From contig NZ_AMQY01000011.1 of assembly GCF_000334215.1 (NCBI RefSeq), positions 62,001-126,000 of the forward strand: 64,000 nucleotides of DNA, read 5' to 3'. A program made the translations under genes and the position numbers. The notes under the pieces were generated by a model. That model was not told where the DNA came from. It ran no database searches and saw only the letters and a list, made by a program, of their open reading frames with translations. This stretch comes from Vreelandella jeotgali Hwa (lineage in GTDB: Bacteria > Pseudomonadota > Gammaproteobacteria > Pseudomonadales > Halomonadaceae). Of this stretch, positions 1-64,000 are shown in pieces (position 1 is the first letter of the stretch; each line of letters starts with the position of its first letter).

Positions 1-1278
1 GCCAATCAGGCCTATACGCTGCTGATTATCACCGTGGTATTCGGCGAGCTGTTTACCACGGTGATTGTCGGCGAGCATCACGGCAGCTACCGGCTGGCCA
101 ACTTTCTCTGGAGTCTGGCGCTGGCCATCAGCTATCTGATGGTGGTGGTCACGGCGCCGCTGTGCGGGGCGGTCATGGACGGTCGTGCCGCCAAGAAGCG
201 CTTTCTGTGGTGGAGCTATCTGGCCACGGTGGCGTCGACCGCGATGCTCTACTTTGTCGCGCCGGGATACGTGGCGCTGGGCTTCGTGCTGATTATTGTC
301 TCCAACTATGCCTATTCCATGGGCGAGTCGTTTATCGCGGCGTTTCTCCCCGAGCTGGGGCCGCCGTCGGCGCTGGGGCGGATTTCCGGCTTCGGCTGGG
401 CGCTGGGGTACATCGGCGGGCTGTTCGCCGCCGGCTTTACTCTGGTGGTGCTGGGCGAGGCCACCGCCGACAACTTTTCGCGTATCCGCTTTGTGGGGCC
501 GTTTGCCGCCGGGTTTTTCCTGCTGGCGGCGCTGCCGACCTTTGCCTGGCTGAAAGAGCGCGGTACCCCCCGGGCGGTGAATGAGCCCTACCGCCGCATT
601 GCCCGCCGGCGCCTGATGGTAACGCTGCGCGACCTGCGCCACTTTCAGGACCTGAGCCGGTTTCTGGTCTCGCTGCTGTTTTCCATGGCCGGCGTTTACA
701 TTGTGATCGCCTTTGCCTTTATCTATGGCGGCCAGGTCATCGGCTGGGACGCCGGGGTGCGCAACATCATGTTTATTATCGTACAGCTGACCGCGGCGGC
801 GGGGGCGCTGGGCTTCGGCGCGCTCCAGGACCGCCTGGGCGCAAAGTTTACCTACCAGATGACGCTGGTGCTGTGGGTCGCCTCCATTGTGGCGATCTGG
901 GCCACGCCGACGCTGACCGCATGGGTCAACGCGCAGCTGGGCTGGCACTGGCAGGCGCAGTACCTGTTTCTGGTGGTAGGCTGTCTGGCAGGGTTGAGCC
1001 TGGGCTCCAGCCAGTCGGCCAGCCGGGCGCTGGTGGGGCTGTTTTCACCGGCGGGCAAGGCGGCCGAGTTTTTCGGCTTCTGGGGGCTGGCCAACAAGCT
1101 GGCCGGCGTTTTCGGCATTGTGCTGCTGGGGTTGCTTCAGGCCCTGATCGGGCTGGCGGCCTCCATCCTGCTGTGTGCGGGGCTGTTCATGGCGGCGATG
1201 CTGATTTGTGCCCGGGTGAATGAGACCCGGGGGCGTGCCGCGGCCTGCCGGTGGCAGCCGGCGGCGGACGGCACTTAG
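1..1278 (+). CDS. MFS transporter, UMF1 (Atg22-like) family, 5' end cut by the window edge
   Basis: The reading frame is open from base 1 (Ala-Asn-Gln-Ala-Tyr...), so the true start lies outside the window; 425 residues are visible. Many hydrophobic segments alternate with short basic loops, as in a 12-helix major facilitator. The early part (GEHHGSYRLANFLWS, then a GAVMDGRAAKKR loop) resembles the UMF1/Atg22-like group, with the usual short cytoplasmic loop between helices 2 and 3. UMF1 proteins are inner-membrane transporters of poorly defined substrate, so none is assigned. A Shine-Dalgarno sequence (AGGAGG, 1277-1282) overlaps its stop codon and serves the next gene, suggesting co-transcription. 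Confidence 0.8.
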   Translation, partial: ANQAYTLLIITVVFGELFTTVIVGEHHGSYRLANFLWSLALAISYLMVVVTAPLCGAVMDGRAAKKRFLWWSYLATVASTAMLYFVAPGYVALGFVLIIVSNYAYSMGESFIAAFLPELGPPSALGRISGFGWALGYIGGLFAAGFTLVVLGEATADNFSRIRFVGPFAAGFFLLAALPTFAWLKERGTPRAVNEPYRRIARRRLMVTLRDLRHFQDLSRFLVSLLFSMAGVYIVIAFAFIYGGQVIGWDAGVRNIMFIIVQLTAAAGALGFGALQDRLGAKFTYQMTLVLWVASIVAIWATPTLTAWVNAQLGWHWQAQYLFLVVGCLAGLSLGSSQSASRALVGLFSPAGKAAEFFGFWGLANKLAGVFGIVLLGLLQALIGLAASILLCAGLFMAAMLICARVNETRGRAAACRWQPAADGT

Positions 1279-1286
1279 GAGGCTAT

Positions 1287-1808
1287 ATGTCAGCACGGAA
1301 CGGAGGGCGGCGCGGCGGTATCGTCATGATGCTGCTGTTCTGGATACTGCTGATGACCGTCGGCACCTGGTGGCTGCAGGGCGGACTGGAGTCGCTGACC
1401 CACCCCAACGCCGATCTGGTGACCACCGCTGACAGCGGCATGCCGCTAACCCTGGAGCGCAACCGCGCCGGGCATTTCAAGGCGCCGGGCGAGATCAACG
1501 GCGAGCCGGTTACGTTTCTGCTGGATACCGGCGCGACCTATGTGGCGCTGCCCGGCGGGCTGGCCGACAGGCTGGGGCTGAAACGCGGCGAGCGCGTCTG
1601 GTTCAGCACCGCCAACGGCCGGGTCAAGGGGGCGCGGGTGCAGCTGGATTCGGTCGGCCTGGGCGGTATCCGCATGCGCGATGTTCAGGGCTCGGTGAGC
1701 CCCAACATGGACAACGACACCGTGCTGCTGGGCATGAGCTTTTTAAGCCGGCTGAGCATCCGCATTCACGACGGCGAAATGGTGCTTTCCCTGCCCGATT
1801 CCCCCTGA
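1287..1808 (+). CDS. Membrane-anchored retropepsin-like aspartic protease (TIGR02281-type clan AA)
   Basis: 173 residues from an ATG placed 4 bases after AGGAGG. An N-terminal membrane anchor (about residues 12-30, rich in Met/Leu/Trp) is followed by a single aspartic protease half-domain. The catalytic motif is DTGAT at residues 80-84 (FLLDTGATYVALP), and a second conserved hydrophobic turn reads VLLGMSFLSRL. One catalytic Asp per chain means a homodimer would be needed, as in retroviral proteases. Family members are periplasm-facing and of unknown substrate. The gene follows the MFS gene directly and may share its transcript. Confidence 0.85.
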   Translation: MSARNGGRRGGIVMMLLFWILLMTVGTWWLQGGLESLTHPNADLVTTADSGMPLTLERNRAGHFKAPGEINGEPVTFLLDTGATYVALPGGLADRLGLKRGERVWFSTANGRVKGARVQLDSVGLGGIRMRDVQGSVSPNMDNDTVLLGMSFLSRLSIRIHDGEMVLSLPDSP

Positions 1809-1971
1809 TAACGGCCGGCAGGCAGCAGGACGCGGGAAACGCCAGCCGTAGCCGTCGTCGAAAACAGCGCAATGTCGCGGGCAGCGCGGAATCGTCGTGT
1901 CGGCGTCCTTGCTGTATGCTGATGCCGATCATGCCGCAAGGCGGCAGTATTCCACACTTCAAGGAGCGGCC

Positions 1972-2151
1972 ATGGGGATTGAAACCGGAGGTCTGCTGGG
2001 CCTCATCTGGCTGATCGTTATCGTCTGGGCCATCATCAAGGTGGCCAAAAGCCCGGCGGGCGGGCTGTCCAAACTGCTATGGATTCTGCTCCTGCTGTTC
2101 TTCCCGCTGTTCGGCTTTATTATCTGGCTGCTGCTGGGGCCCAGCGGGTAG
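1972..2151 (+). CDS. Small membrane protein with PLDc_N-type domain
   Basis: 59 residues starting at an ATG 5 bases after AAGGAG (1961-1966). Two hydrophobic helices (about residues 8-24 and 35-56) flank a short basic loop, VAKSPAGGLSK. The pattern, including the ending FFPLFGFIIWLLLGP, matches the stand-alone PLDc_N (phospholipase D nuclease N-terminal) membrane domain found in many small bacterial proteins. It has no catalytic residues, and the function is unknown. It lies between the protease and the two-component system and has its own ribosome-binding site. Confidence 0.75.
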   Translation: MGIETGGLLGLIWLIVIVWAIIKVAKSPAGGLSKLLWILLLLFFPLFGFIIWLLLGPSG

Positions 2152-2228
2152 CGCACGGCAGGGTGGTAGAGCCGCTGCTGTACAGGGAAGAGATCCGTCA
2201 TACGCGCAGAGCTACAGGATACACAAAC

Positions 2229-2990
2229 ATGGTCGATCATCTGGAACAACAGATTCAGGCGCTGGGGTCGCAGGAAGGTTCGGGCCTGGCGTATGGCGAG
2301 CGCAAGCACGTCCTGATCATCGAGGACGATCAGCGTCTGGCCGAACTGACCCGTGATTACCTTGAGGCCAACGGCTTTCGGGTCACTCTCGAAGCCGACG
2401 GCGGCAAGGGCGTGGAGCGTATTACCGGTCTGGCGCCGGACTTGGTGATTCTTGACCTGATGCTGCCCGGCGAGGATGGCCTGGCGATTTGCCGCCGCGT
2501 GCGGCCGCACTATGCCGGCCCCATCATGATGCTGACGGCGCGCAGCGACGACCTCGACCAGGTGCTGGGGCTGGAAATGGGGGCCGATGACTACATGCCC
2601 AAGCCGGTGCAGCCGCGGGTGCTGCTGGCGCGCATGCGAGCGCTGTTGCGCCGCGCCGAGTACAGCGTTCCCGCCGTGGGAGAGCAACGCCTGCGCTTTG
2701 ATAATCTGGACATCGACCACGCGACCCGCGAGGCCTGGCTGGACGGCGAGCGCATCGACCTCACCAGCGCCGAATTTGACCTGCTCTGGCTGCTGGCGAG
2801 CAACGCCGGCCGCGTGCTGACACGGGAAGAAATCTTCCATGACCTGCGCGGCATCCGCTACGACGGCCAGGACCGCTCGATTGACGTGCGCGTCTCGCGG
2901 ATTCGTCCCAAGGTCGGGGATGACCCCCACCATCCCCACCGGATCAAGACCGTGCGCAGCAAGGGCTATCTCTTTGTCAAGGACAGCTGA
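2229..2990 (+). CDS. rstA: OmpR-family response regulator, RstA-like
   Basis: 253 residues. The receiver domain (about 26-140) has the acidic pocket E32/D33/D34, the phospho-acceptor Asp76 in VILDLMLP, Thr103 and Lys125. A C-terminal winged helix (about 150-250) ends with the usual RTVRSKGYLF beta-hairpin. The ATG at 2229 has a weak ACAGGA upstream. The partner histidine kinase starts 70 bases after the stop, so this is a standard regulator/kinase operon. The RstA name rests on similarity of the pair to E. coli RstAB; the regulon is unknown here. The N-terminal 25 residues before the receiver are unusually long. Confidence 0.85.
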   Translation: MVDHLEQQIQALGSQEGSGLAYGERKHVLIIEDDQRLAELTRDYLEANGFRVTLEADGGKGVERITGLAPDLVILDLMLPGEDGLAICRRVRPHYAGPIMMLTARSDDLDQVLGLEMGADDYMPKPVQPRVLLARMRALLRRAEYSVPAVGEQRLRFDNLDIDHATREAWLDGERIDLTSAEFDLLWLLASNAGRVLTREEIFHDLRGIRYDGQDRSIDVRVSRIRPKVGDDPHHPHRIKTVRSKGYLFVKDS

Positions 2991-3060
2991 TCCGTCGGGA
3001 TAGCTGATACCGCCGGGCCGGGCGCGCGGCTGGGCCCCAGGCCAACGGGATGTCGTCACC

Positions 3061-4656
3061 ATGCGCTGGAAAGTCATTCGAGGGTCGTTTGTTCGCCTCT
3101 ACCTGCTGCTGGGGATGTCGCTGCTGGCGGTGTTTCTGATCGCTGTGGGCGGGCGAGCGCTGATCGACCAGGTGCGTCAGAAGGATTACCGCGAGCAGCT
3201 GGCGACGCTGCCCGTCGCGCTGGTGGCCGAAGAGCTCAGCGAGCTGGCGCCCGGGCCCCGCGACAAGCGCCTGGCCAAGCGCGCGCGGGAACTGGGTATG
3301 GAATTGCGCCTGACCCGCATGGACGCCGCCGACCCGGGCTATTTTGAACGTATCCGCTTGAAGCAGGGGCGCGCCCTGGTAGAGCCCTCACCCTGGCGGC
3401 TGCGCAAACGCCTGCCGGGAACCTCCTGGCTGCTGACGGCGCGGTTCGACGACTGGAGCGAGCGTCAGTGGCACGCCACCGCAAAGCTGCTGGGCGAGTG
3501 GCTGGCGGCCATGCCCGCCGAAGCCCGCCGCGGGCGCCTGGCCTCGTTGGCCGTGGGCAGCTGGCCGCTGTCGTTGCGCGAACGCCTGCCCGCGGCGCTG
3601 TCGCCACGTCAGCGCGCCCGCCTGGCTCAGGGGCAGGTGATCACGCGGCTGACGCACGAACGGCTGGCGGTGACGTTCTGGGCCCGGCTGCCCGGCGAGC
3701 AGCGCTGGGTCACCATGGGGCCCATGACCCGCGGCGGCTCGCTGGCGCTCAACCTCAATCTGCCGCTGCTCATGGGCTTGCTGCTGGCGCTGTCGCTGTG
3801 TATCTACCTGGTGATGCAGCGTATCGAGTCGCGCATGGCGCGTCTGGAGCTGGCCGCCGCGCGGATCGCCAGCGGCCGGCTGGAAACCCGGGTCAAGGTC
3901 GAAAACGGCGATTTTCTGGGCCGGCTGGGCATGGCTTTCAACGGCATGGCCCGCCAGGTACAAACGCTGCTGCGCGGCCAGCAGGACATGATCCGCGCGG
4001 TATCCCACGAGCTGCGCACCCCGGTAGCGCGTATCCGCTTTGCCGCCCAGATGGTCGAGGACATGACCGATGAGCCGACCATCCGCCGCCAGCTGCAGGG
4101 CATTGACGCCGATATCGGCGAGCTTGACGAGCTGATCGATGAAATCCTCACCTTTGCCCGGCTCGACGGCCAGACCCTGGGCGGCGCCGAGATGGAAACC
4201 ACCCCGGTGGAATGCCGGGCGATGGCCGGCCGCGTGATCGAGAGCCTGGCACCGCTCCACGAAAGCCTGACGATCGCCCTGGCCCCGGGCCCCGAGGTGA
4301 TGCTCGACGCCGAGCCGCGCTACCTTCAGCGGGCGCTGCAAAACCTGGTCAGCAACGCCTGCCGCTACGGCCGCTCGCAGGTAGCGGTGCAGCTATCGGC
4401 CGAGCCCCGCCTGGTGCGCATTGACGTGGAAGACGACGGCCCCGGGGTGCCCGACGACGACCGCGAGGGCATTTTCAAGCCCTTTGCCCGGCTGGATACC
4501 AGCCGCACCCGCAGTTCCGGCGGCTACGGGCTGGGGCTTTCCATCGTGCTGAAGATCATGGCCGGCCACGGCGGCAGCGTCACCGTGGACCGCAGCGAGA
4601 CGCTGGGCGGTGCGCGCTTCACGTTACTGATTCCTCGTCGTGAGCCGCCGGCCTGA
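3061..4656 (+). CDS. rstB: Sensor histidine kinase, RstB-like
   Basis: 531 residues. One membrane helix at about 12-30, a periplasmic region of about 200 residues, a second helix at about 230-253, then HAMP. The dimerisation box has His316 in AVSHELRTPVAR. The ATPase domain shows the N box (LQNLVSNACRYG), G1 box (DDGPGVPDDD), F box (IFKPFARLD) and G2 box (GGYGLGLSI). All residues needed for kinase activity are present. It phosphorylates the regulator encoded just upstream. The periplasmic domain is longer than in E. coli RstB (433 residues in all), so the signal sensed may differ. Its 3' end overlaps the convergent metR gene by 38 bases. Confidence 0.88.
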   Translation: MRWKVIRGSFVRLYLLLGMSLLAVFLIAVGGRALIDQVRQKDYREQLATLPVALVAEELSELAPGPRDKRLAKRARELGMELRLTRMDAADPGYFERIRLKQGRALVEPSPWRLRKRLPGTSWLLTARFDDWSERQWHATAKLLGEWLAAMPAEARRGRLASLAVGSWPLSLRERLPAALSPRQRARLAQGQVITRLTHERLAVTFWARLPGEQRWVTMGPMTRGGSLALNLNLPLLMGLLLALSLCIYLVMQRIESRMARLELAAARIASGRLETRVKVENGDFLGRLGMAFNGMARQVQTLLRGQQDMIRAVSHELRTPVARIRFAAQMVEDMTDEPTIRRQLQGIDADIGELDELIDEILTFARLDGQTLGGAEMETTPVECRAMAGRVIESLAPLHESLTIALAPGPEVMLDAEPRYLQRALQNLVSNACRYGRSQVAVQLSAEPRLVRIDVEDDGPGVPDDDREGIFKPFARLDTSRTRSSGGYGLGLSIVLKIMAGHGGSVTVDRSETLGGARFTLLIPRREPPA

Positions 4657-5557
4657 TACCCGAGAGCACCGCAAAAGACGTCTCCCGCGCAGTGCGCAGA
4701 AAATCCTGCATCCATGACGTTTCCCGGGTTTCCTCCCGCAGTGCGGCGTACAGCGTACTCCATACGCCGCGCTCGCCCAGCTGCACGGCGCTGACGTAGT
4801 CGCGCTCCAGGTACTCGGTCAACGCCCAGCTGGGCAGCGCGCAGACGCCGCGTCCGCTGGCCACCAGCTGCATCATCATGATGGTCAGCTCCGCCGTGCG
4901 GATCTCGGCCGGGGCGACGCCCGCCGGGTCGAGAAACTGCGTGAACACATCCAGCCGCGACTGCTCCACCGGATAGGTAATCAGCGTTTGTCCCGCCAGC
5001 GCCTCGGGCATGACAAAGCCCCGCCCGGCGAGCGAGTGTTGGCGCGCCACCGCCAGCAGCCCTTCGTAGCGAAACAGCGGCGCGTAGTGAATGCCGTCGA
5101 TGGGCTGAGGGTCGGCGGTGATGACCAGGTCCAGCTGCTCCCGGGCCAGCGCGGGCAGCGGGGCGAAGTGGTGGCCGGTGGGAATGTCGATTTCCACTTC
5201 GGGCCAGTGATCGCGAAAGCGGTCCACCGTGGGCATCAGCCACTCAAAGCAGCTGTGACACTCGATGGCCATGTGCAGCCGGCCCTGTTCGCTGCCCGCG
5301 AGCCGGGCCACGTCGCGCTCGGCCTCGCGCACCCGGGGGAGTACCTGTTCGGCCAGGGTGAGTAGTCGCAGGCCGGCGCGGGTAAACGCCACCGGCCGGG
5401 TCTTGCGGGTAAACAGCTCGCTGTCGATGCGGCTTTCCAGGTCCTTGATCTGATGGGACAACGCCGACTGGGTCAGGTGCACGCGCTCGGCGGCTTCCAC
5501 CAGCGAGCCGGTATCGCGCAGGGCGAGCAGGGTACGAAGGTGACGCAGCTCAATCAT
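4619..5557 (-). CDS. metR: LysR-family activator of methionine genes, MetR
   Basis: 312 residues from the ATG of MIELRHLRTL, the usual MetR N-terminus; an upstream in-frame ATG would add 14 unlike residues. The N-terminal helix-turn-helix (about 1-60, with LTQSALSHQIKDLE) is followed by a LysR substrate-binding domain. MetR uses homocysteine as co-inducer and activates metE. The gene is divergent from metE, and the gap between them carries a perfect MetR box. The position, the box and the N-terminal sequence together make the identification firm. The 3' end runs into the rstB coding region. Confidence 0.92.
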   Translation of the reverse strand: MIELRHLRTLLALRDTGSLVEAAERVHLTQSALSHQIKDLESRIDSELFTRKTRPVAFTRAGLRLLTLAEQVLPRVREAERDVARLAGSEQGRLHMAIECHSCFEWLMPTVDRFRDHWPEVEIDIPTGHHFAPLPALAREQLDLVITADPQPIDGIHYAPLFRYEGLLAVARQHSLAGRGFVMPEALAGQTLITYPVEQSRLDVFTQFLDPAGVAPAEIRTAELTIMMMQLVASGRGVCALPSWALTEYLERDYVSAVQLGERGVWSTLYAALREETRETSWMQDFLRTARETSFAVLSGIRPAAHDEESVT

Positions 5558-5603
5558 GGCGGGCAGGCATCGGGAGGATAACGTCTTGCCGAAGGACAAG
5601 GCC

Positions 5604-5633
5604 TTGCTGAAATATATTCATTTTATGTATTAA
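5604..5633 (+). promoter_or_regulatory. metE promoter region with MetR box
   Basis: TGAAATATATTCA at 5608-5620 is a perfect match to the MetR consensus TGAA-N5-TTCA. A plausible sigma-70 promoter overlaps it: TTGCTG (5604-5609), 18-base spacer, TATTAA (5628-5633), giving a leader of about 90 bases before metE. The region is much more AT-rich than its surroundings. The box match is seen directly; activation of metE by MetR is known biology; the exact -35/-10 assignment is inference. Confidence 0.75.
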
Positions 5634-5730
5634 AAAGATTAGTTTGATTCACTTTTGGGCGCCCAGCACACTGCAGGCAGGTTCGATTCGCCGCGTATCC
5701 ACGCGGCATTCACGTTAAAGGACATCCTGC

Positions 5731-8073
5731 ATGACAGTTTCTCATATTCCGGGCTACCCGCGTATCGGTGCCTTTCGCGAGCTGAAAAAAGCCACCGAAG
5801 CCTACTGGAAGGGCGACCTCGACGCGACGGCGCTGGAAAGCACCGCCCAAACCCTGCGCGCCGAGCACTGGCAGGCACAGTACGATGCCGGGCTGGACTT
5901 CGTCAGCGTCGGCGATTTTGCGTTTTATGACCAGGTGCTCAACGTCTCGGTATTGCTGGGGGCCGTTCCCGAGCGCTTTAACGCCGCGGCCGAAGTCGGG
6001 CCGGAAAACGCTGGGCCGGGCGAGGTCACGCTGGACACCGCCTTCCGCATGGCCCGGGGTCGCGCGCCCAGCGGTGAGCCCGCCGCCGCCTGCGAGATGA
6101 CCAAGTATTTTGATACCAACTATCACTACCTGGTCCCCGAGCTGCACGCGGGGCAAACCTTCAAGCTGGCCTCAAGCCGCCTGTTTGACGAGGTCGCCGA
6201 GGCCCAGGCCGCAGGCTTTACCCCCAAGGTTACGCTGACCGGGCCGCTTACCTGGCTGTGGCTGGGCAAGGAAAAGGGCGCCGCCTTCAACCGTCTGGAC
6301 CTGCTCGACGGCGTGCTCGACGTCTATGCGGCCATACTCACCCGGCTGGCCGAGCAGGGCGTGGAATGGGTGCAGCTGGATGAACCGGCGCTGGTTCAGG
6401 ACCTCCCCGCCGAGTGGCAGCAGGCCTACGAGCGCGCCTATAACCGTCTGCAGTCCACCTCGGTGAAGATTCTGCTGGCAACCTACTTTGGCGGCCTGGG
6501 CGATAATCTTTCGGTAGCCACGCGCCTGCCGGTGGCCGGCATCCACGTGGACGCCGTGCGCGCGCCGGGCGAGCTGGACCATGTAGTCGATCGCATCGGC
6601 CCGCATCGGGTGCTGTCCGTCGGCGTGATCGACGGGCGCAACGTCTGGCGCGCCGATCTGGCCGCGCTGCGCGAGCGCCTGCAGCCGCTGAAAGTGCGCC
6701 TGGGCGATCGCCTGTGGGTAGCCCCCGGCTGTTCGCTGCTGCACGTCCCGGTAGATGTCAACGCCGAAACCGACCTGGACACCGAGCTGAAGAGCTGGCT
6801 GGCGTTTGCCCGCCAGAAGCTCGACGAAACGGTGACCCTGGCGCGCCTGCTCGACGGCCGCGCTACCGCCGACGACGAGCAGCGCCTGGCGGACGCCACC
6901 CGGGCGCTGGACACTCGCCGCGAATCCGCGCGGATTCACCAGCCGGCGGTGGCCACCCGCCTGGCGGCAATCAAACCGGCGGACAGCCAGCGCACTGCGC
7001 CCTACGCCACCCGCTCCCGGGCCCAGCGCGAGGCGCTTGCGCTGCCGCTGTACCCGACGACGACCATCGGCTCCTTCCCACAGACCGGGGATATCCGCGC
7101 CGACCGCCGTGCGCACAAGAACGGCGACCTGAGCACCGAGGAGTACGAAGCGCGGATGCGCGGCGAGATCGCCTACGCAGTGGAACGCCAGGAAGCGCTG
7201 GGCATCGACATGCTGGTGCACGGCGAGGCCGAGCGCAACGACATGGTCGAATACTTCGGCGAGCAGCTCGACGGCTTCGCCTTCACCCGCTTTGGCTGGG
7301 TGCAGAGCTACGGCTCGCGCTGCGTGAAGCCGCCGGTGATCTTCGGCGACGTCACCCGCCCCGCGCCCATCACCGTGCGCTGGAGCGAATACGCCCAGTC
7401 GCTCACCGACAAGCCGATGAAGGGCATGCTCACCGGCCCGGTGACCATTCTGCAGTGGTCGTTCGTGCGCGACGACCAGCCACGCGATACCACCTGCCGC
7501 CAGATTGCGCTGGCGCTGCGCGACGAGGTGGTGGACCTGGAAGGCGCCGGCATCCAGGCGATCCAGATCGACGAGCCGGCGCTGCGCGAAGGCCTGCCGC
7601 TACGCCGGGCCGAGTGGCAGGCGTATCTCGACTGGGCGGTGGAGAGTTTCCGCCTGAGCGCCTCGGGCGTTGCCGACGCCACCCAGATTCATACCCACAT
7701 GTGCTATTCCGAGTTCAACGACATCATCGGGGCGATTGCCGCGCTGGACGCCGACGTGATCACCATCGAGACCTCGCGCTCGGACATGGAGCTGTTGGAC
7801 GCCTTCCAGGACTTTGCCTACCCCAACGAGATCGGCCCCGGGGTTTACGATATCCACAGCCCCAATCTGCCCGACGTGGACTGGATGGTCACGCTGATGG
7901 AAAAGGCCGCCGAGCGGATTCCCGCCGAGCGCCTCTGGGTCAACCCCGACTGCGGGCTGAAAACCCGGCGCTGGGACGAGGTCGAGCCGGCGTTGGCGCG
8001 CATGGTTGAAGCCGCCGAAAGCCTGCGCGAGCGCGCCGGGGCAACAAACGCGGAAGGCGCCGCCACGGTGTAA
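5731..8073 (+). CDS. metE: Cobalamin-independent methionine synthase
   Basis: 780 residues, close to the family's usual 750-790. MetE transfers the methyl group from 5-methyltetrahydropteroyl-polyglutamate to homocysteine in the cytoplasm. The N-terminal half begins [17 protein letters not shown]. The catalytic C-terminal barrel begins near [15 protein letters not shown] and holds the zinc ligands: His and Cys of [10 protein letters not shown] and the late Cys of NPDCGLKTR. It is divergent from metR, consistent with MetR control. No B12 riboswitch is evident in the 170-base gap. A strong terminator follows. Confidence 0.97.
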
Positions 8074-8091
8074 AAACGCGCCTTCACATGC

Positions 8092-8122
8092 AAAAGCCGG
8101 CCCCGGGGGGCCGGCTTTTTTG
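8092..8122 (+). terminator. Rho-independent terminator of metE
   Basis: The inverted repeat AAAAGCCGGCCCC / GGGGGCCGGCTTTT is followed by a T run. The A-tract on the left means it could also work on the opposite strand for hemB, whose stop is at 8158. Confidence 0.9.
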
Positions 8123-8157
8123 TAGCGATGATTTAGTAGCGATGATGAACGGGTCGG

Positions 8158-9180
<1,023 letters not shown>

Positions 9181-9230
9181 TCAAACGGCAAACGGAATAG
9201 CGGCGCCGGGCCTCGGCGAGGGTGGCCCGG

Positions 9231-10007
9231 CTAGGACGCCTCGCGGGCCCGACGATTGCGCACGATACGGCCCAGCAGCAGCCCGATTTCGTAAAGCAGA
9301 TACATGGGCACCGCCAGCAGGCTTTGCGAGACAACGTCGGGCGGTGTCAGCAGCATGCCCACCACAAAGCAGCAGAGCACGATATAGGGGCGCTTGCGGC
9401 TCAGGCTTTCGACCGTGGTGGCGCCCGACAGCACCAGCAAAAAGGTGGCGATGGGAATCTCGAAGGCGACACCGAAGGCAAAAAACAGCTTCAACACGAA
9501 GTTGAGATACTGGTTGATGTCGGTCATCACCGTGATGTCGTCGGGCCCTGTCTGGGTGAAAAAGGCAAACAGCAGCGGAAAGACCGCATAGTAGGCAAAG
9601 GCGGCACCGGCGTAGAATAGCGCCACGCTGGAAACCAGCAGCGGCACGGCCAGGGTCTTTTCCCGGTCGTAGAGGCCGGGCGCGACAAAGGCCCAGGCCT
9701 GGTGCAGCACCACCGGCACGGCGATAAACACCGCCACCACCAGGGTCAGCTTGAACGGCGCGAGAAACGGCGAAGCCACTTCGGTGGCGATCATCTGCGA
9801 GCCGTCGGGCAGCAGCGCCATCAACGGCTCGGCGACAAAGGCATAGATGTCGTTGGCGAACGCATACAGCCCCAGAAAGATCACCAGAATGGCCACAACG
9901 GCGCGCATCAGCCGCGAACGCAGTTCAATCAGATGTTCGATCAGCGGGGCCTGGGAGCTTTCCTGCTGCGTATCCGTGTTGTGCTGTTTGGCGCTACTGC
10001 GGCTCAT
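9231..10007 (-). CDS. tatC: Twin-arginine translocase subunit TatC
   Basis: 258 residues with six predicted membrane helices. The start region reads PLIEHLIELRSRLMRAVVAI, a TatC hallmark in which the conserved Glu binds twin-arginine signal peptides. TatC with TatB forms the receptor for folded Tat substrates in the inner membrane. The start overlaps the 3' end of tatB by 14 bases, so translation is probably coupled. Confidence 0.97.
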   Translation of the reverse strand: MSRSSAKQHNTDTQQESSQAPLIEHLIELRSRLMRAVVAILVIFLGLYAFANDIYAFVAEPLMALLPDGSQMIATEVASPFLAPFKLTLVVAVFIAVPVVLHQAWAFVAPGLYDREKTLAVPLLVSSVALFYAGAAFAYYAVFPLLFAFFTQTGPDDITVMTDINQYLNFVLKLFFAFGVAFEIPIATFLLVLSGATTVESLSRKRPYIVLCCFVVGMLLTPPDVVSQSLLAVPMYLLYEIGLLLGRIVRNRRAREAS

Positions 10008-10398
10008 TGTCGGTCTTGTCCTTGTTCACGTCGCGTCCGTCGTCAGGTGGCGTTTCGCGTAGCGAGGCGAGGGCATCATCCAGCCGGCCCGAGGCGTCTT
10101 CGGCCTTGCGTTCCACCTGACGCGCCTTCTGCGCCGGCTCGTTGGCCAGGCTTTCAACGTCGCTTTTGGCCTTGTTCAGCGTGTCATCGAGCTGTTTCTG
10201 CTGGTCGTCGAGCTTCTGGCGCAGGTCTTCGGCTTCCAGCTGGGAGCTTATTTCGCGCTGCATGCCGGACACGGTGCGCTTGATCTTGCCCACCCACATG
10301 CCGGTGGTGCGGGCGGCACGCGGCAGGCGCTCGGGGCCGAGCACCAGCAGCCCGACCACGGCGATAATCAGGATTTCAAGAAAGCCGATGTCGAGCAT
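9994..10398 (-). CDS. tatB: Twin-arginine translocase subunit TatB
   Basis: 134 residues. The N-terminal helix reads MLDIGFLEILIIAVVGLLVLGPERLP with the conserved Glu and the helix-breaking Gly-Pro, followed by an amphipathic helix and a charged, probably disordered tail. TatB pairs with TatC in substrate recognition. It lies 3 bases after tatA and overlaps tatC. Confidence 0.95.
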   Translation of the reverse strand: MLDIGFLEILIIAVVGLLVLGPERLPRAARTTGMWVGKIKRTVSGMQREISSQLEAEDLRQKLDDQQKQLDDTLNKAKSDVESLANEPAQKARQVERKAEDASGRLDDALASLRETPPDDGRDVNKDKTDNEPQ

Positions 10399-10401
10399 GG
10401 C

Positions 10402-10674
10402 TTACGGGCGCTCGTCGCCGTTGTCCGAGGTCTTTTCCCGGGCCTCGACGTCGTAGGTGTTGCCGGTCTCGTCGTCATCGTGGCGCACCTTGCCCTGGGG
10501 CTGGGCGCTGTCGTCGTCGCCGTTGTCCTTTTCCTCTTCGTGCATGGCGCTCTTGAAGCCCTTGACCGCGCCGCCCAGGTCGGTGCCCACGTTGCGCAGT
10601 TTCTTGGTGCCGAAAATCAGGATGATAATCCCCAGAACAATCAGCAGCTGCCAGATACTGATACCACCTAACAT
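10402..10674 (-). CDS. tatA: Twin-arginine translocase subunit TatA
   Basis: 90 residues. It starts [22 protein letters not shown] with the FGTKKLR hinge, then an amphipathic helix ([15 protein letters not shown]) and an acidic tail. TatA multimers form the size-fitting pore of the Tat system. First gene of a tight tatABC unit. Confidence 0.97.
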
Positions 10675-10787
10675 AGGCTTTCCCTCGTTGGTTTCCGTGC
10701 GTGCAAAATGACGTTATCGGTGTTGAATACCGGTCCTTGATACCGGTACTGACTGACCGATGATGTTGATTACCGGCGCGATGCCGC

Positions 10788-11162
10788 TCAGTCGTGCGGG
10801 CGGGCGGCTTTTTCCGCATGGCCCGAGACGCCGAACCGACGTGCCAGCTCTTCAAGCACTGGGCCATGATCCAGGCCCAGGTGCGAAAGCATTACCAGAC
10901 TATGAAACCACAGATCCGCCGTTTCAGCGACAAGCGCCTGACGCTCGGCGGCGCCTCCCTGTTCGGCATCCTTGGCCGCGAGCAGTGTCTCGGTGGCTTC
11001 CTCGCCGACTTTTTCCAGCACCTTGTTGAGCCCCTTGTGGTGCAGGGCGGCGACGTAGGAGTCGTCGGCACTGGCGTGGCGGCGGGTTTCCAGTACCTCG
11101 GCCAGGGCATCCAGCACGGTATCGGTAGCGGGGGACGAGGGCTGAGCGGGGGTTGTCGCCAT
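10788..11162 (-). CDS. hisE: Phosphoribosyl-ATP pyrophosphatase
   Basis: 124 residues, all-alpha MazG-like fold. The motifs [15 protein letters not shown] and [15 protein letters not shown] supply the acidic metal-binding residues. HisE removes pyrophosphate from PR-ATP, the second step of histidine synthesis. The gene sits between ubiB and tatA. In several relatives hisI (the next step) is its direct neighbour; here it is absent from the cluster and must be elsewhere or replaced. Confidence 0.93.
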
Positions 11163-11240
11163 GATGATGTGTCCGTCGGTATCCGTGGGTGGTGAGCGAA
11201 TCGGTTGATAAAACCGGCCTGAAAAAGCGTTCAGCAGTAG

Positions 11241-11270
11241 CGGTCAAAAACACCGGTTTGCGAAGCCGGT
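11241..11270 (-). terminator. Possible terminator after ubiB
   Basis: Read on the minus strand, ACCGG (from 11270) and CCGGT pair across a 9-base loop and are followed by GTTTTTG. The stem is only 5 bp, so this is a weak candidate. It lies in the 140-base gap between ubiB and hisE, which holds no recognisable gene. Confidence 0.3.
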
Positions 11271-11302
11271 CAACCAGTTCGGGGCAGCAACCAGGCCAGC
11301 AG

Positions 11303-12922
11303 CTACCAGGCCAGCAGCAGCAGGCCGATGGCCGCGGCGGCCAGCGCGGGCCAGTCCTGCCCCGAGGCCCAGCTGGAAAGTGGCTGCCAGGCCAGCGCAA
11401 TACCCACCAGAATCAGCCCCAGGCGCAGGCGATGCTGGCGCTTGCTCTGGCGATGCATTTGCCGGCGCATGTCGCTGACGGCGTCAATTTGTCGCCGTTG
11501 CTGGCGCTGGCCGTCGTCCAGGCGGTAGAGCGCCTGGTGGGCGAGCACCGGCAATTCCGGCAGCTGGGTGGATAATGCCGGCGCCTGGCGCTTGAACGAG
11601 TCCCAGAGGCCGCGCGCGCCGGCGCGCTCTTTCATCCAGCGTTCGAGAAACGGCTTGGCGGTACTCCAGAGGTCCAGCTCGGGGTACAGCTGGCGGCCCA
11701 GCCCCTCGATGTTGAGCAGGGTTTTCTGCAGCAGCACCAGCTGCGGCTGGACTTCCATGTTGAAGCGCCGGGCGGTCTGAAACAGCCCCAGCAGTACCTG
11801 GCCGAAAGAGATATCCTTGAGCGGTTTTTCCAGAATCGGCTCGCACACGGTACGGATAGCGGCGGCAAACTCGTTGGCGCGGGTATTTTCCCCCACCCAG
11901 CCGGATTCGATATGCAGCGCCGCGACTTCGTAGTAGTCCTGACGGAAAAACGCCAGCAGATTGCGCGCCAGGTAGTCCTGATCTTCCCGGGTGAGGCTGC
12001 CGACGATGCCGCAGTCGATGGCGATATACTGCGGGCTGGTGCCGTTGTGGCAGTTGACGAAGATGTTGCCCGGGTGCATGTCGGCGTGGAAAAAGTTGTC
12101 GCGGAATACCTGGGTAAAAAAGATCTCCACGCCGCGTTCCGCGAGTGTCTTGAGGTTGGTGCCCCGGGCCAGCAGGGTATCGGTATCCGCTACCGGAACG
12201 CCGCGGATGCGCTCCTGTACCATGACGCGCCGGCGCGTGTAGGCCCAGTAAATCGCGGGCACGAACATCAGCGGCGAGTCCTTGAAGTTGCGCTTGAGCT
12301 GCGAGGTGTTGGCGGCTTCCTTGTACAGGTCGAGCTCGTCGAACAGCGTGGCTTCGTAGTCGCGGATGACTTCCACCGGGCGCAGTCGTCGGGCTTCGGG
12401 CACCATCGCCAGTAGCCGGGCGACCTGATACATCAGCCCCATGTCCTGACGCATGACACGGCTGATGCCGGGGCGGATGATCTTGACCACCACGTCCTCG
12501 CCGCTGTGCAGCCGAGCGGCGTGCACCTGGGCGATGGAGGCCGAGGCCAGCGGTTCGCGCTCGAAGTACGCAAAGGCGGCATCGAGGGTGGTTTCCAGCT
12601 GGTCCTCGACCCGAGCCGCCGCGGCATCGCCGGGAAATGGCGGCACCTGGTCCTGGAGGCGCTTGAGCTCGTTGGCAATGTCCTCGGGCAGCAGGTCGCG
12701 CCGCGTCGAGAGCATCTGGCCGAATTTGACAAAAATCGGCCCCAGCGCTTCCAGGGCCAGCCGCAGTCGCTCGCCGCGGCTGCGCGAGCCGAGCGGGAAC
12801 AGCCGCAGCGGCGACAGCCACATCAGGCTGCGCATCCACCAGGGCAGGCGCTCGACGGGCACCAGGGTATCCAGCCGGTGGCGGGCGATGACCCAGCCAA
12901 TGCGCACAAGCCTCAGGCTCAT
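11303..12922 (-). CDS. ubiB: Ubiquinone biosynthesis kinase-like protein UbiB
   Basis: 539 residues, the family length. An ADCK/ABC1 atypical kinase-like fold: [14 protein letters not shown] supplies the family KxGQ motif, [10 protein letters not shown] replaces the usual glycine-rich loop, and [11 protein letters not shown] and [10 protein letters not shown] give the catalytic-loop and metal-binding residues. Two C-terminal hydrophobic helices ([11 protein letters not shown] and [14 protein letters not shown]) anchor it in the inner membrane. UbiB is needed for aerobic ubiquinone synthesis. It overlaps ubiJ by 4 bases. A 14-base duplication spans its stop codon. Confidence 0.96.
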
Positions 12923-13569
12923 CCGGTTTCTCCGTCCCGGGCCAGCTGTCGGTGAAGCCGGGCAAAGCGCGCTTCCAGCCGGTCGGTGGCGACTTCCAGC
13001 TCGGTCAGGTGGTCGCGCAGGATGTCTCGCTGCCGACGGCCGGGCAGCAGCCGGGCTTCTTCAAATACATAGTCGCTTACGTCGGTCAGCAGCTCGTCTC
13101 TGGCGCGCAGGCCGAAGCGCGCCATTCGCCGCAGCCCTTCGGCGAGCGAGTGGGCCGGCATGTCGCCAAGCCAGGCGGCGAGCTCGCTTTCCCAGTCGAT
13201 GTCGAGATCGGTCAAAAGCTCCCGGGTGGCTTCCAGCAGCCAGGTGTGGCCGCGCACCGATAGTTGACCCGAGAACATCAGCCGTTCGAGGCTTTCGCCG
13301 CCGATCCACTGCGAGAGCGTTTCCGGTGTCAGCTCGACCACCGCGTCCGCCGAGAGGCCGGCATCGTCTGCGGTATCGTCAGCGCGCAGCAGGTCCACGC
13401 CGGCGCGATGAAAATGCAGTACCAGCGACAGATACGGCTGTTCCAGGCAGACCTGCAGGCGGCGCCCGGCCAGCGCTTCAAGGCGCGCCGGGGCGGCAGG
13501 ATCGCGCGCCAGCAGCCCGTTGATCACGCGCTCCAGCCCGGCGAGCATCATGGTGGGCCTGGTCGTCAT
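12919..13569 (-). CDS. ubiJ: Ubiquinone biosynthesis accessory factor UbiJ (SCP2-like)
   Basis: 216 residues from the ATG at 13569, which has GCGAGG 5 bases upstream; a GTG two codons earlier is a less likely start. The N-terminal half (about 10-120) is an SCP2-like lipid-binding domain ([19 protein letters not shown]... [17 protein letters not shown]); the C-terminal part is a basic, heptad-rich helix, as in UbiJ. UbiJ is a scaffold and lipid-binding factor of the soluble Ubi complex. It sits between ubiE and ubiB exactly as in other gammaproteobacteria and overlaps ubiB by ATGA. Confidence 0.9.
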
Positions 13570-13615
13570 GCCCACCTCGCCGACAAGCCGAGCGCGTCAG
13601 GGGATAGCGTGCCGG

Positions 13616-13675
13616 GGTGGTTCATGGCCCGGTGGTTCATGGCCTGATGGTTCATGGCTTGAAGGGTCATAGCTT
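13616..13675. repeat. Four tandem 15-bp repeats at the 3' end of ubiE
   Basis: Units GGTGGTTCATGGCCC, GGTGGTTCATGGCCT, GATGGTTCATGGCTT and GAAGGGTCATAGCTT follow one another without gaps. The last unit contains the ubiE stop codon (13667-13669), so the array appears to have grown outward from the ubiE terminus into the ubiE-ubiJ gap. Confidence 0.85.
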
Positions 13676-14461
13676 GACCCCGCGATGCAGGGCCACGATG
13701 CCGCCGGTGAGGTTGGTGTATTCCACCCGCTCCAGGCCGGCGGTTTCCATCATGCCCTTGAGCGTTTCCTGGTCCGGGTGCATGCGGATGGATTCGGCAA
13801 GGTAGCGGTAGCTGTTGGCATCGCCCGCTACCAGCTGGCCCATGCGCGGCAGCACGCGGAACGAGTATTCGTCGTAGGCCTTGCTCAACAGCTCGTACTG
13901 CGGTTGGGAAAACTCCAGAATCAGCAGCCGTCCGCCGGGTTTCAGCACCCGCTGCATGGAGCGCAGCGCGGCATCCTTGTCGGTGACGTTGCGCAGGCCG
14001 AAGGCAATGGTGATGCAGTCGAAGTGATTATCGGGAAACGGCAGCGCCTCGGCATTGGCCTGAACGTAGTCGACGTTGCCGCCCACGCCGTTGTCGATGA
14101 GCTTGTCGCGGCCCACGCTCAGCATCGAGGCGTTGATATCGGCGAGCACTACCTGGCCGCGGGGACCGACCATGCGCGAGAATTTCAGCGTCAGATCGCC
14201 GGTGCCGCCGGCGATATCCAGCACCCGGTGGCCGGGGCGCACGCCCGAGCGCTCCAGGGTCAGGCGCTTCCACAGGCGGTGAATGCCCATGGACATCAGG
14301 TCGTTCATGACATCGTAGCGGCCGGCAACCGAATGGAAGACGTCGGCGACCTTCGAGGCTTTCTCGTGGCGCGGCACGTCCTGGTAGCCAAAATCAATGG
14401 TCGATTCGCCGCCGCCCGGGGCGGGGTCGGCGTCATCGTGGCGCGGTTCCGTGGGGCTCAT
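13667..14461 (-). CDS. ubiE: Demethylmenaquinone/2-polyprenylbenzoquinol methyltransferase
   Basis: 264 residues from the ATG of [10 protein letters not shown]. An upstream in-frame start would add 19 residues unlike the family. SAM-binding motif I is [15 protein letters not shown]; the UbiE signatures are [18 protein letters not shown] near the N-terminus and [17 protein letters not shown] in the middle. The enzyme C-methylates the quinone ring. It heads the ubiE-ubiJ-ubiB unit. Confidence 0.96.
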
Positions 14462-14490
14462 GGAGTTGGCTCCGGAAGTCGAGACGGTAA

Positions 14491-14514
14491 GGCGGCCTGC
14501 CGGGGCAGGCCGCC
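14491..14514. other. GC-rich palindrome upstream of ubiE
   Basis: GGCGGCCTGCC (14491-14501) and GGCAGGCCGCC (14504-14514) form a near-perfect palindrome 30 bases upstream of the ubiE start. With no T run it is not a typical terminator; it could be a processing or attenuation hairpin between the DUF971 gene and ubiE. Confidence 0.4.
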
Positions 14515-14585
14515 GCAAGTAGAGAATGGCGCCATTGTAGCCTTGTCCGCCCGGTCTTGTCTGCGTCCCGGGCGGGAAGTTGGCG

Positions 14586-14969
14586 CTAGACCGACTTGAT
14601 CTCGATGCCCAGCGGCGTGCGCGACGCGCCGGCTTCGTGCATCCGGGTCAGGTAGTCGTCCCACCAGGCGTCCTGGCGGCTGGCCAGGTCGTAAAGGTAT
14701 TCCCAGGTGTAGAGTCCGGTTTCGTGGCCGTCGTCGAAATGCAGCTTGAGGGCATAGTTGCCCGTTTGGGTGATGTCCCTGAGGCCGACGTCCTTCTTGC
14801 CCACCTGGAGAACCGCTTCCGAATCGCTGTGGCCACGGACCTCGGCGGACGGCGAGAAAACGCGCAGCAGTTCGATGGCGACGCGGTAGGTCTCGCCGCC
14901 GGGGTAACCCAGCTCCAGCTGGCGAGCCTTTTTATGGTAGTGAACGCGGGACGGAACGGGAGCGCCCAT
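14586..14969 (-). CDS. DUF971 domain protein (gamma-butyrobetaine hydroxylase-like N-terminal fold)
   Basis: 127 residues. The pattern [36 protein letters not shown], then [26 protein letters not shown], is that of DUF971 proteins, which share a fold with the N-terminal domain of gamma-butyrobetaine hydroxylase. It lacks the zinc-type cysteines seen in some relatives. The gene regularly sits between hslU and ubiE. Function unknown; a link to iron-sulphur or quinone metabolism has been proposed for relatives but nothing here proves it. Confidence 0.85.
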
Positions 14970-15091
14970 GATGATGCCTCTTTTCTGATCAGGGCCCGGT
15001 TGGCCGGTCAGCGGTCGCAGCAGGGAGGCGGTGATACAGCCTCTGCCGATACGCGAGCCCTGCCAACACCGGGCCGGGTGAAAACCGGGGG

Positions 15092-15125
15092 CCTGCCCCG
15101 CCGGGGAACGCCGCAGCGGGGCAGG
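15092..15125 (-). terminator. Hairpin after hslU
   Basis: CCTGCCCCGC (15092-15101) and GCGGGGCAGG (15116-15125) pair perfectly, 9 bases beyond the hslU stop codon on the minus strand. There is no T run, so it may stabilise the mRNA end rather than terminate intrinsically. Confidence 0.4.
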
Positions 15126-15133
15126 TGGCTACC

Positions 15134-16456
15134 CTAGAGAATATAGCGCGACAGGTCTTCGTCAACGGCGAGTTCGCCCAGCTGGGCGTTGACGTAGTCG
15201 GCATCGATGGTCAGCGGGCCGTCCATGTCGCCGCCCTTGAACGAGGCCTCTTCCAGCAGGCGCTCCATAACCGTATGCAGCCGGCGCGCGCCGATATTTT
15301 CGGTGCCCTCGTTGACCTGCCAGGAGATCTGCGCGATGCGATCGATGCCGTCCTGGGTGAAGTCGACGTCGAGCCCCTCGGTGGCCAGCAGCGCCTTGTA
15401 TTGCGCGGTTAGCGACGCCGACGGCTCGGTGAGGATGCGCTTGAAATCGTCCGGGGTCAGGGCGTCCAGCTCGACACGAATGGGCAGGCGACCCTGTAGC
15501 TCGGGAATCAGGTCCGACGGCCGCGACAGGTGGAAGGCGCCCGAGGCAATAAACAGGATATGGTCGGTCTTGACCATGCCGTGCTTGGTGGAAACGCTGG
15601 ACCCTTCGATCAGCGGCAGCAGGTCGCGCTGCACGCCCTCGCGGGAGACATCCCCGCCGCTGGACTGACCGCTGCCCTTGGCAACCTTGTCCAGCTCATC
15701 GAGAAATACGATGCCGTGCTCTTCGACGGCTTCCACGGCGCGGGTTTTGATATCTTCCTCGTTGACCAGCTTGCCGGCTTCCTCGTCGCGCAGCAGGCCG
15801 AAGGCGTCCTTGACCGAGACTCGGCGGGTTTCGCTTTTTTGCTGGCCCATGTTGGAGAACATGTTCTGCAGCTGGCTGGTCATTTCCTCCATGCCCGGCG
15901 GCGTCATGATGTCGACGTTCTGCCCCTGAGCGGACATCTCGATGTCGATTTCCTTGTCGTCGAGCTCGCCTTCGCGCAGCTTCTTGCGGAAGGTCTGGCG
16001 CGTGCCGTTGTCCTCGCGGGGTTTGTCTTCCTGGCCCCGGGGCGGCGGCAGCAGGGCGTCGAGTATGCGGTCTTCGGCGGCGTCTTCGGCGCGGCTGCCG
16101 ACTTCTTCCTTTGCGTGCTCGCGGACCATCTTGATCGACGATTCCATCAGATCGCGGATGATCGACTCCACGTCGCGCCCCACGTAGCCCACTTCGGTGA
16201 ACTTGGTCGCCTCGACCTTGATGAACGGCGCCCGGGCGAGCCTCGCCAGGCGGCGGGCGATCTCGGTCTTGCCCACGCCGGTGGGGCCAATCATGAGGAT
16301 GTTCTTGGGCGTAACTTCCGGGCGCAGCTCGTCGTCGAGCTGGGTGCGGCGCCAGCGGTTGCGCAGCGCCACCGCCACGGAGCGTTTGGCGTCTTTCTGG
16401 CCGATGATGAACTGGTCCAGGGCATGGACGATCTCGCGGGGTGTCATCTGAGTCAT
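15134..16456 (-). CDS. hslU: ATP-dependent protease ATPase subunit HslU
   Basis: 440 residues, standard. AAA+ unfoldase: Walker A GPTGVGKT at 57-64, Walker B in [10 protein letters not shown], an inserted I-domain (about 110-240, charged), sensor 2 region [18 protein letters not shown], and the C-terminus ending RYIL, which docks into HslV. It unfolds substrates and feeds them to the HslV peptidase. Its ATG is 3 bases after the hslV stop, so the two are co-translated. Confidence 0.97.
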
Positions 16457-16459
16457 GGC

Positions 16460-16978
16460 TTAGAGCTCTTCCATAGTGACGTGATGGTTGGTGAACACGC
16501 AGATGTCACCGGCGATGGACAGGGACTTCTCGGTGATCTCGCGCGCGGACAGGTCGGTATTTTCCAGCAGCGCCCGGGCGCTGGCTTCGGCGTAGTTGCC
16601 GCCGGAGCCCACGGCGATAACGCCGTGTTCGGGTTCCACCACGTCACCGTTGCCGGTAATGATCAGCGAGGTAGTGTGGTCGGCGACCACCAGCAGCGCT
16701 TCCAGGCGGCGCAGGGCGCGCTCGGTGCGCCAGTCCTTGGCCAGCTCCACGGCGGCCTTGGTCAGGTGCCCCTGGTATTTTTCCAGCTGGGATTCAAAGC
16801 GCTCGAACAGCGTGAAGGCATCGGCGGTGCCGCCGGCAAAGCCCGCCAGCACCCGGTTGCGGTAGAGGCGGCGGACCTTGCTGGCGTTGCCCTTCATCAC
16901 GGTGTTGCCCAGCGATACCTGGCCGTCGCCGGCCAGGGCGACCTGGTCACCGCGCCGCACGGATACGATAGTGGTCAT
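16460..16978 (-). CDS. hslV: ATP-dependent protease peptidase subunit HslV
   Basis: 172 residues, proteasome-beta fold. It starts [20 protein letters not shown]: Thr2 becomes the N-terminal nucleophile after Met removal, and [12 protein letters not shown] and the Lys of [13 protein letters not shown] complete the active site. A clear AAGGAG lies 8 bases before the ATG. In E. coli hslVU is a heat-shock operon; I looked for a sigma-32 promoter in the 186-base upstream gap and found no convincing match. Confidence 0.97.
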
Positions 16979-17164
16979 GGAGAGGTCTCCTTGCGGGAGG
17001 CGAGCTCCCGGTGACTGTGGATGCCGTTACGCGGCACCTGGCATATAAAATCGGGCGGATGAAACCCGGTATCTACAACATCAGGCACGAAGCGCATGGG
17101 AACGTAATGCGGGCGAGAGGGGAAAAATCAACCGTTCGCCCGCCGCAGTCGGGAAGGGTCGCCG

Positions 17165-17932
17165 TCAGTCCTGCAGCTGAATCAGCAGGGGCTCGATGCC
17201 CTGGGTGGCCATCAGGTCCTGGGCGCGGGTGAGCTCGTTGGTGTCTTCGTAGGGGCCGACCTGGACGCGATGCCAGGTCACGCCGTTGGCCTCCACTTCG
17301 CTGATGTTGGCCAGCAGGCTGAGGTTTTGCAGTCTGGAGCGCAGCTTTTGGGCGTCGGACGGCTCGCGAAACGACGCCGCCTGCAGCATGTAGCGGCCGG
17401 GTTCGGTGGGCGCCCTGGACTCACTGCTCGAGGTGTCGTCCTCGGAGTGACTTTTGGCCGCGATAACTCGGGCAATGGGATCATCATCGGCGGCATCATC
17501 GCGGCCGGAGTCGGCCGGCGGTTCCGGCGCGTCGACGTCGGACGGCACTGCGCCGCCGGGAGCGATAACCTCGCTTTCGGGCAGCAGGGTGTAGAACTCG
17601 AACGTCGGCATGCCGTCGTCGTTGTCCTGTCCGCTGCTTTTCTCGCTGCCGTTTCCGGCATTGTTTCCACTGCTGTTTTCAGCGCTTCTTCCGGCTTCCG
17701 TGCTGTTCGCATCGCTATCGGCCGGGGCCACGTCGGTTTGAGGCGGCCGGGTATCCTGCCAGGGCGCGGTGCCGTTCTGGTGTTGGGCGAGAAAGAAGCC
17801 CGCGACCATGCCCAGCAACGCCCAAAGCCAGCCCGGCAGGCGAAAGCCGCCGGCGCCGGCGTTTTTCGCTGCGGGTTTTTTGCGCTGGCTGGTGGCTCCT
17901 CGGCGCGTGGACTTTTTGCGTTGCCTGGCCAT
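17165..17932 (-). CDS. SPOR-domain protein, FtsN-like
   Basis: 255 residues. The order is a basic cytoplasmic N-terminus (RQRKKSTRRGATSQRKK), one membrane helix (about 31-46), a long low-complexity Asp/Ser/Asn-rich linker (about 60-175), and a C-terminal SPOR domain (about 178-255, RYMLQAASFREPSDAQKLR... VQVGPYEDTNELTRAQDLM). SPOR domains bind denuded peptidoglycan at the division site. Its place between argS and hslV matches ftsN in many gammaproteobacteria. The essential FtsN N-terminal motif is not obvious, so the symbol is withheld. Confidence 0.85.
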   Translation of the reverse strand: MARQRKKSTRRGATSQRKKPAAKNAGAGGFRLPGWLWALLGMVAGFFLAQHQNGTAPWQDTRPPQTDVAPADSDANSTEAGRSAENSSGNNAGNGSEKSSGQDNDDGMPTFEFYTLLPESEVIAPGGAVPSDVDAPEPPADSGRDDAADDDPIARVIAAKSHSEDDTSSSESRAPTEPGRYMLQAASFREPSDAQKLRSRLQNLSLLANISEVEANGVTWHRVQVGPYEDTNELTRAQDLMATQGIEPLLIQLQD

Positions 17933-17935
17933 GAG

Positions 17936-19621
17936 TTACATCTCCTCCGGTGCGCTGACGCCCATCAGATCAAGGCCGTTGCGCAGCGTCTGGCGAGCCG
18001 CAAGCCCCAGCGCCAGGCGCGCATTGCGGGTGGCGTCGTCGTCGACCATGACCTTGACGGCGTTGTAACAGCTGTGGAAATCCCCGGCGAGGTCCAGCAG
18101 GTACTGCGCGACTTGCTGGGGCTCGCGGTTTTTCGTCGCGTTTTCCACGACTTCCGGGTAGCGCGCGAGGCGGTTGAGCACGGTTTTTTCCTGGTCGTTG
18201 TCGAGCAGGGCCAGCTGCGACAGCGCCAGTGAATGGTCAAACGGCTGGCCGGCGTCTTCGGCGCGGCGCAGCATGCTGCATACCCGGGCGTGGGCGTACT
18301 GGACGTAGTACACCGGGTTGTCGTTGGACTGCGAGCGGGCCAGGTCGATATCAAAAGTCAGCTGGGAATCGGAACGCCGGGCGGCGAGGAAAAACCGCGT
18401 GGCATCGCGGCCCACCTCGTCGATCAGGTCGCGCACGGTGACGTAGCTGCCGGCGCGCTTGGAGAGTTTTACCTCCACGCCCGAGCGGGTGACCATCACC
18501 ATCTGGTGCAGCACATAGTCGGGAAAGCCCTCGGGGATGCCCGTCTCCAGCGCCTGGAGCCCGGCGCGGACCCGGGTAATGGTGGAGTGGTGATCGGCAC
18601 CCTGCTCGTTGATGACCGTGGTAAAGCCGCGCTGCCACTTGTCCAGGTGGTAGGCGACATCGGGCAGAAAGTAGGTAAAACTGCCGTCGCGCTTGCGCAT
18701 CACGCGATCCTTGTCGTCGCCGAAGCTCGTGGTACGCAGCCAGGTGGCGCCGTCTTCGTCGAAGGTGTGGCCGTTGTCCACCAGCGTTTTGACCGTGGCG
18801 TCGACCTTGCCGCTGTCGTATAGCGAGGATTCCAGGAAGTAGACGTCGAACGCCACGCCGAAGGCCTTGAGGTCCAGGTCCTGCTCCCGGCGCAGCCAGG
18901 CCACGGCAAAGTCACGAATGGCGTCCAGGTCGTCCGGGTCGCCGCCGGCGGTGACTTCACGATCGTCGGCGACCACGGTATGGCCGGCCAGGTAGTCGTC
19001 GGCCACGCGGGCAATATAGTCGCCGCGATAGCCGTCCGCCGGCCAGTCGGCGTCGTCCGGGGTGAGGTGTTTGGCCCGCGCCTGTACCGAAAGCGCCAGG
19101 TTGTGGATCTGTACCCCGGCGTCGTTGTAGTAGAACTCCCGGGTGACGTCGAAGCCGGTAGCCTCGAGCAGCCGGCAGAGGCAGTCGCCAATCGCCGCAC
19201 CGCGGCCGTGGCCCACGTGCAGCGGGCCGGTGGGGTTGGCGGAGACAAACTCCACCTGCACCTTTTCGCCCTGGCCGATCAGGCTGCGGCCGAAGGTATC
19301 GCCGGCATCCAGCACCCGGGCGACGATTTGCGCGGCGGCATCGGTGGCGGCAAAAAAGTTGATAAAGCCGGGGCCGGCAATCTCGGTTTTCTGCACCGCA
19401 TCGCTTTCGGGCAGCGCCTGGACGATCGCCTCGGCCAGCTCCCGGGGCTTCATGCCGGCGGGTTTGGCCAGCGCCAGCGCCAGGTTGCTGGCGTAGTCGC
19501 CGTGGGCCTTGTCCCGGGTGGCGTCGACCCTGATGGCGGGCTGAAGGTCGTCGGGCAGCACGCCCTGGTGCTTGAGCGCGCCAATGGCGCTTTCGAGTAG
19601 TGAGCTGAGTGTGTCTTTCAT
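17936..19621 (-). CDS. argS: Arginyl-tRNA synthetase
   Basis: 561 residues, class I. The HIGH motif appears as HVGHG in [18 protein letters not shown]; the KMSKS equivalent is KLSKR in [14 protein letters not shown]. The C-terminal all-alpha anticodon-binding domain ends with [16 protein letters not shown], normal for ArgS. I see no Shine-Dalgarno sequence in the 15 bases before the ATG, and the upstream region is occupied by the inserted IscB element, so its native leader may have been altered. Confidence 0.97.
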
Positions 19622-19736
19622 CAGTATTTGCGCGGGATACCCGGTACTTTCCGTGCCGGGAGGGATAGCGCGTCGCCCGCAGGGCGACCCGGGTTACGCC
19701 ATCGCCTGTCCCGCTCCTCCCTTGGTGGTTAATGGA

Positions 19737-21080
19737 TTAGTGGTTGATGGATGGTGTGAGGTGGTAGCCGTAGCCATCACCGCGTTGAATCAGGGTGCAA
19801 TGCTTGTGCGAAATGCCCTGTACTGCCCCCTGTGGCGTCTGGATGTTGAAGCGGCCGGTTTTGCGCACGGCCACACGACCGATATGCGTGCCGGCTTTCC
19901 TGCCGGCGGGGACGATGGCCTTGACCCTATCGCCGGTCTGAAAACCGTGTACCTGTTTTTGCCGCATCAGGTAGCCACGCGGAAAACCGTGCCGGGTCAG
20001 CCGAGTGCGCTGATAGCTCCCGCGTCCGGTGGCCTTGATCATCAGCGTTGGCACCGGCCAGTCGTGCAGCGCCTCCATCGCGCCAACGCAGGCGGCATCC
20101 AGGGCGTGAGTTTTGGGAATGCCGAGCCGCTGGCGGTTGTATTTTGTACGTCCACCCGTGCCGACCGTGACCGGCAAGCCGGTGGCCTTGAGGGCGTCAA
20201 ACAGCGCCCAGCGGGTCGCATTGACCGCGCTGGCATCGCGTAGCGGCTGCTTGAGCTGGCGCTGTACGCGCTCAAGCTGCACGTTCGCCGACAGACCATT
20301 GGCTTTGAGGCGCTTTTTGAGACGTTTGCTGGTAGCGAAGAAGTCAGTCAGCGATTGCCGATCCTTTTCCTGATTGCAGGCATGGCAGGCTAATGACAAG
20401 TTGCTGACGCGGTTGGAACCGCCCCGGCTGCGTGGCTCGACATGCTCGATTTCCAGCGGCGTCTCGGTGGCGCCGCAGTAGGCACATTCCCGGCCCCATT
20501 TCTCCAGCAGGTACTCGCGCACCTCGTACCCGAGCAGCGTGCCTTGCTGGTACTCGATGTCGCTGACCTCCGGGTTGTCGAGCTTTTGCGTATCAAAGCG
20601 CACCAGTTCCTGGTCCAGTGCGGTGATTGGTGCAAGCCTGCGCAGCCGTTCCACCCAGGCCGTGACGGTATCGACCCGATGTTGCAATGAAGGGGGCAGC
20701 CAACCTTCGGGCCGAGTGCGATTATCAAAGCGTGGCGCCCGGTAGCGCAGATTGGCCGAACGGCGGCGACGCCGAAACGCGGCGCGCTGTTCCAGCGCCT
20801 TCTTGATCTGAAAGCCGCGGTGCAAAAGCTCGAACAGACACAGCACATGGCGCTGCTGACCGTCCGATTCACGCATCAGCGCCAGCCCCGTGGCCTTGCT
20901 GCCGGGATCAATGCCCAGACGAAGCGCCTGCGTGTCGCCGCCCACCCGATCCCTGAGCCGGATCGTGAACGGATAGCGTTTATGCACCACGGCGCGACCG
21001 CGTTCCAGCAGCAATCGGGCGCGCTTTTCGCTGCACGGCATCAACGGCTGCTTGCGTTTGTCCAACACGAAAACCGCCAT
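19737..21080 (-). CDS. iscB: IscB RNA-guided endonuclease
   Basis: 447 residues. The N-terminal PLMP domain has PLMPCSEKRARLLLERGRA (about 12-30). RuvC-I is LGIDPGSKATGLAL with Asp58. An Arg-rich bridge helix follows (AFRRRRRSANLRYR, 101-114). RuvC-II is DQELVRFD with Glu158. The HNH domain (about 195-240) has paired CxxC motifs (C199/C202 and C232/C235) and the HNH core IEHVEPRSRGG with His213. RuvC-III is THALDAACVGA (His325, Asp328). A basic C-terminal domain of about 110 residues follows. IscB uses an omega-RNA to cut DNA and is the proposed ancestor of Cas9. Both nuclease sites look intact. The RNA region lies directly upstream on the same strand. Confidence 0.93.
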   Translation of the reverse strand: MAVFVLDKRKQPLMPCSEKRARLLLERGRAVVHKRYPFTIRLRDRVGGDTQALRLGIDPGSKATGLALMRESDGQQRHVLCLFELLHRGFQIKKALEQRAAFRRRRRSANLRYRAPRFDNRTRPEGWLPPSLQHRVDTVTAWVERLRRLAPITALDQELVRFDTQKLDNPEVSDIEYQQGTLLGYEVREYLLEKWGRECAYCGATETPLEIEHVEPRSRGGSNRVSNLSLACHACNQEKDRQSLTDFFATSKRLKKRLKANGLSANVQLERVQRQLKQPLRDASAVNATRWALFDALKATGLPVTVGTGGRTKYNRQRLGIPKTHALDAACVGAMEALHDWPVPTLMIKATGRGSYQRTRLTRHGFPRGYLMRQKQVHGFQTGDRVKAIVPAGRKAGTHIGRVAVRKTGRFNIQTPQGAVQGISHKHCTLIQRGDGYGYHLTPSINH

Positions 21081-21083
21081 GCG

Positions 21084-21362
21084 ATTTTCTCCCGTGTTAA
21101 TGCCCTTACGGGCCTTGTGTCGCAGGGCTTTCGCCCTGTCTCCCCTCGGGAATGTCGATAACCGGCTCCTGCCTGGCGGCAGCGGTCGGGACCTTCAGCG
21201 TTTTACCTTGCGCCAGCATGATCCCGACCTTTCAGAGCCACGGACTGAGGAAGCATCCGTGGGTGAGTCCTGGCGACCTGTTACCAACGTAGCGGACTGG
21301 CGACCGCTTTCCCTGGTCAACCGGGCCTGCTTTCACAAGCCTCTCCCTTCAGGGAGAGGTAG
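21084..21362 (-). ncRNA. omega-RNA (HEARO) scaffold for IscB
   Basis: Five perfect hairpins lie in the 280 bases before iscB. In minus-strand order: CCTCTCCC-loop-GGGAGAGG (21359-21340), CCACGGA/TCCGTGG (21262-21238), GGTCGGGA/TCCCGACC (21229-21184), CAGGGC-GAAA-GCCCTG (21138-21123) and GCCC-GTAA-GGGC (21113-21102). The order, a stable 5' hairpin next to the element boundary then a multi-stem core ending just before the iscB start, is that of known HEARO/omega-RNAs. The guide would be about 16-20 bases immediately 5' of the first hairpin, at about 21361-21380. Exact RNA ends are not determined. Confidence 0.8.
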
Positions 21363-21498
21363 TTGACCTGGGTATCCGGAAAACGTCGGTGGCGGCGTGC
21401 GTCAGCGCTGGATCGGGAGGCGGGTCAGCGGCGCCCTTGCAAGGCGCTCATTATCAGCCTTTGGCGGCAAGTTTCAAAGCATCGTTCAGGCCGGTCTT

Positions 21499-23727
21499 TC
21501 AGGCCAGACTTTGCGGGTCGATGTCCAGCGACCAGCGTACCCGGCGCGCGTCGGCGCTGCCCTCGAGCCACTGGGTGATAAAACTCGCCGCAGCGTGCAG
21601 CTGGCTGCGCCGGTCGGCGCTGAGCATGACGTGGAGGTGATAGCGGTTCTGACGCCGCTCCATGGGCGCCGGCACCGGGCCCAGGCAGCGCGCCCGGGTC
21701 GCGTTCTGTGCCAGCCAGTGGTTCAGCGCACCGGCCGCGTCGCGGGCCAGCGCGCCGGCGGTGTCAGCGTGGGGGCTTTCCACCCGCAGTAGCGCCATGA
21801 AGCCGCAGGGCGGCAGCCCGGCAAGACGGCGCTCTTCGAGCAGCTCGCGCGCCAGCGCGCCGTACCCCTGGTCGGCCAGGCGGATCAGGTGAGGGTCGTC
21901 GGGGTGCTGGGTCTGCACCAGCACCCGGCCGGGGTCGGCGGCGCGGCCGGCACGCCCGGCCACCTGTTCCAGCAGCTGGGCATTGTGCTCCATGGCGCGA
22001 AAATCCGCCGAGTAAAGCCCGCCGTCGGCGTTGACCACTACGACCAGGGTGACGTGGGGCAGGTGGTGGCCCTTGGCGAGCATCTGGGTGCCCACCAGCA
22101 GGCAGGGCTCGCCGCGCCGAATTTCCTTCAGCGCCCGGGCAAAGCTGTCCTTGCGCCGGGTACTGTCGCGGTCGATGCGATGGATGACGGTATCGGGAAA
22201 CAGCGTCTGCAGGGTTTCCTCGCTGCGCTCGGTGCCGCTGCCCAGCGCGCGCAAATCGCCGCTGGCGCACTCGGGGCAGGCGTCGGGCAGGCCCCGGCGG
22301 CTGTCGCAGTGGTGGCAGGCCAAAAGCGGCGGGGCGCGGTGCAGCGTCATGCGCGCGTCGCACTGCTCGCATTCGGCCAGCCAGCCGCAGGCGTGGCAGG
22401 TCAGCGTCGGCGCAAAGCCCCGGCGGTTGATAAACACCAGCACCTGTTTGCCGGCTTCCAGGGTGGCGTTTATTGTCCTGATGGTGCCGGGCAGCAGCCC
22501 GCCCTGGCGGCGCTGATGGCGCAGGTCGACCAGCTCGAGTCGGGCCGGCGGGTGGCGGCTGGCACGCTGGGTTAAATGCAGATGGCGATAGCGGCCGTCG
22601 AGCGCCCGATCGAGGCTTTCCAGCGACGGCGTTGCGCTGCCCAGCACCACGGGGATGCCGTGATAGTGCGCCCGCGCCACGGCCAGGTCCCGGGCGTGGT
22701 AGCGCAGCCGGTCCTGCTGTTTGTACGAGCCGTCGTGCTCCTCGTCCACAATAATCGCGCCGGGGTCGGCCAGCGGCGTGAAAATCGCCGAGCGGGTGCC
22801 GATGATAACCCGCGCCCGGCCGCTGGCGGCCGCCTCCCAGACATCTAGGCGTTCGGCGTCGGCAAGGCCCGAGTGCAACGCCAGTACCGGCACGCTGAAG
22901 CGTTTCTCGAAGCGGGCCAGCGTCTGGGGCGTGAGGCCGATTTCGGGCACCAGCACCAGCGCCTGTCGGCCCCGGGCGATAACCGCCTCGATCAGCTGCA
23001 GGTAGACCTCGGTTTTGCCGCTGCCGGTGACGCCTTCCACCAGGCAGGGGTGAAAGTCGGACAGCCGCTCGTGCAGCGCGGCGAGCACGGTGGACTGTTC
23101 CTGGTTGAGCGGCAGCGCCGGCGTCGCCAGCAGCGAGCCGCTGTCGTGTCCAGGCGCCGCGGTTTCCACCTCGCGACGTTCGATCAACCCCTTGCGCAGC
23201 AGGCGGTTGAGCACGTCGTGAGTCAGGCCGTGGGCGGTAATCGCTCGGGTCGTCAGCCCGTGCGGGTGTTGGCCCAGCAGCGCCCAGAGCTCGGCCTGGC
23301 GCCGGGCGCGGGCAAAATCGGGTTCGGCCGGGGCGTCGGGGTGTTGGCGCCAGAGGGTGCGCGTGCGCCCCGCCACGGGGTACCCCTGACGCAGCCGCGC
23401 CGGCAGAGCGTGGTGCAGGGTATCGCCCAGGCTATGCTGGTAGTAGCGCGCGGCAAAGCGGCACAGCCACAGCCAGTCGGCGGGCAGCGGGGCGTTATCC
23501 AGCGCTCGGCCGACGGTGCGCAGCTTGTGCCGGGGCAGCTCGCTGTGTTCCGCCAGCTCGGCTACCACGCCCACCACATCGCGGTGGCCAAACGGCACCT
23601 CAACGCGCAGCCCTGGCTGCCAGCCGCAGGCCGGGGGCTCGCCGGCGGGCAGGTAGTCGAACAGCCGGCGCAGCGGCGAGGGCAGGGCAACCCGCAGAAC
23701 GGGCGATGAAAATTCGTGGGGCGGCAA
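21499..23727 (-). CDS. priA: Primosomal replication restart helicase PriA
   Basis: 742 residues from a TTG at 23727 that has GGAGG 4 bases upstream; the family N-terminus (VLRVALPSPLRRLFDYLPAG) begins 9 residues later. Longer in-frame starts exist but have no such site. The order is the 3'-DNA-binding domain, then a helicase with Walker A EGVTGSGKTE and DEEH in IIVDEEHDGSYK. A zinc-binding cysteine set (CHACGWLAECEQC, CHHCDSRRGLPDACPEC) and motif VI QVAGRAGRA follow. PriA reloads the replisome at stalled forks. Its stop is about 140 bases from the IscB element. Confidence 0.96.
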   Translation of the reverse strand: MPPHEFSSPVLRVALPSPLRRLFDYLPAGEPPACGWQPGLRVEVPFGHRDVVGVVAELAEHSELPRHKLRTVGRALDNAPLPADWLWLCRFAARYYQHSLGDTLHHALPARLRQGYPVAGRTRTLWRQHPDAPAEPDFARARRQAELWALLGQHPHGLTTRAITAHGLTHDVLNRLLRKGLIERREVETAAPGHDSGSLLATPALPLNQEQSTVLAALHERLSDFHPCLVEGVTGSGKTEVYLQLIEAVIARGRQALVLVPEIGLTPQTLARFEKRFSVPVLALHSGLADAERLDVWEAAASGRARVIIGTRSAIFTPLADPGAIIVDEEHDGSYKQQDRLRYHARDLAVARAHYHGIPVVLGSATPSLESLDRALDGRYRHLHLTQRASRHPPARLELVDLRHQRRQGGLLPGTIRTINATLEAGKQVLVFINRRGFAPTLTCHACGWLAECEQCDARMTLHRAPPLLACHHCDSRRGLPDACPECASGDLRALGSGTERSEETLQTLFPDTVIHRIDRDSTRRKDSFARALKEIRRGEPCLLVGTQMLAKGHHLPHVTLVVVVNADGGLYSADFRAMEHNAQLLEQVAGRAGRAADPGRVLVQTQHPDDPHLIRLADQGYGALARELLEERRLAGLPPCGFMALLRVESPHADTAGALARDAAGALNHWLAQNATRARCLGPVPAPMERRQNRYHLHVMLSADRRSQLHAAASFITQWLEGSADARRVRWSLDIDPQSLA

Positions 23728-23756
23728 TTGGCCTCCGGCGTCAGGTTTGCTAGTAT
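23728..23756 (+). promoter_or_regulatory. Candidate rpmE promoter
   Basis: TTGGCC (23728-23733), a 17-base spacer and TAGTAT (23751-23756), with TGC before the -10 as in extended -10 promoters. It predicts a leader of about 125 bases for rpmE and overlaps the priA start region on the other strand. Confidence 0.5.
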
Positions 23757-23888
23757 ACGCGGCTGCTTTGCGCCACCCTGTAACCCCGTTGCGTGGCGTC
23801 AACGGCTAACCGGTTAGCACGTTTTTCAACCCGTATGCGGTGCCTGGCCGCTGATCAGGTGGCGGCATACAACTCTGTGAGGCTCAAG

Positions 23889-24104
23889 ATGAAACAAGGT
23901 ATCCACCCGAATTACAACACGGTCACGGCCACTTGCTCCTGCGGCGAAAGCTTTGCCGTCGGCTCCACCTCCGGCCATGACTTCTCTCTGGACGTCTGCT
24001 CCAACTGCCACCCGTTCTACACCGGCAAGCAGAAGCAGGCGACCACCGGCGGCCGCGTCGAGCGCTTCAACAAGCGCTTCGGTGCCGCGATGAAGCGCAG
24101 CTAA
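23889..24104 (+). CDS. rpmE: 50S ribosomal protein L31, zinc-binding type
   Basis: 71 residues from the ATG of [10 protein letters not shown], the invariant L31 start; an upstream in-frame ATG is rejected. Zinc ligands C16, C18, C37 and C40 are all present, so this is the zinc form rather than the zinc-independent paralogue made in zinc starvation. It is divergent from priA, as in many gammaproteobacteria, and is followed by a strong terminator. Confidence 0.97.
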
Positions 24105-24147
24105 ACGCTCCCTTCGCCGGGTGCCTGCCCGGCGGCTGCGTTGTTGT

Positions 24148-24178
24148 AAAAGCCCACGCTTCGGCGTGGGTTTTTTTG
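24148..24178 (+). terminator. Rho-independent terminator of rpmE
   Basis: CCCACGC-TTCG-GCGTGGG (24153-24170) followed by seven T. The UUCG tetraloop makes it very stable. Confidence 0.93.
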
Positions 24179-24375
24179 TTATCCGGAACGCCGGGGCGCG
24201 CTGATTGTGGTTGCCGCATGAGGGGCTACAATTGTCTGCGTACATCCTGCTACCAGGGAAGAAGGTCGCTACCCGGGAATAAAGCCCATGGATCATGGGC
24301 CAAAGTGCCAAACCGGACTGTCGGCAAGGCATCCTTTACCGCGCCGTTGCCTCGGCTCCGGCGCGATGCGGGCGC

Positions 24376-24404
24376 TTGAGGCACCCGGCTATTTTCTATA
24401 TTAT
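24376..24404 (+). promoter_or_regulatory. Sigma-70 promoter of the malic enzyme gene
   Basis: TTGAGG (24376-24381), a 17-base spacer and TATTAT (24399-24404), 42 bases before the ATG. A palindrome GGAAA-TAC-TTTCC (24405-24417) sits on the expected transcription start and could be an operator. The stretch is notably AT-rich for this genome. Confidence 0.65.
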
Positions 24405-24445
24405 GGAAATACTTTCCATTTTTAACGCTAAACTGGACTCTGACC

Positions 24446-25717
<1,272 letters not shown>

Positions 25718-25746
25718 GCCCCGGCTCGTTATTGAAACGGCACGCG

Positions 25747-25782
25747 ACGCCGGCGTCCGCCATGAGCGGGCGCCGGCGTTTG
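25747..25782. terminator. Bidirectional hairpin between maeB and tesB
   Basis: ACGCCGGCGTCCGC (25747-25760) pairs with GCGGGCGCCGGCGT (25766-25779) across a 5-base loop, in the 80-base gap between two convergent genes. Only a short T run follows on the plus strand. Confidence 0.6.
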
Positions 25783-25798
25783 TCGTTTGTCTGCGTCG

Positions 25799-26638
25799 TC
25801 AGCGGCGGTCGGTTTCGTGCAGGCGCGTCAGGCCTTCCTGGGCGGTGGAGGCGATCAGCTGACCGTCGCGCCGGTAGATATGGCCGCGTGCCAGACCCCG
25901 GGCGTTGCCGGACCAGGGCACATCAATCACGTACAGCAGCCAGTCATCCACCCGGGCGTCGCTGTGCAGCCAGAGCGTGTGGTCGAGGCTGGCGATCTGC
26001 AGGCCGGGGTCGGTAAAGGCCACGCCGTGCAGCGTCAGGCTGGTACCCAGCAGGTTGAAGTCGGACGCATAGGACAGCAAATGGCGGTGCAGCGCCGGTG
26101 TGTCGGGCAGCGGGCCGTGAAAGCGAAACCACATGCAGCGCCCGCCGGGCTGGCCGTTATCCGGGTTGCCGGGCAGATGGAGGAACTCGCCGGGGTAGGT
26201 CTTGAACCGCGACGGTGTGACGCCTTCCTGCTCCAGCAGCGCTTCGGGCGTTTCGACCCGGGGCATCGGCCGCTGGTGGCTGAGCCGGCTGTCTTCGGGC
26301 ACCTGAAAGGAAGCGCTGCAGAAAAAAATCGGCCGGCCCTTCTGAATCGCGGTCACCCGGCGGGTGGTGAAGCTGCGGCCATCGCGCACCTTGTCGACCT
26401 GATAGACGACCGGGCGGCCGGGGTCCCCCGGGCGCAGGAAGTAGCCGTGCTGGGAGTGCGGACGGCGGTCATCGGGCACGGTTTGCGTCGCGGCCGCCAG
26501 CGCCTGGCCCAGCACCTGGCCGCCGTATAGCTGCGGCAGGCCCAGATCCTGACTCTGGCCGCGAAACAGCGTGTCTTCCAGTGGCTCGAGGTCCAGCAGT
26601 GATACCAGCTGGTTGCCGGGGCTGGGGGCGTCGTTCAT
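25799..26638 (-). CDS. tesB: Acyl-CoA thioesterase II
   Basis: 279 residues, a double hot-dog fold. The N-terminal half reads QDLGLPQLYGGQVLGQALAAA; the C-terminal half has ASLDHTLWLHSDARVDDWLLY with the catalytic Asp of LDHTLW. TesB hydrolyses medium- and long-chain acyl-CoAs. Its start is divergent from tadA, with about 60 bases between them. Confidence 0.93.
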   Translation of the reverse strand: MNDAPSPGNQLVSLLDLEPLEDTLFRGQSQDLGLPQLYGGQVLGQALAAATQTVPDDRRPHSQHGYFLRPGDPGRPVVYQVDKVRDGRSFTTRRVTAIQKGRPIFFCSASFQVPEDSRLSHQRPMPRVETPEALLEQEGVTPSRFKTYPGEFLHLPGNPDNGQPGGRCMWFRFHGPLPDTPALHRHLLSYASDFNLLGTSLTLHGVAFTDPGLQIASLDHTLWLHSDARVDDWLLYVIDVPWSGNARGLARGHIYRRDGQLIASTAQEGLTRLHETDRR

Positions 26639-26699
26639 GTTTAAGGGACTCCCTGGTAATGCGACGATTGTTGAAGCAGTTTAACGCAACGAGGATGGC

Positions 26700-27188
26700 A
26701 TGCGCAGCGATGAATACTACATGCACCGCGCCCTGGATCAGGCGCGTCTGGGTGCGGAGGCTGGCGAGGTGCCGGTGGGCGCGGTGGTAGTGGCGGCGTC
26801 GGGAGAGATCCTGGCGGCGGCGCACAACGCGCCGGTGGCCGGGCACGACCCCTGCGCTCACGCCGAGATTCAGGCGCTGCGCGCGGCGGGCCGCGCGCAG
26901 GGCAACTATCGCCTCGACGGCTGCACCCTCTTCGTTACGCTGGAGCCCTGCATGATGTGCGCGGGCGCGGCGGTGAATGCGCGTCTGGCGCGCCTGGTCT
27001 ACGCCGCCCCCGAGCCGCGCACTGGCATGGTGGAGTCCCGGGCCAACCTCCTGGCGCAGCCGTGGTTCAATCACCAGGTAACGGTTACGCCCGGCGTGCT
27101 GGCGCCGGTTTCCCGGCGGCTTCTCAAGCACTTTTTTGCCGCCCGGCGTGATGCGACCCGGGCCGAGGAGGCTACGCCCCGGGATTAA
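26700..27188 (+). CDS. tadA: tRNA-specific adenosine deaminase TadA
   Basis: 162 residues. Zinc-dependent cytidine-deaminase fold: His54 and catalytic Glu56 in CAHAEIQAL, and Cys84 and Cys87 in PCMMCAGA. It converts A34 of tRNA-Arg(ACG) to inosine and is normally essential. The last 17 bases overlap the 3' end of the convergent mltF gene. Confidence 0.96.
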
Positions 27189-28653
27189 GCGGTGGCACCA
27201 GCTCGAACGGCATCAGGGTGTCATTCCGGGTGGCGTTCTGTTCCAGCTGAAAAAACTGCTGGCGACTGCGTTCGACGTAGCGGAGCATTTCGTAATAACG
27301 GCGAATGTTGCGCACGTAGATCACCGGCTCGCCGCCCCGGGCGTAGCCGTGGCGCGTGCGGTTATACCATTCGCGCTGCTGCAGCAGCGGCAGCGCTTCG
27401 CGCACGTCGGCCCAGCTGTTCGGGTCGCCGTCGCGCATTTCGGCAATGTCGCGGGCATCGTACAGGTGCCCGAGGCCGACGTTATATGCCGCCAGGGTCA
27501 TGTACAGCCGGTCATCGCCGGTAATGCTCTCGGGCAGGCGCTTTTCCAGCTGGCGCAGATAGCGCGCGCCGCCGTCGATGCTTTGCGCCGGGTCGCGGCG
27601 GTTGCCGATGCCGACTTCCCGCGCCGTTGCCGAGGTCAGCATCATCAGGCCGCGCACGCCGGTGGGCGACACAGCATCGGGATCCCAGTGGGATTCCTGA
27701 TAGCCCACGGCGGCCAGCAGCTGCCAGTCAAGCCCGGTCTTGCGCGCGGCTTTTTCAAAGTCGGCGGTATAGCGCGGCAGGCGCGAATCGAGGTGGCCGA
27801 GAAAGGTCCGGGTGCCCACGTATTCCAGATAGTCGTCGTGGCCGAAATAGCGCTCGATCAGCTGGTCGAGTTCACCGCTTTGCTGCAGGCCGTCGAGAAA
27901 ACGGTTGGCCTGGCGTAACAGCCCGGGGCTGCTGCCGGCGGGTACCGCCCAGGCCAGCGAGCCGGGCTTGCCCAGCATAAAGCCGCGCTCGACGTTTTTG
28001 AAAAACAGCCGGTTGACGCGAAACTGGTGTTCGAACACCACGGCAGCATCCAGCTCGCCGCTTTCCACCTGTGCCAGCAGCTCGGCGACTTCCAGCTCGC
28101 CGGATTCCTTCCAGCTGAGTTCCGGGTAGGTTTTTTGCAGCTCGCGCAGGCTGGCCGCCGTGCCGGTACCGCGGGTGCCGCGCAGGGTGCCGATGGTCAG
28201 GTCGGTGAGGTCGTCGGGCCCCTCGATGCCGTTCAGCCCGCGGCGGTAGACCACCAGCGGCTGCATTTCCATGATTGGCCGGGTGAAACTCACGCCGTCG
28301 GCCGTCGGCGTCAGTACCAGCCCGGCGGCGCCGAGGTCGCCGCGCTCGCGCACGGCGGGCAATACGCTGTCCAGGTGGTGGTCGGCCTCGAGATTGAGGC
28401 TCACGCCCAGATAGTCGCTAAAGCGTCGCAGCAGCTCGTACTCGAAGCCGGTGGGGCCGCGCCGGCCCTGGTAATAAATGGTCGGGGAGGTGCGGGTATG
28501 CGCCGTTAAAAACCCGCGCTGCTGAATGGCGTTGAGCCGCGCGTCGGACGGCACCGGCGGGAACGCGGGCAGCATCACCAGCAGGGCCGTGGCCACGCAG
28601 GCAAAAAAGCTGCCGGCGCGGGCGGGTAAATGTCGGCGTAGCGGCATCTTCAT
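27172..28653 (-). CDS. mltF: Membrane-bound lytic transglycosylase F
   Basis: 493 residues from the ATG at 28653; the ATG two codons later (28647) has better spacing to AGAGG and is equally possible. It has a signal-type hydrophobic segment (about 13-30), then an SBP_bac_3-like regulatory domain (about 45-270). The SLT domain (about 290-460) carries the catalytic Glu in [20 protein letters not shown]. MltF cleaves the glycan strand of peptidoglycan at the outer membrane. No lipobox cysteine is evident. Confidence 0.93.
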
Positions 28654-28756
28654 GGCCTCTGCCCGAGAATCAACGTGGCCCTGAAAATGGCGCAAAACAG
28701 GGGCAAAAACATGGCCCAACGATACGTCGCCCCGGGCCGACTGTCACCCTGCCGAT

Positions 28757-28785
28757 TTCGTCTGTTCGGCGCTTTCCCGTATCAT
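28757..28785 (+). promoter_or_regulatory. Candidate purL promoter
   Basis: TTCGTC (28757-28762), 17-base spacer, TATCAT (28780-28785), about 70 bases before purL. The -35 is weak. I see no convincing PurR operator. Confidence 0.35.
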
Positions 28786-28853
28786 GGCCGGCATTGCCGT
28801 ATTGCGGCCCGGTGTTTTCGGCTTGAATCTCCCTGCTCTAGAGGCTTCTGGAT

Positions 28854-31800
28854 ATGCTCGAACTGCGAGGCGCTCCCGCCCTTTCCGACTTTCGCCATGC
28901 ACGCCTGCTGGCGGCGCTGCGCGAACGTGTCGGCAACGTCAAGGCCCTGACGGCCCACTACGTTCATTTTGTTGACGTGCCCGCCGACGGCCGGCCCGGG
29001 GCGCTGTCGCCGGCAGAACACGAGCGGCTGGCCGAGCTGCTGGATGATGGCAGCCAGAGCAGCGAGCCGCCGGCCGCCGTGCCGGAGGGCGCCCAGCGTT
29101 TGCTGGTGGTGCCACGCCTGGGGACGCTGTCGCCCTGGTCGTCCAAGGCCACCGATATTGCCCACAGCTGCGGGCTGGAAAGCGTCGCGCGCATCGAGCG
29201 GGGGATCGACTATCGCGTCAGCTTTGACACCCCGCCCGACGAGGCGGCGTTTGAAGCGCTGACGGCGCTGCTGCACGACCGCATGGTGGAAACCGTGCTG
29301 TTTGACGCCTCCGACGCGGCGAAGCTGTTTGCCAGCCGCGAGCCCGCGCCGCTGGCCAGCATCGATGTGCTGGGCGAGGGGCGTGACGCCCTGGCCCGAG
29401 CCAACCGCGAGCTGGGCCTGGCGCTGGCCGACGACGAAGTCGACTACCTGGCCGATGCCTTCGAGGAGCTGGAGCGCAACCCTACCGACGTCGAGCTGAT
29501 GATGTTCGCCCAGGCCAATTCCGAGCACTGCCGGCACAAGATCTTCAACGCCGACTGGGTGATCGACGGCCAGGACCAGTTTCAGTCGCTGTTCAAGATG
29601 ATCAAGAACACCTTTGCCAGCTCGCCGGATAACGTGCTGTCGGCCTACAGCGATAACGCCGCGGTGATCAAGGGCTCCCAGGGCGGGCGTTTCTTCCCCG
29701 CGCCGCTTACCGGCCAGGCCGATGAAAGCGCCCGCTACAGCGCCCACCAGGAGCCCATCCACATCCTGATGAAGGTGGAAACCCACAACCATCCCACGGC
29801 GATTGCGCCTTTCCCCGGCTCGGCCACCGGCGCCGGCGGCGAAATCCGCGATGAAGGCGCTACCGGCATCGGCGGCAAACCCCGCGCCGGGCTGGCGGGC
29901 TTCAGCGTGTCCAACCTGCGCATCCCCGACTTTGTTCAGCCCTGGGAAACCCTCGACTACGGCAAGCCCGAGCGCATCCAGTCGGCGCTTTCGATCATGC
30001 TCGATGGCCCCGTGGGCGGCGCGGCGTTCAACAACGAGTTCGGCCGGCCCAACCTGACCGGCTATTTCCGCACCTACGAGCAGGACGTGCTCAGCGACGA
30101 CGGCATCGAACGTCGCGGCTACCACAAGCCCATCATGCTTGCCGGCGGCTATGGCAACATCCGCGCTCACCACGTACAGAAGGGCGAGATTCCCGTGGGC
30201 GGCAAGCTCATCGTCATGGGCGGGCCGGCCATGCTCATCGGCCTGGGCGGCGGCGCCGCGTCCAGCATGGCGTCCGGGCTGTCCAGCGCCGATCTGGACT
30301 TTGCCTCGGTGCAGCGCGAAAACCCCGAAATTCAGCGCCGCGCCCAGGAAGTGATCGACCGCTGCTGGGCGTTGGGGGATGACAACCCGCTGCGCTTTAT
30401 TCACGACGTGGGCGCCGGCGGGCTGTCCAACGCGCTGCCCGAGCTGGTGAAGGACGCCGGCCGTGGCGGGCGCTTCGAGCTCCGCGACGTGCCCAGCGCC
30501 GAGCCGGGCATGAACCCGCTGGAAATCTGGTGCAACGAGGCTCAGGAACGCTACGTCCTCGCCGTGGCGCCCGAAGACCTCGATACCTTCGAGGCACTGT
30601 GCCGCCGGGAGCGCTGCCCCTACGCCGTGGTAGGTGAGGCACTGGAAGATCATCACCTGGCGGTGCACGACGGCCATTTCGATACTCGGCCGATTGATCT
30701 GCCCATGAGCGTGCTGTTCGGCAAGGCGCCGAAAATGCAGCGCACCTTCGAGCGCCACACGCCGTCGCTGTCCGGCATGATGCTCGACAACCTCGACCTG
30801 CGCGAAGCGCTGGACCGGGTGCTGCGGCTGCCGGCGGTAGCCTCCAAGAGCTTTTTGATTACCATCGGCGACCGCTCGATCACCGGCCAGGTCGCCCGGG
30901 ACCAGATGGTCGGCCCCTGGCAGGTGCCGGTGGCCGACGCCGCCGTGACCACGGCAAGCTTCGATACCACGGCCGGCGAAGCCATGGCCATGGGCGAGCG
31001 CCCGCCGGTCGCGCTCATCGACCCGGCCGCCAGCGCCCGCATGGCCGTGGGCGAAGCGATCACCAACCTGGCCAGCGCCCCGATTGCCCGGCTGTCCGAC
31101 ATCAAGCTGTCGGCCAACTGGATGAGCGCGGCCGACCACCCCGGCGAAAACCAGGCGCTCTACGACGCCGTTCACGCCGTGGGCATGGAGCTGTGCCCGG
31201 ACCTGGGCATTGCGATTCCCGTGGGCAAGGATTCCATGTCCATGCGCACCGCCTGGCAGGAAACCGACGACAGCGGTGAGAGCCGGGAGAAGAGCGTCAC
31301 CTCGCCGCTGTCGCTTGCCGTGACCGGCTTTGCCCCGGTCACCGACGCAGAGGCCACGCTGACGCCGCAGATCGACCTCGATCAGAGCGAATCCGACCTG
31401 ATTCTCGTCGACCTGGGCGACGGCCAGAACCGCCTCGGCGGCTCGGCGCTGGGGCAGGTCTACGGCCAGCTGGGCAACGACTGCCCCAGTGTCGACGACG
31501 CCGAAGACATCAAGGCGTTTTTCAACGTCATCCAGGGGCTCAACCGCGACGGCAAGCTGCTGGCCTACCACGACCGCAGCGACGGCGGGCTGATTGTTAC
31601 CCTGCTGGAAATGGCCTTTGCCGCCCACGCCGGGCTGGAAATCAAGCTCGACTGGCTGGTGGACCAGCCGGTGGATGCCGTGGAAGCGCTGTTTACCGAA
31701 GAGCTGGGCGCGGTGATTCAGGTCAGCCGCGAACACACCGCCGAAGTGCTGGCGCAGTTCGCCATGGCGGGGATCGAAACCTGCGGCGTCATCGCCCGCC

Positions 31801-32813
31801 CGCGCTACGACGACCAGGTCCGCGTGACGCTGTTTGAAGAGCCGCTGCTGGAAACCACCCGCCAGCTCACCCAGCGCACCTGGAGTGAAACCAGCTACCG
31901 CATGCAGGCGCTGCGCGACAACCCCGACTGTGCCAAAAGCGAGTTCGATAGCCTGCTGGACGCCCGCGATCCGGGGCTGTCGGCGGCGCCCTCGTTCGAC
32001 GTCGACGAGGACATCACCGCTCCGTTCGTCAACCTCGCCAAACCCGCGGTGGCCATCCTGCGCGAGCAGGGCGTCAACGGCCAGACGGAAATGGCCTGGG
32101 CCTTCGACAAGGCCGGGTTTGACGCCATCGACGTGCACATGAGTGACATTCTCGAAGGCCGCGTCACCCTCGACGCGTTCAAGGGTCTGGCGGCCTGCGG
32201 CGGCTTCTCCTACGGCGATGTGCTGGGCGCCGGCGGCGGCTGGGCCAAGTCGATCCTGTTCAACCCCCGCGCTCGGGAACAGTTTGCCGGCTTCTTCCAG
32301 CGCGACGACAGCTTTGCGCTCGGGGTGTGCAACGGCTGCCAGATGCTTTCCCGGCTCAAGCCGCTGATTCCCGGCACGGAAAGCTGGCCGGGCTTTGTGC
32401 GCAACGAGTCCGAGCAGTTTGAAGCCCGGGTGGCCATGGTACGGGTGGAGGACACGCCGTCGGTTCTGCTCCAGGGCATGGAGGGCTCGCTGCTGCCCAT
32501 CGCCGTGGCCCACGGCGAAGGCCGCGCTCAGTTCGGCGACGATGCCCACCTGCGTCAGATGCAAACCGGCGGCCAGATCGCCATGCGCTACGTCGACCAC
32601 TACGGCCAGGTCACCACGCGCTACCCGGCCAACCCCAACGGCTCCGCCTCCGGCGTGACCGGGCTGACCACGCCGGACGGCCGCGTGACCGCGATGATGC
32701 CGCACCCCGAGCGCGTCACCCGCGCCATTACCAACTCCTGGCAGCCGAAGGAATGGCAGGACGACGGCGCCTGGCTGCGCATGTTCCGCAATGCCCGTGT
32801 TTGGCTGGGCTAA
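28854..32813 (+). CDS. purL: Phosphoribosylformylglycinamidine synthase
   Basis: 1319 residues, the large gammaproteobacterial single-chain form. It makes FGAM from FGAR, glutamine and ATP in purine synthesis. Visible regions: the PurS-like N-terminus, [20 protein letters not shown], the ATP site ([20 protein letters not shown]), the second pseudo-catalytic half, and a C-terminal class I glutaminase with the nucleophile Cys1159 in [12 protein letters not shown] and a final catalytic His-x-Glu (PHPERVTR). The gene is complete. Its very long antisense reading frame is a codon-bias shadow. Confidence 0.98.
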
Positions 32814-32846
32814 GCGATTGGGTTAATTCATCCGCCTGACCCTACA

Positions 32847-32877
32847 AAAGCGCCCGCATGGTTGCGGGCGCTTTTTT
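32847..32877 (+). terminator. Rho-independent terminator of purL
   Basis: AAAAGCGCCCGCA / TGCGGGCGCTTTTTT with a 4-base loop. It marks the end of core sequence before the defence island. Confidence 0.92.
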
Positions 32878-32993
32878 GTGGGCGATTCAGCCGGTTGGCT
32901 ATACTCATCCTGATTGCCGGTTTGCTTAGGCAGCACCCCAAAAGCCAGGTGTAAACGCACTTCAGTGCGCGAAGCAGGCCCACGGCCTGCCGA

Positions 32994-35900
32994 TCACACC
33001 TCATTCGTCTCTACGTTAGCCATCAAAGTTTTCAGATAGGACCGGCTATCGTCGGGAAACAGGATATTCCAGCTTTCCAGTATATCTCGATCCAGCGTTT
33101 GGCCTTCGTATTCCGGCCATTCGCTAAGCAGCTGCTGAGCCGGCGTTCGTGAGATCAGAAACGCATGCAGTTCGATATGTTGTCCTCCGGGCTGCTGGTT
33201 CAGCTGGCGCTCGGTTTCCTTGATGGTGCGATAAAACTGGACCTTGGGATCATGCAGCTTATGGTTACGCAGGCCCTTGGGGTCGACAAAAATCACTTTT
33301 TGTCTGCCGTCCTTGACCAGCCAAAGGATAAAGTCCGGGTAAAAACCGCCGTCGATAAACAGGCCGACCGCTCCCTGTCCGGTCTGGTTGCGCAGCAGAT
33401 ACACTTCATAGCCGGCAAAAAAGTCATCCCTGACGGCCTTATGAACATCCGAGGCGAACGCTGCCTCGCCGCTGTTAAGCGCTACGGGAGAGACCGGAAA
33501 ATCCGGCTTTTCGCCGGCCAGCAGCGGCTGATAGAGGTGAGGTTCGCACCAGATAAACTCCAGCCCGCCCAGGGTTTTGCCGTCCCACTTGTCGGGTGCT
33601 TGGTTTTCTAACGTCTTGCGCAAGGTTTTCAGCTGTTTGACCAGCGAATACTGGCGCTGGTGGTCAAGCGTGACGGTATAGCGGCCATCTGTCTTACCGT
33701 CATTCACGCCGGGCAGGTATTTCCTGTTTTCGGTAATGGGCCGGTATTCCAGCTTGTCGCTTTCCCACTGCTTGCGGCGCAGGTTGTAGAACATTTCGCA
33801 GTATTTGCGTAGCAGCGCAATGGCCATGTCGTGCCACAGCGCCATGTTTTCCAGCTGGCCCAATGACATGGCGGCATCCGGCGCATACAGCGTGTACCAG
33901 TCGGTATCGGCCAGCAGCTGCTCCACGACCTCCGGCGTCAGAGCCAGGTTGGCCCAGCGTTTATCGCGCTTGAACGCCAAAAGCTCGAAGTAGAGCCGAC
34001 GGATATCCAGCAGGGCGATATGTACAGGGCCCAGCGTTTGTTGCTGCGCATCGACGCGCCGCGTTTTGTCCTCGGTGGCAAATTGCCCTACGCGCGGGTA
34101 AAAATCTGCGCTGACGCGCGGCGGGTTATAAAAATAGCTTTTTTCATTGGCGCGCAAGTTGCCTGGTGCTCGCAACATCACCTGTTCGGCCAGCTCCTTG
34201 AAGGCCGTGCCGGCACCGCCAGTTGCCTTGTTGGCAACGGTAGGCTTGAGGCGGATAACATTCAGGTCCTGCGGTAGCTGCGCCATGGGCTCAAGCGGCA
34301 GGGTAAACTCTTCCAGGCCGTCGTTGACGGGAATTTCTTCGGCCGCCAGCTCGCGGCGGAAGGTATCCATGTAGTCGGCCTTGAGACCGAAAATATTCAA
34401 CGTTTCGAGCAGGCCAATGTGCTGTGGTCGTTCGATAGCCGCGTCTTTCAGCCTGGTCTGTAGCTCCGACGAGCGCTTGAGCGTGGTTTGCCAGCCTTTC
34501 AGGCGCACCCCACGGCCAAACAGCTGGATGATCTGGGCGCCTTCGTTTCTGCCCACGTTCAACAGCGTCATGTTGGAGACGCGCCAGCTGCTCCAGCCCT
34601 CGGTAAACTTCTTTGCCCCCAGCAGCAGGTTAACCGGCGAGCCCGGTTGATTGATGCCGTGAAACAGCGACTGGGCAAAGCGTGCATCCTGCACCAGCAG
34701 GCCTTTCTCTTCGCAGAGGTTTTTCAGCTTGCCGGCATCGCCTACGTTGATGACGCCGAAGGGCTCGCTGGTAGCGCCGGCGCGCAGGGCCAGCTCGCCA
34801 TCCACCCCGGTGATGTTTTCCATATACAGGCGCCCGCCGCCGGAGTGAAACACCCGTTCCAGCAGATCGTCGTAGAGGTCAGCGGCGGAGTCGCCCTGTT
34901 CTTTCAGGTAGTTAAAGCGGTCGTGCAGGGTATCGACACCGCCTCTGCCCACCAGGCCCTGGTTGATCAGGGTGCTGATGGCGTCCCGGGTTTTGGATGA
35001 GTCGCTGATAACGGTATCGATAAACTGCAGCACTTCTGCCATATCGTTGCCTTCGGCCTTGCTGAAGCCGCTGGTGACCTTGGAAGTGACAAAGACCCAG
35101 AGCGGTTTTTCCAGGTTGAAAGGTGCAAGCTGCGTTTTCTGGTCGGCGAACAGGCGCAGCTGCTGATAAAAACTCAGCAACGATGCGACCTGATAGAGAA
35201 AGTGACTCTGCTCGCTGGCGTCATCCAGATTCAGCACCTGCGACTGCTTGCCGTAGCCGTCGCGGTAAAAATGCCGATAGGAGTAGTCGAATAGAATCGC
35301 CTTGGTGTAGGTCTGGCGCAGGCTGGTGCCGAGGTCTTTATTCTTCGTATCGGAAATCGCGCTTTGGGCAAACGTCGCCGAATATTCAAAGGCAAAGCCG
35401 TGCTCGCACAGCGCGCGGCGGTAGCGATACCATACGCCACCCCCGCCGCTGGCGGTGCCGCGGTGGCCTTCATCCACCAGCAGCAGGTTGTTGCGGCCAA
35501 ACGACGCCACGGCCACGGTTTTGTCCTTTTCTTCCTCGCGTAGCTTGTTGATGTCGATGACCTGCACGTCGGCGTCAAACAGCTCGCCTGCCCTGGGCGA
35601 GAACGCCGTTGCGCTGATGCCGGAAGCCGCAAACTCGGTCAGGTGCTGTTGCGTCAGGCCCTCGTTGGGTGTGAGCAAAATGGTCTTGTTGATGTCGCCC
35701 TTTTTGCCGTAGCGCCCCAGGTAGTAGCGGAACTGCAAAATGTTGGCGTGCATGATCAGCGTCTTGCCCGAACCGGTGGCACTCCAGTAGGCCACGGTGT
35801 TCAGCTGCGGCCAGAGGTTGTCTTCGGCGTCCAGCAGCTCAAGTGGCCGATACTTTAGGCCCACTTCATCAATCCAGCGTGCGTTCCAGCGCTGTATCTG

Positions 35901-36344
35901 TGCGTTTAATGCGTCTACCAGCTGCTCGCGGCGGTTGAACACCCAGTCCAGATAAATTTCCGTGAACAAAAGCGTCAGGTACTGGAAGTACTTCCACTCT
36001 ATAGCCGGCAGCTGGTTGGCCTTGCGCCCATCGTTGATGCTGTCGGTCACGGTTTTGATGCGCCGGTCATATTCCAGCAGCTCGGCTTCTGAAAGGGTAA
36101 CGTCGTCGGCCAGGTTGGCGCAGAGGCTCGCCATCAGCGCATGCTGGCCTTCCGCGTCGCGCCCGGCGGTATCGCCGTGGAGCTGAAAGCGCTCGCAGAA
36201 GGCTTCCAGCGTGGGGATTTCCTTGCCGTCATGCTCCACGTTGCCGCTCAGGCTATCCAGCCCGAACAGCGAAAACAGCCACTGGTTCAGCACCAGGTGG
36301 TGGCTGAAAGAGAGCGTTTTTTTCTGCTTGCGTTTTGCCGCCAT
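32994..36344 (-). CDS. DEAD/DEAH helicase-nuclease, type III restriction subunit-like (Res)
   Basis: 1116 residues. An N-terminal extension of about 180 residues precedes an SF2 helicase core: Walker A SATGSGKT at 188-195, DEGH (variant DEAH) at 291-294, motif III YSATF, and motif VI QLFGRGVRLKG. A C-terminal PD-(D/E)xK nuclease is visible as YPDFILWL (Asp1004) and VIFVDPKG (Asp1021, Lys1023). This domain order is that of type III Res subunits, which translocate or slide and cut when they meet a second complex. It is the last gene of the operon, 65 bases after fic. Length is above the usual 900-1000. Role inferred from domains and the linked methyltransferase. Confidence 0.85.
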   Translation of the reverse strand: MAAKRKQKKTLSFSHHLVLNQWLFSLFGLDSLSGNVEHDGKEIPTLEAFCERFQLHGDTAGRDAEGQHALMASLCANLADDVTLSEAELLEYDRRIKTVTDSINDGRKANQLPAIEWKYFQYLTLLFTEIYLDWVFNRREQLVDALNAQIQRWNARWIDEVGLKYRPLELLDAEDNLWPQLNTVAYWSATGSGKTLIMHANILQFRYYLGRYGKKGDINKTILLTPNEGLTQQHLTEFAASGISATAFSPRAGELFDADVQVIDINKLREEEKDKTVAVASFGRNNLLLVDEGHRGTASGGGGVWYRYRRALCEHGFAFEYSATFAQSAISDTKNKDLGTSLRQTYTKAILFDYSYRHFYRDGYGKQSQVLNLDDASEQSHFLYQVASLLSFYQQLRLFADQKTQLAPFNLEKPLWVFVTSKVTSGFSKAEGNDMAEVLQFIDTVISDSSKTRDAISTLINQGLVGRGGVDTLHDRFNYLKEQGDSAADLYDDLLERVFHSGGGRLYMENITGVDGELALRAGATSEPFGVINVGDAGKLKNLCEEKGLLVQDARFAQSLFHGINQPGSPVNLLLGAKKFTEGWSSWRVSNMTLLNVGRNEGAQIIQLFGRGVRLKGWQTTLKRSSELQTRLKDAAIERPQHIGLLETLNIFGLKADYMDTFRRELAAEEIPVNDGLEEFTLPLEPMAQLPQDLNVIRLKPTVANKATGGAGTAFKELAEQVMLRAPGNLRANEKSYFYNPPRVSADFYPRVGQFATEDKTRRVDAQQQTLGPVHIALLDIRRLYFELLAFKRDKRWANLALTPEVVEQLLADTDWYTLYAPDAAMSLGQLENMALWHDMAIALLRKYCEMFYNLRRKQWESDKLEYRPITENRKYLPGVNDGKTDGRYTVTLDHQRQYSLVKQLKTLRKTLENQAPDKWDGKTLGGLEFIWCEPHLYQPLLAGEKPDFPVSPVALNSGEAAFASDVHKAVRDDFFAGYEVYLLRNQTGQGAVGLFIDGGFYPDFILWLVKDGRQKVIFVDPKGLRNHKLHDPKVQFYRTIKETERQLNQQPGGQHIELHAFLISRTPAQQLLSEWPEYEGQTLDRDILESWNILFPDDSRSYLKTLMANVETNEV

Positions 36345-36409
36345 GGTTGCCTTTTCTTGAATACGTTTGCGCTACGTGCATGGGGTCGGGGTTTACGGCG
36401 CTGGCACAC

Positions 36410-37546
36410 CTATTGGTTGATCGGAGGAATGAACCCGGTATTTTCCAGCACCTGAATCAGGCAGCGCATCAAATAGTTGTTGGTAAAGCAGACGTAGTAG
36501 GTTCGCCCATTGTCTTTCAGCGGCCGAATAAAGCCCGCCTCCTTCATCTTGGCGATCAGGTGCGTGCGCTGCCGTGAGTTGAGTTGCGACAGCACCTCAT
36601 TCAGGTCGGCCGCCTTGAATTCCTGTTTTTTCAGGCCCAGGCGAAGTACCCTGGCTTCGCTTTTGGTGAGGTAGCCGCGTTCAATGGCCAGCTCCAGAGT
36701 GGGCAGTAAAACCTCACCGTGCAGATAGTCAAAGTCCAGCAGCTTATCGATTTTGGTAATTTCATCCAGAATGCCCGTCAGTACATAGCTGCACCAGTCA
36801 AGCAGAGCGTCGTCACTGCCTTCATCGGCACGGGAGAGCTTGGCGTAATAGGCATCGCGGTCGTTGCAGAATACGGCTGTCGGGTTGAGGATCTTGCCGT
36901 CACGCACGTTGAACCCGTATTTAAGCAATAGGGCATAGGTTAACAGCCGCACGGTGCGGCCATTGCCGTTGCCAAACGGGTGAATCCACACAAAGCGGTG
37001 GTGAGCCAGCGCCGTCTTGAGCAGGTCATATTTACTGGTGTGATCCTGATTGATAAACGCCAGCCATTCATCCATCAGCGGCTGCACCTGCAGGTGTTCC
37101 GGCGGCTTATGTGCTGAGCCGGCAATGCCCACATCCCATGTGCGGTAGGCGCCGGGCGTTTTATCGCCTTCACCGTCGAGCCCGCTGACGACCAGCTGGT
37201 GTAGCTCGCGCACAAAATGATGGGTAATATCCGTCTCCGATGATACGGACTGCTCAATGAAATCCATTGCCGCTTCTACGTTGGCAATCTCGGAAAAGCG
37301 TTCATCCGAGCGTTCGCCGTGTTCAATTTTTTGTTCCACGTATTCCGAGATGGTAGTGCGGTTGCCCTCGATGCGAGCTGAGCCAACGCTTTCCATCAGG
37401 TGGAAGATGTTCTTGAGCTGGAAAAATATCCATGGGCGGGTGGTGCCCGCCAGCTGCGAGCGGCGCAGGTGGTTCAGCTCCATCAGCACATCGACCAGCT
37501 GTGAGTCGAAGCCAGGACTGACTAGGCGCAAATTAAATTCACCCAT
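36410..37546 (-). CDS. Fic-domain protein with N-terminal inhibitory motif and C-terminal winged helix
   Basis: 378 residues. The catalytic loop HPFGNGNGR (189-197) matches HPFx(D/N)GNGRxxR in full, so an active AMP (or other NMP) transferase is expected. An inhibitory motif of the (S/T)xxxE(G/N) type is seen as SARIEGN (S56-G61) before the Fic core, the arrangement of class II, self-inhibited Fic proteins. The C-terminal part (about 285-370, with SEARVLRLGLKKQEFKAADL and RQRTHLIAKMKEAGFI) looks like a winged-helix DNA-binding domain. It sits between mod and res in the defence operon. The target is unknown; it could modify a partner subunit or a host or phage protein. Confidence 0.88.
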   Translation of the reverse strand: MGEFNLRLVSPGFDSQLVDVLMELNHLRRSQLAGTTRPWIFFQLKNIFHLMESVGSARIEGNRTTISEYVEQKIEHGERSDERFSEIANVEAAMDFIEQSVSSETDITHHFVRELHQLVVSGLDGEGDKTPGAYRTWDVGIAGSAHKPPEHLQVQPLMDEWLAFINQDHTSKYDLLKTALAHHRFVWIHPFGNGNGRTVRLLTYALLLKYGFNVRDGKILNPTAVFCNDRDAYYAKLSRADEGSDDALLDWCSYVLTGILDEITKIDKLLDFDYLHGEVLLPTLELAIERGYLTKSEARVLRLGLKKQEFKAADLNEVLSQLNSRQRTHLIAKMKEAGFIRPLKDNGRTYYVCFTNNYLMRCLIQVLENTGFIPPINQ

Positions 37547-37627
37547 GGTTTTTCCTATCTACAATCAGTTGAATTAAGTCCATGAAATTCAAGGAATAAT
37601 TTTTTACATCGTGGTTTTTTATCTACA
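37546..37627 (-). promoter_or_regulatory. AT-rich putative operator/promoter of fic
   Basis: The 121-base gap between mod and fic is strikingly AT-rich. It holds a palindrome TTGAATT-N10-AATTCAA (37569-37592) and an imperfect direct repeat, TGGTTTTTCCTATCTACA (37546-37563) and TGGTTTTTTATCTACA (37612-37627), the first abutting the fic start codon. Such symmetry suggests a regulator binding site; the winged-helix end of Fic itself is a candidate binder. No direct proof. Confidence 0.5.
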
Positions 37628-37667
37628 TTTTTTGTTTTGAATAAGTACGTGACAAGCCAACCGACGT

Positions 37668-40600
37668 CTATTGCGTATCGGCAAACATCAGCCGCTGGAA
37701 GGCTTCTTCGACCAGCTCGATGCGGGCCTGATCCATCGGCTGGCCTTTGCGGTCGCGGGGGATGTGGATGTTGTGATCGCCGTTGACGTAGAGAATGTCG
37801 ATCTCATCGTCGGCGGATTCGGTCAGGCGGATCTTGAGCTTTTCCACCAGCACGGCGTCGAGTACGGCGTTGTCGCGGTTCAGGCCGTTGTCTTCGCCGG
37901 CGATGACGCTCGGCAGGTTGCGCCATACCACCAGCACCTGTTGGCCGTTGCGGTTGGTGCCGTACACGGTGCGGAACCACCAGCGGCCGTTCTCGGCGCG
38001 TTTGACCTGTGCCTGCAATCGGCCTTCCTTGCCATGAGTGATGTCGGCGTCAAAGTGAATCGGTGCGGCGATGTGCTCTACCGTCAGCCCCAGCAGATAG
38101 TTGAAGGTTTCCAGCAGATCGACGTTGACGGGCACGGTCTCGTCCCCGCCCGCAGAGCGTACCTTGAGCTCGTAGCGGGTAGGCTCCAGAAAGCGCTGGA
38201 TGTTGAGTAGCGACGGCGAGCCGCTGGTTTCCACGTCCAGCAGGTATTGCATCACGTAGGCCTGGCGAGCGGCATCGTTCTCCGCATTATCAAACAGCGA
38301 GGCCATGCCCGGCTTACGCTCAAGCTCCAGGTTGCCCAGGGTGTCTTCGTAGGACTCCAGCCGCAGGTACTTGAAGCAGTGCGATACGCCGGTATCCGGC
38401 GCGGTGGGCGCGCCGTCTTTCCAGTCCTGTGAGTACACCACCTTCTGCATGCGAGGCTTCAGCACCGTATCGAAGTGTTTGCCCATTTCGACGAGGATAT
38501 ATTTGCGCTGGCCGTCGTCCTCGCGATTGAGGTTAATGACGGCGTGGCCGGTAGTGCCTGAACCCGCGAAATAGTCGAGAGTCAGTGAACCGTTTCCCAC
38601 ACGTATGACACGCTCCACCAAACCTGAGGGCTTAGGGTTAGTCATTGATGTACCTGGAATCAGAGCTCGTAAGTCTCTAATACCATCTTGATTATGACCA
38701 ACTTCGTTGTGACTCCAAAGAGTACGTGGCACTAGGTCACTTACATCACTTAAAAATCTTTTGTAGGCGGGGGTTTTATTAGTTCCGCTCTTTCCCCACC
38801 AGACACGGTTATCGGCTTCATTTTTAGCGTGTGCATCACTAGTATACCGCCAAACTGCATTTTCTTTTGGCCATATTTCTTCACCAGTGTTAGGATTGGT
38901 TATCGCGTAGTATAGGTTGGGGCGCTCATTAGCAGTTTTGTTACATTTGTAGTTGTCTGCACGCCAGCTTCCCCTTTTATCATTGTCAGGGTTGGTATAT
39001 GCGCTATTATTACTTGCAGAACGTGGTATTCTTCCAGGTATCCAGCTTTGTTTACTTGCCGCAAAATTGACGACAAAGTCATGATCATCACTGAGCCAAG
39101 TGGCATCATTGGCAGGGGCGTATTTTTTTTGCCATATTATATTAGCAACAAAGTTTTTATCCCCCATGCTGATACTTAGTATTTTTCGAAGAAAATCTTG
39201 CTCATCATCGTCAATGCTTGCAAATAATGCGCCTTGATGTATATCAAAAAGTGGATTGCAGGCTAGTGAGCGGTCAAGTATGAAGGAACCCCAGCTTGAG
39301 TGCTGAAGAGTATCTTTATAAAGAAAACCATCGCTTCCTGTATTATACGGCGGATCAATATAAACGCACTTCACCTGTTCCCGGTAACGCTCCTGAAGTA
39401 GATTCAGTGCCTGAAAGTTCTCGGAGTGAATCAGCAGGCCGTCGCACTGGTCGTCCAGGTTGTCGAGGGTATCCAGAAGCTGCGCCTTGAAGGCGGCGTT
39501 GAAGTGCGCGGTATCGAGCATCAAATAGCGGTATTCCGGCCGCTCGATTAACTCTACGGCGTCGGTGCCTGTGAGCGCCTGTTCCAGCGCGTCAAGATCA
39601 AGCTGATACAGCTTTTTCCAGTCCTGTTTTTGTGCCGAGTTGGCAAATACCTGTGCCAACAGTTCCGGTGAGTCTTCCAGCCGATCGAGGGTGATACAGT
39701 AGTTGGTTTCGGTAACAAACTTTTTTTTCAGCCAGAGTTTCTTCTGGAAATTTTCCAGCTGGGAAAGAAAGGCGATAATCTTTTCGCCCAGAGTGCGCAC
39801 CACGTCCAGCTTGGAAAGCAGCGGGGCAAGCCTTGCCGGGTCGTTTTTGGCCGCGGAAAGGTCTTCCCAGTTCATCAGCTCGTGCTTGAGGTAGAAATCC
39901 AGCTCGCGGGTTAAAAAGCCGCCCAGGTCCTTGTGGATAAAGTAGTCAAAGGTATTTTTCTTGCTGTAGTTATTCAGCTGGCCGCGGAAGGTGCTGTACT
40001 CCGCCAGCTCGCCGTCGGCCTTGCGATAGCGTTTGGCCAGGGCACTGCGCCATTCGGGGGGCAGAGTGCTGGTTTTACCCAGCAGGCGCTCTTCGGCAAT
40101 GGCGCGCAGGTGATCCTGAGTGGGCGCTTTTTTGGCGGCAGCGGTAGTGGCATTTTGTTTCACCGGCGCTGTCCAGTCGTCCATGGTCGCCGGGCGGAAA
40201 TGAAAGCGGCAGTGCAGCTCGTTAAAGCGGTGGCCTGCGGTGTTGGGTTCGCCCTGTTCCACGGTAAACGGCGCGTCTGCGTCCAACACGAAGACGCGCT
40301 TGCTGTCGTCGGCTTCCTTGTTGTTGTCCTGGGCGCCGGGGGCGGCATCCACCAGCTTGAAGTGAACGCGCAGCGGATCGTCAGCGGGGCCGGCGTCGAG
40401 GTTCAGGCGGAAGCTGTAGTCGCGCAGCGTGTCGCTTGACTTGATGTAGTACTGGTCCTTGTTGGCCCAGTGCAGCTTGACCTCTTCGCCATCGTAAGGG
40501 ATGGCGTAGGTGCCGTCGCCATAGCGGCGCTGGGAGATAAAGTCGCCTTCGCTGTAGTAGCGGCTGAAAAACGTTACCAGGGCATCGTAGACTTCGCCTT

Positions 40601-40943
40601 CTTCCCGGGCGACGTTAAAGCCGGTGGCGTATTGGGCTTCCAGCTCTTGCACTTTAGGAGAGTCTTCCGGGGCTATACCGGCCGCTACCGCACCCTGGCG
40701 TGCCTGCTCCAGGTCTTTGTCCAGCTGGGCCTTGTCGTTGCCCGCAAAGTCCTTGAAGGCATCCTGGGCGATTTGCGGCAGATCCTGCTCGATAAAGCGG
40801 TCAATATCCGCCTTGCGCGCGTGCATAATACGGTAGAGGCCGAAGTCCAGCTCCGGCTGGTCCAGCTGGAACATCTCGCGTAGCAGCGCGGCAAATTTCA
40901 CGCGCCGCGCATTGGCCCGGTGGTGTTGGGTGTCTTGACTCAT
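37668..40943 (-). CDS. Large site-specific N6-adenine DNA methyltransferase (Mod-like, beta class)
   Basis: 1091 residues. An N-terminal region of about 500 residues, unlike short type III Mod proteins, precedes the catalytic domain. Motif IV is CVYIDPPYNTGS (DPPY at 530-533) and the SAM-binding motif I is DYFAGSGTTGH (about 790-800), so IV precedes I: the beta order of type III Mod enzymes. Between them lies the target recognition region (about 535-785), encoded by DNA clearly AT-richer than the rest (38.6-39.35 kb). A C-terminal region of about 290 residues follows. Both catalytic motifs are intact. It is the second gene of the operon, 168 bases after the SNF2 gene. Confidence 0.88.
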   Translation of the reverse strand: MSQDTQHHRANARRVKFAALLREMFQLDQPELDFGLYRIMHARKADIDRFIEQDLPQIAQDAFKDFAGNDKAQLDKDLEQARQGAVAAGIAPEDSPKVQELEAQYATGFNVAREEGEVYDALVTFFSRYYSEGDFISQRRYGDGTYAIPYDGEEVKLHWANKDQYYIKSSDTLRDYSFRLNLDAGPADDPLRVHFKLVDAAPGAQDNNKEADDSKRVFVLDADAPFTVEQGEPNTAGHRFNELHCRFHFRPATMDDWTAPVKQNATTAAAKKAPTQDHLRAIAEERLLGKTSTLPPEWRSALAKRYRKADGELAEYSTFRGQLNNYSKKNTFDYFIHKDLGGFLTRELDFYLKHELMNWEDLSAAKNDPARLAPLLSKLDVVRTLGEKIIAFLSQLENFQKKLWLKKKFVTETNYCITLDRLEDSPELLAQVFANSAQKQDWKKLYQLDLDALEQALTGTDAVELIERPEYRYLMLDTAHFNAAFKAQLLDTLDNLDDQCDGLLIHSENFQALNLLQERYREQVKCVYIDPPYNTGSDGFLYKDTLQHSSWGSFILDRSLACNPLFDIHQGALFASIDDDEQDFLRKILSISMGDKNFVANIIWQKKYAPANDATWLSDDHDFVVNFAASKQSWIPGRIPRSASNNSAYTNPDNDKRGSWRADNYKCNKTANERPNLYYAITNPNTGEEIWPKENAVWRYTSDAHAKNEADNRVWWGKSGTNKTPAYKRFLSDVSDLVPRTLWSHNEVGHNQDGIRDLRALIPGTSMTNPKPSGLVERVIRVGNGSLTLDYFAGSGTTGHAVINLNREDDGQRKYILVEMGKHFDTVLKPRMQKVVYSQDWKDGAPTAPDTGVSHCFKYLRLESYEDTLGNLELERKPGMASLFDNAENDAARQAYVMQYLLDVETSGSPSLLNIQRFLEPTRYELKVRSAGGDETVPVNVDLLETFNYLLGLTVEHIAAPIHFDADITHGKEGRLQAQVKRAENGRWWFRTVYGTNRNGQQVLVVWRNLPSVIAGEDNGLNRDNAVLDAVLVEKLKIRLTESADDEIDILYVNGDHNIHIPRDRKGQPMDQARIELVEEAFQRLMFADTQ

Positions 40944-41042
40944 GGGTGACCTGACAGAGGAATAAATGTGACGGTGAGGCGCATTGCTGGATAATCTGGC
41001 CCGCCATCAAGGCAGCAGAAATCTGGCCTCAGCGATGCTGAA

Positions 41043-41107
41043 CCATGAAAAACGCTTATTGGCCATGAAAAACGCTTACGATACCAATTTTTTGTGAAAA
41101 ACGCTTA
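41043..41107. repeat. Three direct repeats TGAAAAACGCTTA between SNF2 and mod
   Basis: Exact 13-base copies lie at 41046-41058, 41066-41078 and 41095-41107; the first two are identical over 16 bases (CCATGAAAAACGCTTA). They fall in the 168-base gap between the SNF2 stop and the mod start. Spacing between starts is 20 and 29 bases, about two and three helical turns. This suggests an iterated protein-binding site controlling mod or the downstream genes. Confidence 0.8.
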
Positions 41108-41111
41108 TTTT

Positions 41112-44000
41112 TCATGCCAGCCGCCAGCGAATCCGAAACAGGTGGTGGGTGCTGCTTTTGCGGTGCATCTGTTGTTCCAGCGCGCTGATCATGGCGTCGC
41201 GGCGCTCTTCGATGCGGTCTTCCAAGTCAAACAGCGCCTGGCGCTGGCGTCGCTGCTGGCGCGTTAGTTGCTTGAGCGTTTCTTCTGCCTGTTTCTGCTC
41301 TTCGATACTTTCCGCCTGGCGCGACGTGCGCTTGGCCTGCTTGATGCTGCTTTTGGTGTCTTCAAGTGTCTGTTCGGCGCTGTGCATCTGGTCGTCGGCC
41401 CAGGCGTCCAACCTGGTGCGCTCGCGCTGGAAGTAGTGGTGGTTTTCATCCAGAACGGTGCTGAGCCGGGCATTGAGCTGGCGCCGGGCGGTGTCCTTGA
41501 GGAAAGTCGTGTCTTCTTCGGCTTCCTGAGTGGTATCAGCGTATTGCACGTCGGCGGATAGCTGAAACAGCTGGCGGCAGTGCTCATCATCGAGCAATTG
41601 GCCGCTGTGGGTGATGGCGGTGAAGACCAGGTGTTCTTCGCGCTGAAAGCTGTCCAGCTCCAGCAGGTTGAGTTCGAGCCAGCCGCATTTTTCCGGCAGC
41701 TGATCGAGGGCGCTCATTTTGGCGGCGTGGCCGGCCAGATCGAATGTTAGCGTCGCCACCGGGGTTTCCAGCCGCCGGGCGGTATCCAGCACGTATTCGC
41801 CCAGCGGGTGGTTCAAGCGATACAGGTGGGCCGTCCTGTCCGGCTGATGCCCCTTGCGGATCAGCTCGTAGCGGCCGGCGGGCACATCGGGCAGCGGACT
41901 GCGGTGCAGGTCGAATGCGAGGCTGTCGTCGTCAAAGCGGGCGCAGCCGGCCAGCTGGTGCCGGGTCAGCTGCCAGAACAGGCGGCTGATGGTGTCGAGC
42001 TGCTGTACAGCCTTGTCGTGCTGTATCTTCAGCAGATCGTGAATGCCGGCGTCGAAGTGCTCGAACAGTTTGTCGCGGGTGTCGAGCATGCGCTCGTTGA
42101 TGCTGTCTTCCAGCTCGCCTTGCAGCTGGCGGAACGCCTGTTCGATTTCTTCCCGGGTGCGGCAGGTGTCGTAAATGGCGGCGATGCGCTTTTCCATGTC
42201 CACGCCGGACTCGATACGGCCGAGCACTTCGTCCGAGGCGCCAAAAAGTCCGTCAAATAGCTCAAACTTGTCGGTCAATAGCTCCAGTACACGGCGGTCA
42301 GCCGCGTTTTTTTCGTTGAGAAAGTTGATGACGACGACGTCGAATGCCTGACCGTAACGATGGCAGCGGCCGATGCGCTGTTCGACGCGCTGCGGATTCC
42401 AGGGCAGATCATAATTGATCACCAGGCTGCAAAACTGAAGGTTCACCCCTTCGGCGGCGGCTTCGGTGGCGACAAGAATATCGGCTTCGTCCCGGAAGTG
42501 GTCGATAATCGCGGTGCGCTTGTCGATGGCAGCGCTGCCTGTTGCCCGGTCGGTGCTTTCATAACGAGCTCGCCAGCGCTGGTAGATGGCATTGCTGCTG
42601 GCTGAGCTATTGGAGCCGTTGAACGTGGCCACGCGGCCGAGATAGCCGTGGCGTTCCAGGTATTGATAGAGGTATTCCTGGGTGCGGCGGCTTTCGGTGA
42701 AGATCACGGCTTTTTGTTCCGCGCCCATGCTCGCCATGTGGGAAAGGCCCTGTTCCAGAGCGCTCAGCAAGGCAGCGGATTTGGCATCTTCGGGAATACG
42801 CCGGGCCAGTTCGAGGTATTGGTTCAGCTCGGCGATTTCCCCCTGTAGCCTGTCGCGGTCGAGAGTCGGCCTCTCCTGTTGGGTAGCCGGGGCGGCTGTG
42901 GCTGCATAGTCGCTGTTGTCCTCGGCGGCTTCGTCAAGAATGTCTTCTTCAAGCTCTTCGTGGTCGATCAGCGTTTCCAGCCAGTTGTCATCTTCTGCCT
43001 GCTGATCCTCGAGTTTGACCAGCCTTGCCACGATGCTTTCAAGCGTGTTGATGATGGCCGGCGTGCTGGAGGCCAGTAGTTTGCGTGCGACCAGCGTGAC
43101 CAGGTGGCGCTGCTGGTGTGGAACGCCATAGGCGTCATTCCGCTGTAGATAGGCGGAAACAAGATGATACAGGCGCAGCTCGTCGTCTGACGGCTGGAAC
43201 GGTACGGTAAGCGCTCGACGTTTTGTATAGCGAATATACTCGTTGACGTCACGCCGCAGGGTGCGTTTGGCAAATTCCTGCAATCGGTCGCGCAGGCCGT
43301 CCATATCGCCACCGTCGCGCATGTATTGCTGACGGAAGCTTTGCCTGTCGCCGAACAGGTGCTCGTCGATCACAGTCGCCAGGCCGTACAGCTCCAGCAG
43401 CGAGTTTTGTAGCGGCGTGGCTGTCAGCAGTAATTTTTGGCACTTGCCAAAAGCCTGTTTGATCGCTTGCCCCGTTCGATGGCTGTCGCGGTGGGCATTG
43501 CGCAGTTTGTGCGCTTCATCAAATACGGCCAGGTCCCAGGGAGTGAGCCGCAGTGACTCCTGCATACGCGTAGCAAACGTATAGGACACCACGCTGATAA
43601 CGGGTTCGTTGAACGGGTCTATCACGCCGGCCTTGCGCTTCGCCTGCCAGGTTTTGTTATCCAATACCTGAGTGGGCAAGTGAAATTTATCGGATAGCTC
43701 GTTGGCCCACTGTTTGCGCAGGGCGGCCGGGCACACCACAATAATTCGCCGTCGGCGTTCGGCCCAGTATTGAGCCACGACCAGCGCTGCTTCAATCGTT
43801 TTGCCCAGCCCGACTTCATCGGCCAGCACGACGCCCTTTATCAGCGGGTTTTGCAAGGCAAACAGAGCCGCATCGATCTGGTGCGGATTCAGATCAACCG
43901 ACGCATCGAACAGCGACTGTCCGATACGATCCATGTCGCCTCCGCGCCGCCGGCGCGTTAGCTCGTAGGCAAAATATCTGGCGTGGTAAGGGCTAATCAT
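41112..44000 (-). CDS. SNF2-family helicase of the defence operon
   Basis: 962 residues. SNF2/RapA-type ATPase: LADEVGLGKTIEA (Walker A at 64-68), DEAH at 161-164 in AVFDEAHKLRNAH, motif III LLTATPLQNSL, and a second RecA lobe with ATEAAAEGVNLQFC and the SNF2 motif VI QRIGRCHRYGQ. The last 150 residues are Gln/Glu/Arg-rich with heptads, so a coiled coil is likely. It resembles the SNF2 helicases found beside methyltransferases in defence loci (for example DrmD of class 1 DISARM), but the DISARM genes drmA, drmB and drmC are absent. It is the first gene of the four-gene minus-strand unit. Confidence 0.87.
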   Translation of the reverse strand: MISPYHARYFAYELTRRRRGGDMDRIGQSLFDASVDLNPHQIDAALFALQNPLIKGVVLADEVGLGKTIEAALVVAQYWAERRRRIIVVCPAALRKQWANELSDKFHLPTQVLDNKTWQAKRKAGVIDPFNEPVISVVSYTFATRMQESLRLTPWDLAVFDEAHKLRNAHRDSHRTGQAIKQAFGKCQKLLLTATPLQNSLLELYGLATVIDEHLFGDRQSFRQQYMRDGGDMDGLRDRLQEFAKRTLRRDVNEYIRYTKRRALTVPFQPSDDELRLYHLVSAYLQRNDAYGVPHQQRHLVTLVARKLLASSTPAIINTLESIVARLVKLEDQQAEDDNWLETLIDHEELEEDILDEAAEDNSDYAATAAPATQQERPTLDRDRLQGEIAELNQYLELARRIPEDAKSAALLSALEQGLSHMASMGAEQKAVIFTESRRTQEYLYQYLERHGYLGRVATFNGSNSSASSNAIYQRWRARYESTDRATGSAAIDKRTAIIDHFRDEADILVATEAAAEGVNLQFCSLVINYDLPWNPQRVEQRIGRCHRYGQAFDVVVINFLNEKNAADRRVLELLTDKFELFDGLFGASDEVLGRIESGVDMEKRIAAIYDTCRTREEIEQAFRQLQGELEDSINERMLDTRDKLFEHFDAGIHDLLKIQHDKAVQQLDTISRLFWQLTRHQLAGCARFDDDSLAFDLHRSPLPDVPAGRYELIRKGHQPDRTAHLYRLNHPLGEYVLDTARRLETPVATLTFDLAGHAAKMSALDQLPEKCGWLELNLLELDSFQREEHLVFTAITHSGQLLDDEHCRQLFQLSADVQYADTTQEAEEDTTFLKDTARRQLNARLSTVLDENHHYFQRERTRLDAWADDQMHSAEQTLEDTKSSIKQAKRTSRQAESIEEQKQAEETLKQLTRQQRRQRQALFDLEDRIEERRDAMISALEQQMHRKSSTHHLFRIRWRLA

Positions 44001-44108
44001 GGCGGGTTACTTCCCTGTGTGGTTCTCTCCGTGGCGTTTCTTCCCGTAGCGTTTCCTGTCATATAACGCGTCAGCATACCCCTTAAGGACGTGCCCGGCC
44101 GAATCGAC

Positions 44109-45119
44109 TTATTGTGGTTCATCCGGCCCGTAGATCAGGTCGATAAATTCGCCGCGGTCGACGTCGCCGAAGTAGAGATAGAGGTCAAAATCGGCCAGCG
44201 CGGCTTCGATTTCGCCCTTGTCGTAGCGCACGCCGACCAGCGCGTCCTCGATCTCGCTGACCGGGTGCTGGCCGAAGAAGTCGCCGTAGATCTTGACGTT
44301 TTCGACGGTGCCGCCGCGTTTGACCTTGAGGCGGAAGTCGATAATGCCGGCGGCAAAGTGCCGGGTGCGCTGGATGTCGAACTCCGGCGAGCGGCCGTAG
44401 TTCCAGTCCCAGCAGCCGTATTTTTCGGCCACCAGAGCGTTGATGCTCTCCCAGTCCTCGTCGGTTAGGCGATAGGTTTGACGTTCGGTGCCGTCGGGGA
44501 AGATGCCGGCAAGGATTTTTTCCTTGAACGCCTCGGTAGACAGCGGCGCGTCAAGAAACTCGGCGATGTTGGCTACCCTCGCCCGGGCGGATTTGTGCCC
44601 CTTGGACTGAATCTTGGTCATCTTCACGTCCAGCGCCTGGCTGACCTGGCTCAGATCGCAGTCCAGCAGCAGGGTGCCGTGGTTGAACATGCGTTTAGTG
44701 GACGAAAACTGCGCGTTGCCGGAGATTTTTTTGCCGTCCACCACGATGTCGTTGCGTCCCTTCATCTCTGCCGGCACGCCCATGTCGTTGAGCACCTCGA
44801 TGATGGGCGTGGCAAACTCCTTGAAGTTGTTCAGCTTGTCCTTGGCAAAGTCGGTCAGGAAGCTGAAGTTGAGGTTGCCCCGGTCGTGATACACCGCGCC
44901 GCCGCCGGAAATCCGCCGCACCACGTGGATGCCGTGTTCGTCGATATAGGGCTGGTTGATTTCTTCCAGGGTGTTCTGATTGCGCCCGATAATGATCGAC
45001 GGCGTGTTGATGTAGAACAGCAGGTAATCTTCCCCGGCGGGCAGATGGCGAATGCAGTGCTCTTCGATGGCCAGGTTGATGCGGGGGTCGGTGACGCCTT
45101 CGTTGTCGATGTAAATCAT
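44109..45119 (-). CDS. lplA: Lipoate-protein ligase
   Basis: 336 residues. The biotin/lipoate ligase core has RRISGGGAVYHDRGNLNFSF, the lipoyl-AMP Lys region (GRNDIVVDGKKISGNAQ), and a C-terminal accessory domain of about 85 residues. It attaches free lipoate to E2 and H proteins. Length and features are those of complete LplA/LplJ enzymes. It lies 108 bases upstream of the SNF2 gene on the same strand, but is a housekeeping salvage gene and probably not part of the defence system. Confidence 0.92.
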   Translation of the reverse strand: MIYIDNEGVTDPRINLAIEEHCIRHLPAGEDYLLFYINTPSIIIGRNQNTLEEINQPYIDEHGIHVVRRISGGGAVYHDRGNLNFSFLTDFAKDKLNNFKEFATPIIEVLNDMGVPAEMKGRNDIVVDGKKISGNAQFSSTKRMFNHGTLLLDCDLSQVSQALDVKMTKIQSKGHKSARARVANIAEFLDAPLSTEAFKEKILAGIFPDGTERQTYRLTDEDWESINALVAEKYGCWDWNYGRSPEFDIQRTRHFAAGIIDFRLKVKRGGTVENVKIYGDFFGQHPVSEIEDALVGVRYDKGEIEAALADFDLYLYFGDVDRGEFIDLIYGPDEPQ

Positions 45120-45332
45120 GGTCAGCCTTCAGCATAAAGTGTCGTGTCAGCCAGCGGCATCAGTCTAGCACTGCACAGGTATAGCCGGCTTGGCTATAGC
45201 AGGGTGACACCGTTCATCCAGCCGATAATGCAACAACAGGCTTGAGTTTTGCCGCCAAGCCTTCCAGATTGTGATGTGTAGGTGCACTCCCATAACAAAT
45301 ACATAATCGCATGCGCGAGTCTGGAGGATGTA

Positions 45333-46565
45333 ATGTTGAACAGGAAACCACTTGTCGGAGCCGTGTCCGCCTTGATGCTGGCCGGCAGCCTGAGCGTGTC
45401 GGCGGATACGCTGAAAATTGGCGCTCTGGTGCCGCTGACCGGCGATCTGCAAAGCTATGGGGAGCCGTCGCTGAAGTCTGCCGAGCTGGCGGTCAGGGAA
45501 ATCAATGAAGCGGGCGGCGTGCTGGATGACGACGTCGAGCTCGCCACAGGTGATACCCAGACCATTCCGCAGCCCGGCGTTGCCACCGCCCAGAAGCTGG
45601 TTAACCTGGAAGGCGTACATGGCATTGTCGGCGCGCTTTCCAGCGGCGTGACCGTGCCCGTGGCGCAGAGTGTGTCAGCGTCGGAAGGGGTGCTGCAGAT
45701 CAGCAATGCGTCCACTTCGCCGGTGATCACCCCGCTGGACGATAACGACTTTCTGTTCCGTACCGTGCCGTCGGATGCCTTCCAGGGCGTTGCGCTGTCC
45801 GAGGTGGCTGCCGAGCAGGGCTACGAGAAAGTCGGCGTTATCTACATCAACAACGATTACGGAAAGGGGCTTGCCGAGTCCTTTAGCGATGCCTTTACCG
45901 ATGCCGGTGGCGAAGTGACCGAAAGCGTGGCCTATGAGCAGGGCCAGGCGGCCTATCGTGGCGAGCTGTCCCAGACCAGCGAGGGCGGTGCTGATGCGCT
46001 GATTCTGATTGGTTACCCCGAGAACGGCCAGACCATCCTGCGCCAGTCGCTGGAAGGCGGCTTCTTCGACAAGTTCGTGTTCTCCGATGGCCTCAAGGCG
46101 CCGGAGCTTATCGAGAACCTCGGCGCCCGGGCGCTTGAGGGCACCGTGGGTACCGTGCCGCAGGCGCGCAGCGACTCACCCGGTGCCAAGCATTTTGCCT
46201 CCGCCTACAGCGAAGCCCACGATGAAGTGCCGCCCAAGCCCTATCTCGATACCGCCTACGATGCGGTCTACCTGATTGGCCTGGCGACCGAGCATGCCGG
46301 CTCCACCGACCGTACCGCGATCCGCGACAGTCTGCGCGAAGTGGCTAACCCGCCGGGAACCCGAGTCGGCCCGGGCGAATTTGCCAAGGCCGCAGAACTG
46401 CTGGGTAACGGTGAGGATATTGATTACCAGGGCGCGTCGGGATCGGTCAACTTCGACGACAATGGCGATGTGCCGGGTACCTTCGGCGTGTTCGCCTATG
46501 AAGACGGTGAGATCGTGACCCAGCGGGTCTTTGAACCGGGAAAGGACGGTGAGAAAAGCGAGTAA
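45333..46565 (+). CDS. livK: Branched-chain amino acid ABC transporter, periplasmic binding protein
   Basis: 410 residues from the ATG with GGAGG 5 bases upstream. A signal peptide is clear (MLNRKPLVGAVSALMLAGSLSVSA, cut near residue 24). The mature part starts DTLKIGALVPLTGDL, the family pattern of Leu/Ile/Val-binding type I proteins. The permease and ATPase genes lie convergently just downstream. The natural ligand may be amino acids or related amides; LivK-like proteins vary. Confidence 0.88.
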   Translation: MLNRKPLVGAVSALMLAGSLSVSADTLKIGALVPLTGDLQSYGEPSLKSAELAVREINEAGGVLDDDVELATGDTQTIPQPGVATAQKLVNLEGVHGIVGALSSGVTVPVAQSVSASEGVLQISNASTSPVITPLDDNDFLFRTVPSDAFQGVALSEVAAEQGYEKVGVIYINNDYGKGLAESFSDAFTDAGGEVTESVAYEQGQAAYRGELSQTSEGGADALILIGYPENGQTILRQSLEGGFFDKFVFSDGLKAPELIENLGARALEGTVGTVPQARSDSPGAKHFASAYSEAHDEVPPKPYLDTAYDAVYLIGLATEHAGSTDRTAIRDSLREVANPPGTRVGPGEFAKAAELLGNGEDIDYQGASGSVNFDDNGDVPGTFGVFAYEDGEIVTQRVFEPGKDGEKSE

Positions 46566-46647
46566 ACACGCCGGCAACGTCCGCAACGTGCAATCGCCAA
46601 TAACAATCAACAGAAGCTAACAGCAGTGCAACAACTGCAGGCAACAA

Positions 46648-46690
46648 CAGACAGGGCCCGGTGAATCTCACCGGGCCCTGTCTGCTTTGG
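46648..46690. terminator. Strong bidirectional terminator between livK and livM
   Basis: CAGACAGGGCCCGGTGA (46648-46664) pairs perfectly over 17 bp with TCACCGGGCCCTGTCTG (46668-46684) across a 3-base loop, between two convergent units. T tracts are short, so function is inferred mainly from stem strength and place. Confidence 0.8.
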
Positions 46691-46765
46691 TCAGTGGCAA
46701 TGGGTCAGTAGCAATGGGTCAGTGATAGCTGGCCAGTGATAAGCGCCAGCGCTGTATTCGCCGGC

Positions 46766-47728
46766 CTAGCCGTCTTGCCGGCCCTTGGCGCCTTTGGCGG
46801 TCAGCCGGGGTGGCTTCTCGGGCAGTAGCCCCTGGGGCCGGGTCAGCAGGAACATCTGCAACAACACACCGATCAACAGCACGCGCAGCGCTGCGCCCTG
46901 GGTGGCATATGCTGACGGAAGCATGCCGGTGAGCAGCTCCGTGCCGCTCCAGATGCCCCACACCACCAGTGCACCCAGCAGTGCCCCGCGGTTGTTACCG
47001 CTGCCGCCGGCAATCAGCATCACCCAGATGATGAAGGTGCCGTAGAGCGGCTTGAAGGCTTCCGGGCTCAGGAAGCCGAAGAAGTGGGCGTAGAGCCCGC
47101 CGCCCAGCCCCATGAGAGCAGAGCCCAGCACAAAGGCCTGGAGCCGGAAGCGCGCGATGGACTTACCCGCCGCGGCGGTGGCCGGCTCATTCTCGCGGAT
47201 CGCCCGCAGCACGCGGCCCCAGGGCGAGACATAGGCACGTTCCACCAGGAAGTAGGCCAGCACCACGAACAGCGCCACAATCAGCAGATAGCCCAGGGGC
47301 GTATCCAGCGGCGTGCCGACCAGGGGTCGGGCGATGCCGGCAAGGCCGCGCACGCCGTTGGTCAGCCAGTCCTCGTTCTTGATGAACAGCCGGATCATCT
47401 CGGCAATGCCGATGGTGGCGATGGCAAGGTAGTCGGTGCGTAGCCGCGCGGTAATCACGCCGATGATCAGGCCGATAGCCACCGATGCCAGGGTTGCGCC
47501 GGCCAGCCCCACCAGAAACGGCATACCGAACCCGCCCAGATAGGCCGGGCTGCCGGGAGTGGTCAGGATGGCGCTGGTATAGGCGCCCACCGCGAAGAAG
47601 CCGGCGATGCCGATGTTGAACTGGCCGGTAAAGCCCCACTGGCTGTTAAGGCCAAGCACCAGGATGGCGTAGATGCCGGCGAAGGTCAGAAACGAAATGA
47701 GGTAGCTGGAAACGCCTGCAAGTTCCAT
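46766..47728 (-). CDS. livM: Branched-chain amino acid ABC transporter permease LivM
   Basis: 320 residues from MELAGVSSYLISF; the stop of livH and this start overlap by one base (TAATG), so translation is coupled. About ten hydrophobic helices; signatures NSQWGFTGQFNIGIAGFFAVGAY near the start and the EAA-like loop GKSIARFRLQAFVLGSALMGLGG. Inner-membrane half of the pore together with LivH. Confidence 0.93.
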   Translation of the reverse strand: MELAGVSSYLISFLTFAGIYAILVLGLNSQWGFTGQFNIGIAGFFAVGAYTSAILTTPGSPAYLGGFGMPFLVGLAGATLASVAIGLIIGVITARLRTDYLAIATIGIAEMIRLFIKNEDWLTNGVRGLAGIARPLVGTPLDTPLGYLLIVALFVVLAYFLVERAYVSPWGRVLRAIRENEPATAAAGKSIARFRLQAFVLGSALMGLGGGLYAHFFGFLSPEAFKPLYGTFIIWVMLIAGGSGNNRGALLGALVVWGIWSGTELLTGMLPSAYATQGAALRVLLIGVLLQMFLLTRPQGLLPEKPPRLTAKGAKGRQDG

Positions 47729-48597
47729 TAGAGAGTCCCCTTGAAGATGCCCTGGGGCCGCACAATCAGCATGATCACCATGATGGCGAAGGCGACGGCC
47801 GGCTTGTAGGACGCCGAGATGAACAGGGTAGACATTTCCATGGAGATGCCGATGACCATACCGCCCACAATGGCGCCGTAGGGACGCCCGATACCGCCCA
47901 GAATGGCGGCGGCAAATATCGGCAGCAGCGTCGTCCAACCCATCATCGGATGCAGCCGGGTGTCGATGCCGAGGAAAACACCGGCGGCGGCGGCCAGCGC
48001 CCCGCCGATGATCCAGGTCATCATGATGACCCGCTCGGCGGGAATACCCGAGATGCGCGCCAGATCCATGTTGTCGGACATGGCCCGCATGGCCTTGCCC
48101 AGCCGGGTGCGACTGAGAAAGAGGTGCACCATGACAATCAGCGCCGACGAGATCAGCACGATCCAGACGTGGTCGGGCTTGAGGCGCAGTCCGCCCAGCC
48201 AGTCGAGGCGCCACGGAAACTGGATGCCGCTGACGTAGGTCTGATTGTCCGAGCCCCAGATCAGCTGCACCAGGCTGCGCAGAATCAGCGCCATGCCAAA
48301 CGAGGAAATCAGCAGAATAACCGGCTGAGTGCGGCGCAGGCGTCGATAGATCAGCTGATCGATAGCCACGGCAATGATCGCCATCCCCAGCATCGCGGCC
48401 GGCAGCGCCCACCAGGCGCTCAGCCCGAAGGCGGAGACAAACGCCAGGCCCAGATAGGCCCCCAGCGTCATGAAATCGCCGTGGGCGAAGTGGGCAAAGC
48501 GCAGGATGCCGAAGATCATCGATACCCCGATCGCGCCCATGGCCAGCACGCTGCCCAGCACCAGGCCGTATACCAGCAGTTGCAGGATCTCGTTCAT
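47728..48597 (-). CDS. livH: Branched-chain amino acid ABC transporter permease LivH
   Basis: 289 residues, strongly hydrophobic. Family signatures GLVLGSVLAMGAIGVSMIFGILRFAHFAHGDF at the start (typical LivH) and RAMSDNMDLARISGIPAERV, the loop that contacts the ATPase. Lies 2 bases from livF. Confidence 0.93.
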   Translation of the reverse strand: MNEILQLLVYGLVLGSVLAMGAIGVSMIFGILRFAHFAHGDFMTLGAYLGLAFVSAFGLSAWWALPAAMLGMAIIAVAIDQLIYRRLRRTQPVILLISSFGMALILRSLVQLIWGSDNQTYVSGIQFPWRLDWLGGLRLKPDHVWIVLISSALIVMVHLFLSRTRLGKAMRAMSDNMDLARISGIPAERVIMMTWIIGGALAAAAGVFLGIDTRLHPMMGWTTLLPIFAAAILGGIGRPYGAIVGGMVIGISMEMSTLFISASYKPAVAFAIMVIMLIVRPQGIFKGTL

Positions 48598-48599
48598 CC

Positions 48600-49307
48600 T
48601 CAGCCCCCCAGAAACATTTCGGCGACGGCGGGATCGGCCAGCAGCGCCGGCCCCGTGTCTTCGTGGCGGTTGGCCCCGGTGGCCATCACATAGCCGCGGG
48701 TGGCGATGGCCAGCGCCTGTCTGGCGTTCTGCTCCACCATCAGCACGCCGATGCCTTCGGCGTTGATCCTCTGGATCTGCACGAAGGTTTCATCGATCAG
48801 CCGGGGCGACAGGCCGGCCGTTGGCTCATCCAGCATCAGCAGGCTGGGATCAATCATCAGCGCGCGGCCCATGGCGACCATCTGGCGTTCACCGCCGGAC
48901 ATCTGCCCGGTAGGCTGGCGCCGGCGTTCGGCCAGGCGGGGGAACAGCTCATAGACGTGCGCCAGGCGCGGTCGGATATCGCCCTTCATCAGGTAGGCGC
49001 CCATCTCGAGGTTTTCCTGCACCGTCAGCGAGGGGAAAATATTGTGTTCCTGGGGCACATAGGCAACGCCGCGGCGCACCATCTGCTCGGGTTTGGTGTT
49101 GGTGATGGCTTCACCGCGGAACAGCACCTGGCCCTGGCGGATGTTCAGCAGGCCGAAGACGGCTTTCATGGCGGTGGACTTGCCGGCGCCGTTGGGGCCT
49201 ACGATAACCGCGATCTCGTCGTGTTCCACACCCAGGTTCACGCCCTTGAGGATATCGTTGCCGCCATAGCCAGCGTAAAGGTCCCGGGCTTCAAGCAGTA
49301 TGCTCAT
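48600..49307 (-). CDS. livF: Branched-chain amino acid ABC transporter ATPase LivF
   Basis: 235 residues. Walker A GPNGAGKST, signature MSGGERQMVAMGRAL, Walker B LLMLDEPTAGLSP and switch His replaced by the Gln region VEQNARQAL, as normal for LivF. Overlaps livG by 4 bases. Confidence 0.94.
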   Translation of the reverse strand: MSILLEARDLYAGYGGNDILKGVNLGVEHDEIAVIVGPNGAGKSTAMKAVFGLLNIRQGQVLFRGEAITNTKPEQMVRRGVAYVPQEHNIFPSLTVQENLEMGAYLMKGDIRPRLAHVYELFPRLAERRRQPTGQMSGGERQMVAMGRALMIDPSLLMLDEPTAGLSPRLIDETFVQIQRINAEGIGVLMVEQNARQALAIATRGYVMATGANRHEDTGPALLADPAVAEMFLGG

Positions 49308-50125
49308 TGGCTGGCTTCCTTGTCTGTGCCGGTGGTGGCTGATGCCGGAGATTCTCCCCCGCGTCCGCTGGCGCCGCCGCCCAGATAGGCCTCGCGCACC
49401 TGTTCGTTGCGGCGCAGCTCGTCCATGTGGCCGGAGGCGATCAGCTCACCGTTGGCCATGACGTGTACCGGATCGCACAGCGAACTCACCAGGTCCATGT
49501 CGTGTTCGATCACGCAGAAGGTATAGCCGCGCTCTTCGTTGAGGCGGCGGATGGCTTCGCGAATCTTGCCCAGCAGGGTGCGATTGACGCCGGCCCCCGG
49601 CTCGTCGAGTAGTACCACCCGGGCATCGGTCATCATGGCGCGACCCAGATCCAGCAGTTTTTTCTGGCCGCCGGAGAGGTTGCCGGCCAGCTCGTCGGCA
49701 ACGTGGTCTATTTCCAGGAAATCCAGCACGTCATCGACCTTTTCGAGGATGCTGGCATCCTGATCGCGCACTTTGCCCCAGGCCAACCAGCTGGTGAACA
49801 GGTTTTCGCCCCGCTGATCCGGCGGCACCACCATCAGGTTCTCGCGCACGGTCATCATCGAAAACTCGTGGGGAATCTGAAAGGTGCGCACCAGGCCGCG
49901 ATGAAACAGCCGGTGAGTGGGCTGGCCGGTGATGTCTTCGCCATCCAGCAGAATTTTGCCGCGGTCGGGCGGCAGGGAGCCGGCAATGATGTTGAACAGC
50001 GTCGATTTGCCGGCGCCGTTGGGGCCGATCAGGCCGGTGATTGAGCCTTTTTCCACTCGTATTGAGCAGTCGTTGAGAACCTGCAGGCCACCAAAGGTTT
50101 TGTGCAGGCTCTGCACATCGATCAT
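49304..50125 (-). CDS. livG: Branched-chain amino acid ABC transporter ATPase LivG
   Basis: 273 residues from the ATG of MIDVQSLHKTFGG. A TTG three codons upstream (50134) has GGAGGG 5 bases before it and may be the true start; the ATG itself lacks a close Shine-Dalgarno. Walker A GPNGAGKST, signature LSGGQKKLLDLGRAM, Walker B VVLLDEPGAGVN, and the LivG-type C-terminus. First gene of livGFHM, a unit read toward livK, which is convergent rather than in the same operon. Confidence 0.92.
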   Translation of the reverse strand: MIDVQSLHKTFGGLQVLNDCSIRVEKGSITGLIGPNGAGKSTLFNIIAGSLPPDRGKILLDGEDITGQPTHRLFHRGLVRTFQIPHEFSMMTVRENLMVVPPDQRGENLFTSWLAWGKVRDQDASILEKVDDVLDFLEIDHVADELAGNLSGGQKKLLDLGRAMMTDARVVLLDEPGAGVNRTLLGKIREAIRRLNEERGYTFCVIEHDMDLVSSLCDPVHVMANGELIASGHMDELRRNEQVREAYLGGGASGRGGESPASATTGTDKEASQ

Positions 50126-50580
50126 GGCGTTCAAGGCTACCCTCCATTGGCCGTGTTTTATTGTTGTGGCAAGGAGCTGGTTACGCGTTGTGCTGGTCTT
50201 TTGCCAGCTACCGTCAGTCGCCAGGGGCTGCGCAGTCAGAGGGCAGCGAAAAATGCCGACATGTTGTGCTCGTCGGGGATATCCCGCCTCGCATGCTTGT
50301 GTCGGTACAATAAGTGCCGGCCTCCCCGGGAAAACGAATTTTGTAAGCCGTCTGACGACAAAAACACAATGCCACGGGTTGTCGCACAAGACCAGTAACG
50401 CGGCAGCCCGACCGCGCCGGGGAGTCGAGCTTGTCGAATTGTTACCCGGAGCGGTGTCACCGGCCGCGGCTGCTACCTTGAGCGTCAGGACGCAAAGTCA
50501 CGAAGGTCGCATGAGCAAGAGGCTGATAATGCCATCATCTGCCGCCCACTGACGCTACCCACGAATGCCGACAAAGCGAG
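50126..50580. other. 455-base gap between livG and the RadD-like gene
   Basis: No convincing gene is seen on either strand. It should hold the promoter of livGFHM (minus) and that of the helicase (plus). At 50488-50502 the plus strand reads AGGACGCAAAGTCAC, close to the 3' core of the c-di-GMP-I riboswitch, but the 5' half of that motif is not evident, so no riboswitch is called. Confidence 0.5.
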
Positions 50581-52398
50581 TTGATTTTGCCGCCATCTGC
50601 CTCTCACCGCACTGACACTGTCACACCGGCGAACCTTCCCGGTCCGCCCGAGTTGCGCCCCTACCAGCGCGAGGCCGTTGCGCGGGTGGTAGGGCATTTT
50701 CGCGGGTCGAGCGAGCCCGCCGTGGTGGTGTTGCCCACCGGCAGCGGCAAATCGCTGGTGATTGCCGAACTCGCCCGTCTGGCTCGGGGGCGGGTGCTGG
50801 TGCTGGCGCATGTGCGCGAGCTGGTCGAGCAGAACCACGCCAAATACGAGGCCTACGGCCTGACGGCGGATATTTTCAGCGCCGGGCTCAAACGCAAGGA
50901 AGCCGGCCGCCAGGTGGTGTTCGGCTCGGTGCAGTCGGTGGTGCGCAGCCCCGAGCGTTTTGCCGACGGCAACTTTACGCTGCTGGTGATCGACGAATGC
51001 CACCGCGTCTCTCTCGATGAAAACGCCAGCTATCGCCGGGTCATCGAGCATCTCCGCCAGCACAACCCCAACCTGAAGATTCTGGGCCTGACCGCCACGC
51101 CGTACCGGCTGGGGCAGGGCTTTATCTATCATCGCCACCACCACGGCATGGTCCGCGGCGACGAGGACTGCTTTTTTCGCGACTGCGTGTTCGAACAGCC
51201 GCTCAGGCTGATGGTCAAGCAGGGCTATTTGGCGGCGCCCACGCGGCTGGACATGGCCGTGGAACACTACGACTTCGCCGGGCTGGCACCGGCGGAAAGC
51301 GGCGCGTTCAGCGAAGCGGCGATGAACCGGGTCGTCGCCGGCAGCCGCGCCACGCCGGGTATCGTCGCCGATATTATCGCCCGCGCCGAGCGGCGCCGGG
51401 GCGTGATGATTTTTGCCGCCACCGTGGAACACGCCGAAGAGGTGCTGAGCTATCTGCCCGACGGCGAGGCCGCGCTGATGACCGGCGCTACCGATGCCCG
51501 GGAGCGCGCGGCGATGATCAATGCGTTCAAGGCGCAAAGGCTCAAGTATCTGGTCAACGTCGCGGTGCTCACCACCGGTTTTGACGCGCCTCACGTCGAC
51601 GTCATTGCCATTCTGCGCCCCACGGAATCCGCCAGCCTTTACCAGCAGATTATCGGCCGGGGGCTGCGGCTCTCGCCCGGCAAGGACGACTGTCTGATTC
51701 TCGACTACGCCGGCAACCCCTGGGATACCTACGCGCCGGAAGTCGGCGAGCCGCGACCCGCCAGCGACAGCGAGCCGGTGCAGGTCATCTGCCCCGAGTG
51801 CGAGCACGCCAACATCTTCTGGGGCAAGTACGACGGCGAGCTCTTGATCGAGCATTACGGCCGTCGCTGCCACGGGCTGGTGGAAGACACCGCGGGTCGG
51901 TCGGTACAGTGCGCGTTTCGCTTTCGCTTCAAGACCTGCGACGACTGCGGCGCGGAAAACGACATTGCCGCACGGCGCTGCCACGGCTGCGACAAACGCC
52001 TGGTGGACGCCGACGACAAGCTGCGCGACGCGCTGAAGCTCAAGGACGCCCGGGTGCTACGGGTCTCGGGTATGCAGCTCGAAGCAACAACCAACGGCCG
52101 GGGACTGCCGCGGCTGAAAGTGACCTATCATGATGAGGACGGCGCGACGCTTGACGAGTGGTTTGCGCTGGAAACGCCCGCCCAGCGCCGGGCGTTTTAT
52201 GCGGTGTTTCTGCGCCGCCATTTGCGCGCGCCGGGCATTGGCTGGGAACCGACGACGCCGGCGGACGTCATCGCCGGGCGCGAGCGCCTGCGCCATCCGG
52301 ATTTCGTCGTCGGCCGCCTGGCCGGGCGCTACTTCAAAATCCGCGAAAAGCTGTTCGACTACGCCGGGCGCTATCGCCGGGCGGCCGAAGCCGAGTAG
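50581..52398 (+). CDS. radD: DEAD/DEAH-box helicase, RadD (YejH)-like
   Basis: 605 residues. The start is uncertain: TTG at 50581 or 50587, neither with a strong ribosome-binding site. SF2 helicase: Walker [14 protein letters not shown] in [11 protein letters not shown], motif [15 protein letters not shown] and motif [15 protein letters not shown]. The C-terminal third has several CxxC pairs ([23 protein letters not shown]), likely zinc fingers, as in E. coli RadD, which helps RecA-dependent repair and interacts with SSB. Length agrees with RadD (586). Confidence 0.82.
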
Positions 52399-52478
52399 CG
52401 GATCATGCCCGTCAGGTGGCAGGCTCTACTCAGGGTATCGCTGGCACAATAACAACCCACCACAGCGGGGGATACGTG

Positions 52479-54560
<2,082 letters not shown>

Positions 54561-54585
54561 AAATGCGGTAGTGCTATCGTCCGCA

Positions 54586-54686
54586 GAGCCGTCAACAGGT
54601 CGAAGAGGGGGTTCTACGCCAGGGATGGCGTAGATAGCGTCCAGGGAGGGATTGATAGCGCCCCCTCGCCGACCTGTTGACGGCTC
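54586..54686. repeat. 101-bp nested palindromic element (REP/MITE-like)
   Basis: 26-bp arms at 54586-54611 and 54661-54686 match as inverted repeats at 24 of 26 positions (for example CAACAGGTCG and CGACCTGTTG). Inside is a perfect smaller hairpin, TCTACGCC-AGGGAT-GGCGTAGA. The stretch lies in the 247-base gap between the cyclase and scpA. It has the look of a dispersed palindromic element; copy number is unknown from this window, where I saw no second copy. Confidence 0.8.
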
Positions 54687-54807
54687 GTCCGACGGATCGA
54701 GGTTAACGGCAATGGTTCCGGAAAGTGCAGCGGGCTGAAAGACGGCGCCGCGCTGGTCTTGCTAGACTGGCGCGCTCCATCACGGCTTCCCGAAAGCGAG
54801 ACCCTGC

Positions 54808-55746
54808 GTGAGTGATACCCCCAACCCGGCGCCCGACGACGCCAAGACCGCCGACGAGCCGGTCTCCGAGGCGCTGGCGCTGCTGTTTGACGAGCCGATT
54901 ACCCAGCTGCCGGAGGATTTATACATTCCCCCGGAGGCGCTGCGGGTGTTTCTGGAAGCGTTTGAAGGCCCGCTGGACCTGCTGCTGTATCTGATCCGCC
55001 GTCAGAATCTGGACATCCTCAGCGTCAACGTCGCCGCGATTACCCACCAGTACATCGAGTACGTGGAGCTGATGAAAGCCATGCAGATCGAGCTGGCCGG
55101 CGAATATCTGCTGATGGCGGCGATGCTGGCCGAGATCAAATCGCGCACGCTGCTGCCGCGCCCGCCCCGGGAAGACGACGAGGAAGAAGACGACCCCCAG
55201 GCCGAACTGGTCCGCCGGCTGCAGGAATACGAGCGCCTGAAGGAGGCCGCCGAAACCCTGGACACGCTGCCGCGCACCGGGCGCGACTGGTTCAGCACCC
55301 GGGTCGACGTGCCCGACCTGGAAGCCCGGGTCATTCATCCCGACGTGGAGCTCGACGAGCTGCTGGGCGCCATGAACGGCATTCTGCGGCGCGCCGAGCT
55401 GAACCGCCAGCACCGCATCACCCCGGAGGTGCTGTCGACCCGGGAACGCATGCTGCGCATCATGGACGCGCTGAACACCGGGCACTACACGCCGTTCGAG
55501 GCGCTTTTCAATCTGGAAGAAGGCCGCGCCGGGGTGGTGGTGACGTTCATGGCGATTCTGGAGTTGGCGCGGGAAGCCATGATCGAAATCGTGCAGAACG
55601 CGCCGCTGTCGCCCATCCATGTGCGCACGCGCGACGCCGGGCCGCAAGCCGGCGATGTCACTCCCGGCCTGGCCTCGGAGCCGGCGCCTGACGAGGAACA
55701 CGATGACGGCGATGACGCCGTTTTTGCCGACGAGGATGCACCATGA
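54808..55746 (+). CDS. scpA: Segregation and condensation protein A
   Basis: 312 residues. Kleisin fold: the conserved start FEGPLDLLLYLIRRQNLDILSVNVAAITHQYIEYV and the acidic mid-region, then a C-terminal winged helix (HYTPFEALFNLEEGRAGVVVTFMAILELAR). ScpA links the SMC heads with ScpB. Many gammaproteobacteria use MukBEF instead, so the pair marks an SMC-ScpAB lineage such as Pseudomonas/Halomonas. An N-terminal extension of about 45 residues is present. Overlaps scpB by 4 bases. Confidence 0.94.
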   Translation: MSDTPNPAPDDAKTADEPVSEALALLFDEPITQLPEDLYIPPEALRVFLEAFEGPLDLLLYLIRRQNLDILSVNVAAITHQYIEYVELMKAMQIELAGEYLLMAAMLAEIKSRTLLPRPPREDDEEEDDPQAELVRRLQEYERLKEAAETLDTLPRTGRDWFSTRVDVPDLEARVIHPDVELDELLGAMNGILRRAELNRQHRITPEVLSTRERMLRIMDALNTGHYTPFEALFNLEEGRAGVVVTFMAILELAREAMIEIVQNAPLSPIHVRTRDAGPQAGDVTPGLASEPAPDEEHDDGDDAVFADEDAP

Positions 55747-56618
55747 GCGAGGCGGGCACGACCCTGGACGACATCATTGAAGCGGCGCTGCTGGCCGCCG
55801 GCGAGCCGCTCTCCGTGGAGCGGCTGGAGACGCTGTTCGCCGAGGCCGAGCGCCCGGCCCGGGGCGAGCTGCGCCTGGCGCTTGCGCGGCTCAACGAGCG
55901 CCACGCCGGCGGCGCGCTGGAACTGGTGGAAAGCGCCTCGGGCCACCAGCTGCGCATTCGCCCGCGGCTGTCGCCCTGGGTCTCGCGGCTGTGGGACGAG
56001 CGCCCGGCGCGTTACTCCCGGGCGCTACTGGAAACGCTGGCGCTGATTGCCTACCGCCAGCCGGTTACCCGCGGGGATATCGAAGAGGTACGCGGCGTCA
56101 GCGTCTCCAGCTCGATCATGCGCACCCTGGGCGAGCGCGGCTGGACCCGCATTGTGGGCCACCGCGACGTGCCCGGCCGCCCGGCGGTGTACGCCACCAC
56201 GCGCAGCTTTCTCGACGACTTCGGCCTGAAAACCCTCGATGCCCTGCCGCCCATGCACGCACTGGTCGGCGACGACGAGCCCGACGACGACCAGGCAACG
56301 GCGGAACAGGGTGGCAGGACGCCGGAAGACATGCCGGCCGGCAAGCACGGCGAAGCGCCGGAAAAACCGCTTGCCGACGACGACAAAACGCGCCACGATG
56401 CGCCCTCAGAGGCGGCAGCGCCCGAGCCCGAGCCGGAAGACAAGCCCGAGCTCGGCGCTGCCGATGACCACGCCGAGACGGCGTTAACCCGGCCGCTGAG
56501 CTTTGCCGATCTGGAGGCGAAGCTGGCGGCCCGCGCCGGGCGCGCCGATGATAACGAGCGCCCGGACGAGCATTCCACGAGGTCACACGACCATGAGTCA
56601 GAAGAAAACCCCCGCTAA
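55743..56618 (+). CDS. scpB: Segregation and condensation protein B
   Basis: 291 residues. Two winged-helix domains (about 5-175) with [22 protein letters not shown] and [27 protein letters not shown] long acidic, Pro/Glu/Asp-rich tail (about 185-291) is probably disordered and accounts for the extra length over typical ScpB (about 200). The ATG overlaps scpA by ATGA; the 3' end overlaps rluB by 26 bases. Confidence 0.93.
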
Positions 56619-57492
56619 AAAAGCCGATAAAACGCCGGCAGCGCCCGGCGGTGAAAAACTGCAGAAAGTCCTGGCTCGCGCCGGGCTGGGGTCGCGGCGG
56701 GAAATGGAAACCGCGATTGCCGCCGGCCGCGTCAAGGTCAACGGCGCGCTGGCGACCCTGGGCGACCGCGTTGAGCCCCGCGACAGCGTCGCCTTCGACG
56801 AGCGCCCGGTAACGCTCAAGGCGGAAGCCGAAGTTCCGCGCCGCGTCCTCATGTACAACAAGCCCGAAGGCGAGCTCTGCACGCGCAAGGACCCGGAAGG
56901 GCGGCGCACGGTGTTCGAGCGTTTGCCGCGGCTCAAGGGCGAACGCTGGATCGCCATCGGCCGGCTGGATATCAACACCAGCGGGCTTTTGCTGTTCACC
57001 ACCGATGGCGAGCTGGCCAACCGCCTGATGCACCCTTCCACCCAGGTCGAGCGCGAATACGCCGTGCGGGTGATGGGCGAGGTGAAAAAGGCAAACGTCG
57101 TTGCCATGGTGGAAGGCGTCATGCTCGAAGACGGCCCCGCGCGCTTTACCGACGTTCAGGAGTTCGGCGGCGAGGGCATCAACACCTGGTTTCATGTGGT
57201 CCTGCTGGAAGGGCGCAACCGCGAGGTGCGTCGCCTGTGGGAATCCCAGGAATTGACCGTCAGCCGCCTGAAGCGCGTGCGCTACGGCAATATCTTCCTC
57301 GACAAACGCGCCAGGGCCGGCGAGTGGATCGAGCTGGGTCAGGACGAGGTCGATGACCTGGCGACGCTGGCCGATCTGCCGGCGCGCAAGGTGCCCGAGC
57401 TGACGCCCAACGAAAAGAACCGCTGGAGCCGCGACAAAAACAAGCGCCGTCCGGTACATGCCATGCGCAAGCCCAAACGCCCGCGCGGATAA
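56593..57492 (+). CDS. rluB: 23S rRNA pseudouridine(2605) synthase
   Basis: 299 residues from [10 protein letters not shown]. An S4 RNA-binding domain (about 20-80, [22 protein letters not shown]) is followed by an RsuA-type catalytic domain with the Asp of [14 protein letters not shown] and the motif [16 protein letters not shown]. The C-terminus is basic ([17 protein letters not shown]). Conserved scpA-scpB-rluB order supports RluB rather than RluE/RluF. Confidence 0.92.
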
Positions 57493-57564
57493 TTTCTCCG
57501 CCGGGGTACGAAAAAGCGCTTGCGATCACGGCATCAGATCCGTAGGATATGCATCCGTTCGAGG

Positions 57565-57640
57565 GGGTCGTTAGCTCAGTTGGCAGAGCAGTTGGCTTTT
57601 AACCAATTGGTCGCAGGTTCGAATCCTGCACGACCCACCA
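57565..57640 (+). tRNA. tRNA-Lys (anticodon TTT), copy 1
   Basis: 76 bases with CCA encoded. Acceptor GGGTCGT/ACGACCC, D-arm GCTC...GAGC, anticodon stem GTTGG/CCAAT with one wobble, anticodon TTT at 57598-57600, T-arm GCAGG-TTCGAAT-CCTGC. All stems pair. Confidence 0.97.
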
Positions 57641-57656
57641 TTTCGGACCCTGTTAC

Positions 57657-57732
57657 GGGTCGTTAGCTCAGTTGGCAGAGCAGTTGGCTTTTAACCAATT
57701 GGTCGCAGGTTCGAATCCTGCACGACCCACCA
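57657..57732 (+). tRNA. tRNA-Lys (anticodon TTT), copy 2
   Basis: Identical over all 76 bases to the copy 16 bases upstream. The two probably form one transcript ending at the terminator that follows. Confidence 0.97.
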
Positions 57733-57739
57733 GATTCAG

Positions 57740-57771
57740 CGCCCCCGGCAGTCTTCTGTCGGGGGCGTTTT
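57740..57771 (+). terminator. Rho-independent terminator of the tRNA-Lys pair
   Basis: CGCCCCCGGCAG (57740-57751) pairs with CTGTCGGGGGCG (57756-57767, one G-U) across TCTT and is followed by TTTT. Confidence 0.9.
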
Positions 57772-57829
57772 GGTAGATATCCAGCTCCTGCCCGCACAGC
57801 GCGACACGGCAAACGGCACCCCGCCGGTA

Positions 57830-57856
57830 TTGAGTGATATGATAGCGAATTATAGT
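57830..57856 (+). promoter_or_regulatory. Candidate promoter of the type IIG gene
   Basis: TTGAGT (57830-57835) and TATAGT (57851-57856) with a short 15-base spacer; TATGAT at 57838-57843 is an alternative -10. An AAAGGA ribosome-binding site lies before the ATG at 57885. Confidence 0.35.
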
Positions 57857-57884
57857 TTCGCTCCAGCTAAAGGAACCTGGCCTC

Positions 57885-60800
57885 ATGTCGCTGATCGCCG
57901 AGCAAGTGCTGCAAAATCATGTACAGCCGCCTACCGCCATTCCCGACGATCACCTGGCGACGATTACCGCCTGGAAAAACAGCATCCTCAGCGGTGATAT
58001 CGAGCGGCAAAACGAGGTGGCGCTGCACGCGCCGTTCACCGAGCGCATTCTAGGCACGCTGCTGGGTTACCAAAGCTTTGGCCAGGGGGATAGCTATACC
58101 GTCGCGCGGGAATATGGCATTGCCCGCGGCGCCGTCGATATCGCGCTGGGGCAGTTTTACGGCGAACGCGAGCGCAATCAGGTCAAGGCGGTGTTTGAAG
58201 TGAAGGGCGCCAAAACCCGCGACCTCGATGCTATCATGCCCGGGCGGCATAAAAGCCCCGTACAGCAGGCGTGGGAATACGCTCGCGACGTAAAAGGCGT
58301 GGACTGGGTGCTGGTGACCAACTATCGTGAAATTCGCCTGTATCACGTCGGTGAAACGTCGCTGGTATATGACACCTTTGATCTCACCACCCTTGATGAC
58401 CCCTGGGAATACGCGCGTTTTCAGCTGTGCCTGGGCGCTGAAAACCTGCTCAATGACCGCCCGCTGGAGCTTTTGCGCCAAACCCAGCAGGCCGATAAGG
58501 ACATCACCGCGCGGCTCTATCAGGACTACAAGCACCTGCGCGAAACCCTGATTGTCACCCTGATGGAAGCCAACCCCGAATGGGCACCGGCCAGGCTGGT
58601 GCCGGCGGCGCAAAAGCTGCTCGACCGCATTCTGTTTCTGGCCTTTGCCGAAGACACCGGACTGATTCCCGATAACTCCATTGCTCAGGCCTACGAGCAC
58701 GCCGACCCCTACAATCCGCGCCCGGTGTACGACAACTTCAAGGGGCTGTTTCGCGCGGTCGACAAGGGCAACAAGCCGTTGAATATCCCCGCCTATAATG
58801 GCGGCCTCTTTGCCGAGGATGCCGAGCTGGATAGCTTGAGCGTCAGCGATGAGCTGTGCGAAGCGTTTAAAGAGCTCGCTGAATACGACTTTGCCTCGGA
58901 AGTCTCGGTCACGGTGCTGGGACGTATTTTCGAGCAGTCGATTACCGACCTGGAAGCACTGGCCGAGCAGCTGGAGCGCGGCGAAGCCATCGTCCCGCAG
59001 GAAAGCGCTCGCTCGGTCTCCGGGCGGCGCAAGCTTCAGGGCGTGGTGTATACCCCGGATAATATTACCGCCTTTATGGTCGAGCAGACTCTGGGATGCT
59101 ATTTACAGCGGCAATTTTCGCGCTTGCTCGGCGACTACGGCCAGCTGAAAAACGACGGCAGCATCCAGTGGAAGCGTGGCAAGCAGAACGAGCTGAAGTT
59201 CTGGTACGCCTGGCAGGAAGCCTTGCAGCATATCCGCGTGGTCGACCCCGCATGCGGCTCGGGCGCGTTTTTGCTTGCCGCCTTTGATTTTCTCCACGCG
59301 GAATATCAGCGCATCAACGACAAGCTGGCCGAGCTCACCGGCCAGCCCGGCGTGCTGGATCTCAACAAGGAAATTCTCAACCACAACCTTTATGGCGTGG
59401 ATATCAACGCCGAATCCATCGAGATCACCAAGCTCTCGCTGTGGTTGAAAACCGCCGAACGCGGCAAGCCCCTTACCAGCCTTAACGCCTGCCTGCGCGA
59501 CGGCAACAGCCTGGGGATTACCCGGTCGGTAGCGGGCAGCGCGTTTTGCTGGCATGCGGCTTTTCCCGAGATTTTTGCCGACGGCGGCTTTGACGTGGTG
59601 CTGGGCAACCCGCCGTATGTGCGTCAGGAGCGCTTCTCCGAGATGAAACCCTGGCTGGAAGCCCACTACCGGGTGTATCACGGCGTGGCCGACCTGTACG
59701 CCTACTTTTTTGAGCTGGGGCTTAACCTGCTCAAACCCGGTGGCATGCTGGGCTACATCAGCTCCTCGACGTTTTTCAAAACCAATGCCGGCATGCCGCT
59801 GCGTCGCCACCTGGCCGAGTGCACACGCCTGCACAGCGTGGTGGACTTCGGCGATTTACAGGTGTTTGAAGGCGTGACCACCTACCCGGCCATTCTGGTG
59901 ATGGAAAACGCCGCGCCGACGGAAGATCACCGCCTGGCGATGCTCAACCTGACCGACGACCTGCCGGAAAACCTCGGCCAGCGGTTTAGCCAGGATCACG
60001 GCACCATGCCGCAAAGCCGGCTGGGCAGTGAAGGCTGGCAGCTGGAAGACGAAACCCTGGCCGCGCTGCGCCACAAGCTCACCCACGCCGCCGACGGCAC
60101 GCCGTATCCCAGCCTCAAAGCCGTATATGGCTCGCCGCTATACGGGATTAAAACCGGCTGTAACAAGGCATTCGTGATTGATCAGGCGACCCGGGATGCG
60201 CTGGTGGCCGAAGACCCCGCCTCGGCCGAGGTGCTCAAGCCGTTTCTGGAAGGCAAGGATCTGAAAAGATGGCATGCGCAGAATCAGGGGTTATGGCTGA
60301 TATTTGCCCGGCGCGGCATTGATCTTGATGCGTACCCGGCAGTGAAGCGGCATCTGGAACAGTACCGTGAGCAGCTTGAGCCCAAGCCACGCGACTGGCC
60401 GCGTGGCAAGAAATGGCCGGGAAGAAAGGCCGGTAGCTACCGCTGGTATGAAATTCAGGACACTGTAGCGTATTACGAAAAGTTTGCCTTGCCCAAGGTT
60501 TTCTACCCGGATATCACCAATAGCCCCAAGTTTTATCTGGATACCGGCGGAGCCTTTGCTGCCAATACGGCCTACTTTTATCCTGATGGTAACTACTATT
60601 TAGTGGGCTTGCTGAATTCACAGGCTGTGTGGTTCTTTCTCACGGGGATCGCCGATTCGGTGCGCGGTGGTTTTTACCGGATGTTTTCACAAAATGTGAA
60701 CCGCATTCCTTTGCCACCAGCGTCCGACGAGCAGCAGGCCACCATCGCCGAGCTGGCCGAGCAGTGCCAGCAAACCGCCGAACAGCGCCAGCAGGTGATT

Positions 60801-61112
60801 GAGCGCTTTGCCCGCCGCCTGTGCGATGACCTCTGCCCCGACGGCCGCGAGCCCAGGCTCAACACCAAAAGCCGCCAGTGGTGGCAGCTGGACTTCAAGA
60901 CCCTGCAGGCTGAGGTAAAAAAGAGCTTCAAGCTCAAGGCCAGAGATACGCTGATCGCCGTGGCCGAGCGCGACGACTGGGAAGACTATTTTACCGACCG
61001 GCAGGCCAGGGTGAGCACACTGGATGAGACGCTTGCCGCGACGGAAAACCGGTTGAACCAGGCGGTGAATGCCCTGTTTGATTTGACCCGGGAAGAGCAG
61101 CACTTGCTGTAA
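57885..61112 (+). CDS. Type IIG restriction-modification enzyme (Eco57I-like methylase fused to nuclease)
   Basis: 1075 residues in one chain. An N-terminal PD-(D/E)xK nuclease is suggested by GAVDIALGQ (Asp85) and AVFEVKGAK (Glu105, Lys107). A helical connector follows to about 380. The gamma-class N6-adenine methyltransferase has motif I VDPACGSGAFLLA (454-461) and motif IV LGNPPYVRQE (NPPY at 575-578). The C-terminal third (about 700-1075) would be the TaqI-like target recognition domain; it includes SVRGGFYRMFSQNVNRIPLPP. Nuclease, methylase and specificity in one protein is the type IIG layout. No separate methylase or specificity gene is nearby. All catalytic motifs look intact. Confidence 0.85.
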   Translation: MSLIAEQVLQNHVQPPTAIPDDHLATITAWKNSILSGDIERQNEVALHAPFTERILGTLLGYQSFGQGDSYTVAREYGIARGAVDIALGQFYGERERNQVKAVFEVKGAKTRDLDAIMPGRHKSPVQQAWEYARDVKGVDWVLVTNYREIRLYHVGETSLVYDTFDLTTLDDPWEYARFQLCLGAENLLNDRPLELLRQTQQADKDITARLYQDYKHLRETLIVTLMEANPEWAPARLVPAAQKLLDRILFLAFAEDTGLIPDNSIAQAYEHADPYNPRPVYDNFKGLFRAVDKGNKPLNIPAYNGGLFAEDAELDSLSVSDELCEAFKELAEYDFASEVSVTVLGRIFEQSITDLEALAEQLERGEAIVPQESARSVSGRRKLQGVVYTPDNITAFMVEQTLGCYLQRQFSRLLGDYGQLKNDGSIQWKRGKQNELKFWYAWQEALQHIRVVDPACGSGAFLLAAFDFLHAEYQRINDKLAELTGQPGVLDLNKEILNHNLYGVDINAESIEITKLSLWLKTAERGKPLTSLNACLRDGNSLGITRSVAGSAFCWHAAFPEIFADGGFDVVLGNPPYVRQERFSEMKPWLEAHYRVYHGVADLYAYFFELGLNLLKPGGMLGYISSSTFFKTNAGMPLRRHLAECTRLHSVVDFGDLQVFEGVTTYPAILVMENAAPTEDHRLAMLNLTDDLPENLGQRFSQDHGTMPQSRLGSEGWQLEDETLAALRHKLTHAADGTPYPSLKAVYGSPLYGIKTGCNKAFVIDQATRDALVAEDPASAEVLKPFLEGKDLKRWHAQNQGLWLIFARRGIDLDAYPAVKRHLEQYREQLEPKPRDWPRGKKWPGRKAGSYRWYEIQDTVAYYEKFALPKVFYPDITNSPKFYLDTGGAFAANTAYFYPDGNYYLVGLLNSQAVWFFLTGIADSVRGGFYRMFSQNVNRIPLPPASDEQQATIAELAEQCQQTAEQRQQVIERFARRLCDDLCPDGREPRLNTKSRQWWQLDFKTLQAEVKKSFKLKARDTLIAVAERDDWEDYFTDRQARVSTLDETLAATENRLNQAVNALFDLTREEQHLL

Positions 61113-61307
61113 CGCGGGGCAGCCAGGCATTGAAGCGCCACGACTTCCCTCCTTGGGCGTTTCGCGGCAGAATGATAGAGCATGCAAACGGACCGGCCAC
61201 CGCGAAAGACGCGCAGGCCGACCGTCAGGGCGCGGCGCGTGCGGAGCGCACCGCCGCGATCGATAGATAGCAGGGGGATTCCCTGTTTTGTCGCAGTGGT
61301 AGACACG

Positions 61308-62336
61308 ATGACGATGACAACTTCCCGGGCGGGCGCCGAGACGCTGATCCCCACGGCGTATTGCCCCACCCGTATTCCCGCCGACGACGAGGCCCTTGTC
61401 GTCGAGATCAAACGCCTGCTGCAGGCGGAAAACGCCGTGCTGGTGGCGCATTACTATACCGACGACGCGATTCAGCGGCTGGCCGAGGAAACCGGCGGCT
61501 GCGTCGCCGACTCGTTGCAGATGGCGCGCTTTGGCGCCGAGCACGAGGCCGAGACGCTGGTGGTCGCCGGCGTGCGTTTCATGGGCGAGACGGCCAAGAT
61601 CCTGTCGCCGGAAAAGCGCGTGCTGATGCCCACCCTGGAAGCCACCTGCTCGCTGGATACCGGCTGCCCGCCGGACGAGTTCAGCGCCTTTTGCGATGCC
61701 CACCCCGACCGTACCGTAGTGGTCTACGCCAACACCTCGGCGGCGGTGAAAGCGCGCGCCGACTGGGTGGTGACGTCATCCATCGCGGTGGATGTGATCG
61801 AACACCTGCAGGCCAAAGGCGAAAAAATCCTCTGGGCGCCGGACAAGCACCTGGGCGGCTATATTCAGGCCCAAACCGGCGCCGATATGCTGATGTGGGA
61901 CGGCGCCTGCATCGTCCACGAGGAGTTCAAGGCCCAGGGCGTGGAAGACATGAAGCGCCTCTACCCGGAAGCGGCCGTGCTGGTCCACCCGGAATCCCCG
62001 GCGCCGGTGGTGGAGCTGGCCGACGTTGCCGGCTCTACCTCGCAGCTGATCAAGGCGGCGAAGGAGCTGCCCAACAAGCAGCTGGTGGTTGCCACCGACC
62101 GGGGGATTTTCTTCAAGATGCAGCAGGCGGTGCCGGACAAGACCCTGTTCGAGGCGCCCACGGCGGGCCACGGTGCGACGTGCAAAAGCTGTGCGCACTG
62201 CCCCTGGATGGCGATGAACGCGCTGGATAACCTGGCGCAGGCGCTGCGTGAAGGCAGCGGCGAAATCAGCGTCGAAGAAGCGCTGCGCCAAAAAGCCCTG
62301 ATACCGCTGGAGCGGATGCTCAACTTCAAGGCGTGA
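61308..62336 (+). CDS. nadA: Quinolinate synthase
   Basis: 342 residues from the ATG at 61308; an upstream ATG would add 42 basic residues unlike NadA. NadA makes quinolinate from iminoaspartate and DHAP in NAD synthesis and carries an oxygen-sensitive [4Fe-4S] cluster. Recognisable: [41 protein letters not shown] and the C-terminal [10 protein letters not shown]. No strong ribosome-binding site is seen at the chosen start. Confidence 0.95.
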
Positions 62337-62343
62337 CGCTAAT

Positions 62344-62391
62344 GCCTGATGCCGTGCCGGCTCTTCCGAGAGCCGGAGAGCCGGGTCAGGC
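62344..62391. terminator. Hairpin between convergent nadA and the M48 protease gene
   Basis: Inner stem CCGGCTCT-TCCG-AGAGCCGG (62357-62376) inside an outer stem GCCTGA/TCAGGC (62344-62349 and 62386-62391). No T run; bidirectional terminator by position. Confidence 0.45.
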
Positions 62392-62394
62392 TTC

Positions 62395-63858
62395 TCAGGA
62401 GAACTCCTCCAGCGCGTCGCGATAGTCGATAAAGGTCTCGCGGCGTGACTTGATGCGAGCTTCAAGCGCCGGATTGTTATCGCTCTGCGCGGCGTCCAGC
62501 GCAATATCCAGCTGGCGGATGCCCTTGTCGATACGCCCGGTCAGCTGCAGCTGTTCGGCTCGCGCCAGGTGACCTTCAGCCGTGTGCCCGCTGCGCCCGG
62601 CGGCTTCCGAAAGCAGGGTAAAGCCCAGCGGGTATTCCGGGTGTTCGTCGGTGACGTCGCGCAATAGCCGGTAGGCGGCGCCGGGGTCGGTGCCCAGCTG
62701 CGCCTGGGCCAGCGTCAGCTGCGCGGGCAGGTAGCCGGGCATCAGGCGCAGCAGCCGCTGGCTGCGGTTGATGGCGTCGTCCACCCGGCGATCGTCCAGC
62801 GCAATACGCGCAGCCGACGCCGGCAGCAGCGCAAGGTCCGGATGCTGTTCGGCAAGGCGATCCAGCGTGGTCAGGGCGCTTTGCGTCCGGCCCTTGTCGG
62901 CGTCGATCAGCGCCTGTAAGTAAGTGATCGCCGCGCTTTCGGCGTCGTCCTCGCGTAGCCGAGTCAGCGCTTCCTTCGGGGTGTTGTGGTGCAGGTGCTG
63001 TAGCGCCCGGGCCCGCACCATGTCGTAGAGGGTGTCGTCCTGGTAGTCATCGCTGACCTGCATCTGCGCCGAACGCGACTGGGCATCGCTCAGGCGGCTT
63101 TCGCTGACCGGGTGGCTGAGGAGAAATTCCGGCGGCGTGTCGCCCTGGAGGCGCGCCATGCGCTGCATGCCCTTGAACATGCGCACCATGTCGCCGGGCG
63201 GATAGCCGGCATCGGCCAGGGTTTGCATGCCCACCCGGTCGGCTTCCTCTTCAAAGCGCCGGGAGTAGCGCAGCTGATCCTGTAGCATGGCCGCCTGGGA
63301 GCCCATGGCGGCGGCCATACCGGCGCTGCCCGCGCCGCTGGCGGCCAGCACCATGCCGGTGAGCATGGCGGCCATGGCGGGCAGCCGGGTCTGTTCGGCG
63401 CGCTCGCGGCCCCGGGCAAAGTGGCGCTGTGAAAGGTGGCCCAGCTCGTGAGCCAGCACCGAGGCGAAGGCGCCTTCATCCGGAGCGAAGGCGTAAAGTC
63501 CGGCGTTGATGCCCATGACGCCGCCGGGCACGGCAAAGGCGTTGAGCGAGCCGTTATCCACCATCACGCTGACGGGCAGGGCGCCGCTCAGGCCGCTGTG
63601 GGGCATGAGTCGGGCAATCAGCCGGTCGAGATAATAGTGGGCGAGAGGGTCCTGCCACTGCGGTGCCTGAGCACGAAACTGGCGCAGCCAGGCGCGCCCC
63701 AGCTGCTGCTCCTGGTGGCTGGCAGCGGGTGACGCGCTGCCCAGCGTGGGCAGGTGATGGTCGCGGTTGTCGGCGCTCAGCGGCGCGCTCACGGGCAGGC
63801 TGACCGTCAGGACTATGGCGCAAAACCAGGCGCAGGGGGCGTGGCGCAGGCGTAGCAT
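62395..63858 (-). CDS. bepA: Periplasmic M48 metalloprotease with TPR-like tail, BepA-like
   Basis: 487 residues from the ATG at 63858, which has GAGG 5 bases upstream. Signal peptide (about 1-29). The M48 zinc protease domain has HELGH (137-141, LAHELGHLSQRHF) and the third ligand Glu in RRFEEEADRVGMQ. A C-terminal half rich in helical repeats (tetratricopeptide-like) follows. BepA assists or degrades LptD and other outer-membrane proteins. Domain order and length (E. coli BepA 487) agree well. Convergent with nadA. The 142 bases from here to the window edge show no gene. Confidence 0.9.
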   Translation of the reverse strand: MLRLRHAPCAWFCAIVLTVSLPVSAPLSADNRDHHLPTLGSASPAASHQEQQLGRAWLRQFRAQAPQWQDPLAHYYLDRLIARLMPHSGLSGALPVSVMVDNGSLNAFAVPGGVMGINAGLYAFAPDEGAFASVLAHELGHLSQRHFARGRERAEQTRLPAMAAMLTGMVLAASGAGSAGMAAAMGSQAAMLQDQLRYSRRFEEEADRVGMQTLADAGYPPGDMVRMFKGMQRMARLQGDTPPEFLLSHPVSESRLSDAQSRSAQMQVSDDYQDDTLYDMVRARALQHLHHNTPKEALTRLREDDAESAAITYLQALIDADKGRTQSALTTLDRLAEQHPDLALLPASAARIALDDRRVDDAINRSQRLLRLMPGYLPAQLTLAQAQLGTDPGAAYRLLRDVTDEHPEYPLGFTLLSEAAGRSGHTAEGHLARAEQLQLTGRIDKGIRQLDIALDAAQSDNNPALEARIKSRRETFIDYRDALEEFS

Positions 63859-64000
63859 GGCATCCTCGCGTGTGATCAAAACCGTTGGTCAAAACGGGCG
63901 TCGAACCGGCTGTTATCCGCCGGGCAGAGGGCTGCGGCAGAACCGGGTACGTCAACAGACATTGCGCCGGTGCATGAAGTGCCGTTAAATCGTCTGCCGG

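Follow-up and report, generated by a model that had tools for sequence, protein, structure and literature searches.

Type III restriction-modification (RM) systems of the EcoP15I kind are built on a Mod-Res pair. DISARM typically has the genes DrmA, DrmB, and DrmC (PMC9142583), and Hma (helicase, methylase, ATPase) includes HmaB, a predicted m5C methyltransferase, and HmaC, an ATPase (PMC8565338). RM operons in which SNF2 or type III helicases and methylases stand with replaceable partners, AIPR among them, and in which such partners are exchanged have also been described (Iyer 2008, PMC2292703); as far as the accessible parts of that paper go, its SNF2 operons have HNH or EcoRII-like nucleases, and a set of SNF2 plus type III Mod plus Res does not appear there. 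The embedding of defense genes within other systems is itself a published idea (Payne 2024), and further papers bear on the comparison (PMC10853773, PMC11090510, PMC5608340). CccR of Yersinia pseudotuberculosis, solved as 7XUX, is a Fic protein with a class II inhibitory helix, a FIC motif, and a C-terminal DNA-binding domain, through which it represses its own promoter; it AMPylates FtsZ, leading to growth arrest of Escherichia coli, and is secreted as an effector against other bacteria (PMC9755527).

The locus described here belongs to a known kind, restriction-modification with embedded defense modules, and is new in its variant. We consider it probable that it is an acquired, recurrent SNF2-Mod-Res RM operon with two positions for exchangeable modules and a CccR-like Fic passenger with a leader of its own. 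Our literature search, with most subscription journals outside its reach, returned no recognizable description of a set of SNF2, type III Mod, and Res, and the Payne 2024 embedding preprint may already contain this chassis or its passengers; we would say only tentatively that the SNF2-Mod-Res chassis is unnamed so far.

Four intact genes with a long type III-like Mod-Res pair

The window, that is, the whole stretch of 64,000 nucleotides from Vreelandella jeotgali Hwa that was analyzed, carries four intact open reading frames in the order SNF2-Mod-Fic-Res on the minus strand, separated by intergenic gaps of 168, 121, and 65 bp (Table 1). The operon is flanked by purL and lplA, which are convergent toward each other, and 108 bp lie between SNF2 and lplA. 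Pfam assigned SNF2-rel_dom and Helicase_C to the SNF2 protein, N6_N4_Mtase to Mod, Fic to Fic, and ResIII to Res, while the PADLOC scores were 643 bits for SNF2 (against DrmD), 630 for Mod (MTase_III), 168 for Fic (SoFic), and 589 for Res (REase_III). An earlier note on this DNA had read the genes as one co-directional unit with intact catalytic motifs, and this was confirmed: open reading frame coordinates, Pfam, and PADLOC agree, and the motifs are present in all four proteins, namely, DEVGLGKT and DEAH in SNF2, DPPY and FAGSG in Mod, the FIC motif HPFGNGNGRTVR together with the inhibitory SARIEG in Fic, and ATGSGKT, DEGH, and PD...DPK in Res. The genes may be read as a single transcript; a simple scan revealed no minus-strand terminator-like site in the Mod/Fic or the Fic/Res gap.

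Table 1 Features of the operon, in positions of the window
Feature	Position	Strand	Basis
SNF2 helicase, DrmD-like, 962 aa	41112..44000	-	ORF, Pfam, PADLOC, NCBIfam, motifs
Three-copy TAAGCGTTTTTCA array between SNF2 and Mod	41046..41107	-	sequence search
Mod, long type III-like DNA methyltransferase, 1091 aa	37668..40943	-	ORF, Pfam, PADLOC, PDB match, motifs
Presumed target recognition domain of Mod, the variable stretch between DPPY and FAGSG	38589..39323 (approximate)	-	pairwise alignment, methylase class
AT-rich fic leader, GC 31%, putative autoregulatory region	37547..37667	-	sequence, repeat count
Weak promoter-like site in fic leader, touching one TGTAGATA copy	37655-37627	-	simple scan
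Two TGTAGATA copies in fic leader, 64 bp apart	37620-37627, 37556-37563	-	repeat count
Fic, CccR-like class II AMPylator, passenger module, 378 aa	36410..37546	-	ORF, Pfam, PADLOC, PDB match, motifs
Inhibitory helix motif SARIEGN of Fic	37361..37381	-	alignment with CccR
FIC motif HPFGNGNGRTVR	36947..36982	-	alignment with CccR
Region at the C terminus of Fic that aligns with the HTH (DNA-binding) domain of CccR	36413..36721 (approximate)	-	boundary transferred from the CccR paper
Res, long type III-like helicase-nuclease, 1116 aa	32994..36344	-	ORF, Pfam, PADLOC, motifs
PD-(D/E)xK-like nuclease motif of Res (PD...DPK)	33273..33341	-	motif alignment

Judged by the Mod-Res pair, the mode of action should resemble that of a type III system. 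In a PDB sequence search, Mod matched the solved type III Mods 6K0W, 4ZCF, and 7DSU; it is of the N6/N4 class and has DPPY before FxGxG with a variable stretch in between, and Res has helicase as well as PD-(D/E)xK-like motifs. The differences lie in the length of Mod and Res, which are nearly twice as long or clearly longer (the three solved Mods have 567 to 644 aa), in the joined SNF2 gene, in the embedded passengers, and in Res, which had no PDB sequence match at an E value of 0.01. The structures predicted from 8-row alignments were of low confidence, with a mean pLDDT of 59.7 for the long Mod and 56.6 for the long Res; a fold search with the Mod model ranked the Mod 6K0W first (E value of 1e-8), the N-terminal extension being unreliable in this model.

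As in DISARM, a methyltransferase stands in the operon, and the SNF2 protein is nearest to DrmD models. Its NCBIfam scores stayed below both DrmD cutoffs, however (654 versus 950 bits and 303 versus 610 bits), and the DrmA model of PADLOC matched the SNF2 gene alone, at 152 bits, lower than DrmD. With Hma the operon shares a helicase and a methylase accompanied by other, embedded defense genes, and HEC-01 modules known from Hma also sit in operons of the present type; it differs in its N6/N4 type III Mod and its Res, and the HmaA model reached only 187 bits. None of the four proteins matched DrmB, DrmC, HmaB, HmaC, or the BREX proteins PglZ and BrxC in PADLOC (for SNF2, among its best 25 of 49 families), and PglZ and BrxC were not among the matches listed for ten further proteins of the window. 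Given the DrmD scores below the cutoffs and the lack of these matches, membership in DISARM, BREX, or Hma was rejected. The absence of marker genes claimed earlier thus holds for DISARM and BREX, and also for Hma, by PADLOC and for DrmD by the NCBIfam cutoffs.

The window also contains a second restriction system, a type IIG restriction enzyme-methyltransferase (57885-61112, plus strand) with Eco57I and MmeI domains and a PADLOC score of 463 bits (REase_MTase_IIG). Two tandem tRNA-Lys genes (57565-57732) immediately precede its gene, and nadA follows it.

SNF2, Mod, and Res are a recurrent unit

We determined the distribution of the genes in 293 genomes of the order, 369 genomes of the class (the own genome being counted in both sets), and plasmid records. 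SNF2 was found, at an E value of 1e-80, in 23 of the 293 order genomes and 22 of the 369 class genomes, own included. The loci mapped numbered 51: 20 from the order (the own locus and 19 others), 18 from the class, and 13 from plasmids. Left unmapped were six hits on contig fragments, G154, G246, and G033 from the order and G368, G469, and G453 from the class. The 13 plasmids were chosen for variety from 40 listed of 50 matched records; the other 27 listed comprise 26 from Klebsiella, Raoultella, Citrobacter, or Salmonella (about 50% identity) and one from Roseomonas.

Mod and Res stood beside SNF2 at 19 of the 20 order loci, at 11 of the 13 class loci in which the contig runs on (L078, L079, L082, L088, and L091, with contig ends inside the operon, are outside this count), and at all 13 chosen plasmid loci, Mod of L098 being counted by the record annotation alone. 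The exceptions were L044, with SNF2 but neither Mod nor Res, L086, with Res and no recognized Mod, and the fragmentary L095. L046, L093, and L099 have a split or broken Mod and L039 a doubled one, and the gene order is Mod-Res-SNF2 in L101. The long Res (E value of 1e-60) turned out to be present in eight of the 293 order genomes, seven of which have SNF2 (Fisher P = 5e-8); the eighth, G096, has Mod and Res with SNF2 absent. The short contig of G154 carries pieces of Mod and Res. SNF2, Mod, and Res are thus a recurrent, co-conserved unit, whose hosts include Alpha-, Beta-, and Gammaproteobacteria and, by way of plasmids, a Hymenobacter, a Deinococcus, and a planctomycete.

Among the 39 loci with three full-length genes, the distances for Mod and those for Res were correlated with an r of 0.95, those for SNF2 and Mod with 0.45, and those for SNF2 and Res with 0.52; for the 12 long loci the values were 0.92, 0.69, and 0.75, respectively (Mantel tests, uncorrected for the relatedness of the hosts). 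The operons fall into a long class, to which the window operon belongs (Mod of about 1030 to 1210 aa and Res of about 1080 to 1130 aa), and a short class (about 490 to 700 and 885 to 996 aa), so that Mod and Res of the window, at 1091 and 1116 aa, are longer than usual, as had been noted earlier. The helicase and nuclease motifs are kept in 12 long Res proteins, with K replaced by H in L038, L080, and L081. The stretch of Mod between DPPY and FAGSG, which in this methylase class we take to be the target recognition domain, was variable in several close pairs: identity per 60-column block was 12 to 48% there and mostly above 70% at the ends in the pairs L041/L042, L036/L037, and L035/L108. For the more distant pair of the window and L032 the middle stretch went down to 17 to 37%, for L083/L094 it dropped mildly, to 35 to 40%, and for L034/L096 the block identities showed no drop there.

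Small helix-turn-helix genes are annotated just upstream of SNF2 in 7 of the 13 plasmid loci (L096, L099, L100, L102, L103, L105, and L108), and the 108-bp gap between SNF2 and lplA in the window holds no such gene.

Two positions carry exchangeable passengers

Across the mapped loci, the two positions SNF2/Mod and Mod/Res carry exchangeable modules. By hand count, at least one same-strand passenger of at least 100 aa was present in 16 of 19 order, 10 of 11 class, and 7 of 13 plasmid complete loci; L033, L035, L038, L093, and six plasmid loci have none. An automatic list, which takes in incomplete loci and one IS256 transposase (L100), held 75 passenger genes in 38 similarity groups. Pfam was run on 31 passengers, the window Fic among them, and recognized OLD-type ATPase with DUF4276, RhuM, AIPR, Abi_2, GmrSD, AAA ATPase with subtilase, Schlafen AlbA, YhcG, zeta toxin, SIR2 with HerA, GHKL ATPase, KilA-N, DUF6880, a RecD-like helicase, and an HTH-M78 peptidase. 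Three of the 31 had no Pfam match (L080 6132-7091, L080 9814-10668, and L085 5034-6113) and are candidates for undescribed defense genes. Among the ten passengers scanned with PADLOC, strong matches were to HEC-01A and HEC-01B (L031), PDC-S05 (L034), IetS (L083), NsnA (L080), PDC-S24 (the Fic of L032), and SoFic (the Fic of L082); those of the L036 AIPR and the L043 Schlafen gene were weak, and the zeta toxin had no useful match. Fic-domain passengers occur in 3 of the 51 mapped loci (the window, L032, and L082); they come from unlike families, and the inhibitory motif is present in just two of them.

Loci with close cores can differ in their passengers (identities are given for SNF2/Mod/Res, best aligned piece). 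L034 and L096 (74/76/79%) have RhuM and OLD with DUF4276, respectively, at the same position, and L031 and L032 (73/62/72%), with only 10 to 12 bp between Mod and Res, have OLD with DUF4276 and Fic. Passengers also differ between L036 and L037 (83/58/82%) and between L083 and L094 (79/72/83%). Exchange is not always seen with a close core, since L041 and L042 (89/58/94%) share the same passenger group.

The window Fic is a passenger related to CccR

The nearest solved relative of Fic was CccR (418 bits over residues 3 to 375, the DNA-binding domain included). The inhibitory and FIC motifs are the same in the two proteins, and the window Fic likewise has the class II motif, the FIC motif, and a C-terminal DNA-binding region in one chain. 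It scored below the cutoff of the SoFic equivalog NF046030 of NCBIfam (46.5 versus 550 bits). The start of the host FtsZ differs, and by eye a serine is aligned with the modified threonine of the CccR target. Unlike CccR, which is secreted and has an inverted-repeat operator, the window Fic has direct repeats and sits inside an RM operon.

The Fic family (E value of 1e-60) was found in five of the 293 order genomes and four of the 369 class genomes, own included. None of the seven other genomes (four of the order and three of the class) has SNF2 at an E value of 1e-80, the own genome being the sole overlap. A scan of species genomes gave six Fic relatives at 54 to 73% identity. SNF2, Mod, and Res, long or short, were absent from the available stretch of all ten neighborhoods of Fic relatives (L051 to L056 and four order genomes; G110, one of the latter, evidently repeats L051, its contig being of equal length). 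Five of these neighborhoods extend about 9 to 10 kb on both sides and L119 extends 9.2 and 3.7 kb; L053, L054, and L055 reach 10 kb to one side and less than 1 kb to the other, and L052, with 1.7 and 0.4 kb, is too little to tell. DNA similarity between the window and the Fic relatives is confined to the fic coding frame. Like an embedded module, Fic is enclosed by genes of a different system and turns up on its own elsewhere, and it is a passenger independent of the SNF2-Mod-Res core.

Direct repeats in the fic leader

A repeat pattern, TGTA[AG][AT]T, was read by eye from ten leaders of the Fic family and then counted on 13 (200 bp each). It occurred 34 times on the coding strand and never on the other, against 3.4 copies expected from dinucleotide shuffles (standard deviation 1.8, largest value 10). 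Ten of the 13 leaders have at least one copy and nine at least two; L118, L119, and L120 have none. In three unseen leaders (L133, L134, and L135) there were 3, 5, and 2 copies, numbers reached by 16, 0, and 16 of 500 shuffles, respectively. By hand count, 14 of the 24 spacings between neighboring copies are 22 to 23 bp and six are 61 to 65 bp. Some repeats extend into AGATAAT (L117 and L133), in a direct arrangement, unlike the footprinted boxes of CccR, which are AGATAATCAT in an inverted repeat with a 26-bp spacer (PMC9755527). We predict that the TGTAGAT repeats are likely the operator of Fic. Promoter-like sites as strong as that of the fic leader are equally frequent in shuffled DNA. With fic and its leader placed ahead of res, repression of fic could extend to res.

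The probable insertion site

At an E value of 1e-60, lplA was found in 2 of 31 genomes of the same genus, the window's own and G664. In G664, 1.2 kb separate lplA from purL; this interval holds an IS1595-type transposase gene and no operon, and the flanks align to those of the window at 87 to 89%. Since this site lacks the operon and both its flanks are alignable, the operon looks acquired, as judged from one comparison genome. Base composition is no mark of foreign origin: the GC content of the operon genes is 54.5 to 59.4% versus 63.4% for the window, and the neighboring lplA itself has 58.7%.

Exact copies of TAAGCGTTTTTCA followed by a pyrimidine occur in the own genome only as the three of the SNF2/Mod gap. 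In G664 two copies (L121, at about 8391-8404 and 9455-9468) stand between lplA and purL, one to each side of the IS1595-type element, by which an array of similar spacing appears to have been split. In three other genomes of the genus, single copies stand inside or at the start of open frames.

Discussion

The earlier note took the four genes for one defense system with Fic as its switch or effector and thought similar gene sets might exist elsewhere. They do so for SNF2-Mod-Res, at order, class, and plasmid loci, and not with this Fic family, for which co-occurrence with the other three was found in none of the sampled genomes outside the own one. Of that proposal, the co-conservation of SNF2, Mod, and Res and a plausible effector role of Fic, by homology with CccR, have stood, and Fic as a fixed component has not; with the own genome as the sole overlap between the Fic and the SNF2 genomes, the reading of the four genes as a single conserved system was rejected. 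An obligate four-component system, with Fic as switch or executor of the SNF2-Mod-Res machinery, would agree with the co-directional genes, the short gaps, and the Fic-domain proteins of two other loci of the same type (L032 and L082). With that single overlap, passenger-free loci (L033, L035, L038, L093, and six on plasmids), and three passenger Fics from unlike families, two of them with the inhibitory motif, we regard it as very unlikely. Least probable, almost to the point of dismissal, is a locus derived from DISARM, BREX, or Hma as a degenerate form or a variant: the nearness of SNF2 to DrmD (643 bits in PADLOC and 654 in NCBIfam) is set against scores under both cutoffs, the lack of DrmB, DrmC, PglZ, BrxC, HmaB, and HmaC among the matches listed for the four proteins, and the recurrence of the three-gene set in the maps without such genes.

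The remaining alternatives concern the part played by Fic. It could be mainly a controller, apart from AMPylation, whose repression of its own leader, situated between mod and res, would delay or tune Res, much as C proteins do in type II systems. The leader with two TGTAGATA copies and a promoter-like site touching one of them, the lack of a terminator-like site between fic and res on the coding strand, the 10 to 12 bp between Mod and Res in L031 and L032, and the autorepression of CccR through its C-terminal domain (PMC9755527) all point this way; the promoter-like site, however, is weak and of a kind as frequent in shuffled DNA, and an upstream promoter could drive res in any case, which leaves this an unlikely reading. 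We give a similarly low chance to Fic being a hitchhiker without a defense role, either an addiction module or an interbacterial effector like CccR. The family does stand apart from this operon elsewhere, and CccR is a secreted effector against other bacteria (PMC9755527), but the same positions hold families that match defense models, and Fic proteins recur at the docking positions. Also rather doubtful is a wider reading in which Fic would be effector and controller at once, repressing its own leader so that methylation comes before restriction, with derepression firing Res and the growth-arresting AMPylator together, all on an unnamed, widespread chassis with standing docking positions for second-line modules.

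We therefore return to an acquired RM operon with a Fic passenger. Mod would recognize its sequence through the variable stretch and methylate adenines of the host DNA; unmethylated incoming DNA would be cut by Mod-Res, with the SNF2 motor presumably moving along or remodeling the target. The inhibitory helix would keep Fic inactive, and autorepression at the TGTAGAT repeats would keep its amount low; once released, Fic would, by analogy with CccR, AMPylate a host protein and stop growth, as a second line if restriction fails. The operon thus probably protects against phages, and Fic, if it behaves as CccR does, probably controls itself and halts cell growth. Against this explanation we counted the exceptions L044, L086, L095, and G096, the moderate correlations of SNF2, Res without a PDB match, Mod of the pairs L034/L096 and L083/L094, the repeat-free leaders L118 to L120, the inverted repeat of CccR, the host FtsZ, and the GC content of lplA.

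As the core is kept while target recognition and partners vary, the docking positions are a natural catalogue of candidate antiphage genes. The operon is a tractable case of the pairing of fallible restriction with a growth-arrest module, and it could be used to ask directly whether a Fic enzyme may double as the regulator of a restriction gene.
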